The translations under genes were made by a program, and so were the position numbers. Positions 1 to 64,000 of a stretch of 64,000 nt of DNA are shown one piece after another (the first letter of the stretch is position 1; each line of letters starts with the position of its first letter). Where the stretch lies: contig JACRMN010000012.1 in assembly GCA_016214955.1 (NCBI GenBank), forward strand, positions 797,901-861,900, in the 5' to 3' direction. Source of the DNA: Deltaproteobacteria bacterium (GTDB lineage: Bacteria; Myxococcota; Myxococcia; Myxococcales; Anaeromyxobacteraceae). The notes beneath the pieces are model-generated. The model was given only the letters and a program-made list of their open reading frames with translations. It did not search any database and was not told the DNA's origin.

Positions 1-352
1 GGTCGTTCCTCGCGAGGCGGGCTCGAGGGGTTCGCGCAGCGTGAGCACGGGATCTGCCCGCCGGCGGGTGGCACCGCAACGGCTCGACCCACCGGGGGGC
101 GGCGCGGGCAGACGCGGATGGCGGAGGCGGTGTGTCGCCCGGGCCCGGGGATCCAGGCTCGGGGCGACGGAGGACCTTCTCGGGCGCGCCCCGGCGCCCT
201 CCGTCGCCCCGCTTACCGGGGACTGCGTGCCGGCCAGGGACGCCGGCGGCGGGTAGCTGTCCCTAGGAGATTGCGCCGGCCGCGGCGTGACGCACGTCGA
301 AACGTGTCGCGTGACCATGTGAAGCAGGTCCCTTGCGGTACCATGCCGCGAA
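1..352. other. Intergenic region at window start
   Basis: I see no convincing gene here; the open frames crossing it are compositional shadows. It holds a long GC-rich inverted repeat (160-211, listed separately) and a short palindrome CCCGCCGGCGGG near 57-68. At 339-344 there is a TACCAT hexamer 8 nt before the ATG of the MFS gene, which may be its -10 element. The upstream neighbour lies outside the window, so part of this stretch may be its 3' flank. Confidence 0.5.
160..211. repeat. 14-bp perfect inverted repeat
   Basis: CGGGGCGACGGAGG (160-173) is exactly complementary to CCTCCGTCGCCCCG (198-211), with a 24-bp spacer that contains the palindrome GGGCGCGCCC. It could fold as a strong hairpin in RNA or act as a protein site. 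No T-tract follows on either strand, so it is not a standard intrinsic terminator. Confidence 0.6.
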
Positions 353-1612
353 ATGCCCGGCCCCGCCCCCCGCGAGGAAAGCCCCGCCCCGGGGCGCTGG
401 CGCGTCCTGGCGCTGGCCTCGGCCCTCTTCGTCATCTCCCAGTTCCACCGCGTGGCGAGCGCGGTGGTGGCCGCCGACCTGCAGCGCGATCTGGGCCTCT
501 CCTCCGAGGCCCTGGGCGGGGTGAGCGCCGCCTTCTTCTACGCCTTCGCCGTGGCCCAGGTGCCGCTGGCCCTCTTCCTCGATCGGGTGGGCGCCCACCG
601 CAGCATGACGCTCCTCTCGCTGGTCGGCGCCGCCGGCGCCGCGGTCTTCTCCGCGGCCGAGGGCTGGGCCGGTGCCACCGCCGGCCGGGTGCTCCTCGGC
701 GTCGGAATGGCCGGCAACCTCATGGGCACCCTCAAGCTCCTGGGTCACTGGTTCACGGCCCGGGAGTTCGGCACCGTCGCCGGCCTGGTGGCCGGCCTGG
801 GCACGCTGGGCAACATCGCCGCCACCACGCCCCTCGCGCTCCTCGCCGGCGCTCTCGGCTGGCGCCGCGCCTTCCTGCTCTCGGCCGTCGTCACCGGGGT
901 GCTGGCGCTTGCCTTCTGGCTGCTGGTGAGGGAGCGGCCCGGCGGCGCCGGCCCGCCGCAGGACGAGGAGCGGCTCCCCCTCGGCAGGATGGCGGCCACG
1001 CTCCTCGGCAGCCGCGACTACTGGCTCATCTCCTTCGGCGCCTTCTGCCGCTACGGCAGCTTCGTGGCCATCCAGGGGCTCTGGGCCGGCCCCTGGCTCG
1101 TCGAGGTGGCCGGGGTGACGCCCCTCGCCGCCGCCAACCTGCTCCTGCTCCTCAACCTCGCCACCGCGGCCGGCGCGCCGCTGGGAGGCTGGCTCTCCGA
1201 CCGCGTGCTCGACTCGCGGCGGCGGGTGGTGCTGCTGGCGCTGGCCGGCACCGCGATCGCCGAGGCGCTGATGGCCCTCTCGGGCGAGGGCAGGAGCCTC
1301 CCGGCGCTGGCGCTGCTGCTCGCCGTCTTCGGCGCCACCGCCTCCTTCGGCCAGGTGGTCTACGTCCACGTCCGCGAGGTCATGCCGCCCGGCATGCCGG
1401 GCATGGCGATGACGGGGGTGAACTTCTTCGTGATGCTCGGGGCCGCCGCCTTCCTCCACGGCATGGGCTGGGTGCTCGATCGCGGTGGCGCCGCCACTCG
1501 CAGCCCGGCCGGCTTCCGCGCCGCCTTCCTGGCGGCAGCCGTCGCCGTGGCGCTCTCGTTCCTCGGTTACCTGGCCACCCGCGAGCGGCGGGCCGATCCG
1601 GCCGGCCGCTGA
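353..1612 (+). CDS. MFS transporter
   Basis: This 419-aa inner-membrane protein has about twelve hydrophobic segments and the usual length of a major facilitator. A motif A-like loop (FLDRVGAHRS) follows the second helix and a second copy (WLSDRVLDSRRR) lies after the mid-protein loop, as expected for two six-helix halves. Its substrate cannot be told from sequence. The ATG at 353 has no Shine-Dalgarno, but a TACCAT hexamer ends 8 nt before it, suggesting a leaderless message. The next gene starts 72 bp downstream on the same strand behind its own -10-like element, so the MFS gene is probably transcribed alone. Confidence 0.85.
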   Translation: MPGPAPREESPAPGRWRVLALASALFVISQFHRVASAVVAADLQRDLGLSSEALGGVSAAFFYAFAVAQVPLALFLDRVGAHRSMTLLSLVGAAGAAVFSAAEGWAGATAGRVLLGVGMAGNLMGTLKLLGHWFTAREFGTVAGLVAGLGTLGNIAATTPLALLAGALGWRRAFLLSAVVTGVLALAFWLLVRERPGGAGPPQDEERLPLGRMAATLLGSRDYWLISFGAFCRYGSFVAIQGLWAGPWLVEVAGVTPLAAANLLLLLNLATAAGAPLGGWLSDRVLDSRRRVVLLALAGTAIAEALMALSGEGRSLPALALLLAVFGATASFGQVVYVHVREVMPPGMPGMAMTGVNFFVMLGAAAFLHGMGWVLDRGGAATRSPAGFRAAFLAAAVAVALSFLGYLATRERRADPAGR

Positions 1613-1684
1613 CCCGGCGCGCAGGACGCGGCCGGCGGCCGATCCGGCGTGCGGCTCGCCGGCGCCGGGGCTATGGTCGCCGGC

Positions 1685-2083
1685 ATGTCGCTGCGGCCCG
1701 GGACCGACGAGGCGCTGGAGCGCGGGCGCGCGCTCTGGAACGCCGGCCGGTTCTACGAGGCCCACGAGGCCTGGGAGGAGGCCTGGCTCCGCGAGGAGGG
1801 CGAGGTGCGCGCGCTGCTCCAGGGGCTCATCCAGGCGGCCGCGGCCTACGTGAAGGCCCTCGACCACCTCCGCCCCGGCGGCGCCGTGAAGCTGTTCGGC
1901 TCGGCGCTCGCTCGGCTCGCCCCCCTGGGCGAGGCTCCGGCCGGCCTGGCGCTGGCGCCGTTCCGCGTCGCCCTGCAGGCGAGCCTGGCGGAGGCGCAGC
2001 GCTGGCTGGCCGGTGAACGGGCGGGGTTCGACCGGGCGCTGGCACCGCGGCTCGAGCGGGGTGTCGGGCCCGGCGGCGCGTGA
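1685..2083 (+). CDS. DUF309 domain-containing protein
   Basis: This small soluble protein of 132 aa carries the DUF309 signature: GRALWNAGRFYEAHEAWEEAW near the N-terminus, then LLQGLIQAAAAYVK. DUF309 proteins are all-helical and have no firmly established biochemical role. The ATG at 1685 is chosen over an upstream GTG at 1649 because the region upstream carries TATGGT (1672-1677), 7 nt before the ATG and spaced like a -10 element of a leaderless transcript. The C-terminus is Arg/Gly rich. It has no operon partner. Confidence 0.8.
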   Translation: MSLRPGTDEALERGRALWNAGRFYEAHEAWEEAWLREEGEVRALLQGLIQAAAAYVKALDHLRPGGAVKLFGSALARLAPLGEAPAGLALAPFRVALQASLAEAQRWLAGERAGFDRALAPRLERGVGPGGA

Positions 2084-2265
2084 GGCGAGCGGGCTCCCAC
2101 CCCCCTCTGGGCGGTTGCCTGCCTGTCACCACGGGCCCCTTGCGGACTCTGCCAGCCGCCGGCGCCCCGTCCCTGGAACGGGAGAATGACAGGGGCGAGC
2201 CGGCCTGCGCTAGGATGAACCACCCTCGAGGGCGGCGAGGGCCGCCCCAGACCTCCGGAGAGATC

Positions 2266-3000
2266 ATGTCCTTGACGAAGCTCGTCGCGCGCGCCGCGCT
2301 GCTCATCCTCCTCGCCGCAGCGGTGCCAGGCCATGCCGCCGAGGACAAGGCTTCGAAGTCCAAGAAGCCCCGGCTCGCCATCCTCAACTTCCCGGCGGCC
2401 TCGGGTGCCTGGGCGTGCCACGGCTGGGCCGGCAGCGAGGGGCGCACGTCCGACGTGCTCCGCGAGCTCTTCACCACCGAGATCATGGACAAGGCCCGCG
2501 GCAAGCTCCGGCTGGTGGAGCGGCAGCGGCTGCAGGACCTCCGCGGCGAGCTCGCCTTCCAGCAGTCGGGCGAGGTCGATCCGGCCACCGTGCAGAAGGC
2601 CGGCAAGATGCTGGGCGCCAAGTACGTGCTCACCGGCAAGATCACCCGCTTCGCCTGCAAGATCACCGAGGCCAACACCGGCTGGGGCGTGGGCGCGCTG
2701 GTGGGCAAGGTGACCGGCAGCGGCCTGGCCGGCTCGGTGGCCGGCAGCGTGGACATCAAGAAGGTCAACTTCTCCGGCCGCCTCGACGCCCGCCTCATCG
2801 AGGTGGAGACCGGCGAGATCCTGGTCACCTTCAAGGACGAGAACGAGACCGGCGACACCTCGGCCAAGGTGGCCGGCGGCGGCACCTCGGTGAACTACGA
2901 CGACGAGCTTGCCAGCAAGGTCTTCGAGCCCATGGTCGAGAAGATGGCCTCCAAGATCGTGAAGAAGACGGTGGCCGCCGCCGAGGAGGAGGAGGACTAG
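2266..3000 (+). CDS. CsgG/HfaB-like secreted protein
   Basis: This 244-aa exported protein has a Sec-type signal peptide (KLVARAALLILLAAAVPGHA) at residues 5-24. The body matches the CsgG family pattern: RLAILNF strand, VERQRLQDLRGEL helix, then TVQKAGKMLGAKYVLTGKIT. A Gly/Ser-rich stretch in the middle and a Lys/Glu-rich tail follow. CsgG relatives form outer-membrane secretion channels or act as periplasmic assembly factors. There is no lipobox Cys here, unlike true CsgG, so channel activity is doubtful. The ATG at 2266 is chosen because CCGGAG lies just upstream; a longer open frame from 2080 runs through non-coding-looking sequence. The following secreted-protein gene starts 28 bp downstream and is probably co-transcribed. 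Confidence 0.7.
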   Translation: MSLTKLVARAALLILLAAAVPGHAAEDKASKSKKPRLAILNFPAASGAWACHGWAGSEGRTSDVLRELFTTEIMDKARGKLRLVERQRLQDLRGELAFQQSGEVDPATVQKAGKMLGAKYVLTGKITRFACKITEANTGWGVGALVGKVTGSGLAGSVAGSVDIKKVNFSGRLDARLIEVETGEILVTFKDENETGDTSAKVAGGGTSVNYDDELASKVFEPMVEKMASKIVKKTVAAAEEEED

Positions 3001-3028
3001 GCGGTCTCGCCGCCCCGCGGTCCCCGCC

Positions 3029-3928
3029 ATGGCCACAGCCGCCCTGCTCGCCGCGCTGGCGCTCGCCGCCGCGGCCGAGCCCTTCAAGATCGCCACCCTG
3101 CAGCTCGAAGGCTCGGGCGTCTCGGCGGAGATGGTGGAGACCGCGACCATCCTGGTGCCCACCGAGGTGCGCCGGGCGCGGCCCGACGCCCAGGTGATGT
3201 CGGCCGACGACGTCCGCTCCCTGCTCCTCCACCAGAAGAGCAAGGTGGTGGCCGGGGCCTGCGGCAACGAGAGCTGCATGTTCGACCTGGGCGGCGCCCT
3301 GGGCGCCGACGAGATCGTCGCCGGCCGGCTGGGCAAGCTGGGCGACACCTGGGTGCTGGAGCTGCGGCGGGTGGACGTCAAGAAGGTGAGGAGCCTCGGC
3401 TCCGCCACCCGCGCGGTGCGCAGCGCCGAGGGGCTGGTGGAGGCGGTCCGCTCCGCCGCCGGCGAGCTCTACGCCCCGCCGCCGGGGCAGGCGGCGGCGG
3501 GGGCCCCGGGGGGCGGCGGCGGCCACGGCATCGAGGTGAAGGCCGCCGACCCCTCCGACGCCTCGCTGCCCAGGCCCAGCCTCGTCGACGGAGACCTCGA
3601 GTTCCACGCCATCCGCTACCGCGGCACCCGCCACCGGGCGGTCTACGACCTGGTGAAGAAGCTCCTGGTCGAGGCGCGGGTGCCCATCGAGCAGGAGCGG
3701 CTCGGCGACGACAGCTCGCTGCGGCTGCGCAGCGGCTGGGTGAGCATCGAGCGGGGGCGGCGGCTGCGCTTCCGGGTGCGGGTGGACGGCTCGGTGGGGT
3801 TCGACGTGGACCGCGAGCAGTGCGACGACACCGGCTGCGCCGAGGCCGGCAACGCCTCCAAGGGCGAGCGCAAGCTGGCGGCCGACCTGTACGGCGTGCT
3901 GCGCACCGAGGTCGAGAAGGGGTTCTAG
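3029..3928 (+). CDS. Secreted protein with TolB-like N-terminal module, function unknown
   Basis: This 299-aa protein has a short Ala/Leu-rich signal peptide. After it comes a module with FKIATLQLEG, then two spaced Cys (ACGNESCMFDLGGALGADEIVAGRLGKLG) and a VDVKKVRSLG strand. The same Cys-Gly-rich module occurs in the protein at 34674-35600, so the two are paralogues. A Gly/Pro-rich linker (residues about 155-175) separates it from a C-terminal charged domain (about 200-299) I do not recognise. The module resembles the TolB-N/CsgG-type fold used by envelope assembly factors, which is inference only. It lies 28 bp after the CsgG-like gene and may work with it. Confidence 0.6.
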   Translation: MATAALLAALALAAAAEPFKIATLQLEGSGVSAEMVETATILVPTEVRRARPDAQVMSADDVRSLLLHQKSKVVAGACGNESCMFDLGGALGADEIVAGRLGKLGDTWVLELRRVDVKKVRSLGSATRAVRSAEGLVEAVRSAAGELYAPPPGQAAAGAPGGGGGHGIEVKAADPSDASLPRPSLVDGDLEFHAIRYRGTRHRAVYDLVKKLLVEARVPIEQERLGDDSSLRLRSGWVSIERGRRLRFRVRVDGSVGFDVDREQCDDTGCAEAGNASKGERKLAADLYGVLRTEVEKGF

Positions 3929-4019
3929 CCGCACCCGTCGCCCCGCCTCGCTGCCGCCGGCGGTTCTGCGCTACGCTCCGCGGTCCACGTCGGGCGCTCG
4001 GGCGCCGCGGGAGGATCGC

Positions 4020-4868
4020 ATGGCCATCACGCAGGTTGGCGTCGTCGGCTGCGGGCTCATGGGGAGCGGCATCGCCGAGGTGGCGGCCAGGTCGGGTTAC
4101 GCCACGGTGGTGCGAGAGGTCAGCGCCGAGCTGGTGACCAAGGGGCGCGGGCGCATCGAGAAGAGCACCGCCACCGCGGTGGAGAAGGGCAAGCTCACCG
4201 CCGCGCAGCGCCAGGAGATCCTGGGGCGGATGCGGTTCACCACCGCGGTGGAGGACCTGGCCGGCTGCGACGTCGTCGTCGAGGCGGCCACCGAGAACCC
4301 GGCGCTCAAGAAGGAGCTCTTCGCCGCCCTCGACAGGGCCTGCAAGCCGGAGACGATCCTGGCGAGCAACACCTCCTCCATCCCCATCATCGAGCTGGCG
4401 GCGGTGACCCGCCGGCCGGAGCAGGTGGTGGGGCTCCACTTCTTCAACCCGGTGCCGGTGATGAAGCTGGTGGAGGTGGTGAAGACCATCCGGGTGGGCG
4501 AGGCGGCCATCGCCACCGCCCGCGCCTTCGCCGAGTCGCTGGGCAAGCGGCCCATCCTGGCCAAGGACCGGGCGGGCTTCGTGGTCAACGTGCTCCTGGT
4601 GCCCTACCTGCTCGAGGCGGTGCGGCTGGTGGAGCAGGGGGTGGCCTCGCCCGAGGACATCGACGAGGGCATGCGGCTCGGCTGCGGCTACCCCATGGGC
4701 CCGCTCCAGCTCCTCGACTTCGTGGGCATCGACACCACCTTCTACATCGCCGAGATCCTCTTCGAGGAGTTCAAGAACCCCCACTACGCGCCACCCACGC
4801 TCCTGCGGCAGATGACCATCGCCGGGCTCCACGGGCGCAAGTCGGGGAAGGGCTTCTACAGCTACTGA
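4020..4868 (+). CDS. hbd: 3-hydroxybutyryl-CoA dehydrogenase
   Basis: This 282-aa cytoplasmic enzyme oxidises (S)-3-hydroxyacyl-CoA to 3-oxoacyl-CoA with NAD(P). The Rossmann motif GVVGCGLMGSGIAE lies at residues 7-20. NTSSIPI and the catalytic-His segment VGLHFFNPVPVMKLVEV are intact, as is the C-terminal KSGKGFYSY end. The length equals that of stand-alone Hbd/PaaH enzymes, with no fused hydratase. A good Shine-Dalgarno (GGGAGG) precedes the ATG. It could perform the step after crotonyl-CoA hydration in the glutaryl-CoA route suggested by the genes at 7253-14071, but would serve any beta-oxidation or butyrate pathway. Confidence 0.92.
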   Translation: MAITQVGVVGCGLMGSGIAEVAARSGYATVVREVSAELVTKGRGRIEKSTATAVEKGKLTAAQRQEILGRMRFTTAVEDLAGCDVVVEAATENPALKKELFAALDRACKPETILASNTSSIPIIELAAVTRRPEQVVGLHFFNPVPVMKLVEVVKTIRVGEAAIATARAFAESLGKRPILAKDRAGFVVNVLLVPYLLEAVRLVEQGVASPEDIDEGMRLGCGYPMGPLQLLDFVGIDTTFYIAEILFEEFKNPHYAPPTLLRQMTIAGLHGRKSGKGFYSY

Positions 4869-4940
4869 GCCCCTCGTCCCAGGAAAAGGCTCCTGATGTC
4901 GGGATGTTGCCGCATCGTCAACCGCGTGTCCGGCACCGGG

Positions 4941-4970
4941 TTGACGAGTCCCTCCTCCCGCCTGTAGCTT
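4941..4970 (+). promoter_or_regulatory. Putative sigma-70 promoter of binding-protein gene
   Basis: TTGACG (4941-4946) and TAGCTT (4965-4970) are separated by 18 bp and lie about 60 nt before the ATG at 5029. The -35 is strong and the -10 weak. Confidence 0.35.
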
Positions 4971-5028
4971 CCGGCCGCCCCTCGCCGCCGGCGCCTGATG
5001 CGCCCGCTCCCGGGGCGAGAGGCCCGCC

Positions 5029-6213
5029 ATGCGCCGCGCCACCGCCGCCCTCCTCCTCCTCGCCGCCGCCGGGGTCCGCGCCGCCTCGCCGCCGGTGCCG
5101 GGCGTGAGCGACACCGAGGTGACGTTCTGCATGACGGTGCCGCTCTCCGGCCCGGCTGCGGCCTGGGGCGCGCTGGCGGTGGCCGCCGAGACCTGGGCCC
5201 GCCACGTCAACGAGCAGGGCGGCGTCCACGGCCGCAAGCTCCGGGTCCAGGTGCGCGACGACGGCTACAACCCGGGCCGCGCCATCGCCAACCTCCACGA
5301 GATGAAGGACTCCTGCTTCGCGGTGCTCGGCACCATGGGCACCGCGGTGCTGGGCGCCGCCAAGGATCAGGTGGCCGAGTCCGGCGTCCCCTGGATCTAC
5401 CCGCTCGGCAACCCGCGCATCTTCGCCGGCATGCCTCGCGAGAAGCTCCACGCCATCTTCGTCGAGTACCCGGACTACGCCGACGAGGGCGAATTCCTGG
5501 CGCAGCAGGCGGCCGCGCTCGAGGGGGCGAAGCGCATCGCCTTCTTCGGCCAGAACGACGACTACGGCAAGACGGGCCTGGAGGGCGTGAAGCGCGGCGT
5601 GGCAGGCCTCCCCGGGGTGACGCTGGCGGGCGCGGCGCTCTACGAGGTCACCGATCGCGAGATGGGCACCCACGCCCTGCGGCTCAAGGAGACCGGGGCC
5701 GACGCCGTCGTGCTCTACGCCACCTCGGCCCACGCCGCCGGCCTGGTGAAGGAGATGGCCAAGCTCGCCTACCGGCCCAGGCTCTTCGCCTCCTTCACCC
5801 TCTCCGACCGCGACCGGATGTTCGGGCTGCTGGCCGACCTCTGGGAGGGGGCCTACTACGACACCCACCTGGCGCAGCGCGGGGAGCCGGCCGCCGACCG
5901 GGTGCTGGAGACGCTCCTGCGCCTGGAGCCCTCGCTGCAGGGGCGCGAGGGCACCGCCATCCACGGCGCCATGGTGATGATGGTGGCGGTGGAGGGGCTG
6001 CGGCGCGCCGGCCGCGACCTCGACCGGGAGCGGCTGGTCCAGGCGCTCGAGTCGCTCCGGGCCTGGTCGCCGGCCGGGCTCACCGCCCCGGTCACCTTCG
6101 GCCCCGGGCGCCGGCACGGGCTGAACGGGGTGCGGCTGCTGCGCGCCGGCAAGGCCGCCGACCGCTCCTTCACCCGCGTCGGCGCAGACCTGCTCTTCCC
6201 GCCGCTCTTCTAG
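5029..6213 (+). CDS. Liv-type ABC transporter substrate-binding protein (orphan)
   Basis: This 394-aa periplasmic protein of the Peripla_BP_6 / LivJ type has a signal peptide (RRATAALLLLAAAGVRA). The family pattern is clear: VTFCMTVPLSGPAAAWG near residue 40, then VNEQGGVHGRKLRVQVRDDGYNPGRA and the lobe-two segment RIAFFGQNDDYGKTG. Such proteins deliver branched-chain amino acids, amides, aromatic acids or other small acids to a LivHMGF-type transporter. No permease or ATPase gene adjoins it. A decayed livF tail lies at 10252-10390, so a transporter cassette may once have been nearby. The gene overlaps the convergent MBL-fold gene by the stop codons only (6210-6213). Confidence 0.85.
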   Translation: MRRATAALLLLAAAGVRAASPPVPGVSDTEVTFCMTVPLSGPAAAWGALAVAAETWARHVNEQGGVHGRKLRVQVRDDGYNPGRAIANLHEMKDSCFAVLGTMGTAVLGAAKDQVAESGVPWIYPLGNPRIFAGMPREKLHAIFVEYPDYADEGEFLAQQAAALEGAKRIAFFGQNDDYGKTGLEGVKRGVAGLPGVTLAGAALYEVTDREMGTHALRLKETGADAVVLYATSAHAAGLVKEMAKLAYRPRLFASFTLSDRDRMFGLLADLWEGAYYDTHLAQRGEPAADRVLETLLRLEPSLQGREGTAIHGAMVMMVAVEGLRRAGRDLDRERLVQALESLRAWSPAGLTAPVTFGPGRRHGLNGVRLLRAGKAADRSFTRVGADLLFPPLF

Positions 6214-7064
6214 CGCGGCGCGCGCGCCCCGAGCCGCGCCGACTCCAGGGGCCGCGAGAGGATCAGGGCCTGGGGAAAGGCCTTCTTCACCCGCTCTCTC
6301 GCCGCCGCCAGCGAGGCCACCGGCAGGCGCATGGCCACGATCTTGCGCGACCCCACCAGCCGCGACATGCGCTCCGGCGCACCCTCCCGCACCAGCGCCC
6401 AGTAGGGGAGCACCGCCACGTCGATGTTCCGGCTGCGCAGCTCGAGCCCGGCCAGGTGGTCGTCGGCGAGCTCGGCGTCGCCGACGTGCAGGATGCGCAG
6501 CCCGCCCACCTCCAGCAGGTGGGCCAGCACCGGCTCGGGGAAGAGGTGCGAGCCGACGTGGGGCAGCGGGAAGGCGGTGACGCGGACGTCGCCGCCGGAC
6601 CAGGTGGCCGGAGCCGCCGGGAGCTCGCGCAGGCGGTCGCGGAAGGACGGGTGGTGCGGGCTGCGGCGCAGGCGTTCCAGCACCTCGCGCGACGAGGCCA
6701 GCACCGACTCGGGGTGCCGCTTCAGGAAGGCAGCGGCCACCTCCGGATCGAGGTGGTCCGCGTGCGGGTGGCTCACCAGCACCAGCCGCACCCGGCGGAA
6801 GGGCGGCCGGCCCTCGAGCATCCTGCGGTGAAGCTCCGGCGGGAGCTCGCCGCGCTCCGGGCGCCCCACGGTGTGCAGCGCGTCCACGAGCACCGTCTGC
6901 CCGCCGGCCTCGATGGCGTACCCCTCGTTGGCCAGGAAGTGCAGGACCACCTCGTCCCTGGGAGGCGCCGCCGCCGCCGTGCCCAGGAGCCCCACCAGCG
7001 CCGCGAGCGCGCCCCGCGCGCCGGCGCCAAGCGGCAGCCACGCCGCCGCCCATCGAGAAGTCAT
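6210..7064 (-). CDS. Exported metallo-beta-lactamase-fold hydrolase
   Basis: This 284-aa protein has a signal peptide followed by an MBL fold. The metal-binding motif SHPHADHLD (HxHxDH) lies near residue 110, GSHL and a late VGDAE further on, as in the UlaG-like / RomA-type branch. The substrate is unknown. Two ATGs lie 6 nt apart (7070 and 7064). The GGAGG directly abuts the first, so the second, with 6-nt spacing, is preferred. It is convergent with the binding-protein gene and shares its stop-codon region. Confidence 0.75.
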   Translation of the reverse strand: MTSRWAAAWLPLGAGARGALAALVGLLGTAAAAPPRDEVVLHFLANEGYAIEAGGQTVLVDALHTVGRPERGELPPELHRRMLEGRPPFRRVRLVLVSHPHADHLDPEVAAAFLKRHPESVLASSREVLERLRRSPHHPSFRDRLRELPAAPATWSGGDVRVTAFPLPHVGSHLFPEPVLAHLLEVGGLRILHVGDAELADDHLAGLELRSRNIDVAVLPYWALVREGAPERMSRLVGSRKIVAMRLPVASLAAARERVKKAFPQALILSRPLESARLGARAPR

Positions 7065-7252
7065 CGCCATCCTCCGCCACGCGCCGCGCCGCGCCGGGTG
7101 GCGCCGCGCGCGGCCGTCGTCCGCTGGGGTTCGGATGGGCGACCCGCTGCGCGGCCGCGCGGTCACATGAATCCGGGTCACCCGGACGGGCACTACCAGT
7201 GAAGGGTGGCTGCGCTGGCCGGGCGCACCCGGAGGCGGCAGCTCGCTCGGGG

Positions 7253-8470
7253 TCAGACCACTCCGGCCCTGTGCAGCCGCTCGATCTCGTCGTCGGGCAG
7301 CCCCAGCAGACCCGAGAGCACCTCGCGCGTGTGCTGCCCGAGGAGCGGCGGCGCGGTCGGCTCGCCCAGCGGCGTGCCGGAGAGCTGGATGGGCGAGGCG
7401 GTGACGGCGGTGCGGCCGGCCAGCGGGTGCTCCACCTCGCGCCGCATGCGCCGGTGGGCCACCTGCGGATCGGCGAACACCTGGCCGAGGTCGTTGATGG
7501 GGCCGCAGGGCACGCCCGCCTCCTCGAGCCGGGCGATCCAGGTGGCGCTGGTGCGGCCGCGCAGCGCCGCCTCGAGCTCGGGCACCAGCAGCGCGCGGTG
7601 GGCCACGCGCCCGGCGTTCTGCGCGAAGCGCGGATCGGCCGCCAGGTCGGGGCGCCCCGCCACCTCGCAGAGCCGGGCGAACTGCCCGTCGTTGCCCACC
7701 GCCACCACGATGTGCCCGTCGGCGGTGGCGAAGGCCTGGTAGGGCACGATGCTGGGGTGGGCGTTGCCGAGCCGCAGCGGCGGCACGCCGGTGGCGAGGT
7801 AGCTCTGCGCCTGGTTGGCGAGCATGGCCACCTGCACGTCGAGCAGCGCCAGGTCCACGTGCTGCCCCTCGCCGGTGCGCTCCCGGTGGGCCAGCGCCGC
7901 CAGCACCGCGGTGGCGGCGTACATGCCGGTGAGCAGGTCGACGATGGCCACGCCCACCTTCATGGGCTGGCCGCCGGCCTCGCCGGTGATGCTCATCAGG
8001 CCGCCCATGCCCTGGAGCAGGAAGTCGTAGCCGGCCCGGTGGCGGTACGGCCCGGTCTGGCCGAAGCCGGTGATGGAGCAGTAGACCAGCCGCGGGTTCA
8101 CCTCCCGCAGCCTGGTGTAGGAGAGGCCGTAGCGCTCCAGCCCGCCCACCTTGTAGTTCTCCAGCAGGATGTCCGACTGGCGCGCCAGCCGCCGCACCAG
8201 CTCCTGCCCCTCGGGGTGGGCGAGGTCGATGGTGACCGAGCGCTTCGAGCGGTTGGCCGAGGCGAAGTAGGCCGACTCGGAGGTGACCTGGCCGCCGGCG
8301 TCGCGGAGGAAGGGCGGCCCCCAGCCGCGGGTGTCGTCGCCCGCGCCGGGCCGCTCCACCTTCACCACCTCGGCGCCGAGGTCGGCCAGCACCTGGCTGG
8401 CCCAGGGGCCAGCCAGCACGCGCGAGAGGTCGAGGACGCGGACGTGGACCAGCGGCCCGGAACGGTTCAT
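7253..8470 (-). CDS. CaiB/BaiF class III CoA transferase, possibly glutarate-specific
   Basis: This 405-aa enzyme moves CoA between carboxylic acids. It starts with VRVLDLSRVLAGPWASQVLADLGAEVVKVE, the family's N-terminal signature, and has the active-site segment QHVDLALLDVQVAMLANQ with the catalytic Asp. The stretch NAHPSIVPYQAF and the ending of the core (CGPINDLGQVFADPQV) resemble succinate-hydroxymethylglutarate / glutarate CoA transferases (SUGCT, GcdG). A glutaryl-CoA dehydrogenase at 12896 and a semialdehyde dehydrogenase at 10428 support glutarate as substrate. The ATG at 8470 is chosen: TATGGT (8483-8478) ends 7 nt before it, so the mRNA is probably leaderless. It is divergent from the PAS activator. 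Confidence 0.85.
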   Translation of the reverse strand: MNRSGPLVHVRVLDLSRVLAGPWASQVLADLGAEVVKVERPGAGDDTRGWGPPFLRDAGGQVTSESAYFASANRSKRSVTIDLAHPEGQELVRRLARQSDILLENYKVGGLERYGLSYTRLREVNPRLVYCSITGFGQTGPYRHRAGYDFLLQGMGGLMSITGEAGGQPMKVGVAIVDLLTGMYAATAVLAALAHRERTGEGQHVDLALLDVQVAMLANQAQSYLATGVPPLRLGNAHPSIVPYQAFATADGHIVVAVGNDGQFARLCEVAGRPDLAADPRFAQNAGRVAHRALLVPELEAALRGRTSATWIARLEEAGVPCGPINDLGQVFADPQVAHRRMRREVEHPLAGRTAVTASPIQLSGTPLGEPTAPPLLGQHTREVLSGLLGLPDDEIERLHRAGVV

Positions 8471-8477
8471 GCCCCAC

Positions 8478-8483
8478 ACCATA
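8478..8483 (-). promoter_or_regulatory. -10 element of CoA transferase gene (leaderless start)
   Basis: On the minus strand TATGGT is followed after 7 nt by the ATG at 8470. No Shine-Dalgarno is present. I see no clear -35. Confidence 0.35.
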
Positions 8484-8639
8484 CCCGCTCGGCGGGGGGC
8501 CCATACCAGGCGGGTGCGCCCAGCGCCCGGGCGAGGCCGGGAGGCCCCGGCCCGTCCCGGGGCAGGCGCTGGAGGGCGACGACGCGGCGCGGCGCGAGTC
8601 CCTGCGACCACCGGACGGGTATGCCGCTATGCCTTGTCG

Positions 8640-8653
8640 ATGCAGCACCGCAT
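8640..8653. promoter_or_regulatory. Dyad ATGCA-N4-CGCAT, possible activator autoregulation site
   Basis: This 14-bp imperfect dyad has the same half-sites and spacing as the perfect dyad at 10116-10133, which lies upstream of the sigma-54 promoter of gabD. It overlaps CATAAT (8651-8656), the likely -10 of the activator gene, a placement that would suit self-repression by the Fis-type HTH of that activator. Confidence 0.35.
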
Positions 8654-8662
8654 AATCCCCGG

Positions 8663-10099
8663 ATGCCGTCGCCGGAGCCGCAGGACTTGCCGCTCGAGGA
8701 GCTGCGCCAGAAGGTTCGCGCCTACGAGGAGCTGGCGCGCGAGCAGGAGGCGATCATCAACTCCTCCAGCGACGGGCTCTGGATCTGCGACGGCGACGCC
8801 AAGGTGCTGCGCATCAACCCGGCGTCGGAGCGGCTCAACGCCATCCAGGCCGCCGAGGTGGTGGGGCGCAACATGCGGGAGCTGGTGGCCGAGGGGTTCA
8901 TCGACAAGTCGGCCACGCTGGAGGTCATCCGCACGCGCGGCAAGGTGAACCTGCTGCAGACGCGTCAGGGGCGGAAGCTGGTGCTCACCGGCGTGCCGGT
9001 CTTCGACGAGGCAGGGGCGCTGATCCGCGTGGTGGTGAGCGAAAAGGACATCACCGAGGTGGACGCCCTCAACCGCCAGCTCGAGGAGCAGGAGGCGCTG
9101 CAGGAGCGGTACCGCAACCAGATGCTGGAGATGCAGCTCCTGGAGAGCGAGCAGCGCCGCTTCATCGCCAAGAGCCCCTGCATGCAGAAGGTGCTGCGGC
9201 AGGCGATCAAGGTGAGCGCGGTGGACTCCACGGTGCTGCTGCTGGGCGAGTCGGGGGTGGGGAAGGGGCTCTTCGCCGACCTCATCCACAAGAACTCCAG
9301 CCGTGCCCAGAAGCCGCTCGTCAAGATCAACTGCGGCGCCATCCCCGAGTCGCTCATCGAGGCCGAGCTCTTCGGCTACGAGAAGGGGGCCTTCACCGGC
9401 GCCCAGCAGGGCGGCAAGGCCGGCTACTTCGAGCTCGCCGACGGCGGCATCCTCTTCCTCGACGAGGTCGCCGAGCTGCCGCTCTCCTCGCAGGTGAAGC
9501 TGCTGCGCTTCCTCGAGGACGGCCGCGTCACCCGGGTGGGCGGCACCAGCGCCCGGGAGCTGGACGTGCGCATCCTGGCCGCCACCCACCGCGACCTGCA
9601 GGCCATGGTGGAGGCCGGCGGCTTCCGCCTGGACCTCTTCTACCGGCTCAACGTCATCCCGCTCCACGTGCCGCCGCTGCGGGAGCGGCGCGACTGCATC
9701 CTCCCGGCGCTGCGCCACTACGTGGAGCTCTTCGGCGGCAAGCTGGGGGTGGCCCGGCGCTTCTCCCACGCCGCCCAGGAGGCGCTCCTCGCCTGGCACT
9801 GGCCCGGCAACATGCGGGAGCTCATGAACCTGTGCGAGCGGCTGGTGGTGATGACCGACGCCCCCGTCATCGACCTCGCCGACCTGCCGGCCGACATCGC
9901 CCGCCGCGCCCAGGAGACCCGGACGGCCTCGCTGCCCTGGCCCGAGGGCGCGACGCTGGCGCAAGTGGTCGAGGGAGCGGAGAAGGCGGTGCTGGAGCGG
10001 GCCCGCGAGCGCTACCAGAGCCAGTCGCGCATGGCGGTGGCGCTGGGCGTGGACCAGTCCACGGTGGCCCGCAAGCTCAAGAAGTACGGGCTGGAGTGA
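8663..10099 (+). CDS. PAS-domain sigma-54-dependent transcriptional activator
   Basis: This 478-aa bacterial enhancer-binding protein has a PAS sensor (about residues 20-130), a short coiled coil ([13 protein letters not shown]), an AAA+ domain and a C-terminal Fis-type HTH ([20 protein letters not shown]). Walker A is GESGVGKG near residue 195, the sigma-54-contact loop GAFTGA lies near 242, and Walker B is GGILFLDEV. There is no receiver domain, so a small ligand bound by PAS is the likely signal. The ATG at 8663 lies 6 nt after CATAAT and has no Shine-Dalgarno; an in-frame ATG at 8621 is possible but less likely. It probably controls gabD downstream, which has a sigma-54 promoter. Confidence 0.88.
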
Positions 10100-10115
10100 C
10101 GGCCCGGGCCCCCGT

Positions 10116-10133
10116 CCATGCAGGGTTGCATGG
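10116..10133. promoter_or_regulatory. Perfect dyad, candidate upstream activator site
   Basis: CCATGCA (10116-10122), loop GGGT and TGCATGG (10127-10133) form a perfect palindrome just after the activator stop codon. It is centred about 120 bp upstream of the sigma-54 promoter, the usual range for enhancer sites. It could also be a weak hairpin at the activator's 3' end, but no T-tract follows. Confidence 0.45.
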
Positions 10134-10240
10134 CCGGCGTGCCTGGAACGGGAGCCGGCCCACCGCTCCGGGGGAGGCGGGCGGCCGCGGGGGCGCGGAA
10201 GGAAGGGGTTTTCGCAGGGCGCCGGAGGTCGCCGCCGGTC

Positions 10241-10256
10241 TGGCACGGGACTCGCT
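10241..10256 (+). promoter_or_regulatory. Sigma-54 (-24/-12) promoter of gabD
   Basis: TGGCACGGGACTCGCT fits the consensus TGGCACG-N4-TTGCW at every fixed position but one (C for T just before the GC), with GG and GC exactly 10 bp apart. Transcription would begin near 10267, about 160 nt before the gabD ATG. The gene just upstream encodes a sigma-54 activator. Confidence 0.65.
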
Positions 10257-10390
10257 GGAGCAGAACGTCGCCCAGGCCATGAAGGTGGCAGACTACTGTT
10301 GCGGCATCGAGGACGGCCGGCTCGTCCGGGAGGGCACCGGCCCGAAGCTGGAGGCGGACCCCAGGGTGCGAGAGGCCTGCCTGGGGTTCC
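10252..10390 (+). pseudogene. Decayed C-terminal fragment of livF (ABC ATPase)
   Basis: One frame here reads [20 protein letters not shown], then [17 protein letters not shown] and RVREACLG. This is the pattern of the end of LivF-type ATPases: VEQN...AL..ADRGYVLENGR.V..G....L...P.VR.AYLG. There is no start codon, Walker motif or other LivF sequence upstream, so only about 46 codons survive. The frame then runs on without matching anything. It suggests that a Liv-type transporter once occupied this site; the orphan binding-protein gene at 5029 may be a relic of it. Confidence 0.6.
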
Positions 10391-10427
10391 GAGGCACCAA
10401 CCGCGCGCCAGGCGCGCCGAGGCGAAA

Positions 10428-11900
10428 ATGGAAGCCACCGTTCCCCTGAAGGACCCGACCCTGCTCCGCCAGAAGTGCTACGTCGACGGCGCCTGGGTGG
10501 ACGCCGACGACGGCCAGACCATCGCCGTCACCAACCCGGCCACCGGGGCCCAGCTCGGCACCGTGCCCAGGATGGGCGCCGCCGAGACCCGGCGGGCCAT
10601 CCAGGCCGCGGCAGCCGCCTGGCCGGCCTGGCGCGCCCGCACCGGCAAGGAGCGGGCCGCGGTGCTGCGCAAGTGGTTCGAGCTGATGATGGCCAACCAG
10701 GAGGACCTGGCCGTCCTCATGACCGCCGAGCAGGGGAAGCCCCTCTCCGAGTCGCGCGGCGAGATCGCCTACGCCGCCTCCTTCATCGAGTGGTTCGCCG
10801 AGGAGGGGAAGCGGGTCTACGGCGACACCATCCCTGGCTACACCGCCGACAAGCGCATCGTGGTGCTGAAGGAGCCGGTGGGCGTGGTGGCCGCCATCAC
10901 CCCGTGGAACTTCCCCTCGGCCATGATCACCCGCAAGGCCGGGCCGGCCCTGGCGGCCGGCTGCCCGGTGGTGCTCAAGCCGGCCAGCGCCACGCCCTAC
11001 TCGGCCCTGGCCATGGCCGAGCTGGGCGAGCGGGCCGGCATCCCCCGCGGCATCTTCAACGTGGTCACCGGCTCGGCCGGCGCCATCGGCAAGGAGCTCT
11101 CCACCAACCCCACGGTGCGCAAGCTCACCTTCACCGGCTCCACCGAGATCGGCAAGCAGCTCATGGCCCAGTGCGCCTCGACGGTGAAGAAGGTGTCGAT
11201 GGAGCTGGGCGGCAACGCCCCCTTCATCGTCTTCGACGACGCCGACCTCGACGCCGCCGTGGTAGGCGCCATCGCCTCCAAGTACCGCAACACCGGCCAG
11301 ACCTGCGTCTGCACCAACCGCTTCCTGGTGCAGGCCGGGGTGTATGCGGCCTTCGCCGACAAGCTGGCCACCGCCGTGAGCCAGCTCAAGGTGGGCGACG
11401 GCCTCAAGGGCGACGTGCAGCAGGGGCCGCTCATCGACATGGCGGCGGTGCAGAAGGTGGAGGAGCACATCGCCGACGCGCTGGCCAAGGGCGCCCGGGT
11501 GGTGACCGGCGGCAAGCGCCACGCGCTGGGCGGCACCTTCTTCCAGCCCACGGTGATCACCGAAGCCCAGCCGGGCATGGCGATGGCGCGGGAGGAGACC
11601 TTCGGCCCGGTGGCGCCGCTCTTCAAGTTCCAGACCGAGGCCGAGGCGCTGAAGATGGCCAACGACACCGAGTTCGGCCTGGCCGCCTACTTCTACACCC
11701 GCGACCTGGCCCGCACCTGGCGGGTCTCCGAGGGGCTGGAGTACGGCATCGTCGGCGTCAACACCGGCCTCATCTCCACCGAGGTGGCCCCCTTCGGCGG
11801 CGTGAAGGAGTCCGGCGTCGGCCGCGAGGGCTCGAAGTACGGAATCGAGGACTTCCTGGTCGTCAAGTACACCTGCATCGGCGGAATCGCGCCCGCCTAG
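10428..11900 (+). CDS. gabD: NAD(P)-dependent succinate/glutarate-semialdehyde dehydrogenase
   Basis: This 490-aa aldehyde dehydrogenase has the GabD/DavD pattern: [43 protein letters not shown], the catalytic Glu in [12 protein letters not shown] and catalytic Cys in [11 protein letters not shown]. It would oxidise succinate or glutarate semialdehyde to the diacid; the two cannot be separated by sequence. With the CoA transferase and glutaryl-CoA dehydrogenase nearby, glutarate semialdehyde (5-aminovalerate / lysine breakdown) is an attractive substrate. The ATG at 10428 is preceded by a weak GAGG. Expression is probably sigma-54 dependent from 10241-10256. Confidence 0.88.
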
Positions 11901-12006
11901 GGACGGCGACCGGGCCGGTTCCGTTCGCCCTTCGACTCCGGGCCCGGAGCCGGCCCCTTCGCGGGGGGCGGAAGAAGATCCGCACCGGGAGCGGAATTTT
12001 GCAGGA

Positions 12007-12021
12007 TGGAACTAGATTCCG
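12007..12021. promoter_or_regulatory. IclR-type operator-like palindrome
   Basis: TGGAACTAGATTCCG resembles the E. coli IclR consensus TGGAAATNATTTCCA at 10 of 14 defined positions and is itself near-palindromic (GGAA-N5-TTCC). It lies about 60 bp before the IclR-family gene, so autoregulation is likely. Confidence 0.45.
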
Positions 12022-12040
12022 TAATGGTGGCATTGGAGGG

Positions 12041-12061
12041 TTGACAGCGGAACTCGGTTTC
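12041..12061. promoter_or_regulatory. Second operator-like dyad next to a -35-like TTGACA
   Basis: TTGACA (12041-12046) is followed by GGAACTCGGTTTC (12049-12061), a GGAAC/GTTTC dyad like the one at 12007-12021. I see no good -10 at the right spacing, so the promoter itself is uncertain. A regulator bound here would cover the RNA polymerase site of the iclR-type gene. Confidence 0.3.
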
Positions 12062-12076
12062 TGAGACCGTGACGCC

Positions 12077-12880
12077 GTGCCCCTGGCCCTGGAGCAGCCG
12101 AGCAGGTCCGCGTCCCCCCGTCGCGGGCCGCAGTTCGTCACCGCGCTGGCCCGCGGGCTCGAGGTGCTGCGCTGCTTCGGCGCCGGCGACCGCACGCTGG
12201 GCAACCAGGAGCTGGCGCGGCGCACCGGCCTCCCCAAGCCCACCATCTCGCGCCTGACCCACACCCTCTGCGAGCTCGGCTACCTGCGGTCGGCCGGGGC
12301 CGGCGGCTACGCGCTCGGCAACGGGGTGCTGTCGCTCGGCTACTCGCTGGTGGCGCAGATGGACGTGCGCCGGGTGGCGCGCCCGCTGATGCAGGCCCTG
12401 GCCGAGCACACCGGCGCCTCGGTGAACCTGGGCGTGCGCGACCGGCTCAGCATGATCTACATCGACACCTACCGCAGCGCCGCCACCTTCACGGTGCAGC
12501 TCGAGGCCGGCTCCCGGATCCCGCTGCCGGTCACCTCCATGGGCCGCGCCTACCTGGCCGGGCTGCCCGAGGCCGAGCGCCGGGCGCTCCTCGACGAGAT
12601 CCGCAAGGCCGAGGGGCGCGAGTGGCCCCAGGTGAAGAAGGGGATCGAGCGGGCGCTCCGGGACCACGCCGAGCACGGCCTCTGCTTCTCGCTGGGGGAC
12701 TGGCGCCAGGAGATCCACGCGGTGGCGGCACCGCTGGTCCCGGCCGACGGCTCGCCCCCCACCGTCTTCAGCTGCAGCGGCGCGGCCTTCCAGATGGGGC
12801 GCGAGAAGCTGGAGCAGGAGATCGGCCCACGCCTCCTCAACCTGGTGGGCAACGTCCGCTCGGCGATGACCTACGCCTGA
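12077..12880 (+). CDS. IclR family transcriptional regulator
   Basis: This 267-aa regulator has an N-terminal winged helix (ALARGLEVLRCFG...NQELARRTGLPKPTISRLTHTLCELGYL, about residues 23-75). An IclR effector domain follows (about 90-260) with MIYIDTYRS, PLPVTSMGRAYLAGLPEAER and a typical end. It starts with GTG at 12077. Two palindromes like IclR operators lie upstream. The glutaryl-CoA dehydrogenase gene follows after only 15 bp, so the pair is probably co-transcribed and the regulator likely senses a glutarate-related or aromatic acid. The ligand is not predictable. Confidence 0.88.
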   Translation: MPLALEQPSRSASPRRGPQFVTALARGLEVLRCFGAGDRTLGNQELARRTGLPKPTISRLTHTLCELGYLRSAGAGGYALGNGVLSLGYSLVAQMDVRRVARPLMQALAEHTGASVNLGVRDRLSMIYIDTYRSAATFTVQLEAGSRIPLPVTSMGRAYLAGLPEAERRALLDEIRKAEGREWPQVKKGIERALRDHAEHGLCFSLGDWRQEIHAVAAPLVPADGSPPTVFSCSGAAFQMGREKLEQEIGPRLLNLVGNVRSAMTYA

Positions 12881-12895
12881 CAAGGGAGAACGACC

Positions 12896-14071
12896 ATGGC
12901 GACCCAGGGGATGACCGACTACATGCTGTTCCAGGAGCTCCTCACCGAGGAGGAGCGCATGGTGCAGGCCCAGGCCCGGCAGTTCGTGAACGAGAAGGTG
13001 CTGCCGGTCATCGAGCACCACGCCCAGGCCCAGACCTTTCCCCGGGAGCTGATCCGCTCCATGGGCGAGCTCGGCTTCTACGGGCCGACGCTGCCGCAGA
13101 AGTACGGCTGCGCCGGCCTCTCCGGGGTGGCCTACGGGCTGCTGATGTACGAGCTGGAGCGCGGCGACTCGGGCGTGCGCAGCTTCGCCTCGGTGCAGGG
13201 ATCGCTGGTGATGTACCCGATCTACGCCTACGGCAGCGAGGCGCAGAAGGAGCACTGGCTGCCCCGGCTGGCGCGCGGCGAGGCCATCGGCTGCTTCGGC
13301 CTCACCGAGCCCGACTTCGGCTCCAACCCGGCCGGCATGCGCACCCGGGCGGTGAAGGAGCCGGGCGGCAAGTGGCGCATCAACGGCGCCAAGATGTGGA
13401 TCACCAACGGCTCCATGGCCGACGTGGCGGTGGTCTGGGCCAAGACCGACGAGGGCATCCGCGGCTTCCTGGTGGAGAAGGGGACCCCGGGCTTCAGCGC
13501 CCCGGAGATGAAGGGCAAGTGGTCGCTGCGCGCCTCGGTGACCTCGGAGCTCATCCTCGAGGACGTCATCGTCGACGAGGAGAAGAGCCTGCTCCCGGGC
13601 GTGAAGGGCATCAAGGGGCCGCTCGGCTGCCTCACCCAGGCCCGCTTCGGCATCGCCTGGGGCGTGCTGGGCGCCGCCGAGGCCTGCTACCAGTGCGCCC
13701 TCGACTACGCGATGGAGCGCGTCCAGTTCGACAAGCCCATCGCCTCCTACCAGCTGCAGCAGGAGAAGCTGGCCTACATGGTCACCGAGCTCACCAAGGG
13801 CCAGCTCCTGGCGCTGCAGCTGGGCCGGCTCAAGGACCAGGGCAAGGCCACGCCGGCCCGGGTCTCGATGGCCAAGATGAACAACGTCAACGTGGCCCGC
13901 GACATCGCCAGCAAGGCGCGCACCGTGCTGGGCGCCAACGGCATCGTGGACGAGTACCCGATCATGCGCCACATGGCGAACCTCGAGTCGGTCTACACCT
14001 ACGAGGGCACCCACGACATGCACCTGCTGATCATCGGCCAGGAGGTCACCGGGATCGCCGCCTACCGCTGA
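12896..14071 (+). CDS. gcdH: Glutaryl-CoA dehydrogenase
   Basis: This 391-aa FAD enzyme converts glutaryl-CoA to crotonyl-CoA and CO2. It has SVQGSLVMYPIYAYGSEAQKE and FGLTEPDFGSNPAGMRTRA. The closing signature, residues 372-387, contains the catalytic Glu in TYEGTHDMHLLIIG. All of these are close to mitochondrial and bacterial GCDH and unlike short-chain acyl-CoA dehydrogenases. The ATG at 12896 follows GGGAGAACGACC. It is coupled to the IclR gene upstream. With the class III CoA transferase (7253), semialdehyde dehydrogenase (10428) and Hbd (4020) it gives most of a glutarate-to-acetoacetyl-CoA route. Confidence 0.92.
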   Translation: MATQGMTDYMLFQELLTEEERMVQAQARQFVNEKVLPVIEHHAQAQTFPRELIRSMGELGFYGPTLPQKYGCAGLSGVAYGLLMYELERGDSGVRSFASVQGSLVMYPIYAYGSEAQKEHWLPRLARGEAIGCFGLTEPDFGSNPAGMRTRAVKEPGGKWRINGAKMWITNGSMADVAVVWAKTDEGIRGFLVEKGTPGFSAPEMKGKWSLRASVTSELILEDVIVDEEKSLLPGVKGIKGPLGCLTQARFGIAWGVLGAAEACYQCALDYAMERVQFDKPIASYQLQQEKLAYMVTELTKGQLLALQLGRLKDQGKATPARVSMAKMNNVNVARDIASKARTVLGANGIVDEYPIMRHMANLESVYTYEGTHDMHLLIIGQEVTGIAAYR

Positions 14072-14116
14072 GCGCCCTGGCGCCCGACCGGTGCCGACGG
14101 CTACCATCGCCAGCGC

Positions 14117-14539
14117 ATGTGGTCGCTCGAGCAGCAGAGCGGTCTCGGCCGCACCGCAGCCGGGGCCGCCCACCTCGCAGCCATGGCGCTCCTGGTGTGG
14201 TTCCAGGAGCTGGGGTCGCGCCTGCGCCGCGAGGAGCACCGGGCCTGGTGGCCGGGCACCGGGCGCGATCTGCTCAACGCCGCCGGCCTCGCCGCCATCG
14301 CCGCCTCGCTGCGCCTGGCCGGCTACCCGGGCGCCGCGGCGCTGCTGGCCGCCACCGCCGAGACGCTGCTGGTGTTCGGCATCTACACCTTCGCCTCGAC
14401 CCGCATCGCCCTGCGCCACCCGCGCGCCTGGGCCATCGGAGCCGGGGTGCTCGTCTGCGCGCCCGCCATCCTCTGGCCCGGCGAGAGCGTGCGGTGGCTC
14501 GGAGCGCTGGCGGCGGCGCTCTTCCCGGGCGCGGGTTAG
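14117..14539 (+). CDS. Small membrane protein of unknown function
   Basis: This 140-aa protein has about four hydrophobic segments (near residues 12-27, 50-70, 73-92, 100-120) with a charged loop RLRREEHRAWW after the first. I do not recognise the family. The ATG lies 9 nt after TACCAT (14102-14107), the leaderless pattern seen elsewhere in the window. It converges on the NorD-like gene, and a GC-rich hairpin lies between them. Confidence 0.5.
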   Translation: MWSLEQQSGLGRTAAGAAHLAAMALLVWFQELGSRLRREEHRAWWPGTGRDLLNAAGLAAIAASLRLAGYPGAAALLAATAETLLVFGIYTFASTRIALRHPRAWAIGAGVLVCAPAILWPGESVRWLGALAAALFPGAG

Positions 14540-14544
14540 GGGCG

Positions 14545-14565
14545 GGCCGGGTCCGCGGCCCGGCC
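14545..14565. terminator. GC hairpin between convergent genes
   Basis: GGCCGGG (14545-14551) pairs with CCCGGCC (14559-14565) across a 7-nt loop, between the stop codons of two convergent genes. There is no T-tract, so termination would be factor-assisted. Confidence 0.3.
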
Positions 14566-14577
14566 GCCGCGCCGGGT

Positions 14578-16878
14578 TCAGCTCCAGCCGTGCGTGACCC
14601 GGACGTACAGCTTGGGGAGCTGCTCGGGCAGCCGGCTGATGTGGTCCACCACCATGTAGTTGCGGGGACCGAAGATCCGCTCGACGTAGTCGTCGGCCCG
14701 GCGGTCCAACGACATGCAGAAGGTGTGGATGCCGTCCCGGGCGTTGGCCTCGACCGCCTTCTTGGCGTCGGCGCGCAGGTAGTGCGGATCCTGGACGTCG
14801 ACGTCCGACGGCTCCCCGTCGGTGAGCAGCAGCACCAGCTTGCGTGCCGAGCGGCGGTGCCGGAGGAGCTGGCCGGCGTGGCGCAGGGCGGGCCCGATGC
14901 GCGTCGAGAGCTGGCCGCCGATCCCGGCCAGGTGCTGGCGGGCGGCGCTGTCGTAGGGCCGATCGAAGTCCTTGAGCCTGTAGTACTCCACCTCGTGCCG
15001 GCCGTTGGAGGCGAAGGCGTGGATGGCGAAGGCGTCGCCGATCTGGTTCATGGCGTCGGCCAGGAGGGCCGTGGCCTCGCGCGACAGGTCGAGGACCGAC
15101 TGGAAGGTTCCACCGACCCGGTCGTTGGTGGACTCCGACACGTCGAGCAGCACCAGCACGGCCAGGTCCCGGCTGCGCCGGCCGACCTTGACGTGGACCC
15201 GCGGGTCCGGGGCCTGGGCGGTGCGCAGGCTGACGATGGCGCTGACGGCGGCGTCGAGGTCGAGGAGGTCCCCTTCCTGCTGCCGCCTCAGGCGGAGCGG
15301 CTTGTTCACCTGGACGCCGCGCACCAGGGAGCGGATCTGCCCGACCAGGACCCGGTGGCGCTGCAGGATGCCGTCGACCACCGCCTCCGGGGCGCACGGT
15401 GCCCGCTTCTCGATGACGGTGCACCAGGCCGGCCGCTCGGCCGAGATCAGGTAGTCCCACTCCGGGTACTTCACCGGAGGTGCGATCGACTCCGTCACCG
15501 GGGCCACGGCCAGCAGCGCCGCCTCGCTGCCGCGCTCCTCCTCCTCGGCAGGCGGCACCCCGACCTGCCGCTCCAGCGGCGATCCGCCCGGGTCCAGCTC
15601 CGGGTGGATCGCCTCGGTGAGGTCTCCCTCTGCCGGTTCCTCCTCGGCCGAGGGATCGGGGAAGGCCCAGAGGTAGCGGTTGTCGTCGCGGTAAGCCGGC
15701 TCGACGACGTGGGTGCGCTCGTTGAAGCGCACCCGCATCTGGCCCAGGTCGTTGGCCAGGACCGAGGCGATCTGGCGGAAGGCCCCGTAGTCGCCGAGGC
15801 TGGCCTGCCGGGCGAACAGGGTCCGCCCCTTGTTGACCCAGTAGTTGCCGTCCTGGTAGCCCGGGTCGAGGAGGGCACGCGCCAGCCGGCGCGTCAGCGC
15901 GTCGAAGGTCCGGTCGCCGTCGGGGACGGCGGTGTGGAACGGCCCCCAGAGCCGCCGCAGCCCCGGGTACTCCTGGAGCAGGAGCTGCTCGACGCGCGCG
16001 TCCTCGACGAGCGAGGCCACCGCGATGGCCATGGGCCGGAGCCGGCCCACCGGCTGGCGGGCCGGCGAGAAGCGCAGGTGGGCGAGGGCGTGGGCCACGG
16101 CGGCGCGGTACATGTCGCTCCCCGGCACCCGCCCCACCGCCGGGAAGGCGTCCGGGAGCCGCAGCAGCGTCGCCTCCAGCGACGGGCGGGGATCGCCGTC
16201 GAGCGGGTGGCTCCCCAGCGCGGCGCGCAGGCGCGGCGGCTGCCGGGAGAGGGCGCGGAGCAGGAGCTCCAGCTGGCGCTGCACCAGCACGAAGAGCGTT
16301 CCCTCGCCCTCGGCCGCCAGCGCCTCGGCGGCCTCCTGGCTCTTGAGCCCGAAGTAGGCGTGGCGCCGCTCCAGGTCGTGCGGGTTCGCCCGCAGGCCCC
16401 GGATCACCCAGCGCCTCAGCCCCGTCACCGTCAGGCGGGAGAGCAGGAAGTCGAGGCGGTCGAGGACCATCGCCAGGACGGTGGGGTCGAGCGCGGCGCA
16501 CTCGCGGAGCAGCTCCAGGTAGGCGGCGAAGCGCTGCGGGTCCCCGAGGCGGCGCGCCGCCACCGCGCTGGCCGAGAGCACGCGCTCCAGCCGCTCCGGA
16601 GGCAGCTGCCCGCCGAGCGCGGACACCAGGGCGGCGAGCCGCTCCACCGCCCGAGGCCCCACTGCCTCGGCGATGTCCGGAGCCGCTCGCACGTAGGCGG
16701 CCAGCGGGCCGAAGGGGGTGCCCGGCGGAGCGGCGGCCCGGAGGCCCGCCAGGTAGGCCTCGAGGCCCGCGGCCCCGAAGGCCTGGCAGGCCTGCGGCCA
16801 GGAGGCGCGCACCAGCTCGAGGGCCTCCGGGCCCAGCCAGGCCAGGGCTGCCGCGTGCCGTTCGAGGTCGAGGCTCAC
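14578..16878 (-). CDS. NorD/CbbO-type von Willebrand factor A domain protein
   Basis: This 766-aa cytoplasmic protein has a long helical N-terminal region and a C-terminal VWA domain (about residues 560-760). The MIDAS motif DVSES is in LAVLVLLDVSESTND and is followed by LLTDGEPSD. This is the architecture of NorD and CbbO, which work with a NorQ/CbbQ AAA+ ATPase to remodel or metallate a target enzyme (NO reductase or Rubisco). Here neither target is present; the neighbours are an amidase and a urea/amide transporter. It starts with GTG at 16878, 15 bp after the ATPase gene, as the last gene of the amide operon. Confidence 0.8.
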   Translation of the reverse strand: MSLDLERHAAALAWLGPEALELVRASWPQACQAFGAAGLEAYLAGLRAAAPPGTPFGPLAAYVRAAPDIAEAVGPRAVERLAALVSALGGQLPPERLERVLSASAVAARRLGDPQRFAAYLELLRECAALDPTVLAMVLDRLDFLLSRLTVTGLRRWVIRGLRANPHDLERRHAYFGLKSQEAAEALAAEGEGTLFVLVQRQLELLLRALSRQPPRLRAALGSHPLDGDPRPSLEATLLRLPDAFPAVGRVPGSDMYRAAVAHALAHLRFSPARQPVGRLRPMAIAVASLVEDARVEQLLLQEYPGLRRLWGPFHTAVPDGDRTFDALTRRLARALLDPGYQDGNYWVNKGRTLFARQASLGDYGAFRQIASVLANDLGQMRVRFNERTHVVEPAYRDDNRYLWAFPDPSAEEEPAEGDLTEAIHPELDPGGSPLERQVGVPPAEEEERGSEAALLAVAPVTESIAPPVKYPEWDYLISAERPAWCTVIEKRAPCAPEAVVDGILQRHRVLVGQIRSLVRGVQVNKPLRLRRQQEGDLLDLDAAVSAIVSLRTAQAPDPRVHVKVGRRSRDLAVLVLLDVSESTNDRVGGTFQSVLDLSREATALLADAMNQIGDAFAIHAFASNGRHEVEYYRLKDFDRPYDSAARQHLAGIGGQLSTRIGPALRHAGQLLRHRRSARKLVLLLTDGEPSDVDVQDPHYLRADAKKAVEANARDGIHTFCMSLDRRADDYVERIFGPRNYMVVDHISRLPEQLPKLYVRVTHGWS

Positions 16879-16893
16879 TGCCGGCCCGAGAGG

Positions 16894-17697
16894 TCAGAAG
16901 AAGGCGCGCACCACCCCGTCCAGCGCCTCGCGGAGGTCGGGATCGTCGGTGAGCGGTCGCACCAGGGCGAGCCGGCAGGCCGCGCCCGGGTCCACCCCCT
17001 GGCCGATGAGCGAGCCGGCGTAGATCAGCATGCGGGTGGAGATGCCCTCGTCGAGCCCGTGGCCCTTGAGCCGCCGCGAGCCGGTGGCGATGCCCACCAG
17101 CTTCTGCGCCACCTCCCTCGAGACCGAGCCCTCGTGCATGACGACCTCGGCCTCGATGGCGGCCTCCGGGTAGTCGAAGTCGATGGCGCCGAAGCGCTGC
17201 TTGGTGGACTGCTTCAGGTCCTTGAGCGCGCTCTGGTAGCCGGGGTTGTAGGAGATGACCAGCTGGAAGTCGGCGTGGGCGTGCACCAGCTCGGCCCGCT
17301 TCTCGAGGGGCAGGACGCGGCGCGCGTCGGTGAGCGGGTGGATGACGACGGTGGTGTCCTGGCGCGCCTCGACGATCTCGTCGAGGTAGCAGATGGCCCC
17401 GTAGCGCGCCGCCAGGGTGAGCGGGCCGTCCTGCCAGCGCGTCCCGTTGACGTCGAGCAGGTACCTGCCCACCAGGTCCGAGCCGGTCATGTCCTCGTTG
17501 CAGGCCAGGGTGATGAGCGGCCGCCCCAGCTTCCAGGCCATGTACTCGACGAACCGGGTCTTGCCGCAGCCCGTCGGCCCCTTGAGCATCAGGGGCATCC
17601 GCACCGCGTAGGCGGCCTGGTACAGCTCCACCTCGCCGGCGATGGGCCGGTAGTAGGGCTGTCGCCGGATCAGGTACTGCTCGATGACCAGCTCCAT
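16894..17697 (-). CDS. MoxR-type AAA+ ATPase, CbbQ/NirQ/NorQ family
   Basis: This 267-aa ATPase has Walker A in [20 protein letters not shown] (about residues 38-57), Walker B in [11 protein letters not shown], sensor-1 in [12 protein letters not shown] and the C-terminal CbbQ domain. Family members form hexamers that use a VWA partner as adaptor to activate a specific enzyme. The partner gene follows by 15 bp. Upstream, 135 bp away, is the amidase gene, so I infer the pair acts on the amidase or another amide-pathway protein. AmiB of the Pseudomonas amidase operon is also an ATPase of unclear role, which makes an ATPase in this context precedented. Confidence 0.85.
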
Positions 17698-17758
17698 GTC
17701 GAGGGCTCCCGGCCGGGCCCCCTCCCGAGGCCCGGCCGCGCGTTGAGAATGGGGCCTC

Positions 17759-17783
17759 CCATCCGGCGCCAGGCGCCGGATGG
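17759..17783. repeat. Perfect hairpin between amiE and the MoxR gene
   Basis: CCATCCGGCGCC and its exact complement flank a single A, giving a 12-bp perfect palindrome in the 135-bp gap after amiE. No T-tract follows on the minus strand. It could stabilise the amiE 3' end or lower read-through into the ATPase/VWA genes. Confidence 0.55.
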
Positions 17784-17832
17784 CCCCGCCGAGGCCCTGG
17801 CCGCCGCCGCCGGGGGCGGTGCGGCGCGGAGG

Positions 17833-18870
17833 CTAGCGGTGCTTGGGCCCGCCGCTGGGGATCCCCTCGATGGGACACTCCTCGGTGCCCACCGTGGCGC
17901 GGGTCAGCCCCTCGACCATCTTGCGCGTGCCCTCCGGATCGGTGATCCACTTCCGGTAGAAGTCGTACGGGCAGGCCGCCTCGCCGCTCGCGCCCTCGCC
18001 GGAGTTGATCTTGCCGGTGTAGCCGCGGTGGAGCAGCTTGAAGAGGTGGTTGTTGGACTGCTGGTTCTTGCGGGCGTCGCGGACCAGCGACTTGGAGAGC
18101 TCGGCATACTGGATGCCCATGTCCTCCTCTCCGCACTCGCCCAGGGTGCGCCCGTCGAAGCCCACGATGGCCGAGTGGCCGAAGTAGGAGTAGACGCCGT
18201 CGAACCCGGACGCGTTGGCCACGGCCACGTAGACGTTGTTCATCCAGGCCATGGCCTTGGCCACCAGCACCTGCTGGTCCTTGGCGGGATACATGTACCC
18301 CTGGCAGCGGACGATGAGCTCGGCGCCTCGCATGGCGCAGTCGCGCCAGATCTCCGGGTAGTTGCCGTCATCGCAGATGATGAGGCTCACCTTGAGGCCC
18401 TTGGGGCCGTCGGAGACGTAGGTGCAGTTGCCGGGATACCAGCCCTCGATGGGGACCCAGGGCATGATCTTCCGGTACTTCTGGACGATGTCGCCCTTGT
18501 CGTTCATCAGGATGAGGGTGTTGTAGGGCGCCTTCTTGGGGTGCTCCTCGTGGCGCTCGCCGGTGAGCGAGAACACGCCCCACACCTTGGCCTTGCGGCA
18601 GGCCTGGGCGAAGATCTCGGTCTCCTCGCCGGGCACCGCCGAGGCCGTCGCGTACATCTCCGACGAGTCGTACATGATGCCGTGGGTGCTGTACTCGGGG
18701 AACACCACCAGATCCATCCCCGGGAGCCCGGACTTCATGCCCACCACCATGTCCGCGATCCTGCGCGCGTTCTCGAGCACCTCTTGCCGGGTGTGCAGCC
18801 GCGGCATCTTGTAGTTGACGACCGCCACTCCGACGCAATCGTTGCTGCTGCCGATGTCGCCATGCCTCAT
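17833..18870 (-). CDS. amiE: Aliphatic amidase
   Basis: This 345-aa nitrilase-superfamily enzyme hydrolyses short aliphatic amides (acetamide, propionamide) to the acid and ammonia. It starts [21 protein letters not shown], nearly identical to Pseudomonas AmiE at this end. The catalytic residues fall at the same numbers as in AmiE: Glu59 (VFPEY), Lys134 (YRK), Glu142 (PIEGW) and Cys166 (IICDDGN). A strong AAGGAGG lies 4 nt before the ATG. It follows urtE by 27 bp and is the fifth-from-last step of a long operon driven from near 23680. Confidence 0.95.
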
Positions 18871-18897
18871 AAGGCCTCCTTCTGGTTCGGGAAACGG

Positions 18898-19587
18898 TCA
18901 CACCGCGAGGTACGCGTGGACCCGCTCGCGGTCGACGTGCTGCCGGTCCTCCTCGTGCACGAACTCTCCTCTCTCGATGATCAGGAAACGGTCCGCGAGC
19001 TCCATCGCGAAGCTCAGGACCTGCTCGGACAACAGGATGGTCAGGCCGCGATCGGCCTTGAGCCGGTTCAAGGTGGCGGCGATCTCCTTGATGACCGAGG
19101 GCTGGATCCCCTCGGTGGGCTCGTCGAGGAGGAGCACCTTGGGCCGGGCGACGAGCGCCCGCGCCAGGGCCAGCTGCTGCTGCTGTCCCCCGGAGAGGTT
19201 GCCGCCTCGCCGCTTGCCCATCGTCCGCAGCTCGGGGAAGTAGCCGTAGACGTCCTCGGGGATCTCCTCCTGCCCGCTGGCCTCCAGCCCGGTGCGGAGG
19301 TTCTCCTCCACCGTCAGGTAGGGGAAGATCATCCGGCCCTGGGGGACGTAGCCCATCCCGCGCCGCACCCGCTGGTGGCTGGGCGCGTGGGTCAGGTCGT
19401 CGCCCTCGAGCGCCACCGAGCCGGCGTGCGCCGGGAGCAGGCCGATGAGCGCCTTGAGCAGGGTGGTCTTGCCCATCCCGTTGCGCCCCATGACCGCCAC
19501 GGTCTCGCCGCGGCGCACCTGGAAGGAGACGCCGCGGATGGCCGGGCTCTGGCGATAGGAGACGTGGAGATCCTGGACGGTGAGCAT
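18898..19587 (-). CDS. urtE: Urea/amide ABC transporter ATP-binding protein UrtE
   Basis: This 229-aa LivF-type ATPase has Walker A GRNGMGKTTLL (residues about 36-46), the ABC signature NLSGGQQQQLALARAL and Walker B VLLLDEPTEGIQPS. The last is characteristic of UrtE (TIGR03410 type). The ATG at 19587 is preceded by the end of urtD, 8 bp away. Specificity comes from the binding protein; co-occurrence with amiE suggests short-chain amides as well as or instead of urea, as for FmdDEF of Methylophilus. Confidence 0.85.
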   Translation of the reverse strand: MLTVQDLHVSYRQSPAIRGVSFQVRRGETVAVMGRNGMGKTTLLKALIGLLPAHAGSVALEGDDLTHAPSHQRVRRGMGYVPQGRMIFPYLTVEENLRTGLEASGQEEIPEDVYGYFPELRTMGKRRGGNLSGGQQQQLALARALVARPKVLLLDEPTEGIQPSVIKEIAATLNRLKADRGLTILLSEQVLSFAMELADRFLIIERGEFVHEEDRQHVDRERVHAYLAV

Positions 19588-19595
19588 GGCGTCGA

Positions 19596-20330
19596 TCAGT
19601 GCCCCAGGTAGACCTCGATGACCCGCTCGTCGCACTGCACCTGCTCCAGCGGTCCCTCGCTGAGCAGCTTCCCCTGGTGCAGCACGGTCACCTTGCTGGC
19701 GATGGACTTCACGAAGTCCATGTCGTGCTCGATGACCACCACCGAGCGGTTTCGCGAGATGCGCAGCAGCAGCTCGCCGGTGCGCTGGCGCTCGCGCGAG
19801 GTCATGCCCGCCACCGGCTCGTCGAGGAGGAGCAGCTCCGGGTCCTGCATGAGCAGCATGCCGATCTCCAGCCACTGCCGCTGGCCGTGACTCAGCGTGC
19901 CGGCGGTCACCTCCAGCTGCTCGGAGAGGAACACCTCCCCAGCCACCTCCCGGATGCGCTCGGTGACCTCGGGCCCGCGGCGGAAGAAGAGCGACCCGAG
20001 CACGCCCCGGTGGCGCGGGTAGGAGATCTCCAGGTTCTCGAAGACCGACAGGTGCTCGTAGGTGGAGGGCGTCTGGAACTTGCGCCCCACCCCGGCCCGC
20101 ACGATCTCGTGCTCGCTCAGGGAGGTGAGGTCGCGCCCCTTGAAGCGGATGCTCCCCGCCAGCGGGCGCGTCTTCCCGCAGATCATGTCGAGCAGGGTGG
20201 TCTTGCCGGCTCCGTTGGGTCCGATGACGACGCGGAGCTCGTTCTGCTCGACGGAGAAGTCGAGCTCGTCGACGGCGCGGAAACCGTCGAAGGAGACGCT
20301 GAGCTTCTCCACGGCCAGGATGGCGCTCAT
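19596..20330 (-). CDS. urtD: Urea/amide ABC transporter ATP-binding protein UrtD
   Basis: This 244-aa LivG-type ATPase has Walker A GPNGAGKTTLLDMICGKTRP, signature TLSHGQRQWLEIGMLLMQDP and Walker B LLLDEPVAGMT. The SHGQ form of the signature and the IGMLLMQ segment are typical of UrtD. The ATG overlaps the urtC stop as ATGA, implying translational coupling. Confidence 0.87.
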   Translation of the reverse strand: MSAILAVEKLSVSFDGFRAVDELDFSVEQNELRVVIGPNGAGKTTLLDMICGKTRPLAGSIRFKGRDLTSLSEHEIVRAGVGRKFQTPSTYEHLSVFENLEISYPRHRGVLGSLFFRRGPEVTERIREVAGEVFLSEQLEVTAGTLSHGQRQWLEIGMLLMQDPELLLLDEPVAGMTSRERQRTGELLLRISRNRSVVVIEHDMDFVKSIASKVTVLHQGKLLSEGPLEQVQCDERVIEVYLGH

Positions 20331-21397
20331 GCGTCCACCGGGAGCCGGGTGGGGGCCTCGGCCCGCCTGCGCCGGGAGGCGAGCTGGGCCGGGAGCCCCG
20401 CCAGGCCGTTGGGCATCACCAGGACCACGAACATGAAGAGTCCGCCCACGAAGAACAGCCACAGCGTCGCCAGGTTCTCGGAGATGACCGAGCGGGCGAA
20501 GCCGACGAGCAGCGCGCCGTAGACCGCCCCGACCACCGAGGTCCGGCCGCCCACGGCGGCGTAGATGACCATCTCCACCGAGGCCACCACGCCCACCAGC
20601 GTCGGGGTGATGAGCCCGACCTGCACCGAGTAGAGCGCGCCGCCGAGCGAGGCGAACACGGCGCCGGTGGTGAAGGCGAACGCCTTGAAGAGCGCGGTGT
20701 CGTACCCGGAGAAGCGGACCCGGTCCTCGCTGTCGCGGATGGCGACCAGGATCTTCCCGAGGCGGCTGCGGAGGACGAAGGTGGCCGCTCCCATGACGGC
20801 GAAGAGCAGCACCACCTCGCCCAGGTAGAGGAAGAGCTTGGCCCTGTCGGTGGTGATGTCCCAGCCGAGCAGGCTGCGGAAGTCGGTGATGCCGTTGGCG
20901 CCGCCGGTGTACCCCTGCTGGCCGACGAGCATCACCATCGCCGTCAGGGCGAGCGCCAGGGTGACGATGGCGAAGTAGACCCCGCCGAGCCTCTTCTTGA
21001 AGGGCGCGTAGGCCAGCGGGAAGGCCACGGCGCAGGGCACCAGCACGACCGAGAGCAGCGTGAACCAGAGGTGGTGGTAGGGCTCCCACCACCATGGCAG
21101 CACCTCGGTGCTGCTCCAGACCATGAAGTCCGGGAGCTCGGGCGCCGAGGCCTCGAGCTTGAGGAACATGGCCATGAAGTAGCCGCCCAGCCCGAAGAAG
21201 ATCCCCTGGCCCAGGCTCAGGATCCCGCCGTAGCCCCAGGAGAGGACCACGCCCACCGCCACGAAGGCGAAGGCCAGGTACTTGCTCACCAGGTTGAGGC
21301 GGAACGGATCCAGGCCGAGGGGAAAGGCGACCAGCAGGATCACCGCCAGCACCACGTACCCGACCGCCTCGGCGTTCCTGGCGAGGAGGCGAGGCAT
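20327..21397 (-). CDS. urtC: Urea/amide ABC transporter permease UrtC
   Basis: This 356-aa LivM-type inner-membrane permease has about ten hydrophobic segments. It has GYGGILSLGQGIFFGLGGYFMAM and the coupling-loop segment ILVAIRDSEDRVRFSGYDTALFKAFAF, both conserved in UrtC. The C-terminus is Arg-rich and cytoplasmic. Its ATG overlaps the urtB stop by one base (TGATG). Confidence 0.88.
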   Translation of the reverse strand: MPRLLARNAEAVGYVVLAVILLVAFPLGLDPFRLNLVSKYLAFAFVAVGVVLSWGYGGILSLGQGIFFGLGGYFMAMFLKLEASAPELPDFMVWSSTEVLPWWWEPYHHLWFTLLSVVLVPCAVAFPLAYAPFKKRLGGVYFAIVTLALALTAMVMLVGQQGYTGGANGITDFRSLLGWDITTDRAKLFLYLGEVVLLFAVMGAATFVLRSRLGKILVAIRDSEDRVRFSGYDTALFKAFAFTTGAVFASLGGALYSVQVGLITPTLVGVVASVEMVIYAAVGGRTSVVGAVYGALLVGFARSVISENLATLWLFFVGGLFMFVVLVMPNGLAGLPAQLASRRRRAEAPTRLPVDA

Positions 21398-22299
21398 CAC
21401 TGGCGCACCTTGGAGGTGAAGAGGCCGGTGGGCCGGAAGTAGAGCACGGTGATCACCGCCAGGAGGATCGAGACCTTGGCCATCGAGCCCGAGAGCAGGA
21501 ACTCCAGGAACGACTGGGACGAGGCGATGACGAACCCGGAGGCGAAGGTCCCCAGCAGGCTCTGCACGCCGCCGAAGACGACGACGATGAAGGCGTCGAC
21601 GATGTAGAGCTGGCCCGTCAGCGGATTGGTCGAGCCGATCATGGTGAAGGCGCTGCCGGCGATCCCGGCGAGCCCGCAGCCGAGGGCGAAGCTCATGGCG
21701 TCGACGCGCCCGGTGTCGATCCCGACGGCGCCGCTCATGGCGCGGTTCTGGGTGACCGCCCGGATCCGCAGCCCCCAGCGGGTGCGGTAGAGGATCAGGT
21801 AGACGCCCCCGGAGACCAGCAGGGTCAGCCAGATGATGAAGAGGCGGTTGAGCGGGAGCTGGATCCCGGCGATCGGCTCCCAGGCCCCGGTGAGCCAGGA
21901 GGTCATGGGGACGCTGACCTCCTGGGCGCCGAAGCCGGAGCGGTAGGCCTGCTGCAGCACCAGGCTGAGGCCCCAGGTGGCCAGCAGGGTGTCGAGGGGC
22001 CGCGCGTAGAGGAAGCGGATGAAGCTCCGCTCCAGCAGGTACCCGAACGCGAAGGTCACCAGGAACGCCAGCGCGATCCCGAAGAACACGTACGCGCCCA
22101 TCAGCGAGGGGAGGTAGGCGCCGAAGAAGCGCGCCGTGTAGTAGGTGACGTAGGCACCGAGCGCCATCACCTCCCCGTGCGCCATGTTGATGACCCCCAT
22201 CAGCCCGAAGACGATGGAGAGGCCGAGCGCCATCAGCACCAGGATGGTGAACAGGCTGATCCCGGAGAACACCTGCATGGCGGCGATTTCGACGTTCAT
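21397..22299 (-). CDS. urtB: Urea/amide ABC transporter permease UrtB
   Basis: This 300-aa LivH-type permease has IVFGLMGVINMAHGEVMALGAYVTY near the N-terminus and TRWGLRIRAVTQNRAMSGAVGI, the UrtB-style coupling helix. The length is that of the core permease without the long N-terminal extension of some UrtB proteins. It lies 84 bp after the binding-protein gene, a gap that contains a GC-rich hairpin and may set expression lower than that of the binding protein. Confidence 0.87.
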   Translation of the reverse strand: MNVEIAAMQVFSGISLFTILVLMALGLSIVFGLMGVINMAHGEVMALGAYVTYYTARFFGAYLPSLMGAYVFFGIALAFLVTFAFGYLLERSFIRFLYARPLDTLLATWGLSLVLQQAYRSGFGAQEVSVPMTSWLTGAWEPIAGIQLPLNRLFIIWLTLLVSGGVYLILYRTRWGLRIRAVTQNRAMSGAVGIDTGRVDAMSFALGCGLAGIAGSAFTMIGSTNPLTGQLYIVDAFIVVVFGGVQSLLGTFASGFVIASSQSFLEFLLSGSMAKVSILLAVITVLYFRPTGLFTSKVRQ

Positions 22300-22383
22300 C
22301 CCTGGAGTCCTCGCGGTCCGGCGGGGCGGGTGCGGGCCGGCGCCGGTCGCCCGGCGCGGCTCGCCTTCCCGCTCCCCTCTCGC

Positions 22384-23574
22384 CTAGAGCTTCGGGTAGG
22401 GATTGGGCTCGATGAGCGGCGACTCGTGGACGATGTCGAACTGGCCGTCGGCCCGCGCCACGCCGATGCGGGCGTGCTTCCAGGTGTGGTGGTTGGAGGC
22501 GTGGAGCTTGATCTTCCCCTCGGGCGCGTCCAGCTCGAGGTTGGAGGAGGCGGCAACCACCTTCTCCACCGCGAAGCTCTTGGCCTTCTCGGCGGCCAGG
22601 CGCCAGAAGTGCACGCCGGTGTAGCCGCACTCCATCGGGTCGCCGACCACGCGCTCCTGCCCGTACTTGGCCTTGATGGCCTTCACGAACCGGTCGTTGG
22701 TGGCGCTCTTCTGGCTCTGGAAGTAGCCCATGCAGGCGTAGTAGCCGACGGCGTTGTCGCGCCCGATGCCGTCGATCTCGTTCTCGGAGACCACGGTGGA
22801 GAGCAAGGTCTGCTTGGCCCCGGAGAGCCCGGCGGCGTTGAGCTGCTTGTAGAAGGCGACGTTGCTGCCGCCGACGACGGTGCTGTAGATGCAGTCGGGC
22901 TTGGCGGCCTTGATCTTGTTGATGATCGAGGAGAACTCGGTGTGTCCGAGCGGCGCGTACTCCTCGCCCAGGGTCCTGCCGCCCACCCGGGCGATCGTCG
23001 GCTTCGCGATCTTGTTGCAGGTGCGCGGGTAGATGTAGTCGGAGCCCACCAGGAAGAAGCTCTTGCCCTTGTTGGCGGCGAGCCACTCGATGGCGGCGAT
23101 CACCGACTGGGTCGCCTCCTGCGCCGTGTAGATGCAGTTCTTCGAGATCTCCTGCCCCTCGTAGTAGGTGGGGTAGTAGAGCAGCCCCTTGTTCTGCTCG
23201 AAGACCGGCAGCACCGACTTGCGTGAAGCAGATGTGTAGCAGCCGAACACCACCGCCACCTTGTCGCGGACCAGGAGCTTGCGCGCCTTCTCGGCGAAGG
23301 TGGGCCAGTCGCTGGCGCCGTCCTCGATGATGGGCTCGATGCGCCGGCCCAGCACGCCGCCCTGGGCGTTGATCTCGTCGATGGCCAGCCTCTCGGCGTC
23401 GACGATGGCCGCCTCGGCGATGGCGATGGTCCCGGAGAGCGAGTGCAGGATGCCGACCTTCACCGTGTCGGCGGCGCGGCCGATCCGCGGGGAGAGGCCC
23501 GAGTAGGTGAGGGCACCTGCCGCGGCCAGCTTGCCTCCGGTGATCAGAAAGCGACGGCGATTCATCCTTGCCAT
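22384..23574 (-). CDS. urtA: Amide/urea-binding periplasmic protein, UrtA/FmdD type
   Basis: This 396-aa substrate-binding protein has a twin-arginine signal (NRRRFLITGGKLAAAG) at residues 5-20, so it is probably exported folded. The body has VKVGILHSLSGTIAIAE, EPIIEDGASDWPTFAEKARKL, FGCYTSASRKSVLPVFE and [10 protein letters not shown], the UrtA/AmiC family hallmarks. The sensor domain of the divergent activator (24086) is a distant relative, so transport and sensing use the same fold. AAGGAGA lies 7 nt before the ATG. It is the first gene of the operon, about 93 nt after the predicted sigma-54 start. Confidence 0.87.
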   Translation of the reverse strand: MARMNRRRFLITGGKLAAAGALTYSGLSPRIGRAADTVKVGILHSLSGTIAIAEAAIVDAERLAIDEINAQGGVLGRRIEPIIEDGASDWPTFAEKARKLLVRDKVAVVFGCYTSASRKSVLPVFEQNKGLLYYPTYYEGQEISKNCIYTAQEATQSVIAAIEWLAANKGKSFFLVGSDYIYPRTCNKIAKPTIARVGGRTLGEEYAPLGHTEFSSIINKIKAAKPDCIYSTVVGGSNVAFYKQLNAAGLSGAKQTLLSTVVSENEIDGIGRDNAVGYYACMGYFQSQKSATNDRFVKAIKAKYGQERVVGDPMECGYTGVHFWRLAAEKAKSFAVEKVVAASSNLELDAPEGKIKLHASNHHTWKHARIGVARADGQFDIVHESPLIEPNPYPKL

Positions 23575-23677
23575 GGTTCGTCTCCTTGCTTGGGTTGCCT
23601 CGTTCGGCGCGTAGGCCCGGTCCGAGGCGTGTGCCTGCAGACCGAGCACACGCAGCGGAAGCGACCACCGGGCCCAG

Positions 23678-23693
23678 TGCAAGGTGAAGGCCG
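23678..23693 (-). promoter_or_regulatory. Sigma-54 promoter of the urt-amiE operon
   Basis: On the minus strand CGGCCTTCACCTTGCA has GG and GC exactly 10 bp apart, a perfect TTGCA -12 box and GGC at -24. Transcription would start near 23667, giving a 93-nt leader before urtA. A divergent sigma-54 activator gene adjoins. Confidence 0.55.
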
Positions 23694-23947
23694 ACGCCCG
23701 GAGGCAAGTTGACGACAGGTGAATGTCGGCGCGACGGCCCGGGGCGCACGCCATCCGGGGGTCAGCGGAAACGCCTGCCTGGAGCGATCTTCCGCGCGGC
23801 TCGCCGCCGGAGGTGCTCTCGTGGGGCGTGGACCGGAGCGGACCCGGCGCGCCCGGCCGGAGGTGCTGCGCAGCAGCGGGCCCGCCCGGACGGAGCGGGC
23901 CGCCACGTGACTGACACAGTTCTGTATCGCCCCCCGGGCGGGGAGGC

Positions 23948-23961
23948 TTGACGGGTGTCAA
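23948..23961. promoter_or_regulatory. Palindrome TTGACGGGTGTCAA, candidate activator site
   Basis: TTGAC and GTCAA flank GGGT as a perfect inverted repeat about 260 bp upstream of the -12/-24 promoter of urtA and 125 bp upstream of the activator start. It could be an enhancer site or an autoregulatory operator. Confidence 0.3.
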
Positions 23962-24085
23962 CGCGAGTAACACCCTGGCAATCGCTTCCCAGCAGCGTGG
24001 CAATCGATGGACCGTGCGCAGGCCGGGCACGGCATGGTGTTCACATGCAGGAAAGGTGTTCGGTCCTCGCGACAGGAGCGTCCCG

Positions 24086-26272
24086 GTGAGCGGCACGACG
24101 CGGGTAGGGCTCCTGTTCTCGTCCAGCGGCGCCACCGCCATCCCGGAGTCGGGGCTGCTGGAGGCCTCGATGCTGGCGATCGAGCGGTGCAACAAGGACG
24201 CCGGCTGCGGCTTCGCGCCGGTGGTGGTCGACATCTGCTCCGACCCGGGGACCGCGGCGCGCGCTGCCTACGACCTGGTCAAGGCGCAGAAGGCCGAGAT
24301 CCTCATCGGCTGCTACACCTCGGCCTGCCGCAAGGCGATCCTCCCGGTGCTGGAGGAGACGCAGGGAACGCTCGTCTACCCCACCATCTACGAGGGCGAG
24401 GAGGCGCACCCTCGCGTCTTCTACTTCGGGGCCGTCCCCAACCAGCAGGTGGACCCGCTCCTCTCCTGGACGCTCTCGCACCTCTCCCGCGACTTCGTCC
24501 TGGTGGGCTCGGACTACATCTATCCACGATCCGTGAACAGGCAGGCGCGCCGGTTCATCGAGGCGACGGGCGGGCGCGTCCTGCACGACCTGTACTTCCC
24601 GCTCGGCTGCGAGGACTTCGCCGCCTTCTTCCAGGGCATGCGGTCGCTCCGGGGGCGGGCGCCGCCGGTGGTCTTCTCCACGCTGGTCGGCAGCAGCATC
24701 CCCGCCTTCTACCAGCAGCACCGCGCCTCCGGATCGCGCAGCGCCATCGTCAGCCCCATCACCTCGGAGGTCGAGCTGGAGCGCATGGGGCCCGAGGCGA
24801 GCGCGGGCCACTACTTCGCCGACGGCCACCTGGAGAACCCCGAGGTCGCCCAGGCCGACGGCTTCGCCGTCGAGTACCGGCGCCGCTACGGCGACAGGCC
24901 CATCAACGGGATGATGTCGGCCGTCTACGACGCCATCATGCTGGTGGGGCGCTACTTCCGGAAGGCGCGCGCCGGCGGCGCCAGCGGGATGCGGGCGCAG
25001 CGCAAGGTCGGCGGCTACCTGAGGGCCCCGGTGCACGAGAGCACGCACGGGCGCATCGTCGTCGATCCCCGGACCCAGCACGCCTGGCTGTGGAGCCGCG
25101 TGGCGCGGGTGGGGAGCGCGGGCGCGGTGGAGCCGCTCTGGACGTCGCCGGGGCCCATGCCGCCGCGGCCGCTCGGGCAGCTGCCCTGGGAGGTGGAGGC
25201 GTCGACGGTCAGCCCCGGCGGCGAGGACGCGTTCGGCGAGCTGGTGGGGCGCAGCGAGGGCTTCACCAAGTGCCTGGAGATGGCGCGGATCGCAGCGCGC
25301 ACCGCCGCACCGGTGCTGCTCACCGGCGAGACCGGCACCGGCAAGGAGCTGTTCGCCCGGGCCATCCACCGCGCCAGCGACAGGCGCGAGGCCCCCTTCG
25401 TGGCCGTCAACTGCGCGGCCATCCCCCGGGACCTCATCGGCAGCGAGCTCTTCGGCTACGCGCCCGGGGCGTTCACCGGGGCGCAGCGGGAGGGCAAGAA
25501 GGGGCGGTTCGAGCTGGCGGACCGCGGGACGCTCTTCCTCGACGAGGTCACCGAGATGCCGCCCGAGCTGCAGGCGGTGCTGCTGCGGGCGCTCCAGGAG
25601 AAGAAGATCGCGCCCGTCGGGAGCAGCCGCGACATCGACATCGACGTGCGCATCGTGGCGGCCACCAACCGCCTCCTCTCGCCCGAGCTCGAGCCCTCGC
25701 CCGGCTTCCGCTCCGACCTCTACTTCCGCCTCAACGTCTTCCGCATCGACGTGCCAGCGCTGCGAGAGCGCCCCGAGGACGTCCCCCTGCTGGCGGAGGG
25801 CGTGCTGGCGCGGCTCAACCGGCAGAACGGCCGCCACCTCTCCATGACCCGCGACGCCACGGCGGCGCTCTGCCGCTACGGCTGGCCGGGGAACGTACGC
25901 GAGCTCGAGAACGCCATCGAGCGCGCCTTCCACGTGGCCATCGACGGCCCGCGGATCGACGTGGCACACCTGCCCGCCGTGGTCTCCGGCGCGGGAGCGG
26001 CCGGGCCCCGGTCCGTCCCGGCGCCGGCGGCCGTCCCGGAACCCTGCCCCGGCGCGGCGGACGGGCCTGGCTCCTGGGCGCCGGACGGCTCGGCGCAGGA
26101 GCGGGCCGTCATCTGCCGCGCCATCGAGAGCTCCGGCCACAACATGAGCCGGGCGTCGCGCGTTCTGGGCATCTCGCGCAGCACGCTGTACCGCCGCATG
26201 AAAGCGCTCGAGATCGTGGTGCCCAACCCGTACCCGCCCTCCAGGGCCGGCCCCGGCGCCCCCTCCCGCTGA
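24086..26272 (+). CDS. AmiC-like sensor fused to sigma-54 AAA+ activator
   Basis: This 728-aa one-component regulator has an AmiC/UrtA-type ligand-binding domain at residues 1 to about 350 ([57 protein letters not shown]). No signal peptide is present, so this periplasmic-type fold works in the cytoplasm. An AAA+ domain follows, with Walker A GETGTGKE near 414, GAFTGA near 461 and Walker [12 protein letters not shown] Pro/Ala linker leads to a Fis-type HTH ([22 protein letters not shown]) near the end. GTG at 24086 is chosen because AGGAG lies 7 nt upstream. In Pseudomonas AmiC controls an antiterminator, AmiR; here sensor and activator appear to be one chain. Confidence 0.88.
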
Positions 26273-26341
26273 GCGATTTCGGCCCTTCCCGTGACGCTCG
26301 CGCCCCTTGAAACGGCGCGGGGTTATGGCACTCTAAGGCTG

Positions 26342-26415
26342 CCAGGAACCGCCGCGCGAAGCCACGTTGCCCCCCCGCGCGTAGCCTCGGCCGTCGGCGG
26401 CTCCTGGTTTTTTTT
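26342..26415 (+). terminator. Long stem with U8 tail; terminator or small RNA
   Basis: CCAGGAACCGCCG (26342-26354) pairs with CGGCGGCTCCTGG (26395-26407) at 12 of 13 positions, and eight T follow directly (26408-26415). Another GC-rich hairpin could form in the 40-nt loop. It lies 70-140 nt after the activator stop codon, so it can end that transcript. The structure also suits a small RNA, since TTGAAA occurs at 26307-26312, but no good -10 is seen. Confidence 0.5.
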
Positions 26416-26438
26416 GCTCCCCGCCATCGCGCCGCCCG

Positions 26439-26470
26439 AAAAGGCGAAGGGCCGCCCGGAGGCGGCCCTT
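26439..26470 (-). terminator. groESL terminator
   Basis: On the minus strand, 29 bp after the groEL stop, AAGGGCCGCC and GGCGGCCCTT form a 10-bp stem with a 4-nt loop. CGCC and TTTT follow. This is an intrinsic terminator with a short, interrupted U-tract. Confidence 0.65.
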
Positions 26471-26498
26471 CCCGTGCATCGCAGGCTCGAGGCCTGGA

Positions 26499-28178
<1,680 letters not shown>

Positions 28179-28478
28179 CTACTTGTCCTCGATGACGCCG
28201 AGGATGTCCTCCTCGCGCATGATCAGGTGCTCCTCGCCGTCGAGCTTCACCTCGGTGCCGGCGTACTTCGAGAAGAGGACCTTGTCGCCGGCCTTGACGT
28301 CGAGCGGGCGGACCTTGCCGTCCTCGAGCACCTTGCCGTTGCCGACGGCCAGCACCTTGCCCTCGATCGGCTTCTCCTTGGCCGTGTCGGGGATGATGAT
28401 GCCGCCCTTGGTCTTCTCCTCCTCCGCGACCCGCTTGACGATGATGCGGTCCTGCAGAGGACGGATCTTCATGGACAT
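28179..28478 (-). CDS. groES: Co-chaperonin GroES
   Basis: This 99-aa lid subunit of the GroEL chaperonin starts [20 protein letters not shown]. The mobile loop is [19 protein letters not shown] and the C-terminal half [21 protein letters not shown] is typical. Two ATGs lie 6 nt apart. AAGGAGG has 6-nt spacing to the one at 28478, which is chosen. The promoter and a CIRCE-like repeat lie upstream. Confidence 0.96.
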
Positions 28479-28550
28479 GGACTGCCTCCTTGGGAAAGAC
28501 CCCGGCGCCGCGGAGCGCCGGGCTGACCTGCTTCGTTCGAGGAATCTGGT

Positions 28551-28577
28551 CTGGCAGTCCCGCACCGGGACTGCCAG
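28551..28577. promoter_or_regulatory. CIRCE-like operator of groESL
   Basis: CTGGCAGTC-N9-GACTGCCAG has exactly the 9-9-9 layout of the HrcA operator CIRCE (TTAGCACTC-N9-GAGTGCTAA) and matches it at 6 of 9 positions per arm. In full it is a 12-bp perfect repeat around CAC. It begins about 5 nt after the predicted transcription start, as CIRCE elements do. Confidence 0.6.
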
Positions 28578-28588
28578 CGAGCGGGCGT

Positions 28589-28616
28589 ACTCTAATCAGC
28601 GGCCCGGGGGTGTCAA
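28589..28616 (-). promoter_or_regulatory. groESL sigma-70-type promoter
   Basis: On the minus strand TTGACA (28616-28611) and TAGAGT (28594-28589) are 16 bp apart. The -35 lies inside GCTTGACACCCCCGGG, which recurs exactly before the ABC ATPase gene at 34382. Start is near 28582. Confidence 0.6.
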
Positions 28617-28837
28617 GCGGGCGCCTCGATCTCGCAGGGGTACGTGACGACGAGGCTTTTTGGCCGCAGCTGGCACTCGTCGGCGCGGAGTGCTGGCCCC
28701 CGGAAAAGGCATGGAGAGGCGCCAGCTTGGGGGCCCGGGAGCGCGGAGGAGCGGGGGCTCCGCGGACCCGGCCGGCGATCCGAGGATTCTTTCGCCAGGA
28801 CATTTCGGCCGGACGCCGCTGGCCTTATCCTCTGGGC

Positions 28838-29821
28838 GTGACGCCGGAACTCGAGACCCAGATCCTCACCTGCCGCAGCCTCCCCAGCCTCCCGCTCGCA
28901 GCCCTCGAGGTGCTGGCCGCGAGCCGCCAGGAGCAGGCGGACCTGCGGGCGCTCGCCGAGATCATCGCCCGTGACCCGGCGATGGCGGCGCGGGTGGTGG
29001 CCGCCTCCAACGCCGCCGCCTTCGGCTGGGGCGAGGTGACCACGCTGCCGCGGGCCGTGACCCTGCTCGGCGCCAACCGCGTCCTCTGCGTGGTCCTGAC
29101 CTTCTCGCTGCTCTCCATCCGCCGGCAGGGCGAGGCCCACGGCTTCGACCACGGCGCCTTCTGGCGCCGCTCCATCTTCGCCGGCATCGCCGCGCGGGCC
29201 CTGTCCGAGGTGGCCGGGGTCGACGCCGACGAGGCGCTGCTCGCCGGCCTGCTCCAGGACTTCGGCTGCCTGGCGCTCTCCGAGGCGCTGCGCGGCGCCT
29301 ACGGGCAGATCGTCCGGGACGCCCGGGGCAACCACTGGCGCCTCTACGACCTGGAGCAGGAGAGGCTCGGGGCCACCCACGTCGAGGTCACCGGCATGCT
29401 GGCCGAGCGCTGGCGCATCCCCGAGCGGCTGCGCCTCGCCGCCGCCGTCAGCCACATCGTGCCCCGCGTGCCGCCCGGCCGCCTCGACCTCGGCGCCTGC
29501 GTGGCCCTCTCCGGCCCGTTCGCCGAGGTGTGGACCGCCCCCAGCCCGGCCGACGCCGTGGCCGACGCCCTGGCCTCGGGCCGCGCCTTCGGCCAGACCC
29601 GCGAGACCATCGGCGGGGTGCTGGCGCGCATCGGTGCGCTGGTGCCGGAGGTCGCCGCCGAGTTGCAGGTGACCATCACGCCCGATGAGGAGCGGAAGCG
29701 GGTGCTGGCCGAGGCCCAGGCGGCGCTCGAGCGGATGCGCGAGCGCCCGGGCACGCAGATGCCGGTGGAGGTGTCGGGGCTGGCGGGCAAGCCCGACCCC
29801 GAGGAGCCGGACGCCGCCTGA
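28838..29821 (+). CDS. HDOD domain protein
   Basis: This 327-aa cytoplasmic protein has an HDOD domain at about residues 10-210 (LPSLPLAALEVLAA, IIARDPAMAARVVAASNAAAFG, LGANRVLCVVLTFSLLSI). HDOD domains lack the HD metal residues and act as signalling scaffolds, often in c-di-GMP or motility control. The C-terminus (about 270-327) is a Glu/Arg-rich helix with a coiled-coil look. GTG at 28838 is chosen because TATCCT ends 6 nt before it, with no Shine-Dalgarno, so the mRNA is probably leaderless. It faces away from groESL. Confidence 0.8.
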   Translation: MTPELETQILTCRSLPSLPLAALEVLAASRQEQADLRALAEIIARDPAMAARVVAASNAAAFGWGEVTTLPRAVTLLGANRVLCVVLTFSLLSIRRQGEAHGFDHGAFWRRSIFAGIAARALSEVAGVDADEALLAGLLQDFGCLALSEALRGAYGQIVRDARGNHWRLYDLEQERLGATHVEVTGMLAERWRIPERLRLAAAVSHIVPRVPPGRLDLGACVALSGPFAEVWTAPSPADAVADALASGRAFGQTRETIGGVLARIGALVPEVAAELQVTITPDEERKRVLAEAQAALERMRERPGTQMPVEVSGLAGKPDPEEPDAA

Positions 29822-29836
29822 GGAGGCGCTGCCGGC

Positions 29837-30103
29837 CTACTTCAGGGTGCGGGTCTGGCCCGCGGGCAGCGTCGCCTTCTCCTTGTCGAACTTGCCCTGC
29901 AGGGCGTCGCGGACCGAGCGGTCGAAGCGCACCTTGCCGGTGGCGACCTCGCGGAGCGCCAGCACCGGCGGCTTGTTCTTGGAGTTGGGCTGCAGGGGCC
30001 GCGCCCCGGCCATGAGCTGGCGGGTGCGCTTGGTCGCCAGGAGAACCAGCGCGAAGCGGTTCTCGACGAGCGGCAGGCAATCCTCGACGGTGACGCGGGC
30101 CAT
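29837..30103 (-). CDS. rpoZ: DNA-directed RNA polymerase omega subunit
   Basis: This 88-aa protein helps assemble RNA polymerase by holding the beta-prime C-terminus. It starts [21 protein letters not shown] and has the omega helix [14 protein letters not shown], then [13 protein letters not shown]. The length is normal. GGAGAGCTCC precedes the ATG. It converges with the HDOD gene (15-bp gap) and has its own promoter at 30196-30224. Confidence 0.93.
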
Positions 30104-30195
30104 GGAGCTCTCCGTGCTGCAGTTGCAGTGCTGGAACGGTCGCTGTGCTGGAAAGCGAGCGGCCCAGCCGTGGAGCCGGGCCGCATGAGTGGGGG

Positions 30196-30224
30196 AGAAT
30201 AAGCGGAGGCGTCGGTCCGGTCAA
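30196..30224 (-). promoter_or_regulatory. rpoZ promoter
   Basis: On the minus strand TTGACC (30224-30219) and TATTCT (30201-30196) are 17 bp apart. Start is near 30189, giving a leader of about 86 nt. Confidence 0.5.
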
Positions 30225-30228
30225 CCCC

Positions 30229-31242
30229 TCATTGCCCTTCGGCTTTCGGCCCGGCCGGCGGGGGCTTGGGCCGCTCGACGAGCTCCTCCACCGAGGGGGC
30301 GACGGCGGCGGCCGCCCCCCGGTCCACCTCCAGGATGCGGGGGCCGGCCGAAGATCGGGCGAACCGGCTGTCGTTGGCCTCCTTGCCGAGCTCCACCCGC
30401 CCCAGCTCGGAGCCCCCCTCGCCGAGGAGCACCAGCGTCCGCGCGGGCGGCTCCAGGCCCGCCTCCCGAGCCCGTCCGGCCCCGTCCGCGAAGCGCAGGG
30501 CGCGCAGCGCCGAGGCGGCCCTCAGCGTCGACTCCACCCTCCCGGCGTCGGCCGGTGCGGCGCGGGGCGCCGTGAGGTCCCAGCCCGCGGCCTCACCCTC
30601 CACGCCCGGCCGCCGCGCCGCCTCCCAGGCCACCCGGCCGCCGGCCAGGAGGCGGACCCGCTGCACCTTGCCCGGCTCGAAGCGCAGCAGCGCCCGGTCG
30701 CGCAGGTCGTCGGTCTTCCGGAGGAGCGCCCACTCGGCGCCGGCGTCCACCAGCAGCACCGGGCCCTCTCCGGCCCGCACCGGCAGCGAGCCGTCGAAGC
30801 CGCTGGGCTCGCCCAGGGACACGGCCAGCCGCCTGCCGTCCTCGAGGTCGAGCTCGATGCGGCCGCGCGGCGGGGCGAGCCCGCTCGAGGCCAGGGCGGC
30901 GGCGTCGGGCCGCGCCGCCACCTCGGCCTTGCGGCGCAGCCCGGCGAGGCGCGAGAGCAGCCCCTCCACCGCGCCGCCGTCGGCCGCCTCGCCCAGCCCC
31001 TCGATGCGCCAGCCCGCGCCCCCGGCGCCGGCGCGCGTGAGGGAGGTGACGGCGCCCCCGGCCTCGATCCGCAGCGCCTTCACCTGCCCGGTGTCGAAGG
31101 CCAGCACCTTCTCCTCCGCCTCCTTGCGCTTGCCCTCCTCCTCGCCGCGCCGGTCCACGCCGTACCAGGCGTAGAGCAGGGCCGCCGCGGCGGCCGCGAG
31201 GAGCGCCAGGGTGCCTGCCGCGGTGCGGGAGCGCGCCTTCAC
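30229..31242 (-). CDS. DUF4340 domain-containing protein
   Basis: This 337-aa protein has one N-terminal membrane segment (AGTLALLAAAAAALLYAWYGV, residues about 9-29) and a mostly beta periplasmic part with repeated DUF4340 units (VKALRIEAGGAVTSLTR and VQRVRLLAGGRVAWEAARR). DUF4340 genes usually follow gldG-like genes, as here (9-bp gap), and are thought to be part of the same transport machine, but the function is unknown. GTG start. It is the last gene of a four-gene operon; the tail is Pro/Lys-rich. Confidence 0.8.
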   Translation of the reverse strand: MKARSRTAAGTLALLAAAAAALLYAWYGVDRRGEEEGKRKEAEEKVLAFDTGQVKALRIEAGGAVTSLTRAGAGGAGWRIEGLGEAADGGAVEGLLSRLAGLRRKAEVAARPDAAALASSGLAPPRGRIELDLEDGRRLAVSLGEPSGFDGSLPVRAGEGPVLLVDAGAEWALLRKTDDLRDRALLRFEPGKVQRVRLLAGGRVAWEAARRPGVEGEAAGWDLTAPRAAPADAGRVESTLRAASALRALRFADGAGRAREAGLEPPARTLVLLGEGGSELGRVELGKEANDSRFARSSAGPRILEVDRGAAAAVAPSVEELVERPKPPPAGPKAEGQ

Positions 31243-31251
31243 GCCGGGCTC

Positions 31252-32796
31252 CTAGCGCGAGCGGCGCACCAGCCAGGCGGCCAGGCCCAGCCCCAGCAGC
31301 GCCACCGGCAGCGCGTCGATGGTGAGGAACTTGATGGTCGAGACCTGGGCCGCCGAGAGGAAGAGGCGGGTGCCCTCGCGGCTCCGGGGGCGGATGGTCA
31401 GCCGGTCTTCCTGCTCGGCGAGCCAGGAGACGCCGTTCAGGAAGAAGTCGTAGTTGCCGAGGAGCTGGAGGTACTGGTTGGAGAAGAACTCGCCGTCGCC
31501 GGCCACCAGCAGCCGCGCCTCGGAGGAGCGCCGCTCGCCCTCGCCGCTCACCGGCCGCGTGGCCACCATGGCCACCGGCAGCGGCCCGACCTTCTCGCCC
31601 TGGTCGTAGCGGGCCCCCTTGCTGAAGAGGTCGGCGATGTTGGTCTCGCCCCAGGCGTCCTTGCCCGAGAGGGCGATGGGCACCGGCGTCACCGGCTTGC
31701 CGGCCAGGGCCGAGAGGGAACGGGCCGTGGGGAAGGCGAGGCCCGTCTGGGCCAGCTCCCGGGTGATGGGGTGGGCCGCCGAGGCCTGGAGGATGGGCGT
31801 CACCGGCGAGCCGCCGAAGAGCTGGGCCACCGGGCTCGGGTCCACCACCATGTCGTCGTCGAGCTCGACGCCGAAGGCGGCCAGCAGCGGCTCGAGGCCG
31901 GTCCTGGCCTCCGGCTCCAGGAAGAGCCCCAGGTGGCCGCCGCGGTCGGCGTAGGCGGTCAGCGCCGCGATCTCCGGGGCCAGGAAGGCCTTTCGCGGCG
32001 CGGCCACCAGCACCGCGGCGGCGTCGGCCGGGACCTCGGGCCTCGCGAGGAGCGAGAGCGGCGCCACCTCGTACCCCTCGCCCTCCAGCCCCCGCACCGC
32101 CAGGGCCTGGCCGCGCTCGGCAGCGTCGCGCGGGTCGGGCTCGCCGTGACCGGTGGTGAAGTAGATCTTGCGAGTACCAGTGCGGGTGACCCGCAGCAGG
32201 GCGTTGGTGAGCCCCTCCTCGTCGGGCTGCTTGGCCTTGGCCTCCTCGGTGCCGGAGAGCAGCACCAGCCGCGGGCCGCCCTCGACGATGGCGTGCTTCT
32301 TCACCAGCTCCGGGCTCCGGTAGGGATCGACGAGCTGCCAGGTGAGGCGGGGCGACTCGGCGGCGTAGCGGCGCAGGAGGTCGGCCACCCGCGGCTGGGC
32401 CTCGTCGCCGGCGCCGTAGAAGGCCAGCACCTTCACCTCGCGGGGCAGGGCCCGCAGGGTCTTCACGGTGTCGGGCGAGAGGGTGAAGACCCTGTCGCGG
32501 GTGAGGTCCCAGGTGCGGGGCCGCTTCACCGCCGCGTAGTTGGCCACGCCCAGCACCACCGCGAGGAGCGCCCCCGAGAGCGCGGTGAAGAAGCCGAAGT
32601 GGGCGGCTCGCCCGGAGAAGAAGCGGCGCACGCCGCCCGGCTCCGAGAGGGCCAGGCTCCCGGCCAGGCCGGCGGCCCCGAGCAGCAGCTTGCCGAGGAC
32701 GAAGGTGGTCTGCCCGAAGAGCAGCGTGACGGCGGTGGAGAGGATGAGGACCAGGCCGAGCAGGCCGAGGACGCGGGAGGCGACGTTCTTCTTCAT
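31252..32796 (-). CDS. GldG-like ABC-associated membrane protein
   Basis: This 514-aa protein has N-terminal membrane helices (about residues 8-80), a large periplasmic GldG/IFT52-like domain (RDRVFTLSPDTVKTLRALPREVKVLAFYG, IYFTTGHGEPD, AAVLVAAPRKAFLAPEIAAL) and a C-terminal helix followed by RRSR. In Bacteroidetes GldFG with GldA forms an ABC complex needed for gliding. Homologues are common in Myxococcota, where the role is uncertain. It follows the permease by 12 bp with a GAGGAG ribosome site. Confidence 0.83.
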   Translation of the reverse strand: MKKNVASRVLGLLGLVLILSTAVTLLFGQTTFVLGKLLLGAAGLAGSLALSEPGGVRRFFSGRAAHFGFFTALSGALLAVVLGVANYAAVKRPRTWDLTRDRVFTLSPDTVKTLRALPREVKVLAFYGAGDEAQPRVADLLRRYAAESPRLTWQLVDPYRSPELVKKHAIVEGGPRLVLLSGTEEAKAKQPDEEGLTNALLRVTRTGTRKIYFTTGHGEPDPRDAAERGQALAVRGLEGEGYEVAPLSLLARPEVPADAAAVLVAAPRKAFLAPEIAALTAYADRGGHLGLFLEPEARTGLEPLLAAFGVELDDDMVVDPSPVAQLFGGSPVTPILQASAAHPITRELAQTGLAFPTARSLSALAGKPVTPVPIALSGKDAWGETNIADLFSKGARYDQGEKVGPLPVAMVATRPVSGEGERRSSEARLLVAGDGEFFSNQYLQLLGNYDFFLNGVSWLAEQEDRLTIRPRSREGTRLFLSAAQVSTIKFLTIDALPVALLGLGLAAWLVRRSR

Positions 32797-32808
32797 GGCG
32801 CGCGCTCC

Positions 32809-33603
32809 TCAGCCCCAGCGGTGGCCTTCGACGGCCCGGTCGGTGAGGTAGAGGCCCAGGGCCACGAAGGAGAGGTAGTAGACGACGTCCTTGGCCTCGA
32901 TGCGGCCGGAGAGGAAGGCGGAGAGGTGCTCGGAGGCGCTGAGCGCGCCGGTCAGCTCCCGCACCGGGCCCTCGACGCCGATGGTGAAGATGGTCACCAC
33001 CCACAGGCCCAGGAGGAAGAGCAGCGAGACGAGCGCCGCGACGATCACCGACTCGGTGAGGGCCGAGACGAACATGCCCACCGCCAGCGCCATGGCCCCC
33101 AGGAGGAACAGCCCCAGGAGCGCGGTGCCCACCGTCTGCCACTCCACCCCGGCGCCGCCCGAGAGGCCGCCGCTGTAGAAGGAGAGGAGGAGCGGGAAGA
33201 GGGCCACGAGCAGCAGCGCCACCAGCAGGAGCGCCAGCGCCGCCAGGTACTTGCCCAGCACGATCTCGAAGGGGCGCACCGGCGCGGTGAGCAGGAGCTC
33301 GAAGGTGCGGGTCCGCTTCTCCTCGGCGAAGAGCCGCATGGAGAGGAAGGGGGCCACCAGGATGACGAAGACGCCCATGGAGCCGAAGAGGGGCGAGAGC
33401 ACCCGCTCGGTGACGTTGAGGTGGGCGAGGAGCTCCGGGCTCTGGAGCTGGCTGGCCCGCAGCGAGAGGAAGCGGTAGGCGTCGAGGCCGCCGTTGAAGA
33501 ACTGGGCGGCGAAGAAGGCCATCACCATGAAGAGCACCCAGGCCACCGGGGTGGCGAAGGCCACGGTCAGCTCCTTCCTGGCGATGGCGAGGAGCGCTCT
33601 CAC
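32809..33603 (-). CDS. ABC-2 type permease, GldF-like
   Basis: This 264-aa inner-membrane permease has six hydrophobic segments. It shows the ABC-2 pattern ALLAIARKELTVAFATPVAWV at the start and RLFAEEKRTRTFELLLTAPVRPFEIVLGKYL after helix two. A GTG start at 33603 overlaps the ATPase stop (GTGA), implying coupled translation. It pairs with the ATPase at 33600-34382. Confidence 0.87.
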   Translation of the reverse strand: MRALLAIARKELTVAFATPVAWVLFMVMAFFAAQFFNGGLDAYRFLSLRASQLQSPELLAHLNVTERVLSPLFGSMGVFVILVAPFLSMRLFAEEKRTRTFELLLTAPVRPFEIVLGKYLAALALLLVALLLVALFPLLLSFYSGGLSGGAGVEWQTVGTALLGLFLLGAMALAVGMFVSALTESVIVAALVSLLFLLGLWVVTIFTIGVEGPVRELTGALSASEHLSAFLSGRIEAKDVVYYLSFVALGLYLTDRAVEGHRWG

Positions 33604-34382
33604 GCGGCACCTCCGGCGGAGAGGGCCGCCTGGGCGGCCGCCGGCCCCTGGACCAGCTTGGCGTAGATCTCCTCGAGGAAGGCGATGTCGTCGAGCGTCA
33701 CCTTGCGGCCCGGCAGGTGCTTCTGGATCAGGCCGTCGAGGGTGTCGTAGTCCACCAGGCGGCCCTGGTGGATGACCAGCACCTTCTGGCAGGTCATGGC
33801 CACCTCCGGGAGGATGTGGGTCGAGAGCACGACGGTGTGGCGCCCGGCGAGGGACTTCACCAGCTCGCGCACCTCGCGGATCTGCAGCGGGTCGAGTCCC
33901 ACGGTGGGCTCGTCGAGGATCAGCACCTCCGGGTCGCCGAGCAGCGCCTGGGCCAGGCCCACCCGCTGCCGGTAACCCTTGGAGAGGCCGCCGATGACCC
34001 GATCCATCACCCCCTCGACGCGGGCCTGCTGTGCCACCCTGTCGATCTCGTCGGCCACGCGCTTGCGCGGCAGGCGCTTCAGGCCGGCGCAGTACCGGAG
34101 GTACTCGGCCGGCGTCAGGTCGGGGTGCACGGGCGGGTTCTCGGGCAGGTAGCCGATGCGCCGCTTCACCTCCATCGGCTCCTCGAAGACGTCGAAGCCG
34201 GCCACCCGGGCGGTGCCGCTCGTGGCCGGCAGGAAGCCGGTGAGGATGCGCATGGTGGTGGACTTGCCGGCGCCGTTGGGGCCGAGCAGGCCCACCACCT
34301 CGCCCTTCGCGACCTGGAAGGTGAGGCCGTCGACGGCCACCAGGTCCCGGTACCGCTTGGTCAGGTTCTCGACCTCGATCAC
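33600..34382 (-). CDS. ABC transporter ATP-binding protein, GldA-like
   Basis: This 260-aa ATPase has Walker A GPNGAGKSTTMRILTGF, signature GLSKGYRQRVGLAQALL and Walker B VLILDEPTVGLDPLQ. A C-terminal extension (about residues 215-260) follows, as in GldA-type and other ABC-2 exporters. It is the first gene of the operon GldA-GldF-GldG-DUF4340. Its promoter shares a 16-nt box with that of groESL. Confidence 0.9.
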   Translation of the reverse strand: MIEVENLTKRYRDLVAVDGLTFQVAKGEVVGLLGPNGAGKSTTMRILTGFLPATSGTARVAGFDVFEEPMEVKRRIGYLPENPPVHPDLTPAEYLRYCAGLKRLPRKRVADEIDRVAQQARVEGVMDRVIGGLSKGYRQRVGLAQALLGDPEVLILDEPTVGLDPLQIREVRELVKSLAGRHTVVLSTHILPEVAMTCQKVLVIHQGRLVDYDTLDGLIQKHLPGRKVTLDDIAFLEEIYAKLVQGPAAAQAALSAGGAA

Positions 34383-34463
34383 GTGGAAAGCCCCTTCCTC
34401 GAAGCAGTGAGAAGGTGGACCCGGCGAGAGATCCCCGCGGCCAGGCGTCGGCCGGGCGCGCGG

Positions 34464-34491
34464 AAAATAGCCCCTGCCCCGGGGGTGTCAA
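34464..34491 (-). promoter_or_regulatory. Promoter of the Gld-type ABC operon
   Basis: On the minus strand TTGACA (34491-34486) and TATTTT (34469-34464) are 16 bp apart. The sequence GCTTGACACCCCCGGG is identical to that of the groESL promoter. Start is near 34457, 75 nt before the ATG. Confidence 0.6.
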
Positions 34492-34673
34492 GCAGGGGAA
34501 GGCGGGCCGGCCCCGGCCCGCTGGGGTGTCTGCCGACACCCGGGAGTCGATGCCGCCCCCGGCGGCGCGCGCCGCAATCGACGCCGGGAGGTCCCTGCCG
34601 CCCCGTCGCGCGCTGGCCTGCCCCTTGCTGAGGGGAGGGCGGACGGGCCGATCGCGCGGCCGAGGAGGTGCCC

Positions 34674-35600
34674 ATGCTTCGCCTGACGATCGGACTGGCC
34701 GCGTGCCTGCTGCTGCCGGTCCCGGGGCGGGCGGCCCCGCCGGCACCCCGCAAGACCCGCGTGGCGGTGATGGAGATCAGGGCGCTGGGCACCGAGGCCC
34801 ACAAGGCGGAGCTGCTCTCGGAGGTGGCTCTCACCGAGGCCTCGGGCCTGGAGAGGTTCGAGATCATCGGTCGCTCCGACATCGCCTCGATGATCGGCTT
34901 CGAGCAGCAGAAGAAGGTGCTGGGCTGCGCCGACGACTCCTCGTGCCTCGCCGAGATCGGCGGGGCGCTGGGCGTGGACCAGGTGCTGGTGGGCTCGCTG
35001 GGCCGGCTCGGCGCGCTCTACCGCGTGGACCTGAAGCTGGTGGACGCCAAGAAGGCGCGGGTGCTGGCCCGCTTCGGCGAGTCGGTGGAGGGCAACGAGG
35101 AGAAGCTGGTGGCCACGGTGCAGCGCGGCGTCCGGGCGCTGCTGGCGCCGCTCCTGGGCGGCGACCCGCCGCCCCCGGTGGCGGCGAGGCCCAGGCCGGG
35201 CGCCGTCCCGCTGCCTCCGCCTCCCGCGGGCGCCGCGCCGGCCCCGGCCGCCGGCACCACCGCCCCCGCGGCGGCGGGAGGCGGCTGGACGCGGCGCACC
35301 TGGGGCTGGACGCTGCTCGGCACCGGCGTCGGCCTGGCCGCCGTGGGCGCCGTCTTCGGGATCCAGGCCCAGTCGGCCTACGACGCGGAGAAGAAGGCCT
35401 CGGCTGCCGGCGATCTCGACACCTACAGGCAGAAGAGGGACGCCGCCAAGAGCAACGCCCTCATGGCCGACGTGGGCTTCGCGGCCGGCGGCCTCAGCGC
35501 CGGGATCGGCGCCTACCTGCTCCTCACCGGGTCGCCCGCCAGGGTGGCGGTGGGTCCCACCGACGGCGGCCTGGTGGCCGTCTACGCCGGGAGGTTCTAG
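34674..35600 (+). CDS. Secreted TolB-like module protein with C-terminal membrane helices
   Basis: This 308-aa protein has a signal peptide (RLTIGLAACLLLPVPGRA). The module TRVAVMEIRALG, CADDSSCLAEIGGALGVDQVLVGSLGRLG and VDAKKARVLARFGESVEG is the same as in the protein at 3029-3928. A Pro/Ala-rich linker (residues about 165-205) leads to hydrophobic segments (WGWTLLGTGVGLAAVGAVFGI and a second) flanking a charged helix with KKASAAGDLDTYRQKRDAAK. The ATG at 34674 is chosen over GTG 34668 because AGGAGG has 5-nt spacing. The next gene starts directly after the stop codon. Role unknown; an envelope assembly factor is a guess. Confidence 0.6.
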   Translation: MLRLTIGLAACLLLPVPGRAAPPAPRKTRVAVMEIRALGTEAHKAELLSEVALTEASGLERFEIIGRSDIASMIGFEQQKKVLGCADDSSCLAEIGGALGVDQVLVGSLGRLGALYRVDLKLVDAKKARVLARFGESVEGNEEKLVATVQRGVRALLAPLLGGDPPPPVAARPRPGAVPLPPPPAGAAPAPAAGTTAPAAAGGGWTRRTWGWTLLGTGVGLAAVGAVFGIQAQSAYDAEKKASAAGDLDTYRQKRDAAKSNALMADVGFAAGGLSAGIGAYLLLTGSPARVAVGPTDGGLVAVYAGRF

Positions 35601-36035
35601 ATGCGCGTCCAGGCGCTGGCCGCGGCCCTGCTCCTCGGGCTCGGCGGCTGTTCCCTCTCCATCGACCCCGACAAGGTCCCGGAGCCGCTGGCGCAGAGCT
35701 GCACGCCCACCGGCTGCGCCGGGAAGAGCTGCGGCTACAACGACTGCGGCAACGTCTGCCAGCCCGGCTCGGGCTGCACCGGCACCTGCGCCCCCTTCTG
35801 CTCGGGCGTGGCCTGTGGCGCCGGCGACGGCTGCGGCGCCACCTGCTCGGTGGGCTCGGGCTGCGTCCCCGGGGGCACCACCAGCGGCACCACCGTCGGC
35901 GCCGGCGGCATCCGCCCCGGTGCCGCCCGCATGTACGGGGCCAGCTTCCAGGTGGAGGGGAGCCTGGGCAAGGGCTCCGCGCCCCAGACCTTGCAGTCCG
36001 GCAACTACCGCATCGAGCAGGGCACGCTCCGCTGA
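35601..36035 (+). CDS. Cys-rich lipoprotein
   Basis: This 144-aa protein has a lipoprotein signal with lipobox LGGC at residues 14-17. It then has 14 Cys in about 50 residues, arranged in loose repeats of the form CG-x-x-C...GSGC (residues about 34-88), followed by a Gly/Thr-rich hinge and a small C-terminal part. The spacing suggests a disulfide-rich rod on the cell surface. No family recognised. It abuts both neighbours (no gap upstream, 16 bp downstream) and is likely co-expressed with them. Confidence 0.65.
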   Translation: MRVQALAAALLLGLGGCSLSIDPDKVPEPLAQSCTPTGCAGKSCGYNDCGNVCQPGSGCTGTCAPFCSGVACGAGDGCGATCSVGSGCVPGGTTSGTTVGAGGIRPGAARMYGASFQVEGSLGKGSAPQTLQSGNYRIEQGTLR

Positions 36036-36051
36036 CCCGAGAGGAAACGCC

Positions 36052-37569
36052 ATGAGCCGAATCCCTTCCATCCTCCGCGCCGCGCTCGCCGCCGCCCTCC
36101 TCGCCGGCCTGCCTGCCCGGGCCGCGCCTCCGCAGGTGATGACCTACTCCGGCTACCTGAAGAACGCCTCGGGCGGGCCGGTGACCACCGCCACCAGCAT
36201 CACCTTCCGGCTCTACACCGCCCAGAGCGGCGGGGCGTCGGTCTGGAGCGAGACGGTGAGCGTCACGCCGTCTGCCGACGGCTGGTTCAGCGCGGTCATC
36301 GGCACCATGTCCAGCCTGCCCTTCTCCATCCTCAACCAGGACCTCTACCTGTCGCTGCAGGTGGGGGCCGATCCCGAGTTCAACCTCAGGGCCCGGGTGA
36401 CGCCCAGCCACGCGGCGCTGACCGTGGACTGGGGCGGGGTCCAGGGGAAGCCGACCTGCGCCCCCGGCGCCTACCTGACGCTCGACGGCATCGGCAACCT
36501 CGCCTGCACCACTCCCTCCACCGGCACCGGCGGCATCACCAGCGTGAGCGGCAGCCGCGGCATCACCGCCACCACCACCGGCAGCTCGGTCAGCCTGACG
36601 CTCCCGCTCTGCGCCACCACCGGCGACATCATGCGGTGGGACGGCACCAGCTGGGGCTGCTCCGCGCCGGCCTCCAGCGGGGTGACCAGCGTCTCGGCGG
36701 CGGCCTCCACGCCCATCTCGGTCGTGAACACCGGCGGCGCGGTGCAGCTCTCCATGAACGCCGCCAGCGGCAGCGCCCCGGGCTACCTGGCGGCGGCCGA
36801 CTACTCCCGCTTCGACGGCAAGCTGACCGCGCCGAGCGGCTGCACCACCGGCCAGGCCATCGTCAACCAGGCCGGCGCCTGGAGCTGCACCTCGGTCAGC
36901 GGCCCTGTCGGCATCGCCTCACCGCTGGTGAACTCTGGCACCACCGCGGCGCCGGTCGTGGCCCTCCCCTCCTGCGCCACCGGCGAGGTCCTGAAGTACA
37001 CCGGGCCGGCGCCCACCACTTGGACCTGCCAGCCCGACTCGGTGGGGGCGGGGACGGTGACCGCGGTGACGGCGACGGCGCCGCTCACCGCCACCACCGG
37101 CCCCACCCCGAACGTCGCCCTGCCCACCTGCGCGACCGGCAGTATCCTGCTCTCGACCGCCAGCGGCTGGGAGTGCCACCCGGCCTCCCTGGTGGGGGCC
37201 GGCGCCTCCGCCACCGTGACCACCGGCACCTCCGGGTCGACGCTCCTCCTCTTCGGCCCGAGCGTCACCCCTCCGTGGCGAGGCTCCTGCACCTTCACCT
37301 CCCGGCTCTTCGTCCTCGCAGTGGGTTCTCTGACCGCCTACGTGCAGACGTTCGGCACCTGGCGGGTCGGCACGACCACCTATGACTCGGGTTACGTCAC
37401 GCCGCTCCAGGTGGAGCCTGCCCTCGGAGCTGGCATGGCGACGGAGACCTGGAGCTTCCCCGTGACCGCCGGGACCACCTACGAGATCGGCTGCCGGATC
37501 ATCCTCAACTCGGATACGGCGGGGAAGACCGCCTACTGCCGGGCGACCTACCACTGCACGCCGAACTGA
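36052..37569 (+). CDS. Large secreted repeat-rich surface protein
   Basis: This 505-aa protein has a signal peptide (ILRAALAAALLAGLPARA). An N-terminal beta domain (YSGYLKNASGGPVTTATSITFRLYT...VWSETVSV...FSAVIG) of a type common in myxobacterial surface proteins follows. The middle (about 160-390) has repeats of a Thr/Ser/Gly-rich strand plus LPxCATGxxL and a Trp-x-C turn (for example VALPSCATGEVL, VALPTCATGSIL). A C-terminal domain of about 100 residues ends with Cys pairs. It looks like a beta-helical fibre or adhesin. Phage tail fibres can look similar, but no phage genes are near. Confidence 0.6.
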   Translation: MSRIPSILRAALAAALLAGLPARAAPPQVMTYSGYLKNASGGPVTTATSITFRLYTAQSGGASVWSETVSVTPSADGWFSAVIGTMSSLPFSILNQDLYLSLQVGADPEFNLRARVTPSHAALTVDWGGVQGKPTCAPGAYLTLDGIGNLACTTPSTGTGGITSVSGSRGITATTTGSSVSLTLPLCATTGDIMRWDGTSWGCSAPASSGVTSVSAAASTPISVVNTGGAVQLSMNAASGSAPGYLAAADYSRFDGKLTAPSGCTTGQAIVNQAGAWSCTSVSGPVGIASPLVNSGTTAAPVVALPSCATGEVLKYTGPAPTTWTCQPDSVGAGTVTAVTATAPLTATTGPTPNVALPTCATGSILLSTASGWECHPASLVGAGASATVTTGTSGSTLLLFGPSVTPPWRGSCTFTSRLFVLAVGSLTAYVQTFGTWRVGTTTYDSGYVTPLQVEPALGAGMATETWSFPVTAGTTYEIGCRIILNSDTAGKTAYCRATYHCTPN

Positions 37570-37580
37570 TCGCCGGGGGG

Positions 37581-38462
37581 CTACCGGTAGAACGGGTTCC
37601 CGCTCCGGCGGTCCTTGCGGAGGTCCATGCCGGGGTCGAGCACCTGGAAGTCGCACATCTCGTGGAGCCGGGAGTAGATGCGGTCGCCCACCCGCTGGCC
37701 GAGCGTCATCGACTCGGCCTCGCGCTGGAAGTCGGGCGACTTGGTGTTCCAGCGCTTCGGCCCCGGCTGCTCCGGCAGCGCCTGCGGCTCCAGGAAGTAG
37801 TTGGTGGCGAAGAGGGTGGTGAGGCCGGAGTTGAAGCGCCGGCTGATGAGCTCGTCGAGCATCGAGCGCTCCCAGTCGGTGCCGCGCTCCTTGCCCAGCT
37901 CGTCGATGGCCAGGACCGGCACTGCCAGCAGCGGCTTGAGGATGTCCATGTGGCTCTGGCCCGCCGAGAAGCCGGCCTTCATGTCGCTGAGCAACAGCAT
38001 GAACTCCACGTAGCGGCTGCCCACGCCCTTCTCCAGCGCCAGGTACCGGAGCGCCGCCACCAGCAGGTGCGTCTTCCCGGCACCCGGCTTGCCGTAGAGC
38101 AGGAAGCCCTTGGTGGGCGCGTCGCCGCGGAACTTGCGGGCGAAGTCCTGCGCCAGCGCCTTGGCCCGCTCCTGGTCGGGCGAGTAGGACTTGAAGGTCT
38201 CGAACGAGGCGTGGGCCACCGCCGCCGGGATGCCGATGCGGTTGAAGAGCCGGATGCGCTCGTCCAGGTGGCGGCAGGCGCACACCTGGGCCACGCTCTC
38301 GTTGCCCTGCTGCACCAGGACGTAGCCGCTCTCCCGGCAGCGGGGGCAGGCGCTCTGGCAGGTGCAGCGGCGGGCCCGGGCCGGCTGGCCCAGCACCTGC
38401 TCCACCGCGTAGCCGGCGCCCGTGCAGGTGGGACAGGGAGAGGCGTCGGCCGGGGCTGCCAT
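37581..38462 (-). CDS. DnaC/IstB-like AAA+ ATPase with zinc-ribbon N-terminus
   Basis: This 293-aa protein begins with Cys clusters (CPTCTGAG, CTC, CPRC, CAC; residues about 10-66) like a zinc ribbon. A DnaC-type ATPase follows with Walker A GFLLYGKPGAGKTHLL near 120 and Walker B VPVLAIDELGKE. DnaC/DnaI ATPases load the replicative helicase. IstB is excluded by context since no transposase is present. The gene upstream (38476-39159) ends 13 bp before it and is likely a partner. Confidence 0.78.
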   Translation of the reverse strand: MAAPADASPCPTCTGAGYAVEQVLGQPARARRCTCQSACPRCRESGYVLVQQGNESVAQVCACRHLDERIRLFNRIGIPAAVAHASFETFKSYSPDQERAKALAQDFARKFRGDAPTKGFLLYGKPGAGKTHLLVAALRYLALEKGVGSRYVEFMLLLSDMKAGFSAGQSHMDILKPLLAVPVLAIDELGKERGTDWERSMLDELISRRFNSGLTTLFATNYFLEPQALPEQPGPKRWNTKSPDFQREAESMTLGQRVGDRIYSRLHEMCDFQVLDPGMDLRKDRRSGNPFYR

Positions 38463-38475
38463 GGGGGGGCGGAGT

Positions 38476-39159
38476 CTACACCGATCCACGGAGGCCCAGG
38501 TACCCGGCCTCGCGGGCGGCGTCGGCGACGAAGGCCTGCAGCGCCTCGCGGTAGGCGCGCGGCGAGGAGGAGCGGGGCCGGTCGCCGGCGCGGAGCCGGA
38601 TGCGCGGCCCCAGCGCCGCCCGCTCGGCGCGGGGCAGCGCCTCGACGAAGGCGCGGAGCAGCGCCCGGTCGGCGGCGGCGATGGCCCCGGCTGCGCCGTC
38701 GAGCCCGGGGTGGGATCCCATGCCGCGCTCGGCCTCGGCCAGCGCCCGCCAGGCCTCGCGGTAGGCCTCGCGCCGGGGGCCGCTGCTGGCCCGCCCCAGG
38801 TCGAGGAGCAGGGCCCGCGCCGCCTCCAGCCGCCGCGCGGCGGCCTGCTCCTCCGGCGGAGGCGGGGGCGCCTCGCCCACCCGGCCGGAGCGGTAGGCGT
38901 TCCACTCCTGCTCGACGCCGAACCGGTAGGCCCGCAGCGCGCGCGGCGCGGGCGCACCGGGCGCGCGGCCGGCCAGCAGCGCCGCGTGTGCGGCGCGCAG
39001 CCCGCGGCACACCACCGCCACCGGCAGGCCGCGCCGCTCCCAGTCGGCCACCTGCTCCTGGTCGAGGGGCGAGAGCATCAGCCCCGAGCCCCGCAGCCCC
39101 AGGAAGTACTCCGCCACCACGGCCTGGTAGGAGAGGGTGTCCGAGGGCAGGTCCGACAT
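38476..39159 (-). CDS. Conserved-looking helical protein next to DnaC-like gene
   Basis: This 227-aa soluble protein starts DTLSYQAVVAEYFLGLRGSGLMLSPLDQEQVADWERRGLPVAVVCRGLR. This looks like a small helical domain seen in proteins paired with helicase loaders, and resembles a DnaD-like or primosomal helper only in context. An Ala/Arg-rich helical middle (about 90-165) and a C-terminal helix follow. No catalytic motif. The ATG has GAGAAT 8 nt upstream on the coding strand, suggesting a leaderless start. Confidence 0.55.
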   Translation of the reverse strand: MSDLPSDTLSYQAVVAEYFLGLRGSGLMLSPLDQEQVADWERRGLPVAVVCRGLRAAHAALLAGRAPGAPAPRALRAYRFGVEQEWNAYRSGRVGEAPPPPPEEQAAARRLEAARALLLDLGRASSGPRREAYREAWRALAEAERGMGSHPGLDGAAGAIAAADRALLRAFVEALPRAERAALGPRIRLRAGDRPRSSSPRAYREALQAFVADAAREAGYLGLRGSV

Positions 39160-39207
39160 TCGGCGCCATTCTCGCCCCCAGGCCTGACGCGGGCTCCCGC
39201 CGGACGC

Positions 39208-40269
39208 CTACCCCAGCGCGCCGATGACCTCCTCGGCGCGCTGGAAGCGCTTGCCGGGGTCGCGCATCAGGAGCCGCTCGGTCACCGCCGCCAGCCGCGG
39301 GTCGGCCCCGGGGTTGGCCGAGAGCAGCGACGGGGCCGGGGTGGCACCCAGGTGGCGCATGCGCAGGCCGGCGGCCGGGAAGGGCGGCCGCCCCGCCAGC
39401 ATCTCCCAGAGGATCACGCCCACGGAGTAGAGGTCGGCGCGGCCGTCCACCGCCTCGCCCCGCGCCTGCTCGGGAGCCATGTAGCGGTAGGTCCCCACCA
39501 CCCGCGCCGCCGGCCGCGCCTCGCCCATCCGGCTCACCAGGCCGAAGTCCATGAGGCGGACGCGCCTGGTGTCGTCCACCATGATGTTGGAGGGCTTGAG
39601 GTCGCGGTGCACCAGGCCGCGGGCGTGCACGTGAGCCAGCCCGTCGCACACCTGCCGGACGGCGTGGACGAGGCGGCCCAGGCGCGCCGGCCGGTTGAGC
39701 GCCGCCAGCCACTCGGCGCTGGGCGGGCCGGGCTCGCGAGCGACCGCGCCGCCGGGCGGGCCCACCGGGCGCCGGGGCAGCGCCGCGGCGTCGCCGGGGT
39801 CGGTCTCCGGCTCGTCGAGCAGGCGGGCGAAGTCGCGGATCGCCTCGGGGCCGGGCGCGCCCTCCGAGCCGGAGAAGAAGCTGTCGGTGTCGGCCTCGCG
39901 CCCCAGCGCCTCGACGTCGAAGTAGGGGGAAGGGGAGGGCGGCGTCGGCTCCGGGACGCCGTCCAGCGCCGGCGAGAGCCAGGCGCGCAGGTCGAGCCCC
40001 TCCACCAGCTCCATGGCCAGGAAGGAGTAACCCTCGGCCACGCCTGCCTCGAAGACGCGGACCACGTTGGGGTGGTCGAGGGAGGAGAGGGCCTCGAACT
40101 CCCGCGCCAGGCGCCGGACGTTCCGGGCGTCGGCGGCGGGGGAGGGCGGGAGCAGCTTCACCGCCGCCGGCTTGCCGGTGGCGCGGTGGTGGGCGCGGTA
40201 GACGGTCCCGATGCCGCCGCGGCCGAGGACCGAGACGATGTCGTAGGGACCTACTGCCCGCGGAGGCAC
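39208..40269 (-). CDS. Hanks-type Ser/Thr protein kinase with large insert
   Basis: This 353-aa kinase has Gly-loop LGRGGIGTVYRA (residues 15-26), Lys38 (AAVKLL), HRDLKPSNIM at 221-230, DFG at 241-243 and APEQARGE further on. All catalytic residues are present. An insert of about 90 residues (101-190), acidic and Pro-rich with a patch of Ser/Asp, sits between the hinge and helix E, where most kinases have none. There is no membrane helix or sensor domain, so it is cytoplasmic. GTG at 40269 lies 6 nt after the -10 TATGCT with no Shine-Dalgarno, predicting a leaderless mRNA. Confidence 0.87.
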   Translation of the reverse strand: MPPRAVGPYDIVSVLGRGGIGTVYRAHHRATGKPAAVKLLPPSPAADARNVRRLAREFEALSSLDHPNVVRVFEAGVAEGYSFLAMELVEGLDLRAWLSPALDGVPEPTPPSPSPYFDVEALGREADTDSFFSGSEGAPGPEAIRDFARLLDEPETDPGDAAALPRRPVGPPGGAVAREPGPPSAEWLAALNRPARLGRLVHAVRQVCDGLAHVHARGLVHRDLKPSNIMVDDTRRVRLMDFGLVSRMGEARPAARVVGTYRYMAPEQARGEAVDGRADLYSVGVILWEMLAGRPPFPAAGLRMRHLGATPAPSLLSANPGADPRLAAVTERLLMRDPGKRFQRAEEVIGALG

Positions 40270-40275
40270 TCATCG

Positions 40276-40304
40276 AGCATAGGGCGGCGCCCAGGGGGGG
40301 TCAA
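40276..40304 (-). promoter_or_regulatory. Kinase gene promoter (leaderless)
   Basis: On the minus strand TTGACC (40304-40299) and TATGCT (40281-40276) are 17 bp apart, so transcription should begin at or next to the GTG at 40269. Confidence 0.55.
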
Positions 40305-40351
40305 ACCGCTCCCCCGGGAGGACGGGTGCGTCGGAGCGCGCCGGGCGGCGT

Positions 40352-40359
40352 GCTATAAG
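40352..40359 (+). promoter_or_regulatory. Extended -10 promoter of uppS
   Basis: GCTATAAG with a preceding TG gives TG-N-TATAAG, an extended -10, whose end is 8 nt before the GTG at 40368. The -35 is poor. It predicts a leaderless uppS mRNA. Confidence 0.5.
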
Positions 40360-40367
40360 CCCACCCC

Positions 40368-41129
40368 GTGGCCGAAATCGCCGACATCGAGGCGCTGCGG
40401 CAGCGCGTGCGGGAGCGACCGCTCCCCCGCCACGTGGCCATCATCATGGACGGAAACGGCCGCTGGGCCGAGGCCCGCGGCCTCCCCCGCGTGGCCGGCC
40501 ACCGGGAGGGCTCCCTCTCGGTGCGGGCCGTGACCCGGGAGGCCCGCAAGCTGGGCCTCGACGCCCTCACCCTCTATGCCCTCAGCGTCCAGAACCTGGC
40601 CCGCCCCCCCGAGGAGGTGAAGGCGCTCATGGAGCTCCTCGCCGAGTTCCTCGACTCGGAGCGGGCCGAGATCCTCGACAACGACATCCGGCTCGAGGCC
40701 ATCGGCGACCTCGACCGGCTCCCCGGCTTCGTGCGCCAGCGGCTCGACGCGGTGCGGGCCGCCTCGGCCGGCAACCGCGGCATGGTGCTGACCCTGGCCC
40801 TCTCCTACGACGGCCGCGAGGAGCTGGTGCAGGCCGCGCGCCGCGCCGCCGGCAAGCACGGTCCCGCGGGCATCGACGCCGCGGCGCTGGCGGGCGAGCT
40901 CTGGACCGCGGGGCTGCCGGAGCTGGACCTGCTGGTGCGCACCAGCGGCGAGCGCCGCATCTCCAACTTCCTGCTCTGGCAGTGCGCCTACGCCGAGCTC
41001 TGCTTCGTGGACACCCTCTGGCCCGACTTCCGCGAGCGGGAGCTGCTCCTCGCCCTCTGCGACTACCAGGGCCGCGAGCGCCGCTTCGGCCTCACCGGCG
41101 CCCAGGTGCAGAGGGCGCCCCGGGAATGA
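40368..41129 (+). CDS. uppS: Isoprenyl (undecaprenyl diphosphate) synthase
   Basis: This 253-aa cis-prenyltransferase extends farnesyl diphosphate with isopentenyl diphosphate to make the C55 carrier lipid for peptidoglycan and O-antigen. It has HVAIIMDGNGRWAEARG with the catalytic Asp, GHREG, and LDLLVRTSGERRISNFLLWQ near the end. GTG start. The stop overlaps the cdsA ATG (ATGA). It heads the conserved bacterial block uppS-cdsA-dxr-rseP. Confidence 0.96.
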   Translation: MAEIADIEALRQRVRERPLPRHVAIIMDGNGRWAEARGLPRVAGHREGSLSVRAVTREARKLGLDALTLYALSVQNLARPPEEVKALMELLAEFLDSERAEILDNDIRLEAIGDLDRLPGFVRQRLDAVRAASAGNRGMVLTLALSYDGREELVQAARRAAGKHGPAGIDAAALAGELWTAGLPELDLLVRTSGERRISNFLLWQCAYAELCFVDTLWPDFRERELLLALCDYQGRERRFGLTGAQVQRAPRE

Positions 41130-41947
41130 CCGAGGCCAACAAGAACCTGCTGCTGCGGGTCGCCTCGGCGGCGGTGCTGGCGCCGGTGGCCGTCTACGCC
41201 ACCTGGCGCGGCGAGCTCGTGTTCGCCGGCCTGTGCGCCGCCGCCGCCGCCCTGGCCGCCGCCGAGCTGGTGCGGATGCTGGTGCCGCTCGGCCTGCCCG
41301 AGCTCTACGGCGTGGCCGTGGCCGGCCTCTTCCCCCTCGCCCCCTGGGCGGCGGGCGGCGACTACCCGGTCTGGGCGCCGGTGGGGCTGGCCTTCGCGGC
41401 CATCGGCCTGCTGGTGCTCCACGTCTTCCGCACCGACATCGCCGAGGTGCCGCGCCGCGCCTCGGCGGTGGCCCTGGCCTGGATCTACGTCGGGCCCATC
41501 GTGGCCACGGTGGTGAGCCTGCGGCTCCGCTTCGGCACCGGCTGGGTGATCCTGGCGCTGGCCATGGCCTTCGTGAACGACACGCTGGCCTACTTCGCCG
41601 GCCGCTTCCTGGGGCGCCACAAGATGTTCGCGCGCATCTCGCCCAAGAAGACATGGGAGGGCTTCGCCGGCGGCGTCGCCGGCAGCGTGCTCGCGGCGCT
41701 GGTGGTGCGGTTGCTCGACTTCACCGGCGACCTCGGCACCCTCACCATGGCGGGCACGGTGGCGCTGGCGCTGGGCGCGGCGGTGCTCGGCCCCCTCGGC
41801 GACCTGGCGGAGTCGATGCTGAAGCGGGCCGCCGGCGTGAAGGACTCGGGCCGCACCATCCCCGGGCACGGAGGGCTCCTCGACCGCATCGACGCCCTGA
41901 TGTTCGTCGCTCCCTGGGTGTGGGTGTACGCCGCCTACCTTCGCTGA
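41126..41947 (+). CDS. cdsA: Phosphatidate cytidylyltransferase
   Basis: This 273-aa inner-membrane enzyme makes CDP-diacylglycerol from phosphatidate and CTP. It has about eight hydrophobic segments, SPKKTWEGFAGGVAGS, and the family signature SMLKRAAGVKDSGRTIPGHG followed by GLLDRIDAL. The ATG at 41126 overlaps the uppS stop, so translation is coupled. Confidence 0.95.
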   Translation: MTEANKNLLLRVASAAVLAPVAVYATWRGELVFAGLCAAAAALAAAELVRMLVPLGLPELYGVAVAGLFPLAPWAAGGDYPVWAPVGLAFAAIGLLVLHVFRTDIAEVPRRASAVALAWIYVGPIVATVVSLRLRFGTGWVILALAMAFVNDTLAYFAGRFLGRHKMFARISPKKTWEGFAGGVAGSVLAALVVRLLDFTGDLGTLTMAGTVALALGAAVLGPLGDLAESMLKRAAGVKDSGRTIPGHGGLLDRIDALMFVAPWVWVYAAYLR

Positions 41948-42011
41948 GGGGCAAGGCGAACCCTCGACATCGGCCCGCACGGAGTGTTTCAATTCGCTCC
42001 CGGGGGATCCG

Positions 42012-42698
42012 ATGCGCGTCCACCAACTTCTCGGCGTTGCCCTGCTGTGCGCGGCTCGGGCCGGCGCGCAGCAGCCCGACCCGCGGCTCTTCGCGCCGCC
42101 GAGCGCCGATGCCACCCCCACCGCCTTCGCCTGCACGGTCGAGACGCTGGCCGCCGGCAAGGACTGCGTCTTCGAGGGGCAGGCGCTGGCGGCGGCCGAC
42201 CCGGTCCGCCAGGCCCAGGAGAACGGGAAGACGGCCGCGGCCCTCGGCAACCAGCTCTGCGGCCGCGCCTCCCGGCTCGCCACCCAGGCCCGGGCCGACG
42301 CCGCGGTGCTGGCCGCCTGCCAGCGCTCCTTCGTGGAGAAGGCGGGCGGCTGCGCCGCCGATGGATCGGCCCCGCTCCTCGACGCCGAGGGACGCTTCGG
42401 CGCCGGGGCCCGCGCCTGCTACGCGGCCATGTCGGAGGTGCTGGCCCGCGCCCGCTTCATGGCCGCGGCCACCGGCGGCTGCTGCCGCTGCCTGACGTCG
42501 GCCGGCTGCGTGAAGAGCGGCGAGCAGTGCAACCGCAGCCTCTCGGCAGGCGCCACCGGCGGCGCCTGCCTGGAGCAGAGGTGCGGCGAGGCCTGCCGCG
42601 CCTTCCTCCCCGAGCCCTCCGCGCCGCCGCCCGCGCCCCGCGCATCGCCCGCAGCCCTCCCGCCCCTCGACCGCTCCGGCGAGCCGAGGAATCTGTGA
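42012..42698 (+). CDS. Secreted Cys-rich protein of unknown function
   Basis: This 228-aa protein has a signal peptide (HQLLGVALLCAARAGAQ). Ten or more Cys are spread through it, with a cluster GGCCRCLTSAGCVKSGEQCNRS near residues 155-176, and the tail is Pro/Ala-rich. The Cys pattern suggests a disulfide-bonded periplasmic or surface domain. No family recognised. It sits between cdsA and dxr, where most bacteria have no gene, and is followed after 11 bp by a lipoprotein gene. Confidence 0.6.
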   Translation: MRVHQLLGVALLCAARAGAQQPDPRLFAPPSADATPTAFACTVETLAAGKDCVFEGQALAAADPVRQAQENGKTAAALGNQLCGRASRLATQARADAAVLAACQRSFVEKAGGCAADGSAPLLDAEGRFGAGARACYAAMSEVLARARFMAAATGGCCRCLTSAGCVKSGEQCNRSLSAGATGGACLEQRCGEACRAFLPEPSAPPPAPRASPAALPPLDRSGEPRNL

Positions 42699-42709
42699 GG
42701 AACCCCAGG

Positions 42710-43702
42710 ATGCGATCGCTCACGCCCCTCTGGCTGCTGCTGGCCGGCTGCGCCACCTCGGCCCCGTCCGGCAAGGAGCCGTTCCCCGCCGCGCCGCCGG
42801 CCCGCCCCGCCACCTCGGCCGCGCCGGCCCCCGGGTCCGGCCTGGCCGCCGCGCCCGCCTCCTACGCCGGCGACCAGGGCGCCCTGGCTGCGCCGGCGCC
42901 GGCCGCCAGCGAGGTGGCCAACCCCCGCGCCTTCGCGGCCCGATACCCGCGCCCCGACCTGTGCGAGGGCGCCGCCCGCAGCGTGCAGGGGCTCTCGCGG
43001 GACAAGGCCTGGGAGGTGCTGCGCGCCTGCGTGGACCGCGGCGGGTTCACGCACATCAAGCGGCTCCTCGACGGCACCTGGGACAAGGAGCTCACCACCA
43101 AGCCCGACGCCGCGCAGCTCATCGCCAAGGTGGTGGCCCAGCGCGGCGGCGACGTCTATGGCGACCTCAACCGGCTGCGGCAGCGCCGCATCCCCCTCTT
43201 CGGGCTCGGCCCGGCGGTGACCCACCCCGAGCTCTACAGGGGGCGGCTCCTGCTGGTGCGGGCCATGGTGGAGCGCATCAGCCAGGACAAGGGCAAGGTG
43301 TCGGCGCGGCTCATGGAGTACGCGCTCTCGGGCTCGCTCAAGGACGTTCCCGGCTCGGAGAAGTGGGTGCGGTCCCACCGCTCGGGCTCGGCGGGCTCGG
43401 TCAACCGGTCGCCAAGTGGCTCCACCACCTGGTCGAGCGGCCACGCCTCCGAGACCTCGTGGGGGACCGAGCGCACCCAGCGGACCGAGAACACGCCGAC
43501 CGAGACCGGGCTCGAGGCCATCGGCAAGCTGCAGTCGGTGGACCCCTTCTTCGAGCCCGGCCGGCAGTTCGTGATCCTGGCCCGCTTCGACGGCGTCCGC
43601 GACGTGCCGACCGAGACCGAGGAGGGGGAGGGCGAGTCCCAGCGCACCGCCATCCTCAGCCTCGTCGCCTACGTCGAGCCCAGCCCGGTCATCGTCGAGT
43701 AG
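42710..43702 (+). CDS. Lipoprotein of unknown function
   Basis: This 330-aa protein has lipobox LLAGC (Cys14) and a Pro/Ala-rich tether (to about residue 65). A helical domain follows (LCEGAARSVQGLSRDKAWEVLRACVDRGGFTHIKRLLDG), then a Ser/Thr-rich stretch (about 225-265), and a domain with FVILARFDGVRDV. The ATG at 42710 has CCAGG just upstream. The extra GTG/ATG-free frame upstream is a shadow of the previous gene. It is probably an outer-membrane lipoprotein co-transcribed with 42012-42698. Confidence 0.65.
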   Translation: MRSLTPLWLLLAGCATSAPSGKEPFPAAPPARPATSAAPAPGSGLAAAPASYAGDQGALAAPAPAASEVANPRAFAARYPRPDLCEGAARSVQGLSRDKAWEVLRACVDRGGFTHIKRLLDGTWDKELTTKPDAAQLIAKVVAQRGGDVYGDLNRLRQRRIPLFGLGPAVTHPELYRGRLLLVRAMVERISQDKGKVSARLMEYALSGSLKDVPGSEKWVRSHRSGSAGSVNRSPSGSTTWSSGHASETSWGTERTQRTENTPTETGLEAIGKLQSVDPFFEPGRQFVILARFDGVRDVPTETEEGEGESQRTAILSLVAYVEPSPVIVE

Positions 43703-43755
43703 CTCCCGGGCCCTGGCAATCGCCCGGGGGCCGGGAGTAGGCTCCCGCCGCCCCA

Positions 43756-44910
43756 ATGGCCAAGCGCATCGCCATCCTCGGCTCGACCGGCTCCATCGGC
43801 GTGCAGGCCCTCGACGTGGTCTCGCGCCACCCGGGCCGCTTCGAGGTGGTCGGGCTGGCCGCGGGCAAGAACGCCGCCCGCCTCGCCGAGCAGGTGGCCC
43901 GGCACCGGCCGCGCTTCGTGGCCATGGCCGACCCGGCCGCCGCCCGCGAGCTCCAGGGGCTGCTCGGGCCCGGCGGGCCGGAGCTGCTGCCGGCCCCGGA
44001 GGGCGTGGCCCTCATGGCCTCGCTGCCCGAGGTGGAGTTCGTGCTGGCGGCCATCGCCGGCGGCGCCGGCCTGCGCTCCACCGCCGCCGCGGTGGAGGCC
44101 GGCAAGACGGTGGGCCTCGCCAACAAGGAGTCGCTGGTGCTGGCCGGCGAGTTGCTCATGCGCCGCGCCGCCGAGCGCCACTCCCAGATCCTGCCGGTGG
44201 ACAGCGAGCACAGCGCCATCTTCCAGTCGCTCCTGGGCCACAACCGCGCCGAGGTGCGGCGCCTGCTGCTCACCGCCTCGGGCGGGCCGCTCCGCGCCGT
44301 GCCCGCCGAGCAGCTCCCGGCGGTGACCCCGGCCCAGGCGCTCAAGCACCCCAACTGGTCGATGGGCGACAAGATCACCATCGACTCGGCCACGCTGATG
44401 AACAAGGGGCTGGAGGTGATCGAGGCCCGCTGGCTCTTCGACATCGAGCCGCGCCGCATCGACATCATCGTCCACCCGGAGTCGGTGGTGCACTCGATGG
44501 TCGAGTACCTCGACGGCTCGGTGGTGGCCCAGCTCGGTGTCAGCGACATGCGCGGCCCCATCAGCTACGCCATGGCCTGGCCGGAGCGCCTGGCCCTCGA
44601 CTTGCCGCCCCTCGACCTCTCCCGGCTCGGGGCCCTCACCTTCCAGCCGCCCGACCCGGTTCGCTTCCCGGCCTTCACCCTCGCCTACCGGGCGCTGGAG
44701 ATGGGCGGCACCGCCCCGGCGGCGCTCTCCGGGGCCGACGAGGCCGCCGTCGAGGCCTTCCTGGCGGGCCGCTGCCCCTTCCCCCGCATCGCCTCGCTCT
44801 GCGAGGAGGTGCTGGAGGCCCACGTGGCCGAGCCGCTTCGCTCCGTGGGGCAGGCCCTCGAGGCCAGCGACTGGGGGAAGCAGCAGGCCGCCCGCCGCGT
44901 TATGGGATGA
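43756..44910 (+). CDS. dxr: 1-deoxy-D-xylulose-5-phosphate reductoisomerase
   Basis: This 384-aa enzyme makes 2-C-methyl-D-erythritol 4-phosphate in the MEP isoprenoid pathway. It has the NADPH site ILGSTGSIGVQALDVV, ANKESLVLAGE, the metal site VDSEHSAIFQ and HPNWSMGDKITIDSATLMNKG. It supplies isoprenoid units for UppS upstream. The next gene, rseP, starts 12 bp downstream. Confidence 0.97.
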   Translation: MAKRIAILGSTGSIGVQALDVVSRHPGRFEVVGLAAGKNAARLAEQVARHRPRFVAMADPAAARELQGLLGPGGPELLPAPEGVALMASLPEVEFVLAAIAGGAGLRSTAAAVEAGKTVGLANKESLVLAGELLMRRAAERHSQILPVDSEHSAIFQSLLGHNRAEVRRLLLTASGGPLRAVPAEQLPAVTPAQALKHPNWSMGDKITIDSATLMNKGLEVIEARWLFDIEPRRIDIIVHPESVVHSMVEYLDGSVVAQLGVSDMRGPISYAMAWPERLALDLPPLDLSRLGALTFQPPDPVRFPAFTLAYRALEMGGTAPAALSGADEAAVEAFLAGRCPFPRIASLCEEVLEAHVAEPLRSVGQALEASDWGKQQAARRVMG

Positions 44911-44922
44911 CAGGGGATCCCC

Positions 44923-46611
<1,689 letters not shown>

Positions 46612-46621
46612 AAGCCGCTCG

Positions 46622-47398
46622 ATGCTCGTCGCCGCGCTCGACACCGCCACCCTGACCCTCTCCTGCGCCCTCTGCGAGCTGCGCGGCGCCGAGGTCGAGC
46701 TGATCTGCGAGCGCACCGAGCACGGCTCGGCCAAGGCCGGACCCGGGGCCACCGGCGGCCACGGCGGCCGGCTCCCGGGGGCGCTGCGCGACCTGCTGGT
46801 GGCCGTGGACCGCAAGCTCGGCGAGGTGGAGGGGTACGCCGTGGGGCTCGGCCCCGGCTCCTTCACCGGGCTCAGGGTGGGCCTGGCCACGTGGAAGGGG
46901 CTGGCCTACGCCAACCAGCGGCCCATCGCCGGGGTCTCCAGCCTGGCGGCGCTGGCGCTGGCGGCCGTTCCCGCGGCGCCGGAGGGGGCGCTGCTCCTGC
47001 CGCTCCTCGACGCCCGCAAGGGCGAGGTGTACGCCGGCTTCTACCGGCGGAGCGGCGCGGGCGTGGAGGCGGAGCAGCCCGACGCCGCCCTCGGCCCGCA
47101 GGCGCTCCTCGAGCGCGCCGCCTCCCTCTCCCTCGGCGGGCGAACCCTGGTGGCCTTCGGCGAGGGGTACGAGGCCTACCGCTCGCTCCTGGGCGGAAAG
47201 CTGCCCGCGCTGCCCGGCGTCCCGGCCACGCCCCCGGCGCACGCCGTGGCGCGGCTGGCGGCGGCGCGGCTGGGGAATGCCGCCTTCGACCCCGCGGCGG
47301 TGTTCGCCCTCGAGCCTCACTACGTCCGCAAGAGCGAGGCCGAGGTGAAGTTCCCCGACGGCTTCGGCCCCGGGGCCGGGAAGGGCGTGAAGTCATGA
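46622..47398 (+). CDS. tsaB: tRNA threonylcarbamoyladenosine biosynthesis protein TsaB
   Basis: This 258-aa ASKHA-fold protein works with TsaD and TsaE to make t6A at position 37 of ANN-decoding tRNAs. It has VAALDTATLTLSCALCE, GYAVGLGPGSFTGLRVGLATWKGLAYA and PLLDARKGEVYAGFY, all family marks. The stop overlaps the next gene's ATG (ATGA), so it is translationally coupled to a membrane protease. Confidence 0.92.
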   Translation: MLVAALDTATLTLSCALCELRGAEVELICERTEHGSAKAGPGATGGHGGRLPGALRDLLVAVDRKLGEVEGYAVGLGPGSFTGLRVGLATWKGLAYANQRPIAGVSSLAALALAAVPAAPEGALLLPLLDARKGEVYAGFYRRSGAGVEAEQPDAALGPQALLERAASLSLGGRTLVAFGEGYEAYRSLLGGKLPALPGVPATPPAHAVARLAAARLGNAAFDPAAVFALEPHYVRKSEAEVKFPDGFGPGAGKGVKS

Positions 47399-48954
47399 GC
47401 CTCGCCACCGCATCCTTCCGGCCGGCCCAGGGGTCGGTGGCCCGCCCGATGCTCCTCGGCGGAGGCGCGGGCCTCTTCCTGGCGCTCGTCTGGGGCCTGC
47501 TCGACGCCAGCGGCGGCGGGTCGGGCCAGTTCCCCGTGCTGCTCGGCGCCCTGTTCGGCGCGCTGGCCGCCTGGGTCGCCGTGGCCGCCCGGCACGCCCG
47601 CGGCCTGCGGGTGGTGGCCGACGAGGAGGGGCTGAGGGTGCTGGGGCCGGACGAGCGGCTCGCAGCCCGCTGGGACGGGCTGCGGCTGGGCTTCGGCTTC
47701 GCCGCCGGCGGCCGCGGGAACGTGCAGCGCTACGCCATCGTCGCCGATCCGCGCGGGCGCAGCTTCGCCTTCGCGGACCTGGCCGGGCAGGGGCCCTGCC
47801 AGCCGGTGGCCGGGGCCGACGGCGGGCCGGTCGAGGTGGTGGACCTGCCGGAGGCGCCGCTCCTGCTCGGCCTGCTGGTGCAGCGCTGCCCCGCCTGGCA
47901 GGTGCTGCCGCCGGAGCTGGCGACGCCGCCGGCGGCCGTGATCCCGGCGCCGGGGGCGGAGGCCGGCGCCGCGACCGCGCCGGCCGCGGGGATGCGGCTC
48001 GCCGCGCCGCGCGCCGCGGGCGCCGGCGTGGGGCTCCTGGCGCTCGCGGTGAAGCTGGGCGGCAAGCTGCTGGGGGCGCTCGGCAAGGTGGGCGCGACCG
48101 CGGTCAAGGCCGCGAAGGGCACGCACCTGGGCTGGGCAGCGGCCTCGGCCGCCACCTACTCGGTGCTCTTCAGCTGGAAGTTCGCCGTGGCCATCATGCT
48201 GCAGCTCTTCGTCCACGAGTACGGCCACGTCCACGCCATGCGCCGCACCGGCATGAAGGTGCGGGGCATGTACTTCATCCCGCTGCTCGGGGCGGCCGCG
48301 GTCACCGAGGACCAGTTCACCTCGCGCCGCCAGCAGGCCTACGTGGCCCTCAACGGTCCGGTGTGGGGCTCGCTGCTGGCGCTCCTGCCGCTCTCGCTGT
48401 GGCTGATCACAGGCGAGCCGGCCTTCGCCGCGGTGGCCGCCTGGTACGCGCTCATCAACCTCTTCAACCTGCTCCCCATCCTGCCCCTCGACGGCGGCCG
48501 GGTGATGCAGGCCTTCGCCTTCTCCTACTCCTCGGGCCTGGGCCTGGCGGTCTCGGTGCTCGGGCTCTTCGGCGCGGTGCTGCTGGGCTCGCAGCTCGGC
48601 TTCTCGCTCATCTGGATCCTGGCGGCGCTGGGGGCGATGGAGCTGCTCTCCGAGGCGCGGGCCTGGGCCGGGGCGCGGGCCCTGCGGCTCCTGCCCGAGC
48701 CGTCCCGCTTCGGCCCGACCCACTGGGTCTACCTGCGGGCGGTCCTGGGCCCGCCGCCCGGCCACCCCAGCGAGCGCCAGTTCCTGGGCGCCCTGGCACG
48801 CTCCGAGCGGGCCGGGCGCGCCGAGCCGCTCACCAGCAGGCAGATGCTCCTGTGGGGCCTCGCCTACGCGGGCCTGGCGCTGGCCCTGGTGCTGCTCGTA
48901 TGGGCCATGCGCCACGTCCCCGGCGCCGACGTGGCGGCGGGGATGCTGGAGTAG
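47395..48954 (+). CDS. Second M50-type membrane metalloprotease, no PDZ
   Basis: This 519-aa polytopic protein has two hydrophobic segments at the start, a PH-like or SRPBCC-like soluble stretch (about 70-190), then a site-2 protease core. HEYGH (QLFVHEYGHVHAMRRTG, near residue 274) is followed by NLFNLLPILPLDGGRV (near 365). Both metal motifs are intact. There is no PDZ domain, unlike RseP at 44923. Substrate unknown; in other bacteria such PDZ-less proteases act in sporulation or stress signalling. It overlaps tsaB by ATGA. Confidence 0.82.
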   Translation: MSLATASFRPAQGSVARPMLLGGGAGLFLALVWGLLDASGGGSGQFPVLLGALFGALAAWVAVAARHARGLRVVADEEGLRVLGPDERLAARWDGLRLGFGFAAGGRGNVQRYAIVADPRGRSFAFADLAGQGPCQPVAGADGGPVEVVDLPEAPLLLGLLVQRCPAWQVLPPELATPPAAVIPAPGAEAGAATAPAAGMRLAAPRAAGAGVGLLALAVKLGGKLLGALGKVGATAVKAAKGTHLGWAAASAATYSVLFSWKFAVAIMLQLFVHEYGHVHAMRRTGMKVRGMYFIPLLGAAAVTEDQFTSRRQQAYVALNGPVWGSLLALLPLSLWLITGEPAFAAVAAWYALINLFNLLPILPLDGGRVMQAFAFSYSSGLGLAVSVLGLFGAVLLGSQLGFSLIWILAALGAMELLSEARAWAGARALRLLPEPSRFGPTHWVYLRAVLGPPPGHPSERQFLGALARSERAGRAEPLTSRQMLLWGLAYAGLALALVLLVWAMRHVPGADVAAGMLE

Positions 48955-48968
48955 GGGAGGTTCGGCAC

Positions 48969-49865
48969 ATGCGCGTCTTCCTCACCGGTGCCACCGGGCT
49001 CATCGGCAGGGCGCTCAGCGTCTCGCTGCTCCACGATGGCCACCAGGTGGTGGCCCTCTCCCGCGGCGCCTCGCCCGAGCTGCTGCCCGGGGGCGTGGAG
49101 CGCCTGCAGGGCGACCCGGCGAAGCCCGGCCCCTGGCAGGAGGTGCTGGCCGGCTGCCAGGCCTGCGTGAACCTGGCGGGGGAGCCGGTGGCCGGCGGCC
49201 GCTGGAACGCGGTGCGCAAGGAGGCCATCCGCCAGAGCCGCGTCGAGGCGACGCGCAACGTGGCCGCGGTGATCGCCGAGTGCGGCCCCACCGTGCTGGT
49301 GCAGGGGAGCGCGGTGGGCTTCTACGGCTCGCGCGGCGACGAGGAGCTCACCGAGGGCTCGGCGGCCGGCACCGGCTTCCTCGCCGAGGTGTGCCAGGCC
49401 TGGGAGGAGGCGGCGCGGCCGGCGGCGCGCCGGGCGCGGCTGGTGCTGCTGCGCACCGGCATCGTGCTGGCGCGCGAGGGCGGGGCGCTGCCGCAGATGG
49501 CGCTCCCCTTCCGGCTCTTCGCCGGCGGCCCCATCGGCGACGGCGCCTTCTGGCAGCCCTGGATCCACCTCGACGACCAGGTGTCGCTCGTCCGCTGGGC
49601 GCTGGCGGAGCCGCGGGCCGAGGGGCCCGTGAACGCCGCCGCGCCGGCGCCGGCCCGCAACCGCGACCTGGCCCGGGCCATCGGCGCCGCCCTCTCGCGC
49701 CCCTCCTTCCTCCCCACGCCGGCGCTCGTCGTCCGGCTGGCGGTGGGCGAGATGGCCGAGGTGGTCACCTCCAGCCAGCGGGTGCTGCCGCGCAAGGCCG
49801 AGTCGCTCGGCTTCCGCTTCACCCACGCCGACCTGGGCGCGGCCCTGCGCGACCTTCTGGAGTAG
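48969..49865 (+). CDS. TIGR01777-type NAD-dependent epimerase (YfcH/SulA-like)
   Basis: This 298-aa extended short-chain dehydrogenase has MRVFLTGATGLIGRALSVSLL, the NAD-binding Gly motif. VNLAGEPVAGGRW, GSAVGFYGSRGDEELTE and WIHLDDQV complete the family signature. The physiological reaction is not known. It begins 14 bp after the protease gene, likely the last gene of this run. GGGGAGG lies 8-10 nt upstream of the ATG. Confidence 0.9.
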   Translation: MRVFLTGATGLIGRALSVSLLHDGHQVVALSRGASPELLPGGVERLQGDPAKPGPWQEVLAGCQACVNLAGEPVAGGRWNAVRKEAIRQSRVEATRNVAAVIAECGPTVLVQGSAVGFYGSRGDEELTEGSAAGTGFLAEVCQAWEEAARPAARRARLVLLRTGIVLAREGGALPQMALPFRLFAGGPIGDGAFWQPWIHLDDQVSLVRWALAEPRAEGPVNAAAPAPARNRDLARAIGAALSRPSFLPTPALVVRLAVGEMAEVVTSSQRVLPRKAESLGFRFTHADLGAALRDLLE

Positions 49866-49884
49866 CGGCGGCCCGCGAGGGCCG

Positions 49885-50766
49885 TCAGATCCGTCCGGTC
49901 CAGCCGTCGTCCGAGGCGAGGAACGCCTGCTCCACCGCGCGGCGGGCCTCCTCGGGGAGCGGGCCCCGGGCCAGGGCGCGCGCCGCCTCCTCGAGGTGAT
50001 CGAGGCTGCGCGTGCCCAGGAGGGCCCCGGATACGCCGGGGGCGAAAGCCGCGAAGCGCAGCGCCCACTCGGCCCAGGGCAGCTCGCCCGGGTCGGCGCG
50101 CATGGCGCGCAGCCGGAGCCAGTAGGGCTCGCACTCGTCTCCGGCCGGCCGCTCCGCGAAGCGCCAGGGCGCGTCGGCGAGCGGGCGCTTGGCGAGGAAG
50201 CCCATCCCGGCGCTCCGGGCCGCCGGCAGGCCGCCGCGGAGGACGCGCTGGTCGCACACGCTGAGCGAGGCCTGCACCGCCCCGAAGGCGCCCGAGCCGG
50301 TGGCCCAGGCGAGCGCCTCCTCCTCGCCGGAGTAGGCGGCGCAGCGCACCTTGCCGGCGCGCACCGCCTCGAGGAGCGCCTGCACCACCTCCCCGCGCTC
50401 CAGCACCTCGCGCGGGCAGGAGTGGAGGTGCACCAGGTCGATCCAGCTCGTGCGCAGCCGCACCAGCGCCTCGTCGATGCCGCGCGCCACCGCCTCGAAG
50501 GTCCAGTCGGGGACGCCGGCCACGCCGTACCCGACCTTGGTGGAGAGCACCACCTCGCCGCGCCGGTGGGCCAGGTGGCGTCCCAGCCGCTCCTCGGCGC
50601 CCCCGTAGCTCCTGGCGGCGTCGAAGAGGTTGACTCCCAGGTCCAGGGCCCGGCCCAGCAGCCGCTCCACTCCCGCCTCGTCGATCTCCGGGCCGCCGAT
50701 GCGGCCCGCGCCCAGCCCCAGCGCGGGGACGACGATGCCGGTGGATCCGAGGGCGCGCCGCTCCAT
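49885..50766 (-). CDS. Aldo/keto reductase
   Basis: This 293-aa NADPH-dependent oxidoreductase has GLGAGRIGG, then the catalytic segment LFDAARSYGGAEERLG (Asp and Tyr), VVLSTKVGYG with the catalytic Lys, and VHLHSC. All four tetrad positions appear present. The substrate is unknown. TATCCT (50783-50778) lies 11 nt before the ATG, giving a very short leader. The gene converges with the epimerase and is divergent from mgtC. Confidence 0.88.
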   Translation of the reverse strand: MERRALGSTGIVVPALGLGAGRIGGPEIDEAGVERLLGRALDLGVNLFDAARSYGGAEERLGRHLAHRRGEVVLSTKVGYGVAGVPDWTFEAVARGIDEALVRLRTSWIDLVHLHSCPREVLERGEVVQALLEAVRAGKVRCAAYSGEEEALAWATGSGAFGAVQASLSVCDQRVLRGGLPAARSAGMGFLAKRPLADAPWRFAERPAGDECEPYWLRLRAMRADPGELPWAEWALRFAAFAPGVSGALLGTRSLDHLEEAARALARGPLPEEARRAVEQAFLASDDGWTGRI

Positions 50767-50867
50767 GGCCGCGGAGGAGGATACGCCACCCGGCCCGCGC
50801 GCCCACACAGGCTGCCGGCGCGCGGTACACTTCCCGGGGCCGGCAGCCGCCGGCGCGGAGGAGCCCG

Positions 50868-51560
50868 ATGGACGCGACGCGCGTCGAGATCCTGTACCAC
50901 CTGGGAGGAGCGCTGGCGGCCGGCAGCCTGGTGGGAATCGAGCGGTCCTGGCACGGCCGGCCGGCGGGCTTCCGCACCCACGCGCTGGTGTGCACCGCCT
51001 CGGCCATGCTCATGACGCTCTCCGTGTACGAGAGCCTCTGGTTCCCCCGCGCCCTGGCCGACGCCGCTCGCCTCGACCCGACGCGCATGGCCCAGGGCAT
51101 CGTCACCGGCATCGGCTTCCTGGGGGCGGGCGCCATCTTCAAGGAGGGGCTCACGGTCCGCGGCCTCACCACCGCCGCCTCCATCTGGATCACCGCCGCC
51201 ATCGGCATCCTCATGGGCGTGGGCCTCTTCTTCGCCGGCGCCGTCAGCACCGGCATCACGCTGGGCGTGCTGGTGGCCTTCCGCTGGCTGGAGCGGCTGG
51301 TGCCGGTGGAGCAGTACATCCACCACGCCGTCCGCTTCCTCCGCGAGGAGGCACCGCCCGAGGCGCGGCTCCGGGCGCTGCTCGCCGAGCAGGAGTGCAA
51401 GATCAGCGACCTCTCCCAGCACCTCGTCGACGACGGCCGGATCCTGGAGTATCGGATGGTCCTCAAGGCGCGTCGGGCCGGCGCCCTGAGCGGGGTCGCG
51501 GGCGTGTGGCTCGCCGACCGGACCGTGCGCGGCTTCAGCCTCACCCCCTCGGCGACGTAG
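50868..51560 (+). CDS. MgtC/SapB family membrane protein
   Basis: This 230-aa protein has an N-terminal MgtC domain: LGGALAAGSLVGIERSWHGRPAGFRTHALVC, then GIGFLGAGAIFKEG and RGLTTAASIWITAAIGILMGVG, with about five membrane helices. A C-terminal soluble domain (about 160-230) follows. MgtC proteins affect magnesium homeostasis and inhibit F-ATPase in some pathogens. GGAGGAG precedes the ATG. The deacylase gene follows after 12 bp. Confidence 0.88.
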   Translation: MDATRVEILYHLGGALAAGSLVGIERSWHGRPAGFRTHALVCTASAMLMTLSVYESLWFPRALADAARLDPTRMAQGIVTGIGFLGAGAIFKEGLTVRGLTTAASIWITAAIGILMGVGLFFAGAVSTGITLGVLVAFRWLERLVPVEQYIHHAVRFLREEAPPEARLRALLAEQECKISDLSQHLVDDGRILEYRMVLKARRAGALSGVAGVWLADRTVRGFSLTPSAT

Positions 51561-51572
51561 CCTCCCCCCGCC

Positions 51573-52055
51573 ATGTCGAAGCTCCCCTCCACCGCCGCCA
51601 CCCGCCTCCTCAGGGAGAAGGGCATCCCCTACACCGAGCACCCCTACCGCTACGAGGAGAAGGGCGGCACCGCCGTCTCCGCCCGCGAGCTCTCGGTGGA
51701 CGAGCACGCGGTGGTGAAGACGCTCATCATGGAGGACGAGGCCGGCGCCCCCATGGTGGTGCTGATGCACGGCGACCGGGAGGTCTCGGTGAAGGCGCTG
51801 GCCCGCCAGGCCGGGCGCAAGACCATCCAGATCTGCCGGCCCGAGGTGGCCAACCGCCACAGCGGCTACCAGGTGGGCGGCACCAGCCCCTTCGGCACGC
51901 GCAAGCAGATGCCGGTCTTCGTGGAGCGCTCGATCCTGGCGCTGCCGCGCATCTACATCAACGGCGGCTCGCGAGGCTTCCTGGTGGCCATCGACCCCCG
52001 GGACATGGAGAAGGCCGTCGCCATCACGCCGGTGGACGTGGCCATCGAGGGGTAG
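51573..52055 (+). CDS. ybaK: Cys-tRNA(Pro) deacylase YbaK/EbsC
   Basis: This 160-aa enzyme removes cysteine wrongly loaded on tRNA-Pro. It has TRLLREKGIPYTEHPYRYEE at the start, AVVKTLIMEDE, VGGTSPFGTRKQMPVFVE and YINGGSRGFLVAIDP, the full YbaK pattern. The length is that of the single-domain enzyme. It is close behind the MgtC gene and may be co-transcribed. Confidence 0.9.
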   Translation: MSKLPSTAATRLLREKGIPYTEHPYRYEEKGGTAVSARELSVDEHAVVKTLIMEDEAGAPMVVLMHGDREVSVKALARQAGRKTIQICRPEVANRHSGYQVGGTSPFGTRKQMPVFVERSILALPRIYINGGSRGFLVAIDPRDMEKAVAITPVDVAIEG

Positions 52056-52124
52056 AAACGGGGCAACCCAATTGTGTATCCTGTTCGGCCCCACTACCCC
52101 CGTGGGAACCGGAGAGAAGAGCAC

Positions 52125-53213
52125 ATGAGCCAGAAGAAGCTGAAGGTCGGCGTGCTGGGCGCGACCGGCATGGTGGGGCAGCGTTTCGTCGCGCTGCTCG
52201 AGAACCACCCCTGGTACGAGGTGACGCTGGTGGCCGCCAGCGCCAACTCCGCCGGCAAGTCCTACGCCGAGGCCGTCGGCGGCCGCTGGGCGCTGAAGTC
52301 GGCGATGCCCGCCGCCACCGCCAGGCTCACCGTCCAGAACGCCTCCGACGTGGCGAAGATCGCCCCGCAGGTGGACTTCGTCTTCTGCGCCGTGGACATG
52401 AGCAAGGAGGAGACGGCCAAGCTCGAGGAGGACTACGCCCGCGCCGAGACGCCGGTGGTCTCCAACAACTCGGCCCACCGCGGCACCGCCGACGTGCCGA
52501 TGATGATCCCCGAGGTCAACCCGCAGCACGCCGCCATCGTCGAGGCCCAGAAGCGCCGCCTCGGCACCAGGAAGGGCTTCATCGCCGTGAAGCCCAACTG
52601 CTCGCTGCAGAGCTACGTGCCCGCCCTCCACCCGCTGGCCGAGTTCGGCCTGCGCACGGTGGTGGTCTGCACCTACCAGGCCATCAGCGGCGCCGGGAAG
52701 ACCTTCGAGAGCTGGCCCGAGATGGTCGACAACGTCATCCCCTTCATCAAGGGCGAGGAGGAGAAGAGCGAGAAGGAGCCCATGAAGATCTGGGGCGAGA
52801 TGAAGGACGGCAAGATCGTCCCGGCCACCTCGCCGCTCATCACCGCCCAGTGCCTGCGCGTGCCGGCCACCGACGGCCACATGGCGGCGGTCTTCGTGAA
52901 GTTCGACCGGAAGCCCTCGAAGGACGAGATCCTGGCCCGCTGGAAGGCCTTCCAGGGACGCCCCCAGCAGCTCGCCCTGCCGAGCGCCCCGACCCCGTTC
53001 CTCACCTACTTCGAGGACGAGTCGCGGCCCCAGACGAGGCTCGACCGCGACGCCGGCAACGGCATGGCGGTGACCATCGGCCGGCTGCGCCCCGACACCC
53101 ACCTCGACTGGCGCTTCGTGGCCCTCTCGCACAACACCGTGCGCGGCGCCGCCGGCGGCGCGGTGCTGACCGCCGAGCTGCTCACCAAGGACGGCTTCAT
53201 CGCCGCCAAGTAG
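52125..53213 (+). CDS. asd: Aspartate-semialdehyde dehydrogenase (archaeal/fungal type)
   Basis: This 362-aa enzyme reduces aspartyl phosphate to aspartate semialdehyde for lysine, methionine and threonine synthesis. It has KVGVLGATGMVGQRFV, the catalytic Cys in AVKPNCSLQSYVPAL, VCTYQAISGAGKTF and the catalytic-His region TDGHMAAVFV. The length and motifs are those of the archaeal/fungal class, not E. coli Asd. GGAGAGAAGAGC precedes the ATG at 52125. The stop is followed without gap by a second homologue. Confidence 0.93.
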   Translation: MSQKKLKVGVLGATGMVGQRFVALLENHPWYEVTLVAASANSAGKSYAEAVGGRWALKSAMPAATARLTVQNASDVAKIAPQVDFVFCAVDMSKEETAKLEEDYARAETPVVSNNSAHRGTADVPMMIPEVNPQHAAIVEAQKRRLGTRKGFIAVKPNCSLQSYVPALHPLAEFGLRTVVVCTYQAISGAGKTFESWPEMVDNVIPFIKGEEEKSEKEPMKIWGEMKDGKIVPATSPLITAQCLRVPATDGHMAAVFVKFDRKPSKDEILARWKAFQGRPQQLALPSAPTPFLTYFEDESRPQTRLDRDAGNGMAVTIGRLRPDTHLDWRFVALSHNTVRGAAGGAVLTAELLTKDGFIAAK

Positions 53214-54242
53214 ATGAGCCCACGCCCGCTCCGCCTCGCCCTGGCCGGCGCCACCGGTGCGGTGGGGCGGGCGGTGCTCGAGGTCCTCGAGGACCAGGAG
53301 CCCTCCTTCGCCTCGCTGAAGGCCCTCTCCTCCGGCCGCTCGGCCGGAGGGACGGTCTCCTTCCGCGGCGACGACCTCCGGGTGGAGGAGGCCCGGGCCG
53401 GCTCCTTCCGCGGCTGCGACCTGGCGCTCCTGGCGGTGCCGGCCGAGGCGGCGCGCCAGCTCGGGCCACTGGCCCGCGCCGAGGGGTGCCTGGTGGTCGA
53501 CGCCAGCGCCGCCTGGCGCGACGACCCGGAGGTGCCGCTCTGCCTGCCGGAGGTGAACCCCGACGCCGTGGCCGGCCTCGGGCGCGGCATCGCCGCCGTG
53601 CCCTGCGGCCTGGCCGCGGCGCTGGCGCTGGTGCTCCGGCCCATCCGCGACGCCGCCGGGCTGGCCGCCGTCTCGGCGGTGGCGCTGGAGTCGGTCTCCG
53701 GCGCGGGCCGGCGCGGCATCGAGCAGCTGGAGGCCGAGGCGCTGGCGCTCATGAACGGCCAGGAGCCGGCGCCGCCGACCGCCATCCCCTACCGCATCGC
53801 CTTCAACGTGGTGCCCGACGGCGGGGCCCGCGGCGCCGCCGGCGGGGCCGGCGACGCCGAGCAGCGGCTCTGCGCCGACCTGGCGGCGCTGCTGGGCGCC
53901 GGCCCGAGGGTCTCGGCCACGGTGGCGCGGGTGCCGGTCTTCTATGGCCACGCCGCTGCCGTCAGCCTCTCCACGGCGCGGCCGCTGCCGGCCGCCGAGG
54001 CGCGGGAGCTGCTGCGCCACGCCGAGGGGGTCAAGGTGGTGGACCAGCCGGCCGAGCGGCTCTACCCCATGCCCATGCTCAGCGTGAACGACGACGCCGT
54101 CCACGCCGGCCGCATCCGCGAGGACCCCACGCGCGCGAACGGCCTCGAGCTCTTCCTCTCGGTGGACAACCTGCGCCGCGGTGGCGCCACCAGCCTGGTG
54201 GGGCTCGCGCGCCTCCTCGCACGGCGCCACCTGACGAAGTGA
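53214..54242 (+). CDS. Divergent aspartate-semialdehyde dehydrogenase paralogue (USG-1-like)
   Basis: This 342-aa protein has the bacterial-type Asd fold: LALAGATGAVGRAVLEVLED, ALSSGRSAGGTVSFRG, LESVSGAGRRGIEQLEAEA, VARVPVFYGHAAAVSLS. The usual NPNC motif is replaced by AVPCG, keeping only the Cys, and the TYQ Gln is replaced by Glu; Arg and His of RVPVFYGH remain. It may be inactive or act on another substrate, like USG-1. It begins directly at the asd stop codon, so both are made together. Confidence 0.8.
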   Translation: MSPRPLRLALAGATGAVGRAVLEVLEDQEPSFASLKALSSGRSAGGTVSFRGDDLRVEEARAGSFRGCDLALLAVPAEAARQLGPLARAEGCLVVDASAAWRDDPEVPLCLPEVNPDAVAGLGRGIAAVPCGLAAALALVLRPIRDAAGLAAVSAVALESVSGAGRRGIEQLEAEALALMNGQEPAPPTAIPYRIAFNVVPDGGARGAAGGAGDAEQRLCADLAALLGAGPRVSATVARVPVFYGHAAAVSLSTARPLPAAEARELLRHAEGVKVVDQPAERLYPMPMLSVNDDAVHAGRIREDPTRANGLELFLSVDNLRRGGATSLVGLARLLARRHLTK

Positions 54243-54295
54243 CAAATTGGCAGGCCCTCGGTTCTCCGAGGGCCGCCCTTGACAATCTGGCAGGC
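54240..54295. repeat. Direct repeat flanking a terminator hairpin
   Basis: TGACAAATTGGCAGGC (54240-54255) recurs as TGACAATCTGGCAGGC (54280-54295), 40 bp on. Between them GGCCCTCGG and CCGAGGGCC form a 9-bp stem with TTCT loop (54253-54274), probably the terminator of the tandem asd genes although no long T-tract follows. The second copy gives TTGACA, a possible -35. Confidence 0.5.
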
Positions 54296-54395
54296 GGGCG
54301 GTGCCGGACGTGGCCTCCCGGGCGGAAAACCGGCCTTGGCCCGGGCGCTTGCGCGCTTGCTCCTCTGGCCTCCCCGTTGCAGAATCGCCGCCGCC

Positions 54396-55319
54396 ATGCG
54401 CACCCGCGTAGCGCTCCTCGCCTGCCTGCTCAGCCTCGCCCCGGTCGCGGCCCTCGCCCAGGCGATGACGGTCTCGCTCTCCAGGGGGAGCGACAGCGTC
54501 ATCAACATCGCCGAGTGCAACGACTCCACGCTCACGTTCACCGTCTCGTCGTGGACGCTCGCCGCGCAGCCCGCCGCAGGGACCTTCTACAAGGTCTTCG
54601 CCACCTCGGCGACGACCTGCCACACCACGCTGGCGCTGCCCGCCAACACGGTCGAGCTCACCGGCGGCTTCCGGGACACTGGCGGCAGCCTGACCGGCCC
54701 CGGCCTCTCCGCGCAGAACGCAGGCTCGGTGCTCACCTCCATCGGGACCTCGTGCACCGTCGGCTCGACCCCCAACCCCCTGCGGCTCTGCGTGCTGGTC
54801 TACGACAGCACGCAGCAGAACGTGGTCGCGGGCGCCCAGGCTTCGGGAAGCATCGCCCTGGACCTCGCGCGGCCCGGGACGCCGGTGAACGTCAGCGCCG
54901 CCTCCGGAGATGGTGCCCTGAACGTCGCCTGGGCCGAGCCTACCTCTGGCACGATGCCGGCCCGGTGGACCGCCGACGCAACTGGAGTGACCTCGATCGC
55001 GGGCCAGTCGTGCCAGGACGCGACGGGGAGCAGTGGGTCCTGCTCGGTGAGCGGGACCACCCAGCGCAGCTGCAGGATACGCGGTCTCGCCAACGACGGC
55101 TGCTACCAGGTGGTGGTCACTGGCTTCTCCACCACCGACAACGCCTCCGTGGCCTCTGCCGTCGCGTACGGCGTGCCCAAGGCCGTCCAGGACTTCTGGG
55201 AGCGTTACCAGGCCGAGGGAGGCCGGGAGGCGGGCGGCTGCGGCGCCGGCGGCGCCTCGCTCCTCTCGCTCCTCGCCCTGGCCTTCGTGGCCCCGCGGCT
55301 CCTCCGGAGGCGCCCGTGA
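54396..55319 (+). CDS. MXAN_2561-type protein with MYXO-CTERM-like anchor
   Basis: This 307-aa protein has a signal peptide (RVALLACLLSLAPVAALAQA), a Ser/Thr-rich beta domain with paired Cys, and a fibronectin III-like region (PGTPVNVSAASGDGALNVAWAEP). The C-terminal tail is GGCGAGG, then LLSLLALAFVA, then RLLRRRP. This tail is the MYXO-CTERM pattern that marks proteins for sorting to the myxobacterial cell surface. CAGAAT lies 10 nt before the ATG. The GTG of the next gene overlaps its stop, tying it to the barrel protein as in Myxococcus. Confidence 0.75.
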   Translation: MRTRVALLACLLSLAPVAALAQAMTVSLSRGSDSVINIAECNDSTLTFTVSSWTLAAQPAAGTFYKVFATSATTCHTTLALPANTVELTGGFRDTGGSLTGPGLSAQNAGSVLTSIGTSCTVGSTPNPLRLCVLVYDSTQQNVVAGAQASGSIALDLARPGTPVNVSAASGDGALNVAWAEPTSGTMPARWTADATGVTSIAGQSCQDATGSSGSCSVSGTTQRSCRIRGLANDGCYQVVVTGFSTTDNASVASAVAYGVPKAVQDFWERYQAEGGREAGGCGAGGASLLSLLALAFVAPRLLRRRP

Positions 55320-56038
55320 AGAAGGCCCTCGCCCTCGCCCTGCTCCTCGCCGCCCCGGCCGCCCAGGCCGAGTCGCCGCGCTGGGGCTCTTTCCACTTCA
55401 AGCTGGGCAGCTACCGGCCCAACATCGACGCCGAGTTCGAGGGGAAGGCCGGCTGCACCGGCGGCGCCGACTGCACGCCCTACGCCGACCTCTTCGGGAA
55501 GGGCGGCTCGATGCTCTACCAGGTCGAGTTCGCCCGCACGCTCCTCAGCGGTGCGGGCACGCTCGACCTGGGCTTCGGCGTGGGCTGGAGCAGCAAGTCC
55601 GCCAAGGGCTTCATCGAGGGCGGCACCACCCGCTCCAGCGACGACACCTCCTTCCGCGTCCTGCCGCTCACCCTCTCGCTCACCTACCGCCTCGACCTGT
55701 ACGCCCGCACCGTGCCGCTCGTGCCCTACGCCCGGCTGGCGCTGGAGCGGTACCAGTGGTGGGCGACGAGCGGCGGAGGCGGCACGGCCTCTGCCAATGG
55801 CCTCTCGGGCAGCGGCGCCACCAACGGCTGGAGCGGGGCGCTGGGCCTGGCCTTCCTGCTCGACTTCCTCGACCCCACGCTGGCGCGGGAGATGGACCGC
55901 GACATCGGCATCAACGGCACCTACCTCTTCGTCGAGGCCGGCAAGGCCAAGGTGAACGACTTCGGCTCCAGGAAGAGCTGGGACCTCTCGCCCGACAAGA
56001 GCGTCACCTGGTCGGGCGGCCTGCTCTTCGTCTTCTGA
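55316..56038 (+). CDS. MXAN_2562-type outer-membrane beta-barrel protein
   Basis: This 240-aa protein has a signal peptide (KKALALALLLAAPAAQA) and then alternating hydrophobic strands: GSFHFKLGSYRPNIDAEF, YQVEFARTLL, LDLGFGVGWSSKS, LPLTLSLTYRLDLYAR. It ends in Phe (GGLLFVF), the outer-membrane insertion signal. The CTGGADCTPYADLFG loop with two Cys is a mark of the MXAN_2562 group. GTG start overlapping the upstream stop (GTGA) implies a fixed stoichiometry with the MYXO-CTERM protein. Confidence 0.75.
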   Translation: MKKALALALLLAAPAAQAESPRWGSFHFKLGSYRPNIDAEFEGKAGCTGGADCTPYADLFGKGGSMLYQVEFARTLLSGAGTLDLGFGVGWSSKSAKGFIEGGTTRSSDDTSFRVLPLTLSLTYRLDLYARTVPLVPYARLALERYQWWATSGGGGTASANGLSGSGATNGWSGALGLAFLLDFLDPTLAREMDRDIGINGTYLFVEAGKAKVNDFGSRKSWDLSPDKSVTWSGGLLFVF

Positions 56039-56059
56039 CGGGCGCGCCGGGCCGCCGCG

Positions 56060-57007
56060 ATGCTCCTGCTGGCCCTGCTCCTCTCCGCCGCGCCGGCCCC
56101 CGCGCCGGCGCTCCCCTCCGCCCCGCTGCCGCTCCAGGCCGAGGCCGAGCGCGCCATCCCGGCGCCGGCCGCCGGTGCGCTCATGGAGGTCTCCACCGGC
56201 CGGCTGCTGGCCCTGGTGCGGCCCGAGGAGCTCGTCACCCACGCCCACGCGCCCGGCTCGCTCATGAAGCTGGTGGCCGCCTGGGCGGCGCTGCGGGCCG
56301 ACCAGGGCGCGCGCAGCTTCGAGTGCACCGGCAAGGACGTGCACCGGGGCAAGGTGCGCACCTGCTGGCGCCGCGACGGCCACGGCCGCATCGGCCTGCG
56401 CCAGGCCCTGGCCGACAGCTGCGACATCTGGTTCTACAAGGTGGCCCGGCTCCTGGGCCCGCGGCGGCTGCTGCAGGCGGCGCGGGAGATGGGGCTCGGC
56501 AGCGCCACCGGCTCCGACGTGCCCGGCGAGGTGGCCGGGGCGCTCCCCGAGCCGCTCCCCGAGCTCTCCTCGCCCGAGTTCGCGGTGGGGCGCATGGACG
56601 GGCTGGCGCTCACCGGCCTGCAGGCCCTCTCGCTCATGGGGGCGCTGGCCAACGGCGGCACGCTCTGGTCGCCGCGGCTGGCGGGGCCGCCGGCCCAGCG
56701 CGGCAAGGTGGGCACCCGCGACGAGCTGGAGGACCTGTCGCGGGCGCTGCGCGACGCGGTGCAGAGCGGCACCGGCGCCGCCGCCAGCGACCTGCCCATC
56801 GCCGGCAAGACCGGCACCGCCCCGGTGCCGGGGCAGGAGGAGCCGCTCGCCTGGTTCGCGGGCTTCGCGCCCGACGACGCGCCCCAGGTGGCGGTGGTGG
56901 CCTTCGTGCCCGAGGGTCTGGGGGCGCGCGACGCGGCCGCGGCCGCGAGCGACCTCACCCGCGTCTACTTCCAGTGGCGCGACCGGGGCGGCCCGTCCGC
57001 CCGCTGA
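56060..57007 (+). CDS. Penicillin-binding transpeptidase domain protein
   Basis: This 315-aa exported protein has a signal peptide and only a transpeptidase domain. The active-site motifs are SxxK in APGSLMKLVAA, SxD in ADSCDIWFYKVA and KTG in IAGKTGTAPV. The order and spacing fit class B PBPs, but the dimerisation domain and membrane anchor are missing. It may crosslink peptidoglycan, act on a special crosslink, or bind beta-lactams. It lies 21 bp after the barrel gene and converges with the nitrilase gene. Confidence 0.82.
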   Translation: MLLLALLLSAAPAPAPALPSAPLPLQAEAERAIPAPAAGALMEVSTGRLLALVRPEELVTHAHAPGSLMKLVAAWAALRADQGARSFECTGKDVHRGKVRTCWRRDGHGRIGLRQALADSCDIWFYKVARLLGPRRLLQAAREMGLGSATGSDVPGEVAGALPEPLPELSSPEFAVGRMDGLALTGLQALSLMGALANGGTLWSPRLAGPPAQRGKVGTRDELEDLSRALRDAVQSGTGAAASDLPIAGKTGTAPVPGQEEPLAWFAGFAPDDAPQVAVVAFVPEGLGARDAAAAASDLTRVYFQWRDRGGPSAR

Positions 57008-57010
57008 GGC

Positions 57011-57823
57011 TCAGAGCCGCCGGTGCTTCAGCGCCGGCAGCTCGCGGCGGCACTGCTCCAGCCGGTCGCGGCGCACCGGGGCCACGCACACGCCCTCGCC
57101 GTCGGGGCAGCGGGCCAGCACCACGCCCCAGGGATCGACGATCATGGCGTTGCCGAAGGTGATCCGGTTGGCCGAGTGGCGGCCCACCTGCGCCGGGGCC
57201 ACCACGTAGCAGAGGTTCTCGATGGCCCGGGCGCGGATCAGCACCTCCCAGTGGTCCTTGCCGGTGTAGAGCGTGAAGGCCGCCGGGATGGTCACCAGCT
57301 CGGCCCCGAGCGCGCCCAGCTGCCGGTAGAGCTCGGGGAAGCGCAGGTCGTAGCAGACGGTGAGCCCGATGCGGCCCAGCGCCGTGGGCGCCACCACCGC
57401 GCGGTCGCCCGGCTCCACGGTCTCCGACTCGGCGTAGCGGGCGCCGTCGGGGATGTTGACGTCGAAGAGGTGGATCTTCCGGTAGGCGGCGACGATGGCG
57501 CCGTCGTCGCCGATGAGCACGCTGGTGTTGGCGGTCTTGCCCGGGGCCGCGACCTTCTCGGCGATGGAGCCGGCCAGCACGTGGATGCCGCGGGCGCGGG
57601 CCACCTCCTGCAGCGCCGCCACGGTGGGTCCGTCCACCGGCTCGGCGCCGGCGATGCGCTCCTCCTCGCGGCCCATGAAGGAGAAGTTCTCCGGCAGGCA
57701 GGCGAGCCTGGCGCCCAGGCCGGCGGCCTCCTCGACGAGGCGCACCGCGGTGGCCAGGTTCCTCGCCCGGTCGCCGGTGGAGGTCATCTGCACGGCGGCG
57801 GCCAGGAAGGCGGTGTGGGACAT
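57011..57823 (-). CDS. Carbon-nitrogen hydrolase (Nit1/omega-amidase type)
   Basis: This 270-aa nitrilase-superfamily enzyme has the Glu-Lys-Cys triad: Glu in LACLPENFSF, Lys in AAYRKIHLFDV and Cys in LTVCYDLRFPELYR. KIHLFDVNIPDG and GKDHWEVLIRARAIEN point to the Nit1 branch, which repairs deaminated glutathione. It is unrelated in context to amiE. TAGAAT (57835-57830) ends 6 nt before the ATG, a leaderless arrangement. Confidence 0.87.
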   Translation of the reverse strand: MSHTAFLAAAVQMTSTGDRARNLATAVRLVEEAAGLGARLACLPENFSFMGREEERIAGAEPVDGPTVAALQEVARARGIHVLAGSIAEKVAAPGKTANTSVLIGDDGAIVAAYRKIHLFDVNIPDGARYAESETVEPGDRAVVAPTALGRIGLTVCYDLRFPELYRQLGALGAELVTIPAAFTLYTGKDHWEVLIRARAIENLCYVVAPAQVGRHSANRITFGNAMIVDPWGVVLARCPDGEGVCVAPVRRDRLEQCRRELPALKHRRL

Positions 57824-57829
57824 GTCGCC

Positions 57830-57835
57830 ATTCTA
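57830..57835 (-). promoter_or_regulatory. -10 of nitrilase gene (leaderless start)
   Basis: TAGAAT on the minus strand is 5 of 6 to consensus and ends 6 nt before the start codon at 57823. Confidence 0.45.
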
Positions 57836-57900
57836 CTGCGGCCGGCGCCCACCGGGGCCCTGCCGCGGGGGCGGGGATTGCGGTATGGACAGCCCCTGCG

Positions 57901-58497
57901 ATGCGCGGCTTCTACACCACCCACGAGGCGGCCACCCTGCTCCAGGTCTCGCTCCCCACGGTGGTCAACTGGATCAAGGCGCGGCGGCTCAAGGCCCACC
58001 GCACCCCCGGCGGCCACCGGCGCATCGCCCGGGCCGAGCTGGCGGCCTTCATGCTGCGCCACGGCATGCCCCTTCCAGACGAGCTCTCCGACGCCGCCCA
58101 GGAGCGGCGCAAGGCGCTGGTGCTGGGGCACGAGGGGCCGCAGCGCGAGGGGCTGGTGCGGCTCCTGGCGGCCGCCGGCTACGCGGTGGAGCAGGCCTCG
58201 CCCGGCTTCGGCGGCGGGCTGGCCCTGGCCCGCTTCGAGCCCGACGTGGTGGTGCTCGAGGCCCGCGCCCCCGATGGCGGGGAGCCGCTGCGCGACCTGC
58301 TGGGCGAGCGCGAGTCGGGCGGGATCCCGGTGGTGGCCGTCGGGCCGCCGGCCTGGCTGCCGGACCTGCTTCGGGCCGGTTGCGCCGCCGCGGTGCCGCA
58401 TCCGCTCAGCGACGGCCTCCTGCAGTCGGCGGTGGACCAGGCGCTGGCGCGGGTCACCGAGCGGCGGCGTGGGGCGCCGGGCCGGGTGCGAGATTGA
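57901..58497 (+). CDS. Excisionase-type HTH protein with receiver-like domain
   Basis: This 198-aa protein has a MerR/excisionase-type winged HTH at residues 1-50 (YTTHEAATLLQVSLPTVVNWIKARRLKAHRTPGGHRRIARAEL). After a linker comes a domain shaped like a response-regulator receiver (ALVLGHEGPQREGLVRLLAAAGYAVEQA, PDVVVLEARAPDGGEP, GIPVVAVG). The second strand lacks the usual Asp pair at its end and the phospho-Asp position reads Glu, so phosphorylation is doubtful. This HTH plus pseudo-receiver form is frequent in Myxococcota. Target unknown. Confidence 0.75.
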   Translation: MRGFYTTHEAATLLQVSLPTVVNWIKARRLKAHRTPGGHRRIARAELAAFMLRHGMPLPDELSDAAQERRKALVLGHEGPQREGLVRLLAAAGYAVEQASPGFGGGLALARFEPDVVVLEARAPDGGEPLRDLLGERESGGIPVVAVGPPAWLPDLLRAGCAAAVPHPLSDGLLQSAVDQALARVTERRRGAPGRVRD

Positions 58498-58523
58498 AAG
58501 CGGGCACCGCGCACCCGTAGAAT
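58494..58523 (+). promoter_or_regulatory. Promoter of TPR protein gene
   Basis: TTGAAA (58494-58499) and TAGAAT (58518-58523) are 18 bp apart, both 5 of 6 to consensus. Start is near 58530, only about 13 nt before the GTG. The -35 overlaps the stop codon of the HTH gene. Confidence 0.6.
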
Positions 58524-58542
58524 CGGCGCAGGACGCCGCACC

Positions 58543-60480
58543 GTGAAGCGCCTTCTCCTCGCCCTGCTGCTCGCCGGCGCCCTCCCGGCGCCCGCCGCGG
58601 CGCCCTTGCCCGCGGCGCAGGTGCCCGCCGCGCCGGCGCGCCGCGCCTCGGCCCGAGCCATCGCCCACTACCTCTCGGCTCGCCGCGCCGAAGGCCAGGG
58701 CGACCTGCCCCAGGCGCTGCAGGAGATCCGGCTGGCCCTGGTGTTCGACGAGGGCTCGGCGCAGATCCGCTCGCTACACGCCGAGATGCTGGCGCGCCTC
58801 GACAGGCTGCCCGAGGCCGAGGCAGAGGCCCGCCGGGCGGTGTCGCTGGAGCCGGACGGCGAGCCGGCCGCCGACGCCTGGCTGCTCCTGGGACGCATCG
58901 CCGCCCACCGCAACGACCTGCCGGCGGCACGCCACACGCTGCGCGAGGCCCGGCGGCTGGAGCTGGAGCTGGCCGCCGCGCGCGGCCCCGACGAGGACCG
59001 GCTCCCGGACGCCGAGCCCTGGCGCGCGCTGGCCCGGGCCGAGCTGGCGGGCGGCGACGAGAACGGCGCCGCCGCCACCTGGGCCGACCTGGGTCGCTGG
59101 CTCCCCGCCGAGGCCGCCCGCGGCTACCGGGAGATGGCCCGCGCCGCCCTGGAGGCGCGCCAGCCGGCGCGGGCGGAGCGCTGGCTCCGGGCCGCGACCG
59201 ACGTCAACCCCGGCGAGAGCGAGGCCTGGCGCCGCCTGGCCCAGCTCGCCGAGCGTCGCAAGGCGCCTGCCGAGGCCCGGGCCGGCTGGGAGAAGGCGCT
59301 GCGCGCCGACCCCGAGGACCTGGAGGCGCTCACGGCGCTGGGCCGGCTCTCGCTCAAGGCCGGCGACGCCGCCGCGGCCGCCGCCTACTTCCGCCAGTTC
59401 CGCCTCCTCGATCCCGACGAGGCCGGCGCCGTGGCCGGCGTGGCCTCCGCCTACCTGGAGGCCCGGCGGCCCGACGAGGCGCTCGCCTACCTCGACGCCT
59501 GGAAGGGCGCGCCCGATCCGCGGCTGCCCTTCGTCCGCGGCATGGCGCTCGAGGCGCTGCGCCGCTGGGCCGACGCGGCCGAGGCCTTCGGCGGGGTGGG
59601 GCGCGAGGATCCGGAGCTCTGGAAGAACGCCCGCCTGAGCCGCGTCTACACGCTGGCCCAGGCCGGCAAGAACGCCCAGGCGCTGCGCGAGCTCGACGAG
59701 CAGGCCCCGACCCGTGCCGGCGACGCCCGCACCGCCGCCACCCGCGCCTGGCTGCTGGAGCGGCTGGGGCGCACCGAGGAGGCGCTGGCGGTGCTGCGCG
59801 GCGCCGTGGCCGAGCGGGAGAAGACGGGGGAGGAGGAGGGCACCGGCGACCTGTACGACGCGCTGGCCCAGACGCTGTCGCGCGCCGGACGCAACCGCGA
59901 GGCGGTGGCGCTCCTCCAGGGCGCGGTGGCGCGCCGGCCGCGCGACGAGTCGCTGCTCTACGCGCTGGCGGTGGCGCAGGGGCGGGCCAGCGACGCCGAG
60001 GCGGCGCTGGCGCAGATGAAGGCGCTCCTGGTGCTCAACCCCGAGCACGCCGAGGCCATGAACTTCGTGGGCTACTCCTACGCCGAGCGGGGGGTGAAGC
60101 TCGACGAGGCCGAGCGGCTCCTCCTTCGCGCCCTGGAGATCCGCCCCGACAACGGCTTCTTCCTGGACTCCCTCGGCTGGGTCTACTTCCAGAAGGGGGA
60201 CCTCGCCCGGGCCATCTCCACCCTGGAGAGCGCCGACCGGCTGGCGGGCCCCGAGCCCACCATCCTGGAGCACCTGGGCGACGCCTACCGGCGCGGCTCG
60301 CGGCCCGTCGACGCCGAGCGGACCTACCGGCGCGCGCTGCGCTCCCTCGACGCCGGGGAGTCGCAGGACCCGCCCGACAGGGCCCGGGCGCTGCGTCACG
60401 GCCTGGAGAAGAAGGTGCGCGACCTGTCTCCGCGCGAGGCGAGGCCGGCAGGCCCCGCCGGGCAGGTTGACATGCGGTGA
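58543..60480 (+). CDS. Large secreted TPR protein
   Basis: This 645-aa protein has a signal peptide (RLLLALLLAGALPAPAAA) and about a dozen tetratricopeptide repeats over residues 45-620. Examples are AHYLSARRAEGQGDLPQALQEI, AWRRLAQLAERRKAPAEARAGWEKALRADPEDLEAL and AEAMNFVGYSYAERGVKLDEAERLLLRALEIRPDNG. TPRs are protein-interaction scaffolds, so it is likely a periplasmic or outer-membrane assembly factor. No lipobox is present. GTG start, with a clear promoter 20 nt upstream. The following hydrolase has its own promoter inside this gene's end. Confidence 0.85.
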   Translation: MKRLLLALLLAGALPAPAAAPLPAAQVPAAPARRASARAIAHYLSARRAEGQGDLPQALQEIRLALVFDEGSAQIRSLHAEMLARLDRLPEAEAEARRAVSLEPDGEPAADAWLLLGRIAAHRNDLPAARHTLREARRLELELAAARGPDEDRLPDAEPWRALARAELAGGDENGAAATWADLGRWLPAEAARGYREMARAALEARQPARAERWLRAATDVNPGESEAWRRLAQLAERRKAPAEARAGWEKALRADPEDLEALTALGRLSLKAGDAAAAAAYFRQFRLLDPDEAGAVAGVASAYLEARRPDEALAYLDAWKGAPDPRLPFVRGMALEALRRWADAAEAFGGVGREDPELWKNARLSRVYTLAQAGKNAQALRELDEQAPTRAGDARTAATRAWLLERLGRTEEALAVLRGAVAEREKTGEEEGTGDLYDALAQTLSRAGRNREAVALLQGAVARRPRDESLLYALAVAQGRASDAEAALAQMKALLVLNPEHAEAMNFVGYSYAERGVKLDEAERLLLRALEIRPDNGFFLDSLGWVYFQKGDLARAISTLESADRLAGPEPTILEHLGDAYRRGSRPVDAERTYRRALRSLDAGESQDPPDRARALRHGLEKKVRDLSPREARPAGPAGQVDMR

Positions 60481-60496
60481 CCGGGGGACGTAGCGA
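60467..60496 (+). promoter_or_regulatory. Promoter of alpha/beta hydrolase gene
   Basis: A perfect TTGACA (60467-60472) and TAGCGA (60491-60496) are 18 bp apart. The -10 ends 9 nt before the ATG at 60506, so the transcript has almost no leader. It overlaps the TPR gene's last codons. Confidence 0.55.
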
Positions 60497-60505
60497 TCCC
60501 CACCC

Positions 60506-61369
60506 ATGCCCGTACCCACCTTCCCGACAGCAGCCGAGGCGCAGCACGAGGTGGGTCAGCTCTTCTCGCGCGACGGCACCCGACTTCACTGGGAGCGATA
60601 CCTGCCGCAGAAGCCGCGCGCCGCGGTGGCGGTGCTCCCGGGCGGCGGTGACCACCTGGGCCGCTACCCGGCGCTGACCCGCGGCCTGGTGGAGGCCGGC
60701 CTGGAGGTGGCGCTCCTCGACTTCCGCGGCCACGGCCGCTCCGCCGGGCGCCGCTGGCACGTCGACGCCTTCTCGCGCTACCACGAGGACCTGGACGCCT
60801 TCCTGGTGGCGGTGCGGGAGCGCATCGGCGGCCGCAAGCTCTTCGTGGCGGCTCACAGCATGGGCGGCCTCATCGCCGCCACCTGGGCGCTGGCACCGGG
60901 CCATGCCGCCGACGGCTTCGTGCTCTCCTCGCCCTGGTTCCGGCCGGCCGTCGAGCCGCCGCGCCTCAAGGTGGCGGTGGGGATGCTGGTGGGCCGGGTG
61001 GTGCCCTGGCTGCCCATCGCCACCGGACTGCGCCTCGAGGACCTGACGAGCGACGAGGAGATGCAGGCCTGGACCGACGAGGACGCGCTCTACGGCCGCA
61101 AGACCACGCCCCGCTGGTTCTCCGAGGCCTCCGAGGCCCAGGTGGGCCTCTTCCCGCGAATGCGGGAGTTCCGCCACCCGCTGCTGGTGCTCGCGGGCAG
61201 CGCCGACCGCATCGCCGACCCCAGCGCCGGGGAGGCCTTCGCCGACCAGGCCGGCTCCGCCGACAAGGAATTCAAGCTGTACGACGGCCTCCGACACGAG
61301 CTCTGGAACGAGCGCGACCGCGCGAGGACCGTGGGCGACGCCGTGCGGTGGATCTCGGCGCGCATCTGA
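60506..61369 (+). CDS. Alpha/beta hydrolase, monoacylglycerol lipase-like
   Basis: This 287-aa enzyme has an early VAVLPGGGDHLGRYPALTRGL (oxyanion loop), DFRGHGRSAGRRWHV, the nucleophile Ser in VAAHSMGGLIAA, and LLVLAGSADRIADP plus YDGLRHELWNE carrying the acid and His. The pattern fits the monoacylglycerol lipase / lysophospholipase branch (Hydrolase_4). It has no signal peptide. Confidence 0.88.
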   Translation: MPVPTFPTAAEAQHEVGQLFSRDGTRLHWERYLPQKPRAAVAVLPGGGDHLGRYPALTRGLVEAGLEVALLDFRGHGRSAGRRWHVDAFSRYHEDLDAFLVAVRERIGGRKLFVAAHSMGGLIAATWALAPGHAADGFVLSSPWFRPAVEPPRLKVAVGMLVGRVVPWLPIATGLRLEDLTSDEEMQAWTDEDALYGRKTTPRWFSEASEAQVGLFPRMREFRHPLLVLAGSADRIADPSAGEAFADQAGSADKEFKLYDGLRHELWNERDRARTVGDAVRWISARI

Positions 61370-61392
61370 CACCGGTCGGCGCATCCGGGACG

Positions 61393-61422
61393 TTGACGGG
61401 CCCGCGGGCGGGCCTCTACGAT
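61393..61422 (+). promoter_or_regulatory. Promoter of bactofilin operon
   Basis: TTGACG (61393-61398) and TACGAT (61417-61422) are 18 bp apart. Start is near 61429, about 79 nt before the first bactofilin ATG, which has GGAGG at 4-nt spacing. Confidence 0.55.
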
Positions 61423-61507
61423 GCCGCCACACCCCAGCGGACCGCGCATCGGCGCACCGGCGGGCAACTCACCCAGTAGCCCGCGTCCGCAGACCCTTGG
61501 AGGCAGA

Positions 61508-61870
61508 ATGGCCGCCATCGACAAGCCCCCCGCGCCGCGCACCGGCGCCCACACCGTCATCGGAAGCTCCATCGTCATCGACGGGGAGATCTCCGGCGAC
61601 GAGGATCTGGTGATCCTCGGAACGGTCAAGGGGCGGATCGGGCTCAAGGAGAGCCTGTTCGTGGAGAGCTCCGGCGTCATCGAGGCCGACATCGAGACCG
61701 CCAACGTGGAGGTCTCGGGCCAGGTGACCGGCAACATCAGCGCCTCCGAGAAGGTCGAGCTCAAGGCCGACTGCAAGGTCACCGGCGACATCCGCGCGCC
61801 GCGCATCCTCATCGCCGACGGCGCCATCTTCAAGGGCAACGTCGACATGGACGTGAAGGGAGCGAAGTAG
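61508..61870 (+). CDS. Bactofilin (first copy)
   Basis: This 120-aa protein is a bactofilin, a bacterial cytoskeletal protein that polymerises without nucleotides through a beta-helix core. GSSIVIDGEISGDEDLVILGTVKG and the repeated strands VEVSGQVTGNISASEKVELKADCKVTGDIRAPRILIADGAIFKGNVDM cover residues 18-115 with almost no N- or C-terminal tail. The ATG at 61508 has GGAGG upstream. A second bactofilin starts 4 bp downstream and a PadC-like gene follows, the order seen in Myxococcus bacNOP-padC. Confidence 0.92.
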   Translation: MAAIDKPPAPRTGAHTVIGSSIVIDGEISGDEDLVILGTVKGRIGLKESLFVESSGVIEADIETANVEVSGQVTGNISASEKVELKADCKVTGDIRAPRILIADGAIFKGNVDMDVKGAK

Positions 61871-61874
61871 CCCC

Positions 61875-62405
61875 ATGGCCACCATGGACGGCAGCACCAT
61901 CATCGGCGAGTCGATCCTCATCAACGGCAACCTCAACGGCGACGAGGACCTCACGGTCCGCGGGCGCGTCGAGGGCACCGTCACCCTGACCAAGACCCTG
62001 GTGGTCGAGCCCACCGGCGTGGTCAAGGCCGAGGTGCAGGTCAAGAACTGCGTCATCGCCGGCGCGGTGGTGGGGAACGTCACCGCCAGCGAGAGCGTGG
62101 AGATCACCAAGGAGGGGCGCATGATCGGCGACATCAGCGCGCCCCGGGTGATCATCGTCGACGGCGCCAGCTTCCGCGGCCGCATCGACATGGGCGAGTT
62201 CGAGGTCCGCGAGGGCGAGCGCCCGGAGCGCACGCTCTCCGCACGGGCCGCGCCGCGCCCGGCGCTGACCACGCGCCGGCCGTCGCCGGCTCCCGCCCCC
62301 AAGGCCGAGGCAGCGGAGAAGGCCTCCGCGCCCAGGCCGCCCGAGCCGCCGGTGCCGGCCGCGCTGGGCGGGGCGAAGAAGAAGGTCATCGTCCGGCGGA
62401 AGTAG
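61875..62405 (+). CDS. Bactofilin (second copy) with C-terminal tail
   Basis: This 176-aa protein has a bactofilin core at about residues 5-110 (GESILINGNLNGDEDLTVRGRVEGTVTL, NCVIAGAVVGNVTASESVEITKEGRMIGDISAPRVIIVDGASFRGRIDMG). A Pro/Ala/Lys-rich tail follows, ending KKKVIVRRK, a likely contact for other proteins or the membrane. It probably co-polymerises with the first copy, 4 bp upstream. Confidence 0.92.
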   Translation: MATMDGSTIIGESILINGNLNGDEDLTVRGRVEGTVTLTKTLVVEPTGVVKAEVQVKNCVIAGAVVGNVTASESVEITKEGRMIGDISAPRVIIVDGASFRGRIDMGEFEVREGERPERTLSARAAPRPALTTRRPSPAPAPKAEAAEKASAPRPPEPPVPAALGGAKKKVIVRRK

Positions 62406-62426
62406 CCGCCGGTCGGGGGCGGCGCC

Positions 62427-63194
62427 GTGGGTTCCGAGATCCGAACGTCGGCCCCGGCGCACGCCACCGGCGCGGTGGTCTTCGTCTCCCTCGACGAGAT
62501 CGCCGAGGACCAGGCCTTCCGGCTGCGCCCCGAGGGCGACACCGCGCTGCTCGCCGCCTCCATGGGGCGGCTCGGGCAGCTCACGCCGGTGGAGCTCCGC
62601 CCCTGGCCGGGCGCCGCCTCCGAGGGCCCCCGCTACCAGGTGGTGGCCGGCTTTCGCCGCCTGGCGGGGCTGAAGCTGCTCCTGCGCGACCGGGTGCTGG
62701 CCAGGGTCCACGCCAGCCTCTCCGACGAGGACGCCTGGGGGCTGGCGCTGGTGCACGCCCTCACCGGCGAGCCGCTCTCCGAGGAGGATCTCCAGGCGCT
62801 GCGCCACCGGCTCCTCGCCGGCGGCCAGGCGCCGTGGGCGCAGGAGCTCATCGACGAGGCGCGGGTGCGCGCGCCGCTGCCGCCCGAGCAGCGGGAGCGG
62901 TTCTACGAGTTCCTGGACGGGCCGTTGCCGGCGCGGGCGGAGGAGGAGGGAGGAGGGGAGGAGGCTCCGACCGCGGCCCCGACCCCGACCGATGCGTCGG
63001 CCGACCAGGTGGAGGAGGTGGCGGCCGACGACTTCGCCGAGGACCTGGCCATCCGGATGTCGGAGCTGAACCAGGATCTGGCCACCGCTTACGCGGCATG
63101 GTCGGACTTGCCCCCGTCGGGCCGAAGGCTGATCCTCTCCCAGGCCCGCTACGTGGCCGAGCTTCTGCCCTACCTGGAGGACGCCGAACGATGA
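62427..63194 (+). CDS. ParB-like (PadC-type) protein
   Basis: This 255-aa protein has a ParB N-terminal domain at about residues 15-110 (VVFVSLDEIAEDQAFRLRPEGD, MGRLGQLTPVELRPW) with the CTP-binding GFRR motif at 75-78 (the GxRR box of ParB). No ParB HTH follows. Instead there is a helical region, an acidic linker (EEEGGGEEAPTAAPTPTD) and a C-terminal coil (AEDLAIRMSELNQDLATAY). PadC of M. xanthus has a ParB-like CTPase domain and links ParABS to bactofilins, and its gene adjoins bactofilin genes as here. GTG start; its stop overlaps the pyrE ATG. Confidence 0.75.
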   Translation: MGSEIRTSAPAHATGAVVFVSLDEIAEDQAFRLRPEGDTALLAASMGRLGQLTPVELRPWPGAASEGPRYQVVAGFRRLAGLKLLLRDRVLARVHASLSDEDAWGLALVHALTGEPLSEEDLQALRHRLLAGGQAPWAQELIDEARVRAPLPPEQRERFYEFLDGPLPARAEEEGGGEEAPTAAPTPTDASADQVEEVAADDFAEDLAIRMSELNQDLATAYAAWSDLPPSGRRLILSQARYVAELLPYLEDAER

Positions 63195-63751
63195 GCCTCG
63201 CCGAGGATCGCGCCCGCCTCCTGGAGCTGCTGCGCCAGCTCTCGTTCGAGCGCCGCAAGGTGGTTCTCGCCTCCGGCAAGGAGAGCGACTTCTACATCGA
63301 CTGCAAGCGCACGGCGCTCACCGCCGAGGGGCACCTGCTCATCGGCCGGCTGATGTTCGACCGGGTGCGGCGCCTGCGGCCGCTGGTGCGCGGCGTGGGT
63401 GGGCTCACCCTGGGCGCCGACCCGCTGGCGAGCGCCATCTCGCTCGTGAGCTTCCTGGAGAAGGAGCCGGTGGACGCCTTCATCGTCCGCAAGGAGCCCA
63501 AGGGGCACGGCACCGGCCAGTGGATCGAGGGGCGCAAGACCATCCCCGACGGCAGCCGGGTGGCGGTGCTGGAGGACGTGGTCACCACCGGCGGCTCGGC
63601 GCTCAAGGCCGTCGAGCGCTGCCGCGAGGAGAAGCTCCAGGTGGTGGGCTGCTTCGCCCTGGTGGACCGGATGGAGGGCGGGCGCGAGGCCATCGAGGCC
63701 ACCGGCGTGCCCCTCGACTCCCTGTTCACGCGCAAGGACTTCCTGGGATGA
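63191..63751 (+). CDS. pyrE: Orotate phosphoribosyltransferase
   Basis: This 186-aa enzyme adds ribose phosphate to orotate to give OMP in pyrimidine synthesis. It has VVLASGKESDFYIDCKRTALTAEG, RKEPKGHGTGQWIEG and the PRPP-binding loop VAVLEDVVTTGGSALKAVE. The length is normal. The ATG at 63191 overlaps the previous stop (ATGA), so this housekeeping enzyme is translationally coupled to the cytoskeletal operon. The next gene's ATG also overlaps its stop. Confidence 0.95.
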   Translation: MSLAEDRARLLELLRQLSFERRKVVLASGKESDFYIDCKRTALTAEGHLLIGRLMFDRVRRLRPLVRGVGGLTLGADPLASAISLVSFLEKEPVDAFIVRKEPKGHGTGQWIEGRKTIPDGSRVAVLEDVVTTGGSALKAVERCREEKLQVVGCFALVDRMEGGREAIEATGVPLDSLFTRKDFLG

Positions 63752-64000
63752 GGCCGGCCCTGGCGCTCCTCGGCGTGGCCCTGGCCCTCGGCGGCTGCGG
63801 CGTCCTGCGGGCGGCGCGGGCCGGCCCGGAGACCGAGGCATGGGAGGCGGCGCGGCAGCGCCACAGCCGCAGCGCCCAGCTCTACGACCGGCTCGAGACC
63901 TACGCCATCGCCACCGCCGTCTGGCAGGCGCCCGACGTGCGGGCCCGGCGCGCGGCGCAGGTGGCCACCTGGCGGGTGATGACCGCCGAGGAGCGGAAGG
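63748..64000 (+). CDS. Lipoprotein, N-terminal part (cut by window end)
   Basis: The first 84 codons of an open frame begin at the ATG overlapping the pyrE stop. The sequence starts MRPALALLGVALALGGCGVL, a lipoprotein signal with lipobox LGGC. A helical region follows (ETEAWEAARQRHSRSAQLYDRLETYA, then a Trp and Arg-rich stretch). No family can be assigned from the fragment. It continues past base 64000 without a stop. Confidence 0.7.
   Translation, partial: MRPALALLGVALALGGCGVLRAARAGPETEAWEAARQRHSRSAQLYDRLETYAIATAVWQAPDVRARRAAQVATWRVMTAEERK

Follow-up and report, generated by a model that had tools for sequence, protein, structure and literature searches.

A MYXO-CTERM-type surface protein and an outer-membrane barrel encoded as overlapping genes or as one open frame in the Myxococcota

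We analysed a gene pair in a 64,000-nucleotide stretch of DNA (the window) from a member of the Anaeromyxobacteraceae. The pair encodes a MYXO-CTERM-type surface protein related to MXAN_2561 (A) and an outer-membrane barrel of the MXAN_2562 family (B). We found that A and B are tightly coupled across the phylum, either as two overlapping genes, as in the window, or within one open frame. We consider it probable that the two proteins form a single stoichiometric, 1:1 cell-envelope module resembling TraAB, and that the single chains are polyproteins that are cut twice. Slightly better than even, in our judgement, are the chances of a broader proposal, namely that this is an outer-membrane polyprotein strategy, in which two cuts at the inner membrane would give fixed 1:1 delivery and which would interchange with a four-base gene overlap, and that the CFI-box is a second sorting signal of the MYXO-CTERM class. 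What is new lies outside the window, in the recurrent single-chain form and in the exchange of the tail for a CFI-box; the window copy is an ordinary split member. The features of the window copy are collected in Table 1.

Table 1. Features of the A-B locus and its upstream region, in window coordinates
Feature	Position	Strand	Remarks
Asd-family gene, upstream neighbour outside the module	53214..54242	+	NF011456, 283.8 bits
Near-palindrome upstream of A-B, TGACAAATTGGCA	54240..54252	+	its TGA doubles as the Asd-family stop codon
Second copy of the near-palindrome, TGACAATCTGGCA	54280..54292	+	one mismatch
A, MXAN_2561-like surface protein, 307 aa	54396..55319	+	ATG 54396, TGA 55317-55319; signal peptide, Cys-bearing N-terminal beta domain, FN3-like domain, MYXO-CTERM-type tail
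A, Sec signal peptide	54396..54458	+	predicted cut after ALA, residue 21; inferred by eye from the sequence
A, tail GGCGAGG + hydrophobic segment + RRRP	55233..55316	+	tripartite anatomy as described in PMC11980579
A, candidate modified Cys282	codon 55239-55241	+	sequence reading
GTGA, four-base overlap of A stop and B start	55316..55319	+	form found at 61/70 split loci
B, MXAN_2562-family outer-membrane barrel, 240 aa	55316..56038	+	GTG 55316, stop 56036-56038
B, Sec signal peptide	55316..55369	+	predicted cut after AQA, residue 18; inferred by eye from the sequence

The first-pass annotation had described a GTGA overlap, a GGCGAGG/hydrophobic/RRR tail and a barrel ending in Phe, all of which we confirmed at 54396-56038. 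It had also likened the pair to MXAN_2561-MXAN_2562, and profile searches bore this out to different degrees for the two proteins. Window A matches NCBIfam NF045522, the MXAN_2561 family, over nearly its whole length (residues 4-306) at 96.3 bits, below the curated equivalog cut-off of 150, which was exceeded in 90 of the 195 genomes of the phylum. Since the gene position is the same, we take window A to be a divergent relative of the MXAN_2561 family rather than a curated member. Its C-terminal tail, GGCGAGGASLLSLLALAFVAPRLLRRRP, follows the MYXO-CTERM anatomy, with a Cys motif, a transmembrane segment and an Arg-rich end in this order (GGCGAGG...LLRRRP). The short MYXO-CTERM profiles TIGR03901 and TIGR03382 were not among the matches of A at E values up to 10, and TIGR03901 had no match in the window's whole genome at E 0.001, as was also the case for the controls. 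The tail is therefore a putative MYXO-CTERM assigned by anatomy together with the family match. Pfam gave no match at cut-off for window A or window B; the FN3 family (PF00041, cut-off 25) was above cut-off in three of six fused relatives, with a maximum of 36.4 bits, and not in window A itself. Four Cys of A are conserved in 80-90% of 118 aligned rows across both tail types described below. Also conserved across both is a DF(Y/W)xxY...GG stretch around F318/Y322 of the frame, just N-terminal of the sorting Cys, which is a candidate contact or recognition site.

Window B matches NF040596, the MXAN_2562 family, at 194.8 bits over residues 24-239 and exceeds the curated cut-off of 100. Its C-terminus reads LLFVF. 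The structure model of window B has eight long strands (pLDDT 77.7, pTM 0.73) and matches OmpA (9fzc, E 6.6e-6), OmpX (1qj9, E 1e-4), Ail and NspA, and B is thus predicted to be an 8-stranded small barrel of the OmpA/OmpX type. A sequence search for a relative with a solved structure returned five chance-level matches, the best with an E value of 0.71. The barrel part of five relatives (L085, L096, L094, L081 and L182) also matches the Bd0486 barrel family, at up to 56.2 bits (cut-off 370), hinting at barrel relatives outside the phylum.

We examined how strictly the two families go together. B has a profile match in 180 of the 195 genomes, so that the pair appears as a very widely kept surface module of the phylum. 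The A profile matches in 184/195; it often gives several matches per genome, so this figure overstates true A, and neighbours were counted instead. A lies directly upstream of B, or in the same frame, in 176 of the 180 genomes with B. Our own profiles on extracted stretches classified 43 genomes as fused and 68 as split and adjacent, and profile-match coordinates showed adjacency in 62 of 63 further genomes, for a total of 173. The count also includes two genomes in which part of B adjoins A on one contig (G067 and G137) and one in which inspection showed A and B to be fused (G175). In three others (G029, G120 and G153) A and B, or pieces of them, are on separate contigs, at what look like contig breaks. 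The sole separated genome of the 180 is G105, where A and B are on different contigs, both away from contig ends, and B is still 3' of the Asd-family gene. It looks as if A has left the locus in this genome, where A and B can do without adjacency. Six of the 15 genomes that lack B match the A profile (G051, G145, G141, G107, G186 and G001); A of G051 stops at the end of a 3909-base contig, and the match in G145 has an E value of 1.9e-38. Second A-B loci occur in G034 (L065, split) and G054 (L076, fused), and second copies in G155 (L106) and G156 (L108) are A-like paralogs with no B match within the extracted stretch. The coupling is stricter than the annotation had guessed, and the outcome that would have spoken against it, a separate occurrence of the two families in the majority of genomes, was not seen (1/180 separated).

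The form of the overlap is equally constrained. Among the 70 split loci analysed, NTGA stands at the A stop with its NTG in the B frame in 61, window included, and irrespective of the B frame in 62. The upstream Asd-family gene ends in this four-base form at 27 of 90 loci, and from this comparison the A-B overlap is not due to chance. The single locus with its NTG outside the B frame is that of G004 (L083, a split locus with a CFI-box tail); its A end is odd, and a frameshift or an assembly error may have interrupted what was a single-chain gene. A possible but unlikely explanation of the coupling is that A and B are merely operon partners with separate jobs, co-expressed and co-inherited without contact, in which case fusions would be neutral because the halves are cut apart. 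The Asd-family gene, for which no contact is expected, is likewise linked: in 88 of the 113 genomes covered (22/30 families) it precedes the pair in the same orientation. The separation in G105 points the same way. However, the A-B link is tighter than operon linkage, given the in-frame four-base overlaps, and a single frame occurs in at least one genome of 18 of the 30 families with B.

The region upstream of A is also widely conserved. At 52122-54242 of the window two different Asd-family genes lie in tandem, one of the TIGR00978 type followed by the nearer one, which matches NF011456. A conserved near-palindrome lies between this gene and A; the TGACANNTTGNCA pattern has one match in the window's whole genome, upstream of A-B. 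Of 114 upstream regions, 57 carry a looser form of the element, TGACA-N(2-4)-TGnC, in the interval from the Asd gene to A, with 1.05 expected by shuffling and 1 in a coding control window. Its TGA is the Asd-family stop codon in 32 of the 49 loci where that gene was also found. The element is a possible operator. Of the four downstream genes tested, none had a match outside the window's own family in the stretches of limited length that were compared. A gene at 56060-57007, which starts 21 bases after B, encodes a short protein (315 aa) consisting, as far as matched, of just a PBP2-like transpeptidase region; it matched next to A-B at no more than 2 of 118 loci, the window's own included.

Across the phylum we found A and B in one open frame at 45 loci in 44 genomes, from 18 of the 30 families with B; 44 of these loci were classified by script and that of G175 by inspection. 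The linker between the two halves has a constant order: Cys tail, hydrophobic segment, Arg/Lys loop, second hydrophobic segment, cleavage-like site (for example ARA, AHA or AQA) and barrel. We scored linkers for a pair of hydrophobic segments with at least two R/K in between, a Cys ahead of this pair and a cleavage-like xxA site behind it. All 45 linkers had all four features, compared with 5.2% of shuffled linkers on average, where the four criteria and the loose cleavage pattern had been set after inspection of the sequences. The predicted cleavage site lies a median of 11 residues from the barrel core in the 45 fused proteins and 12 in the 67 of 70 split proteins that have such a site. Furthermore, dN/dS of the linker was 0.15-0.56 in seven of eight pairs, the eighth being saturated and dS exceeding 1 in some, indicating that the linker is under purifying selection in the A-B frame.

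These frames are very improbable as mere assembly artefacts, or as genes in which B is started separately within the frame. Many of the genomes are indeed fragmented assemblies, and about 31 of the 45 fused loci have a possible ATG, GTG or TTG before the internal signal peptide. Against this, the frames recur at 45 loci of 18 families, most of the larger families occupy one side of a branch on the B tree, and in the absence of a stop codon the ribosome that translates A must run into B. In 35 of the 45 loci there is no ATG in the region where a separate B would have to start, and about 14 have no ATG, GTG or TTG there, an approximate figure because the cleavage site was set too far downstream in some rows (e.g. 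L074, L084, L100 and L163). By comparison, 68 of the 70 split loci have a start codon at the expected place. Selection on the linker in that very frame also argues against artefact.

In a tree of 116 B sequences, the fused or split state changes at least eight times and the tail type at least four times, with gain and loss not distinguishable. The families f17 and f3 are the exceptions to the one-sided grouping of the larger families; L161, a repeat copy of the G105 locus, and the fragmentary G012b were left out of the tree, and G105 was given no state. Within a single genus (g44), G158 and G159 are split and G160 is fused, and G016 has one fused and one split copy. The tail is MYXO-CTERM-like at 30 single-frame loci and a CFI-box at 15. 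CFI-box tails were found at 19 loci in total, 15 fused and four split, G004 being among the latter. The CFI-box profile NF041770 (CFI_box_CTERM, cut-off 40) matches in the middle of the protein in four of six scanned fused relatives, at 70.0-90.4 bits, and has no match in window A. In fused L182, TIGR03382 matches mid-protein at 19.1 bits, over its cut-off of 15.85, and in fused L163 the TIGR03901 match (14.9 bits) remains below the cut-off of 20. The MYXO-CTERM and the CFI-box replace each other at a single position of one orthologous protein, and for this reason the CFI-box may be a sorting signal of the same class; the exchange offers a concrete functional hypothesis for this domain.

The model of the fused L182 chain (pLDDT 68.7, pTM 0.54) predicts the FN3-like domain and the barrel well, with Ig/FN3-like strands, a tail helix and eight barrel strands. 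Most of the linker is below 50, and at this low confidence the model gives no readable A-B contact. The best 50 Foldseek matches of the model were mostly tandem FN3/Ig proteins, plus OmpA. In principle such a chain could stay uncut, the barrel anchoring A covalently at the surface as a small display system of the autotransporter type and the split form keeping the contact without the bond. This reading, which is close to the view of the first-pass annotation, draws on the presence of A and B in one chain in 44 genomes. We regard it as quite improbable, since every one of the 45 linkers retains the two hydrophobic segments, the basic loop and the cleavage-like site. Two uncut membrane helices would be expected to keep the chain in the inner membrane, the linker of a covalent display protein should be soluble and lack a second signal peptide, and the predicted barrel is too narrow to export a domain.

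A candidate protease for such tails, the myxosortase MrtX, has matches in most of these genomes. In Myxococcus xanthus, cleavage of the TraA MYXO-CTERM by MrtX depends on the conserved Cys pair (PMC11980579). The window's genome has a MrtX gene (196 bits, cut-off 180), and MrtX matches were found in 182 of the 195 genomes at E <= 0.001, 124 of them over the cut-off. No MrtX match at E 0.001 was obtained in ten genomes that have the A-B pair, five fused (G028, which is 98% complete, G005, G019, G022 and G025) and five split (G004, which is 100% complete, G106, G143, G162 and G192). This may reflect assembly gaps, the use of another protease, or that MrtX is not needed. The window's genome also encodes an exosortase E/protease of the VPEID-CTERM type (L192, G000:C19; 181.6 bits, cut-off 150), which by its profile match appears to be a second sorting system.

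Our preferred model, a 1:1 module made either from coupled genes or from a twice-cut chain, would work as follows. Sec would export A, whose C-terminal helix would keep it in the inner membrane; MrtX would cut beside the invariant Cys, which is probably lipidated, and A would then pass to the cell surface. B would use a signal peptide of its own for export and be inserted as a small barrel of eight strands. At the outer membrane the two would be 1:1 partners, as TraA and TraB are, A providing an extracellular FN3/Ig-like part and B the membrane partner. Split lineages would obtain equal amounts of A and B through translational coupling at the NTGA overlap, and the others by making both in a single chain. 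The single chain would carry an internal sorting signal, MYXO-CTERM or CFI-box, followed by an internal signal peptide, and its pair of hydrophobic segments would fold into a hairpin whose Arg/Lys loop is cytoplasmic. One cut by MrtX, or by a related enzyme, and another by signal peptidase I, on either side of the hairpin, would set A and B free. The natural single chains make both the partnership and the processing directly testable.

An 8-stranded barrel is too narrow for the passage of a folded domain. We rejected secretion of A through B, as the predicted barrel has only eight strands. MYXO-CTERM proteins have been proposed to be lipidated on Cys and to reach the surface via type II secretion (PMC11980579), and on that basis A should not need the barrel as an anchor. 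The annotation had suggested that the barrel displays or anchors its partner; the coupling on which it built stands, and a role of B as display pore or sole anchor of A is unlikely, given the Cys tail and the eight strands. By analogy, a 1:1 partnership like that of TraA and TraB would fit better than display of A by B.

MXAN_2561 and MXAN_2562 (NF045522 and NF040596) are the known families closest to the pair, with the same gene order as in the window. Their NCBIfam descriptions, an anchored protein and an outer membrane beta-barrel protein, mention no function, coupling or fusion. We found no paper on either in the literature searched, outside which lay Haft 2024, Sah 2020 and the supplements of PMC11980579, and the name CFI-box occurs in no paper of that literature. 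Among the matches listed in our literature search, the term 'internal signal peptide' was absent and nothing concerned the A-B pair, nor was there anything beyond the myxosortase paper. By its name, midcut-by-XrtH (NF033207) is another sorting signal cut mid-protein, and one fused protein matches it at 16.6 bits; the cut-off is 45, far above this score, which argues against membership, and the name denotes an exosortase H system rather than MrtX.

TraA-TraB of M. xanthus, which acts in outer-membrane exchange, resembles A-B in combining a MYXO-CTERM surface protein with a barrel partner. The traA and traB open reading frames overlap by four bases as well (PMC3325183). TraA and TraB form 1:1 complexes in which part of TraA is predicted to lie atop the TraB barrel, as stated in a preprint (PMC12045341). 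Unlike these proteins, A has no match to PA14 or Cys-rich repeats and B none to an OmpA domain in NCBIfam and Pfam, and membership of A-B in TraAB was rejected for lack of these three matches. By analogy, A-B may work like TraAB without being a member of it.

An internal MYXO-CTERM before a barrel has already been published for one protein, MXAN_5598, which according to PMC11980579 combines an adhesin, an internal MYXO-CTERM, a barrel and an OmpA domain; its authors suggested a gene fusion and processing of the N-terminal part. The single chains found here can likewise have a MYXO-CTERM lying internally, after the surface part and before the barrel. Whereas MXAN_5598 is one protein, described with an OmpA domain, here an orthologous pair switches between the single chain and overlapping genes, and its tail, unlike that of MXAN_5598 as described, can also be a CFI-box.
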